Below, piece by piece: positions 1 to 22,037 of a stretch of 22,037 nucleotides of DNA (the first letter of the stretch is position 1; every line of letters starts with the position of its first letter). The stretch is taken from IMG/VR virus record IMGVR_UViG_3300030380_001432, positions 1 through 22,037 of that record. The stretch is one strand, 5' to 3'. The notes under the pieces are model-generated. The model was not told the origin of the DNA and made no database searches. It worked only from the letters and a program-made list of their open reading frames with translations. The position numbers and the translations under genes are program-made. The stretch comes from a virus.

Positions 1-194
1 GTGGTAGCGTTCCAATAGGACTAAACGAATTAGCGTTTGATAATGGTGCTGGTAATGATAAATTTAATGGAAACGTTAAATCTGTTGCAGTATTTAAAGA
101 AGCATTAGACAATGACGAATTAGAATGTTTAACTGGCGAAGGATTTTCATCATTTAATGCTTTAGCACAAGCAAACAACTATACAATAATATAA
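1..194 (+). CDS. C-terminal end of a LamG/concanavalin-like fibre protein (partial)
   Basis: The open frame enters from the left edge (first whole codon at base 3) and stops with TAA at 192-194, giving 63 residues. The part GSVPIGLNELAFDNGAG followed by NDKFNGNVKSVAVFKEAL aligns with the C-termini of the next fibre gene (LTPIGLDTLEFRLSG, then FFGKVREVQVFTEAK) and of the one at 2531. This is the last beta-strand block of a LamG/concanavalin-like lectin fold. Unlike the others it has an extra tail of about 18 residues (GEGFSSFNALAQANNYTII). It ends one base before the next ATG, so the two genes are probably co-transcribed. I infer a virion surface fibre or decoration protein that binds a glycan. 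The N-terminal domains are outside the window. Confidence 0.75.
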   Translation, partial: GSVPIGLNELAFDNGAGNDKFNGNVKSVAVFKEALDNDELECLTGEGFSSFNALAQANNYTII

Positions 195-195
195 T

Positions 196-2166
196 ATGGC
201 AGTAAAATTAGGAAATGGGAATTGGGCAGTAAAAGAAGATAAGCTATTAGCATATAACAATAATAGTGGTAGATTCTTTAATAAAGAGTTTGATTTTTCA
301 AGAGGGTCAAGTGCTACTTATGTCGCTAAAGATGGCTTAATTAAGACTGCTGGACTACAAGCAACTAATCTTGTAAACAACGGAGATTTTAGTGAACTTG
401 GGTCAGAGTTAGTTGTAAATGGTAATTTCGATACTGATAGTGATTGGTTTTTATCTGATTCAACTATTTCAAATGGAAAATTAAACATATCAACTACATC
501 TATAAACAATACTGCTCAACAGTCAATAACAAATCTTACAGTAGGAGAGAGTTATAAAATAGAGTACAATATAAATAGTATTTCAACTGGTGGACTTGTT
601 GTCTATGAATCATCACATATTAGACCACCTTATGAAACAAGTGTTGGTGTATATTCAAACACATTTATTGCAACTTCAACAACTCAAACAATATATGTCA
701 GAACATCTGGAACAACAACTGCAACAATAGACAACGTATCTGTTAAACAAGTAGACCCAAACGATTATTGGACTTTAGCAAGTAGCTGGAGTTTTGGAGA
801 TGGTGTTGCTAATTACACAGATACTGCAAATAATCAAATAGCACAATCTATTAATTTAAATGCTGGAACTTATAAATTAAAATTTAATATATCTAACGCA
901 ACAGGAAGTGGTGCAAGAATATGGATTGGTAATAGTGCTGGTGCTGTAAGTTATACAGATAACACATACCAAAATTACATAAATGGAGATTATACTATAA
1001 ATATAGTTGTACCAAGCAATCAAACTTCTTTTGCTTTTTATGGCAATCTTGCTGGTAGTTCTTTTTCTATTGACAACATATCAGTACAAGAAATACAAAC
1101 AGACACACCAAGAATAGACTTTAGTGATTCAGTTAAAGGTGCATTACTTTTAGAACCGCAGAGTACTAATTTATTAGAATTTAGTGAGAATTTAAAAAAA
1201 TATGAAAACTCTAATACAATTTGTACTTCTAACTATGCGATATCACCTGATGGAACTAAAAATGCTACCAGAGTAGATTTTACAGCATCTTTCACAAATG
1301 CTTTAGGTATAAATGGAACTGTTAATAATGGAGAAACAATAACTCAATCAGTTTTCGTAAAATATATAGATGCTCAATTTGTACAATTATGGTTTGGTTC
1401 AGGTGGTCTTGGTGGTGGTAACAGTAATTTTGATTTAATTAACGGAACAACATCAAATCCAAGTGGTTCATTAAGTACTATGAAAAATATGGGTAATGGT
1501 TGGTGGAGAATATCTTCAACAAGAACAGCTGCTTCTACAGCAAGTGACACTGGTGTTTTTAAATTAGTAGTTGTAGATTCTTTAACTTCAAGTAGATTTG
1601 GAGATGAAGCAAATGGCTCCGTTTTAGTTTTTGGTGGTCAATACGAAAAACTATCCTATCCAACTTCTTACATACCAACCTTTGGCTCTATTTCTACCCG
1701 AATCGCAGACGTATGTAATAACTCTGGTTCGGCACAAGACTTCAATTCAGAAGAGGGAGTATTGTATGCGGAGATAGCTGCACTTGCTAATGACGGAACT
1801 GTAAGATATTTAGCTTTATCAGACGGAACACATAATAACAGAGTAACTATATTATACTATGGTTTAGAAAACAGGATAAGGGCAATTGTTTCAAGTGGCG
1901 GTACTAACTCTATGGATAAAAACTTTATAGTTACATCTGTTTTAGATTTTCATAAAATTGCAGTTGTATTTAAAGAAAATGACTTTAGCCTTTGGATTGA
2001 TGGTTTTGAAAGGAGAACAGATACAAGTGGTTTAACACCTATTGGTTTAGACACATTAGAATTTCGGTTGAGTGGTGCAAATAATTTCTTTGGAAAAGTT
2101 AGAGAAGTACAAGTATTCACAGAAGCTAAATCCGATGCTTTTCTTCAGGCGCTAACAACAATATAA
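196..2166 (+). CDS. Large fibre/decoration protein with CBM-like and LamG-like domains
   Basis: The product has 656 residues. The N-terminus holds the phage-fibre signature FDFSRGSSATYV (about 32-43). Residues about 72-187 and 190-300 each look like a carbohydrate-binding module of the CBM4/9 type: the first starts ELVVNGNFD and ends ATIDNVSVKQV, and the second ends FSIDNISVQEI. Residues about 303-327 (DTPRIDFS, then GALLLEPQSTNLL) lead into a third beta-sandwich ending NGWWRIS...TSYIPTFGS (about 495). The last 140 residues, starting EEGVLYAEIAAL, are a LamG/concanavalin-like domain. It is probably an exposed fibre that binds host surface glycans. It lies upstream of the tail tube gene rather than after the hub gene, so attachment to the head or neck is as plausible as to the tail tip. 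Arginine codons are AGA/AGG/CGA/CGG only, with no CGT or CGC among 19, unlike the packaging genes. The ATG at 196 follows the previous stop by one base. Confidence 0.8.
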   Translation: MAVKLGNGNWAVKEDKLLAYNNNSGRFFNKEFDFSRGSSATYVAKDGLIKTAGLQATNLVNNGDFSELGSELVVNGNFDTDSDWFLSDSTISNGKLNISTTSINNTAQQSITNLTVGESYKIEYNINSISTGGLVVYESSHIRPPYETSVGVYSNTFIATSTTQTIYVRTSGTTTATIDNVSVKQVDPNDYWTLASSWSFGDGVANYTDTANNQIAQSINLNAGTYKLKFNISNATGSGARIWIGNSAGAVSYTDNTYQNYINGDYTINIVVPSNQTSFAFYGNLAGSSFSIDNISVQEIQTDTPRIDFSDSVKGALLLEPQSTNLLEFSENLKKYENSNTICTSNYAISPDGTKNATRVDFTASFTNALGINGTVNNGETITQSVFVKYIDAQFVQLWFGSGGLGGGNSNFDLINGTTSNPSGSLSTMKNMGNGWWRISSTRTAASTASDTGVFKLVVVDSLTSSRFGDEANGSVLVFGGQYEKLSYPTSYIPTFGSISTRIADVCNNSGSAQDFNSEEGVLYAEIAALANDGTVRYLALSDGTHNNRVTILYYGLENRIRAIVSSGGTNSMDKNFIVTSVLDFHKIAVVFKENDFSLWIDGFERRTDTSGLTPIGLDTLEFRLSGANNFFGKVREVQVFTEAKSDAFLQALTTI

Positions 2167-2168
2167 TT

Positions 2169-2501
2169 ATGAGAATAATCTTGTTCTTAATAGCGTTTAA
2201 TTCTCATGCGCAATTGCTATATGAACAAGATAAACAACAACATTTTATTGCTGGAACAGTTTTTTCAGCGCCAACTTATAGTGAAGTTTATTTAAAAACT
2301 GGTGACATTGGCAAAGCCTTTTCATATGGTTTATTAGCGTCAACTTTAGTAGGCACTGGCAAAGAATTAATTGATGATAGGTTTGATGAAAGGGATTTAA
2401 TGGCAACAATGCTTGGCGCTATTGCCGTTAATTCTGTATTAACAATTTATGTTGTTATAAACAAAAAGCATAAAAAAACACGTTTAAAAATACAACGATA
2501 A
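2169..2501 (+). CDS. Small exported/membrane protein, YfiM/DUF2279-like
   Basis: The product has 110 residues. The first 14 (MRIILFLIAFNSHA, then Q) form a short hydrophobic stretch ending in a plausible signal peptidase site. The body carries DKQQHFIAGTVFS (about 21-33), GKELIDDRF and DERDLMATMLGAIAVNS. The pattern DK-x-x-HF-x-x-G ... GKE-x-x-D ... D-x-D-L-x-A-x-x-x-G matches my memory of the YfiM/DUF2279 lipoprotein-like family. A hydrophobic segment (about 82-98) is followed by a basic tail (KKHKKTRLKIQR). It sits two bases after one fibre gene and before another, so expression with late structural genes is likely. The role is unknown. An envelope or lysis-related function such as a spanin-like helper is possible, but nothing in the sequence proves it. 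Confidence 0.5.
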   Translation: MRIILFLIAFNSHAQLLYEQDKQQHFIAGTVFSAPTYSEVYLKTGDIGKAFSYGLLASTLVGTGKELIDDRFDERDLMATMLGAIAVNSVLTIYVVINKKHKKTRLKIQR

Positions 2502-2514
2502 TTTTTGTATTTTT
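2486..2514 (+). repeat. 10-bp perfect inverted repeat overlapping a stop codon and a promoter box
   Basis: AAAAATACAA (2486-2495) and TTGTATTTTT (2505-2514) are exact reverse complements separated by 9 bases. The left arm lies in the last codons of the preceding gene and the right arm contains most of the TATTTTTG box. It could be a weak AT-only terminator, an operator over the promoter, or chance in AT-rich DNA. Confidence 0.5.
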
Positions 2515-2521
2515 GTGAAAA
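2504..2521 (+). promoter_or_regulatory. Putative late promoter, Bacteroidota -7 box TATTTTTG
   Basis: TATTTTTG at 2508-2515 fits TAnnTTTG, the -7 element described for Bacteroidota, and is directly preceded by TTTG. About 20 bases further upstream there is only TTTA (2483-2486) as a poor -33 candidate. The ATG of the next fibre gene starts 15 bases after the box, so the leader would be very short. The same motif TTTGTATTTTTGT recurs at 5437. Confidence 0.45.
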
Positions 2522-2530
2522 CATTTTTTT

Positions 2531-3799
2531 ATGTCAATACTCAATGATGCTAAATTAACGTTAATTCCTAGCGGTTATAAATCAACAAAAGTTTATTCTG
2601 TTAAACCAACAAATGGTGATGGCGATTTTACTTTTGCTAGGACTGGTGAAGCAACTCGGATAAATCCAGGTGGTAATATAGAAACAGTTGCAACTAACGT
2701 TCCAAGGATTGATCATTTTGGTGGGGGTTGCCCTTCACTATTATTAGAAGATGCAAGCACAAATCGCCAAGTAAATTCTGAAAAATTAGACAATGCAGAT
2801 TGGCAAAAACAAGCTGATTTAACTGTTGTTGCAAATCAAATTATATCGCCTTCAGGTGAACTTACTGCTGATAAGATACAAAGAGGATCAACAATCAACA
2901 CTAATAACTATATTGGCGATGCAGTAAATAAATCTTCAGCGGCTCAATTAGATATTGCCATTTCTGTTTTTGTAAAACAAGGTGAAGGCGATTTTTTTGC
3001 TATGAGGGCGCAAGGTGGTTATTCAACTGGTAGAGTAGATTTTATATATCAATTTAGCACAAACACAATAACTGCTAATGCACCTGGAACTGATGCTACT
3101 TTATTAAGTACAAAATCAGAAAGTTACGGAAATGGTTGGATTAGATTATCATTTGTTTTTAATTCTGATGCTAATGCCGCTAATTCAACATTTTTTAGCC
3201 CACGAGCAACAAGTGGTAATATTGATTCCTCTGATACATCATCAACTGCATTTGTTTATGTTTGGGGTTGTCAAGTTGAGGAAAACAGTTTTTCAACAAG
3301 TTATATTCCAACTACTACAACTTTAGCCACAAGAAATGCAGAAACTTGCGATGCTTCAGGTAATTCAAACATATTTAATGATTCAGAAGGTGTTTTATAT
3401 GCTGAAATAAGTGCTTTAGCTGATGATGGTACAGTAAGAGCTATATGTATATCGAATGGCACAGCAGGTGATGCAATAACTATAAGATATTCAGTATTGT
3501 TAAATTTAATTAGAGTAGAAATAAAAGATGGAAATGTACAACAATTCTTTTTTCAAACAACCTCATACAACTTTTTACAATTTGTAAAATTAGCAGTTAA
3601 ATATAAGGCTAATGATTGTAAAGTTTATATTAATGGTGTACAAGTTGCAACAGATACATCTGTTACAATTCCAAGTGGTTTAAACACACTTAATTTTGAC
3701 AGTGGTTCAGGTAATCAAAATTTCTACGGAAAATGCAAAGATTTAAGATATTACGATACATCATTAACAGATGCAGAATTAACAGAATTAACAACATAA
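2531..3799 (+). CDS. Second complete LamG-like fibre/decoration protein
   Basis: The product has 422 residues and parallels the C-terminal half of the 656-residue protein. It contains FTFARTGEATRINPGG (about 34-49), VPRIDHFGGGCPSLLLEDAS, a beta-sandwich from about 75 to 268 with SPSGELTADKIQ, ISVFVKQGEGDFFAMR and GNGWIRLSF and ending TSYIPTTTTLATR, then a LamG-like domain starting SEGVLYAEISALADDGTVR (about 283) and ending NFYGKCKDLRYYDTSL. It lacks the two CBM4/9-like modules of its neighbour. As for the neighbour, glycan binding on the virion surface is inferred from fold-level similarity. It has 14 arginine codons and none is CGT. It probably has its own promoter (2504-2521). The gene downstream starts 11 bases later. 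Confidence 0.8.
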   Translation: MSILNDAKLTLIPSGYKSTKVYSVKPTNGDGDFTFARTGEATRINPGGNIETVATNVPRIDHFGGGCPSLLLEDASTNRQVNSEKLDNADWQKQADLTVVANQIISPSGELTADKIQRGSTINTNNYIGDAVNKSSAAQLDIAISVFVKQGEGDFFAMRAQGGYSTGRVDFIYQFSTNTITANAPGTDATLLSTKSESYGNGWIRLSFVFNSDANAANSTFFSPRATSGNIDSSDTSSTAFVYVWGCQVEENSFSTSYIPTTTTLATRNAETCDASGNSNIFNDSEGVLYAEISALADDGTVRAICISNGTAGDAITIRYSVLLNLIRVEIKDGNVQQFFFQTTSYNFLQFVKLAVKYKANDCKVYINGVQVATDTSVTIPSGLNTLNFDSGSGNQNFYGKCKDLRYYDTSLTDAELTELTT

Positions 3800-3810
3800 A
3801 ATAAAATAAA

Positions 3811-4170
3811 ATGATAGTAAAAAAATATGAATTTCCAAATGAAGCCAAAGCCAATGAATATATAGCGGCGCTTGGCGTTGCTACTGATGAAGATGGCAAC
3901 GAATACCCAACGCATAAAAATGGCGTTGTTAAATTAGGTTTTATAATAACTAAACCTGGTGAATATGATGATGAAGGCAATGAAACACAAGCGCCTGAAT
4001 TTGCAGATAAATATTCAGTTGATGTTTGTTGGCGTGATACTATTCGCCCAATTGATCCTGAAACTGAAAAAGAAGGTTCTTTGCCTTATGACGCTTGGTC
4101 TGATTATGAAATAACTTTAGACAATGAAGGCGTGCATTCATTTTTTGGTTTAAAATATATTGAGGATTAA
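3811..4170 (+). CDS. Conserved-looking phage protein of unknown function
   Basis: The product has 119 residues and I do not recognise its family with confidence. It is acidic and soluble, with no signal peptide or membrane segment. Visible parts are an N-terminal alpha-beta start (MIVKKYEFPNEAKANEYIAALG), a Gly/Glu-rich middle (EYDDEGNETQAPEF) and an aromatic C-terminal strand region (SVDVCWRDT, AWSDYEITL, HSFFGLKYIED). It sits between the last fibre gene and the tail tube gene, 11 bases after the former, with an A-rich leader (ataaaataaaataaa) in place of a Shine-Dalgarno site. By position it could be a head-tail connector, tail completion protein or fibre chaperone, but the sequence does not decide between them. 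Confidence 0.65.
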   Translation: MIVKKYEFPNEAKANEYIAALGVATDEDGNEYPTHKNGVVKLGFIITKPGEYDDEGNETQAPEFADKYSVDVCWRDTIRPIDPETEKEGSLPYDAWSDYEITLDNEGVHSFFGLKYIED

Positions 4171-4182
4171 AGAAATAATTAT

Positions 4183-4200
4183 TTCGTATATTTACAAAAA
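4183..4200 (+). promoter_or_regulatory. Putative late promoter TTCGTATATTTACAAAAA
   Basis: The box TATATTTA (4187-4194) is one base from TAnnTTTG. The 18-base element matches the one at 17527-17544 in 17 of 18 positions. It lies 27 bases upstream of the tail tube ATG, a gene expected to need strong transcription. Confidence 0.45.
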
Positions 4201-4227
4201 ATTTAATAAACTTTAAAAAATAAAAAT

Positions 4228-4635
4228 ATGGCTACTACGGGAGTTTTTAACGGAACAAACTTATTACTTAAAATTGAAGGTGCGACAGTCGGACACACAA
4301 CAAGTTGTTCACTTTCTTTGTCAATGGACACACCTGAAGCAACAACAAAAGATTCAAACGGATTTTCAGAATTTATCGGCGGCGTAAAAGGTGGCGAAAT
4401 ATCATTTGAAGGTTTAGTTGCTTATGATGATTCATCTAACGCAATTGAAATGGCTGATTTCTTATTAGCTAGAACACAATTAACATGTGTATTTGGAACT
4501 GCTGAAACTGGTGACGCAATTTATACTGCTGAAGGTTTTTTAAGTTCTGTTGAAATGTCAGCGGAAATGGAAGCTGCCGTTACTTATAGTGGATCAATCA
4601 CAATAACTGGCGCGATTACTAAATCAACTAACTAA
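4228..4635 (+). CDS. Major tail tube protein (TP901-1 family)
   Basis: The product has 135 residues, a normal size for siphovirus tail tube proteins. The start NGTNLLLKIEGATVGHTTSC, the middle TPEATTKDSNGFSEFIGG with KGGEISFEGLVAY, and the end (SSVEMSAEMEAAVTYSGS with ITITGAI) follow the TP901-1 major tail protein pattern: a beta-sandwich subunit that stacks as hexameric rings around the tape measure to form the DNA conduit. It has its own upstream promoter-like motif and a strong hairpin terminator just downstream, which would produce an abundant short transcript. The tail chaperone, tape measure and hub genes follow in canonical order. The start is fixed by an A-rich leader ending at the ATG. 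Confidence 0.85.
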   Translation: MATTGVFNGTNLLLKIEGATVGHTTSCSLSLSMDTPEATTKDSNGFSEFIGGVKGGEISFEGLVAYDDSSNAIEMADFLLARTQLTCVFGTAETGDAIYTAEGFLSSVEMSAEMEAAVTYSGSITITGAITKSTN

Positions 4636-4658
4636 AAAATTAAAAGTTTATTATTTTG

Positions 4659-4689
4659 GCCGCCGTCAGTTTTTGGCGGTGGCTTTTTT
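4659..4689 (+). terminator. Rho-independent terminator after the tail tube gene
   Basis: GCCGCCGTC (4659-4667) pairs with GGCGGTGGC (4675-4683) over 9 bp including two G-U pairs, with loop AGTTTTT, followed by six T (4684-4689). It is the most GC-rich patch in the surroundings. It would uncouple the abundant tube transcript from the chaperone and tape measure genes. Confidence 0.85.
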
Positions 4690-4716
4690 ATTTATTAACG
4701 ACAAACAACAATTAAA

Positions 4717-5091
4717 ATGGCAAACAAACACAAAGGTTACATCGATATTGTGATCGGTGGCAAAAAACGAACACTTCACTTTTCAATGAATTTTTGGTCG
4801 GAATTTACCGAACAATTAGGCGTTTCATTACAAGACATTGGTCAGGCATTTGAAAATGGTATATCTTTAAAAGGATTACGCGCCTTAATTTATTCAGCAA
4901 TACTTGCGAATGATCAAGAACAAAACAATGATATTGATTACAATATATTTACAGTTGGTTCATGGTTAGACGATTTAAAAACTGATAAAATTAATGCTAT
5001 TGTTGAAACAATGTTAGAATCAAAAATTTTAGGAAATAATTTAAATGTTGAAGTTGATAAAACGGGAAAGCCGAAGCCGTCAAAGAAATAA
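4717..5091 (+). CDS. Tail assembly chaperone, short form (gpG-like)
   Basis: The product has 124 residues. It lies between tube and tape measure genes, as for lambda gpG and other siphovirus tail chaperones. These proteins coat the tape measure during tail assembly and are absent from the finished virion. Visible parts are an N-terminal beta region (GYIDIVIGGKKRTLHFSMNF), an alpha-helical middle (WSEFTEQLGVSLQDIGQAF, GLRALIYSAILAN) and a helix WLDDLKTDKINAIVETMLES. The C-terminus is Lys/Pro-rich (TGKPKPSKK). Near its end the gene contains GGGAAAG in slippery phase, so a fraction of ribosomes should move to the -1 frame and make the longer product. There is no Shine-Dalgarno site. No promoter motif is obvious between the preceding terminator and this ATG. 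Confidence 0.8.
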   Translation: MANKHKGYIDIVIGGKKRTLHFSMNFWSEFTEQLGVSLQDIGQAFENGISLKGLRALIYSAILANDQEQNNDIDYNIFTVGSWLDDLKTDKINAIVETMLESKILGNNLNVEVDKTGKPKPSKK

Positions 5092-5423
5092 CATTTAAAT
5101 CATTAACCGATTATTATATTGGTTTAATTGGCATACACCCAAACGATTTTTGGCGGCTAACTTGGCGTGAAAATGCTTTACTAGCTGAACACTATCATAA
5201 TAATGTAAACTTGCAATGGGAACAAACTCGGTATTTAGCAACAATGATTCATAATGTTCAATGCACAAAACGTTCACAAATGTTAAAACCTGAACAACTT
5301 TTTAAATTACCAGTTGATCGACAACGTATAAAAGAACGTGATAAACCTAAATCAACGCGTAAACAAATGGAAGCGTTTAGAGATAAACATGAATCAATGA
5401 CTAACAAAAAGACGTTTAAATAA
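4717..5423 (+). CDS. Tail assembly chaperone, frameshifted long form (gpGT-like)
   Basis: Ribosomes that slip back one base at 5064-5070 continue in a second frame that is open from 5061 (an in-frame TAA lies at 5058-5060) to a TAA at 5421-5423. The predicted fusion keeps residues 1-118 of the short form and adds about 117 residues, 235 in total. The added part reads AEAVKEITFKSLTDYYIGLI, then HPNDFWRLTWRENALLAEHY, then WEQTRYLATMIHN and MLKPEQLFKLPVD. This is the usual look of a T-domain, which in lambda GT recruits the tail tube protein to the tape measure. The extension has no ATG before about residue 64, which supports frameshifting over separate initiation. A TTG start at 5211 would give only its last 70 residues. 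Confidence 0.8.
5064..5070 (+). other. -1 programmed ribosomal frameshift site GGGAAAG
   Basis: G-GGA-AAG is in the correct phase (codon boundaries at 5065 and 5068) for tandem slippage into GGG-AAA, then GCC in the -1 frame. It is the same heptamer as in the lambda G-T frameshift. It lies 19 bases before the zero-frame stop and within the short window where both frames are open. Confidence 0.85.
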
Positions 5424-5439
5424 AAGCGTCTTTTTTTTT
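5406..5439 (+). terminator. Rho-independent terminator at the end of the chaperone frame
   Basis: AAAAAGACG (5406-5414) pairs perfectly with CGTCTTTTT (5427-5435) around a 12-base loop that contains the TAA stop of the frameshift product. The T run continues to 5439. Because of the A/T arms it may work on both strands. A promoter-like box follows at once. Confidence 0.75.
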
Positions 5440-5454
5440 GTATTTTTGTTAAAA
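5437..5454 (+). promoter_or_regulatory. Putative late promoter for the tape measure gene, TATTTTTG
   Basis: TTTG (5437-5440) directly precedes TATTTTTG (5441-5448), an exact TAnnTTTG match, then TTAAAAA. It is nearly identical to the element at 2504-2521. The tape measure ATG lies 17 bases after the box. I see no convincing -33 TTTG at the usual distance. Confidence 0.45.
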
Positions 5455-5465
5455 ATATTCTTTTT

Positions 5466-7814
5466 ATGGCCGAATCAAATCTTAAATTAAATATTACCGG
5501 CGATTCGTCGAAATTAAAAAATGCATTAAGTTCAGCTAGTTCACAATTACAATCCTTTGGGAATAAAATGCAAACTGTTGGGCGTTCATTATCAACAAAA
5601 TTAACTTTACCTTTAGTTGCTGCTGGTACTGCGGCCACAAAATTAGCATTGGATTTTGATAAATCAATGACACAAATTGAATCATTGGTTGGCATTGCTG
5701 GTGATGAAGTTGCAAAAATGGGCGAAAATGCTAAAACAATGGCATTAGATACTGGTAGAAGCGCCAACGAAGCCGCAGAAGCATTGTTTTTTATAACATC
5801 TGCGGGTTTAAGGGGTGCTGATGCAACAGACACTTTAAACGCCTCTTTAAAAGCCGCTGCCGTTGGACTTGGCGAAACAAAAACAATTGCTGATTTGGCA
5901 ACATCGGCAATGAATGCTTATGGCGTTGAAAATTTAAACGCTACTGGTGCAACTGATATTTTAGTTGCCGCAGTTCGTGAAGGTAAATTAGAGGCTTCAG
6001 AATTAGCCGGTGCAATGGGTGGGGTAATTCCTATTGCTTCAAATATGGGTGTTGGCTTTGATGAAGTTGGTGCTGCAATGGCCGCAATGTCAAGAACGGG
6101 AACTAATGCTGCGGTTGGTGCTACTCAATTGACTGCAATATTAGCATCTATAAAAAAACCAACAGAACAAAGCGCCGAAGCAATGCATGCTTTAGGAACT
6201 TCTCAAGAAGAAATTTCTAAATCATTAGCTGAAAAAGGATTGATGCCAACGTTGTTAGATTTATCTGCAAGATTAAAAGCAACTGGAATGGATGCTAGTG
6301 CTATATTTCCAAACATTAGAGCGTTAAAGGGGGTTTTAGATTTGACTGGAAAAGGTGCTGCTGATAACGTTAAAATATTTGACGCTTTAGGCAATACAAT
6401 GGGCGCAACAGATGAAGCGTTTCAAAAGACATCTGAATCAGCATCATTCCAATTCAAACAAGGAATGGAAACAATGAAATCTTCATTATTAGAAATAGGC
6501 CAAATTATTTTACCTGCCGTTATTAAAGCGGTGCAATCATTATCAGGATTTATAAAAGGATTAAGTGATGGATTTAAAAATTTATCACCAACGACACAAA
6601 AAATTGCTTTAACTTTAGCTGGCATTGCCGCATCTGCTGGACCAGTTTTAATTATTTTTGGTAAAATAATGACTGGTTTATCTTCTTTAGGACCAATTTT
6701 AACAATAGTTACAACTGGATTTAGACTTTTAACGGCTGCAATGGTTGCTAATCCAATTTTAGCCGTTGCGGCTGCTATTGCGGCCGTAGTATTGGCTTTA
6801 AATAAATATAAAAAAGCACAAAAAGAAGCAACCGCTGAAACTGTTAAGACTTTAGATAAAAAACAAATTGATGATCGTTTAGAGGCTGCTGAAGCAGAAT
6901 TAAAATATTTAGATACATTAGAAGCAAAAAGACGTTTTTCAATTGGCGCTCACAAAGCAAAAACAAAAGAATTAAAAAATGAAATATTATTATTAAAAGA
7001 ACGTAAAACCGCTCTTGAACAAAATGTTTTAGCTGAAAAACAAGTTGCTGAACCACAAACAACATCAGATGTTTTTACTTTACCTGAAGTTGATGTTCCT
7101 AAAAAACGTCAAAAAGCAGTTGGTGTTTTAGATCAAACTGGTTTGAGTGCTGAAGGTATAAAAACTCCAATTACAGATTCAATTAAAGCCGATACCGCGG
7201 GAATACCTGCGGCGATTGCCGAACAAGGCGCAGTATTAACTGAAAATCAATTATTATTATTAGAGAAAGCTGCAATATTTCAACAACAAGCCGGTGAAAT
7301 AATGACTGCCGGAATGCAAAATATTGTTAGTGGTATGGCTGGCGCTATTGGAAATGCAATAACTAGTGGTGGCAATCTTATGGGTGCTTTAGGTGGTGTT
7401 ATAATTAGCGGTATTGCACAGATTGCTGAAAATTTAGGTCGTGCTGCCATTAAAATTGGTTTAACAATGAAAGCTATAAAAATGGCTTTTAAATCACCTG
7501 CAACTGCTATTGCAGCAGGTGTTGCTTTAATTGCAATATCCAAAGCAATACAATCTGTAATTCCAAAAATTGCTAGTGGTGAAGCAACTGCATTTGCCAG
7601 TGGTGGTATTGTAAGCGGGCCAACAATGGGATTGGTTGGTGAATATCCTGGTGCGCGTCAAAATCCTGAAGTTATAGCGCCATTAAATAAATTACAAGGA
7701 ATGATCGGTGGCGGAAATCAAAATGTAAATGTGACTGGAAACGTTTCTGTAAGTGGTCAAGATTTATTGATTGCCATTGAACGTGCTAATGAAACCGCTG
7801 ATCGAATTTACTAA
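5466..7814 (+). CDS. Tail tape measure protein
   Basis: The product has 782 residues and acts as a molecular ruler inside the tail tube, later released during DNA ejection. The N-terminal 330 residues match the TP901 tape-measure domain: FDKSMTQIESLVGIAGDEVAKM (in part), ALFFITSAGLRGADATDTLN, VAAVREGKLEASELAGAMGG and IKKPTEQSAEAMHALG. Hydrophobic segments follow at about 375-445 (IALTLAGIAASAGPVLIIFG, AAMVANPILAVAAAIAAVVL), then a charged coiled coil (about 446-525), further glycine/alanine-rich hydrophobic helices (about 610-705) and the usual C-terminal GGIVSGPTMGLVGEYPG. At the commonly used 0.15 nm per residue, the inferred tail is near 115-120 nm. It follows the chaperone pair, as expected. 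Confidence 0.9.
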   Translation: MAESNLKLNITGDSSKLKNALSSASSQLQSFGNKMQTVGRSLSTKLTLPLVAAGTAATKLALDFDKSMTQIESLVGIAGDEVAKMGENAKTMALDTGRSANEAAEALFFITSAGLRGADATDTLNASLKAAAVGLGETKTIADLATSAMNAYGVENLNATGATDILVAAVREGKLEASELAGAMGGVIPIASNMGVGFDEVGAAMAAMSRTGTNAAVGATQLTAILASIKKPTEQSAEAMHALGTSQEEISKSLAEKGLMPTLLDLSARLKATGMDASAIFPNIRALKGVLDLTGKGAADNVKIFDALGNTMGATDEAFQKTSESASFQFKQGMETMKSSLLEIGQIILPAVIKAVQSLSGFIKGLSDGFKNLSPTTQKIALTLAGIAASAGPVLIIFGKIMTGLSSLGPILTIVTTGFRLLTAAMVANPILAVAAAIAAVVLALNKYKKAQKEATAETVKTLDKKQIDDRLEAAEAELKYLDTLEAKRRFSIGAHKAKTKELKNEILLLKERKTALEQNVLAEKQVAEPQTTSDVFTLPEVDVPKKRQKAVGVLDQTGLSAEGIKTPITDSIKADTAGIPAAIAEQGAVLTENQLLLLEKAAIFQQQAGEIMTAGMQNIVSGMAGAIGNAITSGGNLMGALGGVIISGIAQIAENLGRAAIKIGLTMKAIKMAFKSPATAIAAGVALIAISKAIQSVIPKIASGEATAFASGGIVSGPTMGLVGEYPGARQNPEVIAPLNKLQGMIGGGNQNVNVTGNVSVSGQDLLIAIERANETADRIY

Positions 7815-7823
7815 AATTAAAAT

Positions 7824-10043
7824 ATGTCATACGGCGTTAAATACCAACTTGAATTTTCCGATGTTTTAGGATTTGGAAAAAAAATAGAAATATTAAAAAA
7901 AGATTATACTGACGAAATATATCCAATGATTGGTGCTGCTAATCCAGTTTCAATATCTTGGCAATCATCAGATGATTTTTATAAACCAATTATAGGTTCT
8001 AAATGTCAATTATCATTGATTGTTACAGATGAGGTTTCTTATGATGATTTTTATAAGTTTGACGAACGTGAATATAAAGTTGTTATTTATTATGCTAAAT
8101 CACAAGGTGAAATTTATTCGGATCGTGTTATTGCTGATGGTGGCGTTGTTGAATCTATTGAATGCATAAACGACACTTTAAATAATTTTATTTCTAAATC
8201 ACAACAATACGATGAACGCGTTGAAAACGATGGCGGAACAATTGAATCATTAAGTTGTGTTTCTGACGCTTTAAATGATGGTAATTATTATGAATGGTCT
8301 GCATATTGGTCTGGTTTTTTGGTTGTCGATAGGTATCGTGAAAAACTTATTACAAAACCATTTGGCGTTACATTTAATGCCTTTGATGGTTTAGGTACAT
8401 TAAACAATTTTGTTGCGCCAGTAAAAAGAGATTATAATGGAACTGGTGTTGCAAATTATTTTAAAGATGCCGAACGTATAGATTTAATTCTTGACAATCT
8501 TGGTTTAGATTTAGAGGTTCATTATATGAACGATATTCAATCTGATAAAATTTCAGGTGGCAATCCAAATAGAAAATTTTTTCCTGAATTTCGTTCAATA
8601 GAACCAGGTTTAACTGAACTAATAAAAGGCTACGATATACCGCTTGCAAAAGATCAATTAGCATTATTATTATCAACATACAATATGCGAATATTTCAAT
8701 CAATGAATAAATGGCACGTTGTAGAAGCAACAAATTTATTTGATAAATATGTTAAAGATGAAATATTTAATCAAGTTAATGGATCAGGAACTGTTCCAAC
8801 GGGAATAAGAAATAAAATTACAACACAATTACAAGAAACTAAAAAAGAATTTTTAAAATTACATAAATACAATACTAGTGGCGCTTTTGTTGAAACAACA
8901 GAAGAAAATGTTTTATTTGAAGTGCCTAATAAATTAAAACCAATTAAAAGTGATTTAGTTGTTGAATATTTACAAGGTATAAATGAAATTAAAACGCAAT
9001 CAAAAAACCTAAATAGAACTAAAGGGTTTTTTAATGCTGGTTTTGAATACGGATCAACTGGTTTTCAATTAAGTGGAACTGATATTGATGGAACAACTTT
9101 TCCAATTAGCATACCAATTATTAGCGTTGTTGATGATGATAATTCTTATCAAGGCACACAAAGTTTGAAAATGTTAGATGACATAAGATCATCAGGTCAA
9201 ACTTGTTTTATGTTAGATGACACAACAATAAATAATCCTTTGGAAGAAATTTTAAAATATTCATTTTCAATGCAATATAAATTTGTGTTTGACACGTCTG
9301 ATGATACTGGGATTTTAAATTCTTTTATTATAAGAATAAGAGCGCAAAGCATTAATAATCCAACTACACAATGGCGTGAATTTGATATTTCAAACAAAAA
9401 ATGGGTTTCAAATCCAAACACAATTGACAATGAAATTACTCAAGAAGATTTTAATAAATATAAAGAATTAAAATTTGATTTTACAAATACTGATTTTAAT
9501 GGCACTTCAGCACTTGGTGACGTTCATTTAAAAATTCAAATTCAAAGACCGGATTATCCATTTGGTAATTCTGACTATGTGACAACTTATTTTGATAATG
9601 TAATTTTAAGATTTGAAAATAATATAAGTGAAGATGAAATAACTTTAACGTCATTTATTGACAACAATAAAACGTTTACAACAACTAAAAAAGTTGATAG
9701 ATTATTTCAGGAACAAATTAAATTATTTAAACGCTCTCGTGATAGTTTTGGAATTTTTAGTAGTACTAATTTATTTAAAACAAATTACGAAATACAAAAT
9801 CAAAATATTGCCAATGACTTTAGAGAATTTGTTTCACGATATACGGGGACTTTTAGAGTCAATCAAGTAACGCCATTTTCAATGCACAATAAAATTTGGT
9901 TTAATTGGTCAAGTATTGAAGGCGATCCACAATCAACAATTGTAGATGGATTAATATATAATATAAAAGACGCTGAAATAAAAATAAAATCTCATCTTCC
10001 AAACGATGACGATGATGTAACAATTGACAATGTAACGAAATAA
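7824..10043 (+). CDS. Tail tip / baseplate hub-like protein
   Basis: The product has 739 residues and lies directly after the tape measure gene, where siphoviruses encode distal tail and hub proteins. The first 95 residues are beta-rich (YQLEFSDVLGFGKKIEILKK, YPMIGAANPVSISW, KPIIGSKCQLSLIV, YDDFYKFDEREYKVVIYYA) and resume at YWSGFLVVDRY and LITKPFGVTFNAFDGLGTLN (about 161-197), as in tail proteins I associate with Bacteroidota phages. Between these halves lies a tandem repeat with DGG cores (residues 98-153). The rest includes a hub-like stretch (DIPLAKDQLALLLSTYNMRI, about 271-290), a CBM-like sandwich (about 400-600: GFFNAGFEYGSTGF, YFDNVILRFE) and a final beta domain. No separate fibre genes follow; a terminator closes the operon. 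The exact homologous part (Dit, Tal or fused) cannot be settled by reading. Confidence 0.65.
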   Translation: MSYGVKYQLEFSDVLGFGKKIEILKKDYTDEIYPMIGAANPVSISWQSSDDFYKPIIGSKCQLSLIVTDEVSYDDFYKFDEREYKVVIYYAKSQGEIYSDRVIADGGVVESIECINDTLNNFISKSQQYDERVENDGGTIESLSCVSDALNDGNYYEWSAYWSGFLVVDRYREKLITKPFGVTFNAFDGLGTLNNFVAPVKRDYNGTGVANYFKDAERIDLILDNLGLDLEVHYMNDIQSDKISGGNPNRKFFPEFRSIEPGLTELIKGYDIPLAKDQLALLLSTYNMRIFQSMNKWHVVEATNLFDKYVKDEIFNQVNGSGTVPTGIRNKITTQLQETKKEFLKLHKYNTSGAFVETTEENVLFEVPNKLKPIKSDLVVEYLQGINEIKTQSKNLNRTKGFFNAGFEYGSTGFQLSGTDIDGTTFPISIPIISVVDDDNSYQGTQSLKMLDDIRSSGQTCFMLDDTTINNPLEEILKYSFSMQYKFVFDTSDDTGILNSFIIRIRAQSINNPTTQWREFDISNKKWVSNPNTIDNEITQEDFNKYKELKFDFTNTDFNGTSALGDVHLKIQIQRPDYPFGNSDYVTTYFDNVILRFENNISEDEITLTSFIDNNKTFTTTKKVDRLFQEQIKLFKRSRDSFGIFSSTNLFKTNYEIQNQNIANDFREFVSRYTGTFRVNQVTPFSMHNKIWFNWSSIEGDPQSTIVDGLIYNIKDAEIKIKSHLPNDDDDVTIDNVTK
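8115..8282 (+). repeat. Tandem DGG-motif protein repeat inside the hub gene
   Basis: Residues 98-122 (YSDRVIADGGVVESIECINDT and on) and 129-153 (YDERVENDGGTIESLSCVSD and on) share R-V-x-x-D-G-G-x-x-E-S-(I/L)-x-C-(I/V)-x-D-(T/A)-L-N at a spacing of 31 residues. It interrupts an otherwise continuous beta-rich domain. Confidence 0.75.
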
Positions 10044-10066
10044 ATAAACTTTGTTTTGTTTGTCGG

Positions 10067-10102
10067 CCCTCGTAATTTCTTTATGATTTGCGGGGGTTTT
10101 TT
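10067..10102 (+). terminator. Rho-independent terminator closing the tail operon
   Basis: CCCTCGTAA (10067-10075) pairs with TTGCGGGGG (10088-10096) over 9 bp including two G-U pairs, followed by six T (10097-10102). It separates the late tail genes from the early replication block. It also makes a start upstream of it for the next reading frame very unlikely. Confidence 0.8.
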
Positions 10103-10133
10103 GTTAAAATATTTTTTTTATTTAAAAATTTTT

Positions 10134-10144
10134 TTTTACTTTTG
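10134..10144 (+). promoter_or_regulatory. Putative early promoter, TACTTTTG box
   Basis: TACTTTTG (10137-10144) is an exact TAnnTTTG match, 22 bases before the ATG of the HTH gene and just after the tail terminator. The longer form TTTTACTTTTG resembles TTTTACTTTG at 11200 and TTTTACTTTTAG at 13504, but not the late-type TTTGTAT elements. No clear -33 TTTG is seen. Confidence 0.5.
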
Positions 10145-10166
10145 TTTTTCATTAAAACAGAAAACT

Positions 10167-10364
10167 ATGTTTGAAAACCATTTCAAGGCGGAAATGAAGC
10201 GCCTTAATTTAAAGCGTTATGATGTTTGTAAATTGATACAATGCACAATGCCAACGCTTAAATCTAGATTACAAAATCCTGAATCTTTTATAATTGCTGA
10301 AGTTTTAATTTTGCAAAATGCTGGTTTTAATTTCTCACAATTTCAATTAATAATAAACGATTAA
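10167..10364 (+). CDS. Small helix-turn-helix protein, possible regulator
   Basis: The ATG at 10167 gives 65 residues. A longer in-frame reading from 10056 would run through the terminator and encode a Phe/Leu/Tyr-rich nonsense-like leader, so I reject it. Residues about 12-40 (LNLKRYDVCKLIQCTMPTLK, then SRLQNPESF) look like a helix-turn-helix of Cro/CI or phage-regulator type: a helix, a short turn, then a recognition helix starting TMPTLKSRL. It is the first gene after the tail operon and has its own promoter-like box, so it may control the early operon or the early/late switch. The HTH call rests on pattern only. There is no partner domain for cleavage or oligomerisation. Confidence 0.55.
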   Translation: MFENHFKAEMKRLNLKRYDVCKLIQCTMPTLKSRLQNPESFIIAEVLILQNAGFNFSQFQLIIND

Positions 10365-10374
10365 ATTTAATTAT

Positions 10375-10860
10375 ATGAAAACAATAAACATTAAAGGCAA
10401 AGAATATATAACAGTTAATGAACGTTTAAAATATTTTAGAAGCGAATCCACATTTGATGGTTGGCAAATTACTGAACAATTAGTTCATATTGATGACAAA
10501 GAAGGTGTATTTAAGGTGATTATATCTGACGACAAAGGTGTTGAAATAGCATCCGCACATTCACAAGAATACAGAGATAGTTCTTATATAAATAAAACGT
10601 CATTTGTTGAAAACGGATTTACTTCTGCATTGGGGCGCGCTTTGGGTTATTTAGGTATTGGAATTGACACTTCAATTGCATCTGCAAATGAGGTTCAAAA
10701 TGCCGTAAAAAATCAATCATCTGACAATAAAAAATGGCTTACAGAAGCACAATTAAACGCAACTTTAAAAGCAACTAAATCACAAGCGGAAAAGGTATTA
10801 TCCGGCTTTAAAATGAAAAAACAATACCGCGAACAAATAAAACAAAAATTTAATATTTAA
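10375..10860 (+). CDS. Putative single-strand annealing / recombination protein
   Basis: The product has 161 residues. The core contains EYITVNERLKYFR, FDGWQITEQLVHI, GVEIASAHSQEYRDSS and the strongly patterned TSFVENGFTSALGRALGYLG followed by IGIDTSIASANEVQNA (about residues 79-115). TS-x-x-EN-x-x-TSA-x-GRALG-x-LGIGID recurs in phage proteins placed beside SSB-like and exonuclease genes. I associate it with the Rad52-like annealing proteins (Sak/ERF/DUF1071 group), but I cannot confirm that fold. The C-terminal 45 residues are Lys/Gln-rich and probably helical. The SSB-like gene starts 10 bases downstream and a RecE-like nuclease follows, which supports a two-component (exonuclease plus annealing protein) recombination role. 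Confidence 0.5.
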   Translation: MKTINIKGKEYITVNERLKYFRSESTFDGWQITEQLVHIDDKEGVFKVIISDDKGVEIASAHSQEYRDSSYINKTSFVENGFTSALGRALGYLGIGIDTSIASANEVQNAVKNQSSDNKKWLTEAQLNATLKATKSQAEKVLSGFKMKKQYREQIKQKFNI

Positions 10861-10870
10861 AAACAGAAAA

Positions 10871-11107
10871 ATGAGTTACGAACACAAAAATGGAAATGGA
10901 AGTTTATTTAAAAACGTAAATAAATCTTCTGATAATCAGCCTGATTTTTCAGGATCAATTAAATTACAAGATGGTACAAGCCAACAAATTGCCGCATGGG
11001 TTAAGGAAGGTGCAAAAGGTAAGTTCTTTTCACTTAAATTAAGTGATCCTTATGTAAAGAATGAAACGGCAAAAGTTGCTGAAACAAGCGACGATTTACC
11101 ATTTTAA
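10871..11107 (+). CDS. Small SSB-like protein with acidic DDLPF tip
   Basis: The product has 78 residues. It contains NGNGSLFKNVNKSSDNQPDF, a short beta core (SGSIKLQDGTSQQIAAWVKE, KGKFFSLKLSDPYV) and the C-terminal ETSDDLPF. The core resembles small phage proteins of the DUF736-like/ssDNA-binding type. The last residues copy the acidic, Phe-terminated tip that bacterial SSB uses to dock recombination and replication proteins. It lies between the putative annealing protein gene and the RecE-like nuclease gene and is followed by a terminator. I infer a protein that coats or marks single-stranded DNA, or a helper that borrows SSB partners. An OB fold is not provable from reading alone. Confidence 0.55.
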   Translation: MSYEHKNGNGSLFKNVNKSSDNQPDFSGSIKLQDGTSQQIAAWVKEGAKGKFFSLKLSDPYVKNETAKVAETSDDLPF

Positions 11108-11130
11108 TCGATTAAATGACAAACAAAAAT

Positions 11131-11163
11131 AAAAGCGGTTTCAGATATGAGGCCGTTTTTTTT
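11131..11163 (+). terminator. Rho-independent terminator after the SSB-like gene
   Basis: CGGTTTCA (11136-11143) pairs with TGAGGCCG (11148-11155) around loop GATA, with G-U pairs inside. An outer G-U pair and four A-T pairs extend the stem (AAAAG, 11131-11135). Eight T follow. It ends the three-gene transcript that starts near 10144. Confidence 0.8.
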
Positions 11164-11199
11164 ATATTATTATTTTGAAAATTAAAAATATATTTTTAG

Positions 11200-11209
11200 T
11201 TTTACTTTG
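11200..11209 (+). promoter_or_regulatory. Putative early promoter, TTTTACTTTG
   Basis: The box TACTTTG (11203-11209) is one base shorter than TAnnTTTG. It lies 16 bases before the ATG of the 46-residue gene and after a terminator, where a new promoter is needed. The preceding ATATTTTTAGTTT (11190-11202) also occurs at 14949-14961, ahead of the helicase gene. The rest of the 118-base gap (11108-11225) holds the terminator and nothing else I can identify. Confidence 0.4.
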
Positions 11210-11225
11210 AATAAAAATTATAACA

Positions 11226-11366
11226 ATGAACGAAACATTAAGATATTTGTATTTGCGAATAGACGCAATGCAAAATAAAATAAACAAATTGGAAACTATA
11301 ATAAATGAATTAAATAGTCAGTTTTTGGTTGATCGAAACATTGACATAAAACAACTAAAAAAATGA
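11226..11366 (+). CDS. 46-residue coiled-coil microprotein
   Basis: The ATG at 11226 gives MNETLRYLYLRIDAMQNKIN followed by KLETIINELNSQFLVDR and NIDIKQLKK, ending with TGA at 11364-11366. Hydrophobic residues recur in heptad-like spacing (L5, L8, I12, M15, I19, L22, I25, L29), so a short helical coiled coil is likely. The gene has an A-rich leader and a promoter-like box. Its stop overlaps the start of the RecE-like gene as ATGA (11363-11366), typical of translational coupling. The function is unknown; it may dimerise with or regulate the nuclease. It is too short to be found by a 60-residue cut-off. Confidence 0.6.
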   Translation: MNETLRYLYLRIDAMQNKINKLETIINELNSQFLVDRNIDIKQLKK

Positions 11367-12118
11367 AAACTAAATTTGATTCTAATGAACAATATCATTC
11401 ATCGCCTGGGATTAGCGCATCAGGATTAAAAGCTATATATAAAAAATCAGTATATCATTTTTTAAATAAAAAGCCATTTGAAAGTTCTGCAATGGCGCTT
11501 GGAACTGCGGTTCATTGTGCTATGCTAGAGGCTGAAATGTACTACAAAGAGTTTCATGTTATGCCAAAGATTGACCGCAGAACAAAACAAGGCAAAGAAC
11601 AATTTATAATTCAGCAAAAAAAATCTCAAGGAAAAAAGATTGTTTCTTTTGACGATCACGAAAAGATTACAAAAATTCTTGAAAACTTTCGCAAACACGA
11701 ATTGGCGCAAAAATATTGTCAAGGTGAAATTGAATTATCACATTATGGCAAACACGATGGTTTGGATGTAAGAGTTAGACCGGATTGTTTAAATCGTGTT
11801 GAAGGTTTTATTTCTGATGTTAAAACTTGTCAAGACAATTCGCCAATTGCGTTTAAACGTGACGTTTATAAATACGCTTATCATCTTCAGGCTGCATTTT
11901 ATATGGATATGTGTGGAGTTAATAAATTTAAATTTATTGCCGTTGAAACCAATTATCCATTTTCTGTTGAAGTTTACACATTAAGTGATGAAATGATTGA
12001 ACAAGGTCGCAAAGCCTGGCAACGTGCTTTTGATGATTGGAAAATTTATTGTGACACTGGTGTTGTTTCAGGTTACATTTGGAATGAGTTCGACAATGAT
12101 GGGAGTTTAATATTATAA
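11363..12118 (+). CDS. RecE/exonuclease VIII-like PD-(D/E)XK nuclease
   Basis: The product has 251 residues, the size of the nuclease domain alone rather than full-length RecE. It opens with YHSSPGISASGLKAI, a phage exonuclease VIII signature. The catalytic order fits the RecB/RecE family: GTAVHCAMLEAE (H51), VRPDCLN (D141), SDVKTCQD (D152, K154) and YAYHLQAAFYMDM (Q176, Y180). Such enzymes degrade one strand from duplex ends to expose single strands for annealing. The putative annealing and SSB-like genes just upstream would complete the set, although a terminator separates them. Its ATG overlaps the stop of the 46-residue gene. Confidence 0.8.
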   Translation: MKTKFDSNEQYHSSPGISASGLKAIYKKSVYHFLNKKPFESSAMALGTAVHCAMLEAEMYYKEFHVMPKIDRRTKQGKEQFIIQQKKSQGKKIVSFDDHEKITKILENFRKHELAQKYCQGEIELSHYGKHDGLDVRVRPDCLNRVEGFISDVKTCQDNSPIAFKRDVYKYAYHLQAAFYMDMCGVNKFKFIAVETNYPFSVEVYTLSDEMIEQGRKAWQRAFDDWKIYCDTGVVSGYIWNEFDNDGSLIL

Positions 12119-12121
12119 TTT

Positions 12122-12499
12122 ATGAATTTAAAATATTTAATAAATAAAGTGAATAAACATTTTGGATGTGACATTAAAAAAAATAGTCGCAAACGAAAAC
12201 TTGTTATGTCAAGAGGCGCATATTTTTGGTTAGCACGTCACACAACTAATAATTCTTTGCAAAAAATTGGAGATTCTGTTGGTCGTGATCATGCTTCAGT
12301 TTCTTATTCTTTAGCTAATTTTAACGACTGGTTACGATTTGATGAATTTTTTAAAGCTGATTTTGAGTCTTTAAAAGTTAGTGTTTTATCAAGATTTAAA
12401 ACAAAAAAAATGCCACCTCAAACACTTTTATATAAATATAACAATATGTTAATTGAAAATGAAATATTAAAAAATGAAATAAAAAAATTAAAAAAATGA
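12122..12499 (+). CDS. Free-standing DnaA domain IV-like DNA-binding protein with coiled-coil tail
   Basis: The product has 125 residues. Residues about 22-70 (SRKRKLVMSRGAYFWLARH, then SLQKIGDSVGRDHASVSYSL) follow the DnaA C-terminal HTH pattern, in which an early R-x-x-A-x-x-L-A-R helix is followed by IG...GRDHxxV; GRDHASV (54-60) corresponds to the DnaA-box-contacting signature. There is no AAA+ domain (no Walker A or B), so it cannot act as a full initiator. The C-terminal 30 residues (YKYNNMLIENEILKNEIKKL) are a clear coiled coil, suggesting a dimer. It could bind DnaA-box-like sites, compete with host DnaA, or help load replication proteins. The stop overlaps the next microprotein start as ATGA. 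Confidence 0.7.
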   Translation: MNLKYLINKVNKHFGCDIKKNSRKRKLVMSRGAYFWLARHTTNNSLQKIGDSVGRDHASVSYSLANFNDWLRFDEFFKADFESLKVSVLSRFKTKKMPPQTLLYKYNNMLIENEILKNEIKKLKK

Positions 12500-12582
12500 A
12501 TTTAGCCTTTTTGCATCCCTGTCCAATTTGCATAATAATTTCAATTGTTGGATATTTATTTTATAAAAAACTTAAAAAATGA
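12496..12582 (+). CDS. 28-residue membrane microprotein
   Basis: ATG at 12496 encodes MNLAFLHPCPICIIISIVGY followed by LFYKKLKK. Almost the whole peptide is one hydrophobic segment (about residues 3-22) with a CPIC pair and a basic C-terminus (KKLKK), as in a single-pass inner-membrane peptide. Its start overlaps the stop of the DnaA-like gene (ATGA, 12496-12499), and its stop overlaps the start of the next gene (ATGA, 12579-12582), so the region would lack any gap if it is real. The function is unknown. Candidates are a membrane anchor or modulator of host functions, a superinfection-exclusion peptide, or a purely coupling ORF. Confidence 0.6.
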   Translation: MNLAFLHPCPICIIISIVGYLFYKKLKK

Positions 12583-12863
12583 AAAATAAAACAAACCCAT
12601 TAGAAAATCAAATTTTTGAAGCATATCGAAAAAAACAAAAAGAATTAGAACCTTTTAAAAAAATACCTAGTTATTATATAGGCAAAAATCAAAACAGAAA
12701 TATACAAGCGCGTCATGTTGTTAGCGATTTTGATTTGACTTACAACATTGGTACTGCGGTCACATACTTATTAAGAAGTTCAAGAAAACACAAAACACCA
12801 ATAGAAGATTTAAAAAAAGCAATGGCACATTTGGAATTTGAACTTGAACGTCTTAATGAATAA
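12579..12863 (+). CDS. DUF3310-like small phage protein
   Basis: The product has 94 residues. The C-terminal half, FDLTYNIGTAVTYLLRSSRK then HKTPIEDLKKAMAHLEFELE (about 50-90), follows the DUF3310 pattern in which a helix ending G-x-x-x-x-Y-x-x-R is followed by a Lys-rich loop, EDL-x-KA and another helix. Annotators often label such proteins as nucleotide kinase-like, but the activity is not established and no P-loop is present here. The N-terminal half (QIFEAYRKKQKELEPF) is helical and charged. The ATG overlaps the stop of the microprotein upstream, and the nuclease gene starts two bases after its stop. Confidence 0.55.
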   Translation: MKNKTNPLENQIFEAYRKKQKELEPFKKIPSYYIGKNQNRNIQARHVVSDFDLTYNIGTAVTYLLRSSRKHKTPIEDLKKAMAHLEFELERLNE

Positions 12864-12865
12864 AT

Positions 12866-13246
12866 ATGGCTAATCCCTATCAAAAGTATTTAAAAGGTGA
12901 AGATAAATTGCAACGCGCAATAATTAATTATTTAGAATTTAATTATCCAAATTCAATATTCACCCATCCAATGAATGAAGGTAAAAGAACACCTTTTGAA
13001 CAATATAAAATGAAATATTTAGGAACAAAGCCTGGAATACCTGATTTATTAATATTTACACCAAACGCTAATTTTAGCGGTTTAGCGATCGAATTAAAAT
13101 ATAAATATAATAAACCTACGGACAACCAAAAAAAGTGGCTTAAATGGCTTGAAAATTGCAACTGGGCCACATATTGGTCAAACAATTTAGACGAATGCAT
13201 TAAAATCATTGATAATTACTTTACTAATACAACTAAAAAATCTTAA
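12866..13246 (+). CDS. VRR-NUC family endonuclease
   Basis: The product has 126 residues, typical of stand-alone phage VRR-NUC proteins. The catalytic set is visible: an early Gln (Q16) in EDKLQRAIINYLE, PGIPDLLIF (D60) and GLAIELKYK (E76, K78), then DNQKKWLKWLE with the conserved Gln (Q88). These enzymes are PD-(D/E)XK nucleases, and several cleave branched DNA such as Holliday junctions or flaps. In this phage it may resolve replication or recombination intermediates before packaging. It starts two bases after the DUF3310-like gene. Confidence 0.8.
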   Translation: MANPYQKYLKGEDKLQRAIINYLEFNYPNSIFTHPMNEGKRTPFEQYKMKYLGTKPGIPDLLIFTPNANFSGLAIELKYKYNKPTDNQKKWLKWLENCNWATYWSNNLDECIKIIDNYFTNTTKKS

Positions 13247-13250
13247 AAAA

Positions 13251-13496
13251 ATGAAATATCATACTGTTTATTTTGATGCAGATAATCAAAAAATTCGTTT
13301 TACACAAAGCCATCCTGATGACATTGCCGTTACTTACAATTACATTGGTAAATCTACAAGAGTAGAATTTGACTTGTTAATTGAACTGCTATGGTACAAA
13401 TATGAAGATGGTGAAATTGAACTTAATGAACTTAAAAAAATATTTGATGAACTGCGTTCATTTTGTGATAATATAAAATACAATTTGATTTTGTAG
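13251..13496 (+). CDS. Hypothetical protein
   Basis: Starting at the ATG at 13251 gives 81 residues. A longer in-frame reading from 13209 would overlap the nuclease gene and lacks a good start context, while this ATG has an A-rich leader (cttaaaaaa) four bases after the nuclease stop. The sequence is MKYHTVYFDADNQKIRFTQS with HPDDIAVTYNYIGK, followed by helices (EFDLLIELLWYKYEDGEIEL, NELKKIFDELRSF). It is acidic, with no membrane segment and no family I recognise. It precedes the initiator gene and probably ends the transcript. Confidence 0.6.
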   Translation: MKYHTVYFDADNQKIRFTQSHPDDIAVTYNYIGKSTRVEFDLLIELLWYKYEDGEIELNELKKIFDELRSFCDNIKYNLIL

Positions 13497-13503
13497 AATA
13501 TAA

Positions 13504-13515
13504 TTTTACTTTTAG
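13504..13515 (+). promoter_or_regulatory. Possible early promoter motif TTTTACTTTTAG
   Basis: TACTTTTA (13507-13514) differs in one base from TAnnTTTG and repeats the motif seen at 10134 and 11200. It lies only 4 bases before the initiator ATG (13519), so it would give a leaderless or nearly leaderless message. This makes it a weak call. Confidence 0.25.
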
Positions 13516-13518
13516 TAA

Positions 13519-14421
13519 ATGGAAAACAAGAAAAATTATTACGCAGTAATCCCTGCGCCAGTTAGATATTCAAAAAAATTAAAGGCTAACGAAAAACTTA
13601 TGTACGGCGAAATCACCGCTTTGACCAACGACAAAGGTTTTTGTTTTGCGTCAAATGAATATTTTGCAATGCTTTATGGGGTATCTAAAACAAGTGTTTC
13701 AAAGTGGATTTCTAATTTAGAAAACAATAAATTTATTCGCATAAAAATGATATATCTGCAAGGCACAAAACAAATAAAAGAGCGCCGAATATATATTAAC
13801 CCTCTATTGAAGAAAAGTTCAATACCTATTGAAGAAAAGTTAAATACCCCTATTGAAGAAAAGTTAAAGGATAATATACTAACTAATATTAATAATATAT
13901 ATACTAACTATACTAATAATAATAATAATACCACAAAATCTAAAAAACGCCAATATTCAGAAAAAACAACAAAAGCTTTTTTATATTTTGCAGAACTATT
14001 TCCTTTAAAATATCGCCCCAAATCAGAAATACAAAAAAACAAATGGTTGGATTGTTTAGATAAAATACAAAGGCTTGATGGCTATGATTTACGCGAAGTT
14101 TATAACATTGCAAAACAACTTCGCAATGATGAGTTTTGGCAAAACAATTTTCTGACTATTTTAAAATTTAGAAATACTGATAAAAACGGCATCAAATATA
14201 TTGATCGTTTCATGATGCAACATAAGGCCAAACAAAAACCCATTGGATTTAAAAAAATAAAAAACCTTCAAGAATTTTTTATATATAAAAATCCGGCTAA
14301 CAACCAAAAAGAAATTGGTGCTAAAACTAAAAATGGTAATATTCACGAATTTCAAATTAAAGGACTTATGATGACAAATGAGTTTCAAGAATTAAAACAA
14401 TATGTTTTAAATGAATTATAA
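13519..14421 (+). CDS. Replication initiator protein (lambda O-like arrangement)
   Basis: The product has 300 residues. Residues 1-80 hold a winged HTH of the phage replication protein type: IPAPVRYSKKLKANEKLMYG, EITALTNDKGFCFASNEYFA and YGVSKTSVSKWISNLENNKF. A linker follows (about 95-142) with a duplicated PIEEKL and a run rich in Asn/Thr (NINNIYTNYTNNNNNTT). The C-terminal half is basic and helical (FLYFAELFPLKYRP, WLDCLDKIQRLDGYDL, NNFLTILKFRNTDKN) and may recruit the helicase encoded downstream. The linker DNA carries three iteron-like repeats followed by a highly AT-rich stretch, matching the logic of lambda, where ori lies inside the O gene. It overlaps the following nuclease gene by 11 bases. 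Confidence 0.7.
   Translation: MENKKNYYAVIPAPVRYSKKLKANEKLMYGEITALTNDKGFCFASNEYFAMLYGVSKTSVSKWISNLENNKFIRIKMIYLQGTKQIKERRIYINPLLKKSSIPIEEKLNTPIEEKLKDNILTNINNIYTNYTNNNNNTTKSKKRQYSEKTTKAFLYFAELFPLKYRPKSEIQKNKWLDCLDKIQRLDGYDLREVYNIAKQLRNDEFWQNNFLTILKFRNTDKNGIKYIDRFMMQHKAKQKPIGFKKIKNLQEFFIYKNPANNQKEIGAKTKNGNIHEFQIKGLMMTNEFQELKQYVLNEL
13804..13865 (+). repeat. Three iteron-like direct repeats inside the initiator gene
   Basis: CTATTGAAGAAAAGTT occurs at 13804-13819, 13826-13841 and 13850-13865. The first two extend to 22-base units that abut exactly (13804-13825, 13826-13847) and differ at a single base. Copy 1 holds a perfect dyad, TATTGAA then GAAAAG then TTCAATA; copy 2 has one mismatch in it. 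The 22-base step puts copy 1 in a different reading frame (LLKKSS) from copies 2 and 3 (PIEEKL), which points to DNA-level conservation. Confidence 0.75.
13871..13930 (+). other. Extreme AT-rich stretch, putative DNA unwinding element
   Basis: These 60 bases contain five C and no G on this strand, five bases after the last iteron. It encodes the Asn/Thr-rich linker of the initiator. An iteron block followed by a strand-biased AT tract is the usual form of an origin opening site. This is inference from layout, not demonstrated. Confidence 0.6.
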
Positions 14422-14944
14422 AAAATATAAAATATCTAATAAGTTAAAAACAGATGTTTGGCAATATCTAAATGAAACTAATATTGGTAATCGATATGAA
14501 GCTAACGGCAACAAAGAAGAACAATTTGTTGGACTTGTTGGCGAAATAATTATCAAATATCTGTTTGACATAAAACACGAATGGAAAAAAGGTTTTGATG
14601 GCGGTTATGATTTTATATATAAGGGTTTTAAAATAGATGTTAAAACAATGGGCAGAAACGTTGACGTTCAGGATTATTTTGTAAATAATTTTATTGCCTT
14701 TCAAAAATCTTACGATTGTGATATTTATATTTTCTGCTCACTAAACAAACAAACAAGTGAATTATCCGTTTGTGGTTATTTAGGAAAAAAACAATTATTA
14801 AAATTAGCCACATTGTATAAAAAAGGCGATACTAGAACAAGAACAAACGGCACAACTTTTAAAATGAAAACAGACACTTACGAGATAAAAAACAATAAAT
14901 TAAAAAATATTGAAAAATTATTTTATTATTTACCTAAATATTAA
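14411..14944 (+). CDS. PD-(D/E)XK nuclease-like protein
   Basis: The product has 177 residues. Catalytic-type residues come in the restriction-endonuclease-fold order: FVGLVGEIIIKYLF (E45), GGYDFIYKGFKIDVKTMG (D67, then D76-V-K78). The rest alternates strands and helices (NNFIAFQKSYDCDIYIFCSL, LSVCGYLGKKQLLKLATLYK). Small phage proteins of this look are usually annotated as hypothetical, and the substrate is unknown. It could process replication or packaging intermediates or attack host DNA. It may be linked with the C5 methyltransferase further downstream, but two genes lie between the methyltransferase start and this stop or overlap region is absent, so a restriction pair is not supported by adjacency. 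It overlaps the initiator gene by 11 bases and is probably translationally coupled. Confidence 0.6.
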   Translation: MNYKKYKISNKLKTDVWQYLNETNIGNRYEANGNKEEQFVGLVGEIIIKYLFDIKHEWKKGFDGGYDFIYKGFKIDVKTMGRNVDVQDYFVNNFIAFQKSYDCDIYIFCSLNKQTSELSVCGYLGKKQLLKLATLYKKGDTRTRTNGTTFKMKTDTYEIKNNKLKNIEKLFYYLPKY

Positions 14945-14948
14945 AAAA

Positions 14949-14961
14949 ATATTTTTAGTTT
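14949..14961 (+). promoter_or_regulatory. Possible early regulatory motif ATATTTTTAGTTT
   Basis: This 13-base string matches exactly the one at 11190-11202. It lies 21 bases before the primase-helicase ATG, in the only gap of this part of the operon (14945-14982). It contains TATTTTTA, one base from TAnnTTTG. Given the AT-rich background, chance cannot be excluded. Confidence 0.25.
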
Positions 14962-14982
14962 AGCATAAGAAAACAAAACATA

Positions 14983-16656
14983 ATGAAAACATTTCAAGAC
15001 TTCGGCATTGACATCGGCAACAAATCATCCGGTAAAATAAAAACCAAATGTCCACAATGTAGTGCCACAAGAAAAAACAAAAGTGATAAATGTTTGTCAG
15101 TAGATATTGACAAAGGTTTGTTTAATTGTCATAATTGTGGTTGGTCAGGTACAACTAAATTTGAAAAGAAAAAAGAGTTTATTCGACCTGAAAAAATAAA
15201 AGTTAATCTTACAGAGCGCATAATAAAATGGTTTTCTGATCGTGGTATTTCTGAACCAACTTTAATACATTGGAAGATAGGCGAATCACTTGAATATTTT
15301 CCACAAGTAGGAAAAAAACGCCGCGCTATAAATTTTAATTATTATCGTAAAAATGATTTAGTAAATGTTAAATATCGTGATGGTCAAAAAAACTTTAAAA
15401 TGGTTTCAGGTGCTGAACTCATTTTTTATGGTCTTGACAATATAAAAACAATGGATAAAATTTATATTGTTGAAGGCGAAATTGATGCGTTGTCACTTCA
15501 TGAAGCAGGCATTTATTCAGTTTGTTCTGTACCAAATGGCGCATCAAAAGGCAATCAACGTTTGGAATATTTAGATAATTGTTTTGAGTATTTTAAAGAC
15601 AAAAGAGAAATTGTTTTGTGTACTGATAATGATTCGCCTGGGATACAATTGCGAAAAGAACTAGCAAGGCGCTTTGGTGCTTATCGTTGTAAATACGTTG
15701 ATTTTGGCGAATATAAAGACGCTAACGAAATATTAGTCACAAAAGGTGCTGAAACGTTACGAAACGTAATTAAAACGGCTAAAAACTTCCCATTGGAAGG
15801 CGTATTAAATATTGAAAACATTTGGCAAAGTGTTTTAAACTATAATGAAAATGGCGTAAAAAACTATTCAATTGGTTTACCAAATTCAGATAATTATTTT
15901 AAAATGTCTTTTGGTGAATGGTCAGTTGTGACTGGCATTCCAAATTCAGGGAAGTCTGATGTTATGGATCAAGTATGTTGTAATTTAGCTTTAAAATACG
16001 ATATGCGTTGCGCTATGTTTGCACCTGAATCATTTCCATATGAAGGCCATATAAAAAGAATATCAAATAAATTAAATGAAACAAATTGCAATAATGAACA
16101 ACTAAATCAAACAAAAGATTTTATTCAGGATCATTTTTTTTGGGTTAAAATAGATTTACAAAATTTAACGCTAAAAGGCATATTAAACGCATTTCGTGAA
16201 TTGGTATTTCAAAAAGGAATTAATGTTTTTGTTATTGATCCTTGGAATATGTTAGACCATTCAGCGCAACGAGATCATTCTTATATTGGGCGATCATTGT
16301 CAGAGATAACCCAGTTTTGCCAACAAACAAACACCCATTTATTTTTAGTGGCGCATCCTAGAAAAATTGAATCAGAAAACGGAACATATAAAAAACCAAC
16401 ATTATATGATATAAGCGGATCTGCGGATTTTTTTAATAAAGCATATAATGGTTTAATTGTTTATCGTTGTATTGGTCAACGTACTAAATATAAATCTGAC
16501 ATTGTAAAAATATATATTGAGAAAGTCAAACGAAAAGAAAACGGCCAACTTGGCGAATTTGATATTGCACCTGATTTTAAAAATGGTGGTATTTACAAAG
16601 ATATTGATTTGGAAACTAAAAAATTTGAAGTTATAAAAGATAATTTACCTTTTTAA
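14983..16656 (+). CDS. Bifunctional primase-helicase (T7 gp4/Twinkle-like)
   Basis: The product has 557 residues, about the length of T7 gp4. Residues 23-52 form a zinc ribbon (CPQC at 23-26, CHNC at 49-52). A TOPRIM domain follows, with IYIVEGEIDALSLHEAG (E165) and VLCTDNDSPG (D215, D217). The C-terminal RecA-like helicase has Walker A GIPNSGKS (318-325), Walker B FVIDPWN (416-422), a sensor-like LFLVAHPRK (H458) and SGSADFFNKAYNGLIV. Together they make RNA primers and unwind DNA at the fork on the lagging-strand template. The initiator encoded two genes upstream is the likely loader or recruiting partner. No phage DNA polymerase is present in the window, so host polymerase is probably used. 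The C-terminus again ends in an acidic-hydrophobic DNLPF tip. Confidence 0.9.
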   Translation: MKTFQDFGIDIGNKSSGKIKTKCPQCSATRKNKSDKCLSVDIDKGLFNCHNCGWSGTTKFEKKKEFIRPEKIKVNLTERIIKWFSDRGISEPTLIHWKIGESLEYFPQVGKKRRAINFNYYRKNDLVNVKYRDGQKNFKMVSGAELIFYGLDNIKTMDKIYIVEGEIDALSLHEAGIYSVCSVPNGASKGNQRLEYLDNCFEYFKDKREIVLCTDNDSPGIQLRKELARRFGAYRCKYVDFGEYKDANEILVTKGAETLRNVIKTAKNFPLEGVLNIENIWQSVLNYNENGVKNYSIGLPNSDNYFKMSFGEWSVVTGIPNSGKSDVMDQVCCNLALKYDMRCAMFAPESFPYEGHIKRISNKLNETNCNNEQLNQTKDFIQDHFFWVKIDLQNLTLKGILNAFRELVFQKGINVFVIDPWNMLDHSAQRDHSYIGRSLSEITQFCQQTNTHLFLVAHPRKIESENGTYKKPTLYDISGSADFFNKAYNGLIVYRCIGQRTKYKSDIVKIYIEKVKRKENGQLGEFDIAPDFKNGGIYKDIDLETKKFEVIKDNLPF

Positions 16657-16673
16657 TAATTAAATAATATAAA

Positions 16674-17336
16674 ATGAAAATACTTAATTTATACGCTTGT
16701 TTAGGTGGTAATCGTTATAAATGGGATGAAGTCACAAATATTGAAGTTACTGCTATTGAATTGGATAAAGAACTCGCTAGACTATATCAAGAAAGATTCC
16801 CAAATGATAAAGTTATTGTTACTGATGCGCATCAATATTTAATAAAACATTATAAAGAATTTGATTTTATTTGGTCAAGTCCGCCTTGCCCAACTCATTC
16901 CAAAGTTAGAGTTACACAAAAAAATAAAGATTTTTACATTCCTAAATATCCTGACATGAGTTTATATCAACAAATAATTTTTTTAAAAGAACATTTTAAA
17001 GGTAAATATGTTATTGAAAACGTAATTCCATATTATCAACCATTAATTGCTGCAAAAAAAAGAGGCCGTCATCTTTATTGGACTAATTTTAATTTACCAT
17101 CAGAAATTGACAGAAAAGAAGCAAAAGGAATTATGTGTGGTCAAACAAATGATGAAGTTGATAAATTATGTAAATTTCATAATATTAAAAGAACTTTTTT
17201 AAATTCATATAAAGGCAAACAAAGTAAAACAAAAATAATTAGAAATTTAGTTGATTATGAAGTTGGTAAAATTATTTTTGAAACTGCTTTAGGAATTTTA
17301 AATAAAAAAAATACTGAACAAACATCTTTATTTTAA
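16674..17336 (+). CDS. C5 cytosine DNA methyltransferase (compact, solitary)
   Basis: The product has 220 residues. The motifs run in the usual order: motif I LNLYACLGGNRYKW (5-18), an AIELD acidic end of strand 2 (27-31), motif IV SSPPCPTHS with the catalytic Cys72, motif VI YVIENVIPYY (112-121) and a motif VIII-like KKRGRHLYWTNF (128-139). It methylates cytosine at carbon 5 in an unknown site. It is well below the usual 300 or more residues of bacterial enzymes, and the target-recognition region is reduced to about 60 residues (140-200). No cognate restriction enzyme is adjacent, so it probably protects phage DNA from host restriction. The stop overlaps the next ATG (TAATG). Confidence 0.85.
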   Translation: MKILNLYACLGGNRYKWDEVTNIEVTAIELDKELARLYQERFPNDKVIVTDAHQYLIKHYKEFDFIWSSPPCPTHSKVRVTQKNKDFYIPKYPDMSLYQQIIFLKEHFKGKYVIENVIPYYQPLIAAKKRGRHLYWTNFNLPSEIDRKEAKGIMCGQTNDEVDKLCKFHNIKRTFLNSYKGKQSKTKIIRNLVDYEVGKIIFETALGILNKKNTEQTSLF

Positions 17337-17560
17337 TGGCAAAAGCATTACATCCAACATACAAACACCGAATCGCAATACAATGGTGTATTAAAAATGA
17401 TATAAAAGTCTATGTAAACCCAACTAAAAGAGGTTTAAAAGTAGAAATTAATGACAGAGGCAAAAGAATAATTTCACCTCAAACATATTCTAAAACAGAA
17501 GCCAATAATAAATGTTGGGAATTATATTTGTATATTTACAAAAAATATTTTAAGCTATGA
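17336..17560 (+). CDS. Hypothetical basic protein
   Basis: The product has 74 residues and overlaps the methyltransferase stop as TAATG and the next start as ATGA. It is rich in Lys/Arg/Tyr: HPTYKHRIAIQWCIKNDIKV, then YVNPTKRGLKVEIND, then a helix NNKCWELYLYIYKKYFK. A small alpha-beta fold is likely. I do not recognise the family. Its 3' end carries a TTTGTATATTTAC promoter-like element that may serve the packaging genes downstream. Confidence 0.6.
   Translation: MAKALHPTYKHRIAIQWCIKNDIKVYVNPTKRGLKVEINDRGKRIISPQTYSKTEANNKCWELYLYIYKKYFKL
17527..17544 (+). promoter_or_regulatory. Putative late promoter TTTGTATATTTACAAAAA inside a gene end
   Basis: The box TATATTTA (17531-17538) is preceded by TTTG and sits in a dyad TTTGTA-N4-TACAAA (17527-17542). 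It is within the last codons of the 74-residue gene, 13 bases before the next ATG, where it could start the TerS-TerL-portal transcript. It matches 4183-4200 at 17 of 18 bases. Confidence 0.4.
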
Positions 17561-17742
17561 GATTTAATTTTAATACAGTCATTTATCCTATTTATGGCGT
17601 TCTTTTAGGAATTAATTATTGGAACACTAAAATGGATCACGTTACAACAGAATCACCACTTGAAGAAGGTGAAGAACATTGCCTAGAATTACATTTCTTT
17701 TTTATTGGTATTACTTTTGTTTGGTACACCGAAAACAATTAA
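17557..17742 (+). CDS. Small hydrophobic phage protein of unknown function
   Basis: The product has 61 residues: MRFNFNTVIYPIYGVLLGIN, then YWNTKMDHVTTESPLEEGEE, then HCLELHFFFIGITFVWYTEN. Two hydrophobic stretches (about 8-20 and 45-57) flank an acidic middle. This resembles small proteins often seen in Bacteroidota phages with an LGIxYWNT...HxFFFxGIxFVW pattern, as far as I recall. It is probably membrane-associated, either as a hairpin or as strands of a small fold. The start overlaps the previous stop as ATGA. The TerS gene starts seven bases after its stop. Confidence 0.6.
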   Translation: MRFNFNTVIYPIYGVLLGINYWNTKMDHVTTESPLEEGEEHCLELHFFFIGITFVWYTENN

Positions 17743-17749
17743 AGTTGTT

Positions 17750-18100
17750 ATGGCAACGAAAACCAACATATTAAAAAAGAATTTACTAGAAGCATTGGAA
17801 AAATCATTGGGGATAGTAACAACCGCTTGTAAAAAAGTCGGATGCAATCGTTCAACATATTATAAATATTACAACAGTGATCAAAAGTTTCGTGATGCAG
17901 TTGATGAACTTCAAAACCTTACATTGGATGTTGTTGAATCTGAACTGCATAAGCAAATAAAAGAAGGTAACACAACTGCTACAATATTTTATCTTAAAAC
18001 AAAAGGCAAAAAGCGAGGCTTTGTTGAGCGTCAAGAAATCCAAATGGATGGCGGCATTGAATCTAAAATTATTGAATGGAATCCGGCAAAGGAACAATAA
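17750..18100 (+). CDS. terS: Terminase small subunit
   Basis: The ATG at 17750 gives 116 residues. A longer reading from 17705 would overlap the previous gene, and I reject it. Residues about 13-50 form an HTH of the kind found in phage TerS proteins (LEALEKSLGIVTTACKKVGC, then NRSTYYKYYNSDQKFRDAVD). Then come an oligomerisation-type helix (LDVVESELHKQIKEGNTTAT) and the usual FYLKTKGKKRGFVERQEIQ. TerS recognises the packaging site on phage DNA and delivers it to TerL. The gene overlaps TerL by 25 bases, the standard order. A pac or cos site might lie in or near this gene, but I cannot identify one. Confidence 0.8.
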   Translation: MATKTNILKKNLLEALEKSLGIVTTACKKVGCNRSTYYKYYNSDQKFRDAVDELQNLTLDVVESELHKQIKEGNTTATIFYLKTKGKKRGFVERQEIQMDGGIESKIIEWNPAKEQ

Positions 18101-19254
18101 AAGAATTTTGCAATATTCAATTTTATCAAACGTTAAATTCTAAATCTAGAATTAAAGTTCATCAAGGCGGTACACGTTCAGGAAAAACTTATGCTATTTG
18201 CCAATATCTTATTTATCGTTTAACAACTACTAAAACGCCTTTGACAATATCAATTGTCAGAAAAACATTACCTGCCTTAAAACGTTCTGTTTTGCGTGAT
18301 TTTATAACTATTGCAACAAAACTTGGAGTGTATTACAAAGGCGAACATAACAAAGCTGAAAACGTTTTTCGTTACAATGGTTCAATGGTACAGTTTATAT
18401 CAACTGATGATCCTCAAAAAATTAGAGGTGCAAAGCACGATATTTGTTTTTTAAATGAGAGTAATGAATTAAACTTTGAAGATTTCCGCCAGTTAAATAT
18501 GCGTACTGTTGGCGAAGTTATTATTGACTTTAACCCTTCTGATCCTGTGCATTGGCTTTATAATGAAGTCATTGAACGTGATGATTGTGATTTGTTTATA
18601 ACTACATATAAGGATAATCAGTTTCTGCCTAGTGAATTAGTTAAGGAGATTGAACGCATCAGGGAACGTGATCCTGATTATTGGCGCGTTTATGGTGAAG
18701 GCCAAAGAGCGCAATTTTCTCAACGTCAAATCTTCACTAATTGGAAATATATTCCATTAGCTGATTTTCCACAATTTGACGAAACTGTTATTGGTATTGA
18801 CTTTGGATTTACAAATGATAGTCTTGGAATATTAGAAGTTGGTAAGATGAAAGATAAATTATACATTAATGAACTAATGTATAAAAAAGGAATGACCAAT
18901 CGAGATATTGCTGATTTTTTAAAAAATATAGGTAAGGCTGATATTTTATGTTATTGCGATTCCGCAGAACCAAAATCAATTGTTGAACTTCGTCAAATGG
19001 GTATATTAGCTAAAGGCGCCGTTAAAGGTCCAGGATCAATAAACGCTGGTATAAGTTTAATAAAAGAACACGAAGTTTATATTTCTAATGAATCAACAAA
19101 TCTTAAACATGAACAACACACATATTATTGGCAGCAGCTTAAAGATGAAACAATTATTAATAAACCTATTGACGCCAACAACCATTTAATGGATGCATTA
19201 CGTTATGCAGTTTATTCAAAATATAAAAACAGAACTGAATTTTTTGTTGTCTAA
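18076..19254 (+). CDS. terL: Terminase large subunit
   Basis: The product has 392 residues, a typical short Terminase_3 (PBSX-type) motor. The ATPase domain has Walker A GGTRSGKT (31-38), an adenine-side VRKTLPALKRSVLRDF and Walker B ICFLNESNE (123-131), with DFNPSDPVHWLYNE after it. The RNase H-like nuclease domain has three acidic sites, IGIDFGFTNDS (D242), CYCDSAEPKS (D295) and NHLMDALRYAVY (D373). It cuts concatemers and drives DNA into the prohead through the portal encoded next. The start used is the ATG inside the TerS 3' end. No other ATG with a good leader lies before Walker A. Confidence 0.92.
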   Translation: MESGKGTIKEFCNIQFYQTLNSKSRIKVHQGGTRSGKTYAICQYLIYRLTTTKTPLTISIVRKTLPALKRSVLRDFITIATKLGVYYKGEHNKAENVFRYNGSMVQFISTDDPQKIRGAKHDICFLNESNELNFEDFRQLNMRTVGEVIIDFNPSDPVHWLYNEVIERDDCDLFITTYKDNQFLPSELVKEIERIRERDPDYWRVYGEGQRAQFSQRQIFTNWKYIPLADFPQFDETVIGIDFGFTNDSLGILEVGKMKDKLYINELMYKKGMTNRDIADFLKNIGKADILCYCDSAEPKSIVELRQMGILAKGAVKGPGSINAGISLIKEHEVYISNESTNLKHEQHTYYWQQLKDETIINKPIDANNHLMDALRYAVYSKYKNRTEFFVV

Positions 19255-19269
19255 AAAACTATTTTAAAT

Positions 19270-19287
19270 TTTGTATTTTTACAAAAA
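19270..19287 (+). promoter_or_regulatory. Putative late promoter TTTGTATTTTTACAAAAA
   Basis: The box TATTTTTA (19274-19281) is preceded by TTTG, with a dyad TTTTGTA-N4-TACAAAA around it. It lies in the 52-base gap between TerL and portal, 25 bases before the portal ATG. It combines the halves of the two other late-motif variants. Confidence 0.45.
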
Positions 19288-19306
19288 TTTTATATCTCAA
19301 TAAAAT

Positions 19307-21559
19307 ATGGCTTCATTATACGATCGCTTAAAATCCTTAATTACTAAAAACTCACAACAAACGGCGGAACAATATAACCGCGCCATTTACAACTGGTTAG
19401 GCGATTCTATCGTTTGGAATCCTGAAAATGATGATTCTTATATTACTGAAGGTTATCGCAAAAATGCAACGATATATTCGTTGATTAACCTTATAACAAA
19501 AGCAGCTACTACAATACCATTTCAAGTTTATGAAAAGACTAATGAAAATGATTACAAACGTTATAAAGCAATGACTTCAGGAACGTTTGACGCCTCAACA
19601 ATACACAAAGCCAATTTATTGCAAAAGCGTTCATTAGTTGAATTACAAGATACAGAACTTCACAAAATATTAGAAAGACCAAATCCAGCGCAATCATATA
19701 ATAGTTGGATTAGTGAATTAATAGCTTTTGGAAAATTAACTGGTAATCGTTACATATATGGCATTGGCCCTGATACGGGTGCAAATGTTGGTAAATATAC
19801 AGAACTTTATGTAATGCCTTCACAAATTATGGAAATCGTTTCAGGTGGTATAATGAAACCCGTTTCTAAATACAAGATAGAATACAACGGAACTTATGAA
19901 ATACCTGCAACAGAAATATGCCATATAAAAGATTTTAATCCTTATTATGATGGAACTGGATCGCATCTTTATGGTCAATCGCCATTGCGTGCTGGTTTAC
20001 GTTCTTTAACAACTAACAATGAAGCAACACAAACGGGAGTTAAATATTTACAGAATCAAACGGCGCGTGGTCTTTTAATGAGTGATGAAGGCGATATAAA
20101 TGAAGTTCAGGCACAACAACTAAAAGATAAATTCAGAAAACAATTCCAAGGATCAGATAATGCAGGTGATGTTATTATAACGCCAAAAAAATTATCGTGG
20201 GTTAACTTTGGATTAAATGCTGCTGATGTTTCATTAATTGAACAATATAACGCATCTATAAAAGATTTATGTAATATTTACAATGTACCAGTTCAATTGC
20301 TTAACAATACCGATTCTAGTTCTTACAACAATATGAAGGAAGCTAAAAAAGCGTTATATCAAAACGCCGTTATTCCTGAACTAATAAAAATAAAAGATGA
20401 ATTAAATCGTTGGTTGGCGCCTAAATATGGTGACAAACTTTGCATTGAATTTGATTTTTCTGTTGTTCCTGAACTACAAGAAGAAACTGACAAAGTTGTT
20501 GATCAGTTGTCAAAGGCCTGGTGGATTACACCAAATGAAAAACGTGCTGCAATGAATTATGGAAAAGATGAAGATACAAATGCACTAGATGATTATTATA
20601 TCCCTGCAAACCTTATTCCAGTTAACAATAATGAAGTTGATGAGCCTTTAGAATCTATTGACGTTGATGTAAATAAATTTTTAAATAAAAAAATTAATAA
20701 AGATAAGATACCTGCATTTTTAGACGCTTATACAACACAAGAAGAAGCTGAAGAACGTGCTGAAGAACTTGGCTGGAATGGTCAAGGAGTTGGATTTCAT
20801 ACACATACTTATGATGGTAATAAAATATTTATGCCATTTAAAACGCATGAAGAATATAACGAAGCCTTACAGAATAATAAATATCATTATGATAAACCTC
20901 ACGATGATGATGACAAAAAACAAATTTCTTCTAAATTAAGAAAAGCATTAAAAAAAAAAGCGGATGATCACAACGATGATGTGAACAACGCCGCAAGTAA
21001 ACGAACAACTGTTGCAACACTATTTAAAGTTTATGAACGTGGTATTGGTGCTTATAGAACAAATCCATCGAGCGTAAGGCCAAGCGTTTCATCACCTCAA
21101 CAATGGGCAATGGCTCGTGTTAATTCATTTCTCTATGCTTTAAAGAATGGTAAATTTAGAAGTGGCAAACACGATGTAGATTTATTGCCTGAAGGACATC
21201 CAATGAGTTCAAAAGATAAATCTATTGACAAAGCCGATACATATTCCAACTATCCACAAACTGCAAGTAATAACGCTAAACGAATGATTGAATGGCGTGA
21301 AAAGTATGGCGATGAAGTTAGAGCAGGAACGCCAACGGGATGGCGACGTGCTTCAATGTTAGCAAATCGTGATCCATTAACAATAGATATGCTTAACAGA
21401 ATGAAATCATTTTTTGCAAGACACGAAGGCAATCAAACAATTGCTGATCGTTATAAAGATACGCCTTGGCGTGATAATGGTTTTGTTTCTTGGAATTTAT
21501 GGGGTGGGACTGCAATGCGTGATTGGGTTAACAAAAAACTAAACCAAATAAACGATTAG
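19307..21559 (+). CDS. Portal protein fused to C-terminal accessory domains
   Basis: The product has 750 residues, against about 400-500 for most HK97/SPP1-type portals. Residues 1-440 are the portal: YRKNATIYSLINLITKAATT, IPFQVYEK, ILERPNPAQSYNSWISELIA, FGKLTGNRYIYG, SPLRAGLRSLTTNNEA and QYNASIKDLCNIYNVPVQLL. It forms the dodecameric DNA gate at a capsid vertex. After a linker come AYTTQEEAEERAEELGWNGQ with VGFHTHTYDGNKIFMPFK (475-512), an acidic-basic spacer, a domain GIGAYRTNPSSVRPSVSSPQ with WAMARVNSFLYALKNGKF (589-617) and a last domain ASNNAKRMIEWREKYGDEVR with GWRRASMLANR and WNLWGGTAMRDWV (653-741). These resemble unnamed domains found in other phage head proteins. No frameshift or stop separates the parts. 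Confidence 0.85.
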   Translation: MASLYDRLKSLITKNSQQTAEQYNRAIYNWLGDSIVWNPENDDSYITEGYRKNATIYSLINLITKAATTIPFQVYEKTNENDYKRYKAMTSGTFDASTIHKANLLQKRSLVELQDTELHKILERPNPAQSYNSWISELIAFGKLTGNRYIYGIGPDTGANVGKYTELYVMPSQIMEIVSGGIMKPVSKYKIEYNGTYEIPATEICHIKDFNPYYDGTGSHLYGQSPLRAGLRSLTTNNEATQTGVKYLQNQTARGLLMSDEGDINEVQAQQLKDKFRKQFQGSDNAGDVIITPKKLSWVNFGLNAADVSLIEQYNASIKDLCNIYNVPVQLLNNTDSSSYNNMKEAKKALYQNAVIPELIKIKDELNRWLAPKYGDKLCIEFDFSVVPELQEETDKVVDQLSKAWWITPNEKRAAMNYGKDEDTNALDDYYIPANLIPVNNNEVDEPLESIDVDVNKFLNKKINKDKIPAFLDAYTTQEEAEERAEELGWNGQGVGFHTHTYDGNKIFMPFKTHEEYNEALQNNKYHYDKPHDDDDKKQISSKLRKALKKKADDHNDDVNNAASKRTTVATLFKVYERGIGAYRTNPSSVRPSVSSPQQWAMARVNSFLYALKNGKFRSGKHDVDLLPEGHPMSSKDKSIDKADTYSNYPQTASNNAKRMIEWREKYGDEVRAGTPTGWRRASMLANRDPLTIDMLNRMKSFFARHEGNQTIADRYKDTPWRDNGFVSWNLWGGTAMRDWVNKKLNQIND

Positions 21560-21560
21560 T

Positions 21561-22037
21561 TTGGCAATAGACAAGGACAAATGGCAATCTGCATTTGAAA
21601 AGCAATTAGATATTGCAGAGAAAAAACAAATCGCTAAAGTAAAGCGTTATTATAAACGTGAATATTATAAAGGCGTTGAATCTTTTGTTTCTGATGGTCA
21701 AACAAACTTCCAATTACTATTTGATAATAAAGACTTGTTAAAAATATATCGTGATTTGTACACTGATATAGGAATGCGTTTTGCTAAATGGTATGTCAAT
21801 AATTTTAGAAAGTTTATAACAAAGGCCGTTGATACATCGGCGTTTGATGATATTTGGGCTAATGCCTTTGCGTCTTTTGGATCAGCTATTGGCGCTCAAC
21901 GTGTGACGCTTGTAAATGGTACGGCTAAAAAAACGCTTATAGATTTAACAGAACGATTAATGAAAGATCCGGAGTTTATGACATTAGGCGCAGTTGAAAA
22001 GGGCAGAATATTAAGAAACCAATTTAATCAATATTCA
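21561..22037 (+). CDS. MuF-like head morphogenesis protein (partial, runs off the end)
   Basis: The frame is open from 21552 to the window end. The first plausible start is TTG at 21561, two bases after the portal stop, giving 159 residues so far: LAIDKDKWQSAFEKQLDIAE, then KRYYKREYYKGVESFVSDGQ, then IGMRFAKWYVNNFRKF, ITKAVDTSAFDDIWANAFAS and FGSAIGAQRVTLVNGTAKKT. The helical, Tyr/Lys-rich N-terminus and its place after the portal gene fit the SPP1 gp7/MuF-type protein carried into the capsid in a few copies. The diagnostic C-terminal MuF domain, and any fused toxin or protease domain, would be beyond the window. A later ATG is possible but would discard the conserved-looking start. Confidence 0.6.
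   Translation, partial: MAIDKDKWQSAFEKQLDIAEKKQIAKVKRYYKREYYKGVESFVSDGQTNFQLLFDNKDLLKIYRDLYTDIGMRFAKWYVNNFRKFITKAVDTSAFDDIWANAFASFGSAIGAQRVTLVNGTAKKTLIDLTERLMKDPEFMTLGAVEKGRILRNQFNQYS

Follow-up and report, generated by a model that had tools for sequence, protein, structure and literature searches.

To our knowledge, receptor-binding fibres mounted on the head have been well described in few tailed particles, the gene transfer agent of Rhodobacter (RcGTA) being a clear case. The RcGTA head spike is made of a base, Rcc01079, and a fibre, Rcc01080 (PDB entries 6tb9, 6tba, 6tsu and 6tui), and, according to published accounts, residues 2–10 of the fibre (IALGLGLGL) form a five-point star in the jelly-roll base pentamer (PMC7296036), the spikes bind capsule polysaccharide (PMC7296036; PMC10218006) and the spike genes bear the consecutive locus numbers rcc01079 and rcc01080 (PMC8601537). 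The window analysed here, the whole of a 22,037-nucleotide stretch (positions 1 to 22,037 of the IMG/VR virus record IMGVR_UViG_3300030380_001432), carries fibre genes with a domain homologous to that of Rcc01080. The window has no DNA match among cultured phages, and tblastn found none there for the hub, the tail tube or ORF90, a gene located to the left of the window in related loci. The following features of the window are considered.

3..194, + strand: LG1, last 63 codons of a class C (TPTAY) fibre gene that is truncated at the left contig edge
196..2166, + strand: LG2, class B fibre (LKFGNG-type start), 656 aa
1147..1704, + strand: spike-fibre domain of LG2 (NF048003, residues 318–503, E 1.5e-31)
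2169..2501, + strand: 110-aa protein between LG2 and LG3, with a signal-peptide-like start as judged by eye
2531..3799, + strand: LG3, class A (IPSGY) lectin fibre, 422 aa
2741..3340, + strand: spike-fibre domain of LG3 (residues 71–270)
3458..3781, + strand: LamG domain of LG3 (residues 310–417 by Pfam)
3811..4170, + strand: o119, 119 aa, between LG3 and the tail tube gene, in the fibre module
4228..4635, + strand: tail tube protein (Pfam PF06199, Phage_tail_2, E 8e-12)
7824..10043, + strand: tail-tip hub candidate, from its position directly after the tape measure gene
8124..8165, + strand: ADGG motif copy 1 in the hub, RVIADGGVVESIEC, a proposed fibre plug
8217..8258, + strand: ADGG motif copy 2 in the hub, RVENDGGTIESLSC

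The original prediction described three tandem LamG-type genes upstream of the tail tube gene with paralogous C-terminal parts. Two of these genes are complete and the third is represented by its last 63 codons, but they are not strictly in tandem, as the gene for the 110-aa protein lies between LG2 and LG3. Paralogy was confirmed: in a three-sequence search, to which the E-values refer, residues 297–655 of LG2 align with residues 50–422 of LG3 at 34% identity (E 1.5e-49), and LG1 is 42% identical to LG3 over 43 aa (E 6e-9) and 43% identical to LG2 over 44 aa (E 1e-6). The LamG label suits LG3, which scores 33.0 bits against Pfam PF13385 (cut-off 27.6), whereas LG2 stays below the cut-off at 23.1 bits and LG1 gives no match. 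The homology between LG2 and LG3 extends beyond LamG, both proteins containing the NCBIfam NF048003 'phage head spike fiber domain' (110.3 bits, E 1.5e-31 and 112.5 bits, E 3.2e-32, respectively; cut-off 36); the LG1 fragment does not reach this domain. In LG2, N-terminal beta modules are followed by the spike-fibre domain and a LamG-like end; the two CBM4/9-like modules proposed for this protein are plausible by eye from a recurring 'NGxF..IDNxSV' pattern, but neither scores above cut-off in Pfam or NCBIfam.

The spike-fibre domain of LG3 interrupts the LamG fold between an N-terminal stretch and the remainder, and in the AlphaFold model (mean pLDDT 92) the fold is completed by N-terminal residues. 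The N- and C-terminal parts of LG3 fold like LamG and CBM40 lectin domains, which, unlike LG3, have no spike-fibre domain inserted near the N-terminus of the fold; the lectin relatives of the LamG part are CBM40 and AbnA, and fold matches of LG3 to botulinum and tetanus toxins were set aside as reflecting only the common lectin fold. The surrounding LamG fold also distinguishes the clade fibres from that of RcGTA. When a profile of 36 fibres was searched against the PDB, the best match was Rcc01080 (E 4.6e-52; 1.3e-20 with a single fibre sequence), followed by the baseplate protein gp45 of E217 (E 5e-28); tail fibre gp17 was also matched. Model comparison gave Z-scores of 22.0 for E217 gp45 (PDB entry 8env) and 25.1 for the baseplate protein gp46 of Pa193 (PDB entry 9b45), whereas no baseplate protein carrying the domain was recognized in the clade. 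Since the domain occurs in tail baseplates and in gp17 as well, it fails to place a protein on the head.

Among phages with a name, Nonlabens phage P12024S (NC_018271) encodes a class A-like fibre, gp10, with 34.7% identity over residues 4–260 of LG3, and its gp05 carries 'NRVIEDGGVFESTACL', whereas its gene order differs from that of the clade. No anchor-type start, of the kind described below, was found in the 27,304 of its 35,700 bases that were scanned, and ORF90 has no match in the phage collection searched. The TerL matches listed are approximately 39–40% identical; Bacteroides phages account for 97 of 1377 TerL records. A search for the host by hub-profile scan returned MAG contigs of Flavobacteriaceae and Rhodobiaceae (n = 2), which are insufficient to name one; the Rhodobiaceae contig and an IMG virus contig, L204, are both 19,158 bp long, with the hub match at nearly the same position. 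The open-access papers searched returned nothing on LamG together with flavobacterial phage tail fibres, nor on head fibres of uncultivated flavobacterial phages.

The placement of the fibre genes before the tail tube gene is a trait of the clade, observed in all 41 relatives with enough upstream sequence. Relatives carrying these genes immediately behind the hub, named in the original prediction as evidence against it, were not found: no LamG-type fibre gene lies within 3 kb after the hub in any of 45 sources, and the usual siphovirus placement of receptor-binding genes, directly after the tape measure and hub genes, was not seen in them. The hub label comes from the position of the gene; NCBIfam gives no match and the PDB no significant one, and the Pfam and PHROG matches are weak (best E 0.002). 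The terminator that had been placed after the hub was not recovered, the interval 9900–10450 containing no terminator-like site on the + strand and one on the − strand. Of the smaller genes, that for the 110-aa protein shows weak similarity to the lipoprotein YfiM (phrog_26616 lipoprotein, E 4e-5; NF008028, E 5e-6 with a score far under the cut-off of that family). Homologues of o119 were found in the fibre module of 48 of the 81 sources defined with the hub as query, with two copies in the relative G001; o119 has no significant PDB match and no Pfam or NCBIfam family above cut-off, and at a guess could be a fibre-assembly partner.

Further to the left, beyond the reach of the window, related loci contain ORF90, a 90-aa gene with a predicted jelly roll, which in 78 of 80 loci is followed, with a start +2 to +11 nt after it, by a separate anchor gene of 42–85 aa. 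The N-terminus of the anchor follows the pattern M[ILF]GLG[LI].., and in all 78 anchors Gly occupies residues 3 and 5, and I, L, V, F or M stands at residue 8, a position left free by the search pattern. This alternation of hydrophobic residues and Gly resembles the N-terminal peptide of the RcGTA fibre, and the predicted jelly-roll gene just upstream recalls the consecutive locus numbers of base and fibre in RcGTA. The two systems differ in that the RcGTA anchor is part of the fibre, whereas in the clade it is a separate protein with one of three ends; none of the clade fibre N-termini listed carries a Leu/Gly anchor of its own, and no mention of a split anchor appears in the open-access titles and abstract openings covered. 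AlphaFold predicts a six-strand jelly roll for ORF90 (pLDDT 84), two of the five models scoring 47–55, and its similarity to known structures is weak (best Z 6.3, with turret and nucleoplasmin matches; best Foldseek E 0.004). No sequence match links ORF90 to the RcGTA base, which is absent among the fold matches listed, an absence that carries no weight.

L184 and L185 carry the variant anchors MIVLGV and MLGLYN, typed by eye and used in the tree analysis only; the anchor of L190 reaches the contig end, so that its length is possibly underestimated; and in G006 a divergent ORF90 of 99 aa is followed by a class A fibre without an anchor. Profile search found no ORF90 in G004, G008, G009, L042 and L050. 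G003 has a KKFSDF fibre with neither anchor nor ORF90, and a second such case was dropped upon recognition as a primase.

The C-terminal part of the anchor is of three types, T1, T2 (the ADGG motif) and T3, each of which precedes its own fibre class in all 72 typed loci of the 78 (T1 with class C, 43; T2 with class A, 23, the pattern for which also accepts IPTAV in L193; T3 with KKFSDF, 6), with no mismatch. The six remaining loci comprise two unassigned T1 loci, L138 (contig end) and L187 (fibre start SPTAY), and four without room for a fibre start. After de-duplication, in which loci were removed only if their first 150 nt were identical, a T1 anchor precedes 22 of 22 class C starts, whereas the class A starts divide into 11 behind a T2 anchor, 49 anchorless and three without room, and none of the 23 class B starts lies behind an anchor. 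LG1 belongs to the first of these groups through its relative L118: 62 of its 63 residues are identical to the C-terminus of the L118 class C fibre (6410–8917), which is preceded by ORF90 (6001–6273) and a type T1 anchor gene (6280–6441). The DNA of the window is 94.4% identical to that of L118 over positions 1–447 and 98.3% over 725–845, with no match reported between 447 and 725.

The ADGG motif recurs outside the anchor. By pattern it is present in the hub in 80 of the 81 sources, the remaining one (L033) having an undetermined residue there. A strict pattern found 104 ORFs in 146 sources: 76 are long and match the hub profile over 150 positions or more; 21 are short, representing ten distinct sequences, all anchors; and the rest, which are also the only seven of 150–300 aa, are the tail tube protein of L185 and six neck-type proteins, one of them with two stray matches to the hub profile, this type being the small protein that closes the presumed connector cluster. 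In the six (G004, G008, G009, L042, L050 and L188) the motif lies in a C-terminal extension, as it does by eye in a seventh source, L190, and a neck site is thus possible in those relatives. The neck-type family numbers 74 proteins among 150 sources, 27 with a short extension or none and 41, including that of L190, with a longer extension lacking the pattern, most of them like '..GGLQSELQNELQS'; the neck-type proteins of G001 and G002, close relatives of the window, have no ADGG extension. The hubs of L012 and L013 have a T1 motif where the second ADGG copy would stand; no further T1-type hub with fibre genes in view was found among 44 loci scanned as relatives of the L012 hub, and none of the contigs with a T1-type hub showed fibre genes. 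An association of class B with hub copy number (two ADGG copies in 11 of 13 class B sources and 34 of 68 others) was dropped.

The original prediction offered two readings, that the proteins are head or neck fibres or that the receptor-binding set has moved, and each appears to fit a different gene. LG1 is best read as a head spike, because class C always stands behind an RcGTA-like anchor; the tail tip is the better one for LG3, because class A is also found without an anchor and ADGG recurs in the hub. A head or neck location for all three fibres is very unlikely in our judgement: the best solved relative of the domain is a head spike fibre, the clade possesses the anchor gene and some relatives bear ADGG on the neck-type protein, yet the 49 class A and all 23 class B starts without an upstream anchor, the class A-linked motif in the hub and the missing neck extension in G001 and G002 argue against it. 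It is also improbable, if less so, that all LamG fibres are simply relocated tail fibres, at the tip, the neck end or along the tube, with ORF90 and the anchor serving as tail or neck decoration. Such an arrangement would agree with the nearest named families being tail proteins (phrog_5939, matched by LG2 with E 8e-39), with the same domain in the E217 and Pa193 baseplate proteins, with fibre genes adjoining the tail tube gene and with the motif on the L185 tube and the neck-type proteins of seven relatives, but against it stand the match of the anchor peptide pattern to the RcGTA head anchor and the predicted jelly-roll gene that precedes it, much as the RcGTA spike genes are numbered consecutively (rcc01079 and rcc01080; PMC8601537).

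A different doubt concerns the motifs themselves. Since type and class genes lie side by side, their matching may reflect inheritance as one cassette, and the motifs would then not be docking sites at all. The anchor and fibre genes are within a few tens of bases of each other and exchangeable as one block, and the ORF90 tree contains only approximately six changes of anchor type, well-supported branches forcing as few as two for T1; hitch-hiking of adjacent genes would not, however, account for motifs that recur off the cassette, ADGG in hubs, neck-type proteins and one tube and T1 in two hubs, and we regard it as a rather unlikely explanation.

From the computed gene order, domain identity, anchor genes, type–class matching and hub motif, we infer that LG1–LG3 are probably one family of glycan-binding fibres placed on both ends of the virion by short matched peptides. 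In this proposal, the ORF90 jelly-roll base would sit at the capsid vertices and hold the anchor through its [ILF]-G-L-G-[LI] strand, a grip modelled on that of the RcGTA base pentamer on the fibre N-terminus, while the other half of the anchor would bind one fibre class each, T1 pairing with C, T2 with A and T3 with KKFSDF, which makes LG1 a putative head-spike fibre. Class A fibres, LG3 among them, would dock at the tail tip on the one or two T2 copies of the hub. Through the lectin domains the particle may attach reversibly and at many points to surface polysaccharide before the tail becomes committed. The scheme would offer class B fibres, LG2 among them, no docking site.

More tentatively, and with somewhat less confidence than in the placement of LG1–LG3, the motifs (ADGG; RATYFEN; FIILE..FVLAE) may constitute an exchangeable plug-and-socket code that sets which fibre class is mounted, each being placeable on a head-vertex anchor, the end of a neck protein, a hub loop or the tube. 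One family could then be mounted anywhere on the virion, and the exchange of a peptide of approximately 25 residues could alter which sugar is bound where. If true, the split anchor with exchangeable ends would be a sequence signature of head spikes in uncultured phages, and which fibre sits where would be predictable from sequence. It would also explain the location of the fibre module between the head and tail genes and would give phages a simple route by which to alter the glycans they bind, on the head as well as on the tail.

The window is a complete 22,037-base IMG/VR virus record, classed as linear, and its left edge cuts LG1, the first of three LamG-type fibre genes, of which the last 63 codons are left. 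Beyond these genes, the 110-residue gene between LG2 and LG3, and o119 (119 residues) come the tail tube, a small tail protein (phrog_2115), which by position would be a chaperone, the tape measure, a hub candidate, early genes, terminase, portal and a cut gene.

3-194, plus strand: LG1, partial
196-2166, plus strand: LG2, 656 residues
2169-2501: small gene, weakly similar to YfiM lipoprotein
2531-3799, plus strand: LG3, 422 residues
3811-4170: o119, fibre module, no known family
7824-10043: tail-tip hub candidate, 739 residues
10056-10364: 102-residue ORF after the hub

The best 80 of 121 confirmed loci from the hub scan, with full contigs substituted for 15, made up 81 sources together with the window. 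Homologues of the 2169-2501 gene occur in only four of these, the window included. The o119 family, a candidate fibre chaperone, occurs in 48, in each case in the fibre module; G001 has two o119 copies. Since the counterpart of the ORF after the hub has only 65 residues in many relatives, the TTG start assigned to this ORF probably lies too far upstream.

The original prediction of three paralogous fibre genes upstream of the tail tube was largely borne out: LG2 and LG3 are paralogous over their C-terminal 360-380 residues, LG1 sharing about 44, and a family member ends within 1.8 kb upstream of the tube in each of the 41 sources that have 1.8 kb or more of sequence there. No such gene lies within 3 kb downstream of the hub in any of the 45 sources with at least 2 kb there. 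The order in the clade is terminase, portal, putative capsid, connector and lysis genes (assigned by eye), fibre module, tube, tape measure, hub and early genes; end repeats occur in three contigs (49, 83 and 141 bases). Among the relatives the fibres have diverged far more, with about 26-69% identity to LG3 or LG2, than has the tube, at 81-98%. Interruptions in the terminase and primase genes of G004 (L090, L091) reflect either assembly error or decay.

LG2 and LG3 both contain the phage head spike fiber domain (NCBIfam NF048003), with scores far over the cut-off. As a single sequence, LG3 matched the head spike fibre Rcc01080 of the Rhodobacter gene transfer agent (RcGTA) in the PDB (E 1.3e-20), and LG2 gave no match at E 1 or better. 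With a profile of 36 relatives Rcc01080 ranked top (4.6e-52), followed by E217 and Pa193 baseplate proteins, tail fibre gp17 and lectin-type domains (sialidases, an arabinanase). In the AlphaFold model of LG3 (mean pLDDT 92), the spike domain (55-276) aligns with E217 gp45 (Z 22.0, rmsd 3.2, 210 residues), and AbnA domain 4 aligns across the range 1-422 (197 of 206 residues, Z 18.0). Since no more than 146 residues lie beyond position 276, the lectin fold must be completed by residues before the spike domain's end and, judging from the aligned ranges, would most simply comprise an N-terminal stretch and the C-terminal part with the spike domain inserted; such an arrangement would leave no separate N-terminal docking domain, and the model shows none.

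The RcGTA head spike is described as a pentameric jelly-roll base, Rcc01079, and one fibre, Rcc01080, held in the base by residues 2-10, IALGLGLGL (PMC7296036). Similar starts were therefore looked for in the relatives, and none was found among the fibre N-termini listed. In several relatives an anchor-like start instead opens a tiny gene just 5' of the first fibre gene, directly preceded by a 90-residue gene, ORF90. By profile, ORF90 is present in ten of the 81 sources, and the tiny gene in nine (in L079 through the N-terminus listing), G006 lacking it. Among the best 80 of 89 confirmed loci from an ORF90 scan, 78 have the tiny gene beginning 2-11 bases downstream of ORF90, and L184 and L185 have variants. 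Anchor residues 3 and 5 are glycine in all 78; hydrophobic residues at positions 2, 4 and 6 are partly a product of the search pattern. A hydrophobic residue also stands at position 8, outside the selection, in every one of the 78, and at position 10 in 44. ORF90 is predicted to fold as a jelly roll of six strands (pLDDT 84 for the best model, 47-55 for two of the five). Its fold matches are weak (Z up to 6.3); among them are a capsid chain of a phage (Carin1), the turret of an archaeal virus (HFTV1) and nucleoplasmins.

Three anchor types are distinguished by their ends: T1 (RATYFEN), T2 (RVxADGGxxEaxxC) and T3 (FIILESGGFVLAEN). The gene that follows is a class C fibre (start TPTAY) after T1 (43 loci), class A (IPSGY) after T2 (23) and the KKFSDF type after T3 (6), with no mismatch among the 72 typed loci of the 78, in 41 distinct combinations. 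After de-duplication, all 22 class C starts lie behind T1 and all 23 class B starts (LKFGNG-type) behind nothing; 11 class A starts lie behind T2, 49 behind nothing and three have no room, and five KKFSDF starts lie behind T3. The sixth, in G003 (L088, minus strand, start near 1561), is an exception, with neither ORF90 nor anchor gene. The ORF90 tree shows about six type changes (bootstrap 5-7 for T1; at least two forced by well-supported branches). Adjacent anchor and fibre genes may travel as one block, and for this reason the matching alone is no proof of contact.

The ADGG motif, which from its distribution may be a fibre plug, also occurs in the hub, in one or two copies by pattern in 80 of the 81 sources, the remaining one having an undetermined residue inside the motif. 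R101, G107, E110 and C114 are invariant in all 32 aligned hubs, two of which a looser full-motif pattern missed. In the hubs of L012 and L013 a T1 motif takes the place of the expected second ADGG copy. Beyond hubs and anchors, an ADGG-type motif (FAERVGADSGTMEALNC) is inserted near the N-terminus of one tail tube (L185, 9143-9634), a possible fibre docking site along the tail. The small protein at the end of the presumed connector cluster carries an ADGG-ended C-terminal extension (for example YRNQYTDRIVADGGQYESIECATDVLYNQ) in seven sources, six by pattern and one by eye (G004, G008, G009, L042, L050, L188 and L190), five of which have no ORF90 by profile; this extension is a possible neck docking site. 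A class A fibre is present in every one of the eight contigs that span portal to tube without a break (G001, G002, G004, G005, G006, G008, G009 and G015). Nonlabens phage P12024S, which is in culture, encodes a fibre resembling class A and a small protein bearing the ADGG motif.

LG1 corresponds to the C-terminus of the L118 class C fibre in 62 of 63 residues, and the DNA of the window and L118 is 94.4% identical over window positions 1-447 and 98.3% over 725-845, no match being reported for the stretch that separates them. Because ORF90 and a T1 anchor lie directly 5' of this L118 gene, LG1 is predicted to be a head-spike fibre. LG3, of class A, in a window whose hub has two ADGG copies, is predicted to be a tail-tip fibre. 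The proposal of head or neck fibres, or of a receptor-binding set that has moved, thus divides between genes, the head position agreeing with the prediction for LG1 and the moved set with that for LG3, and LG2, of class B, might have either position; the underlying observation holds up and is of more interest than first presented. The fibre of the clade differs from that of RcGTA in lacking its own anchor, and its base is only putative, for which reasons the system was not classed with the RcGTA head spike. From genes and models we infer the virion location and binding of these fibres, a system that would work like the RcGTA head spike.
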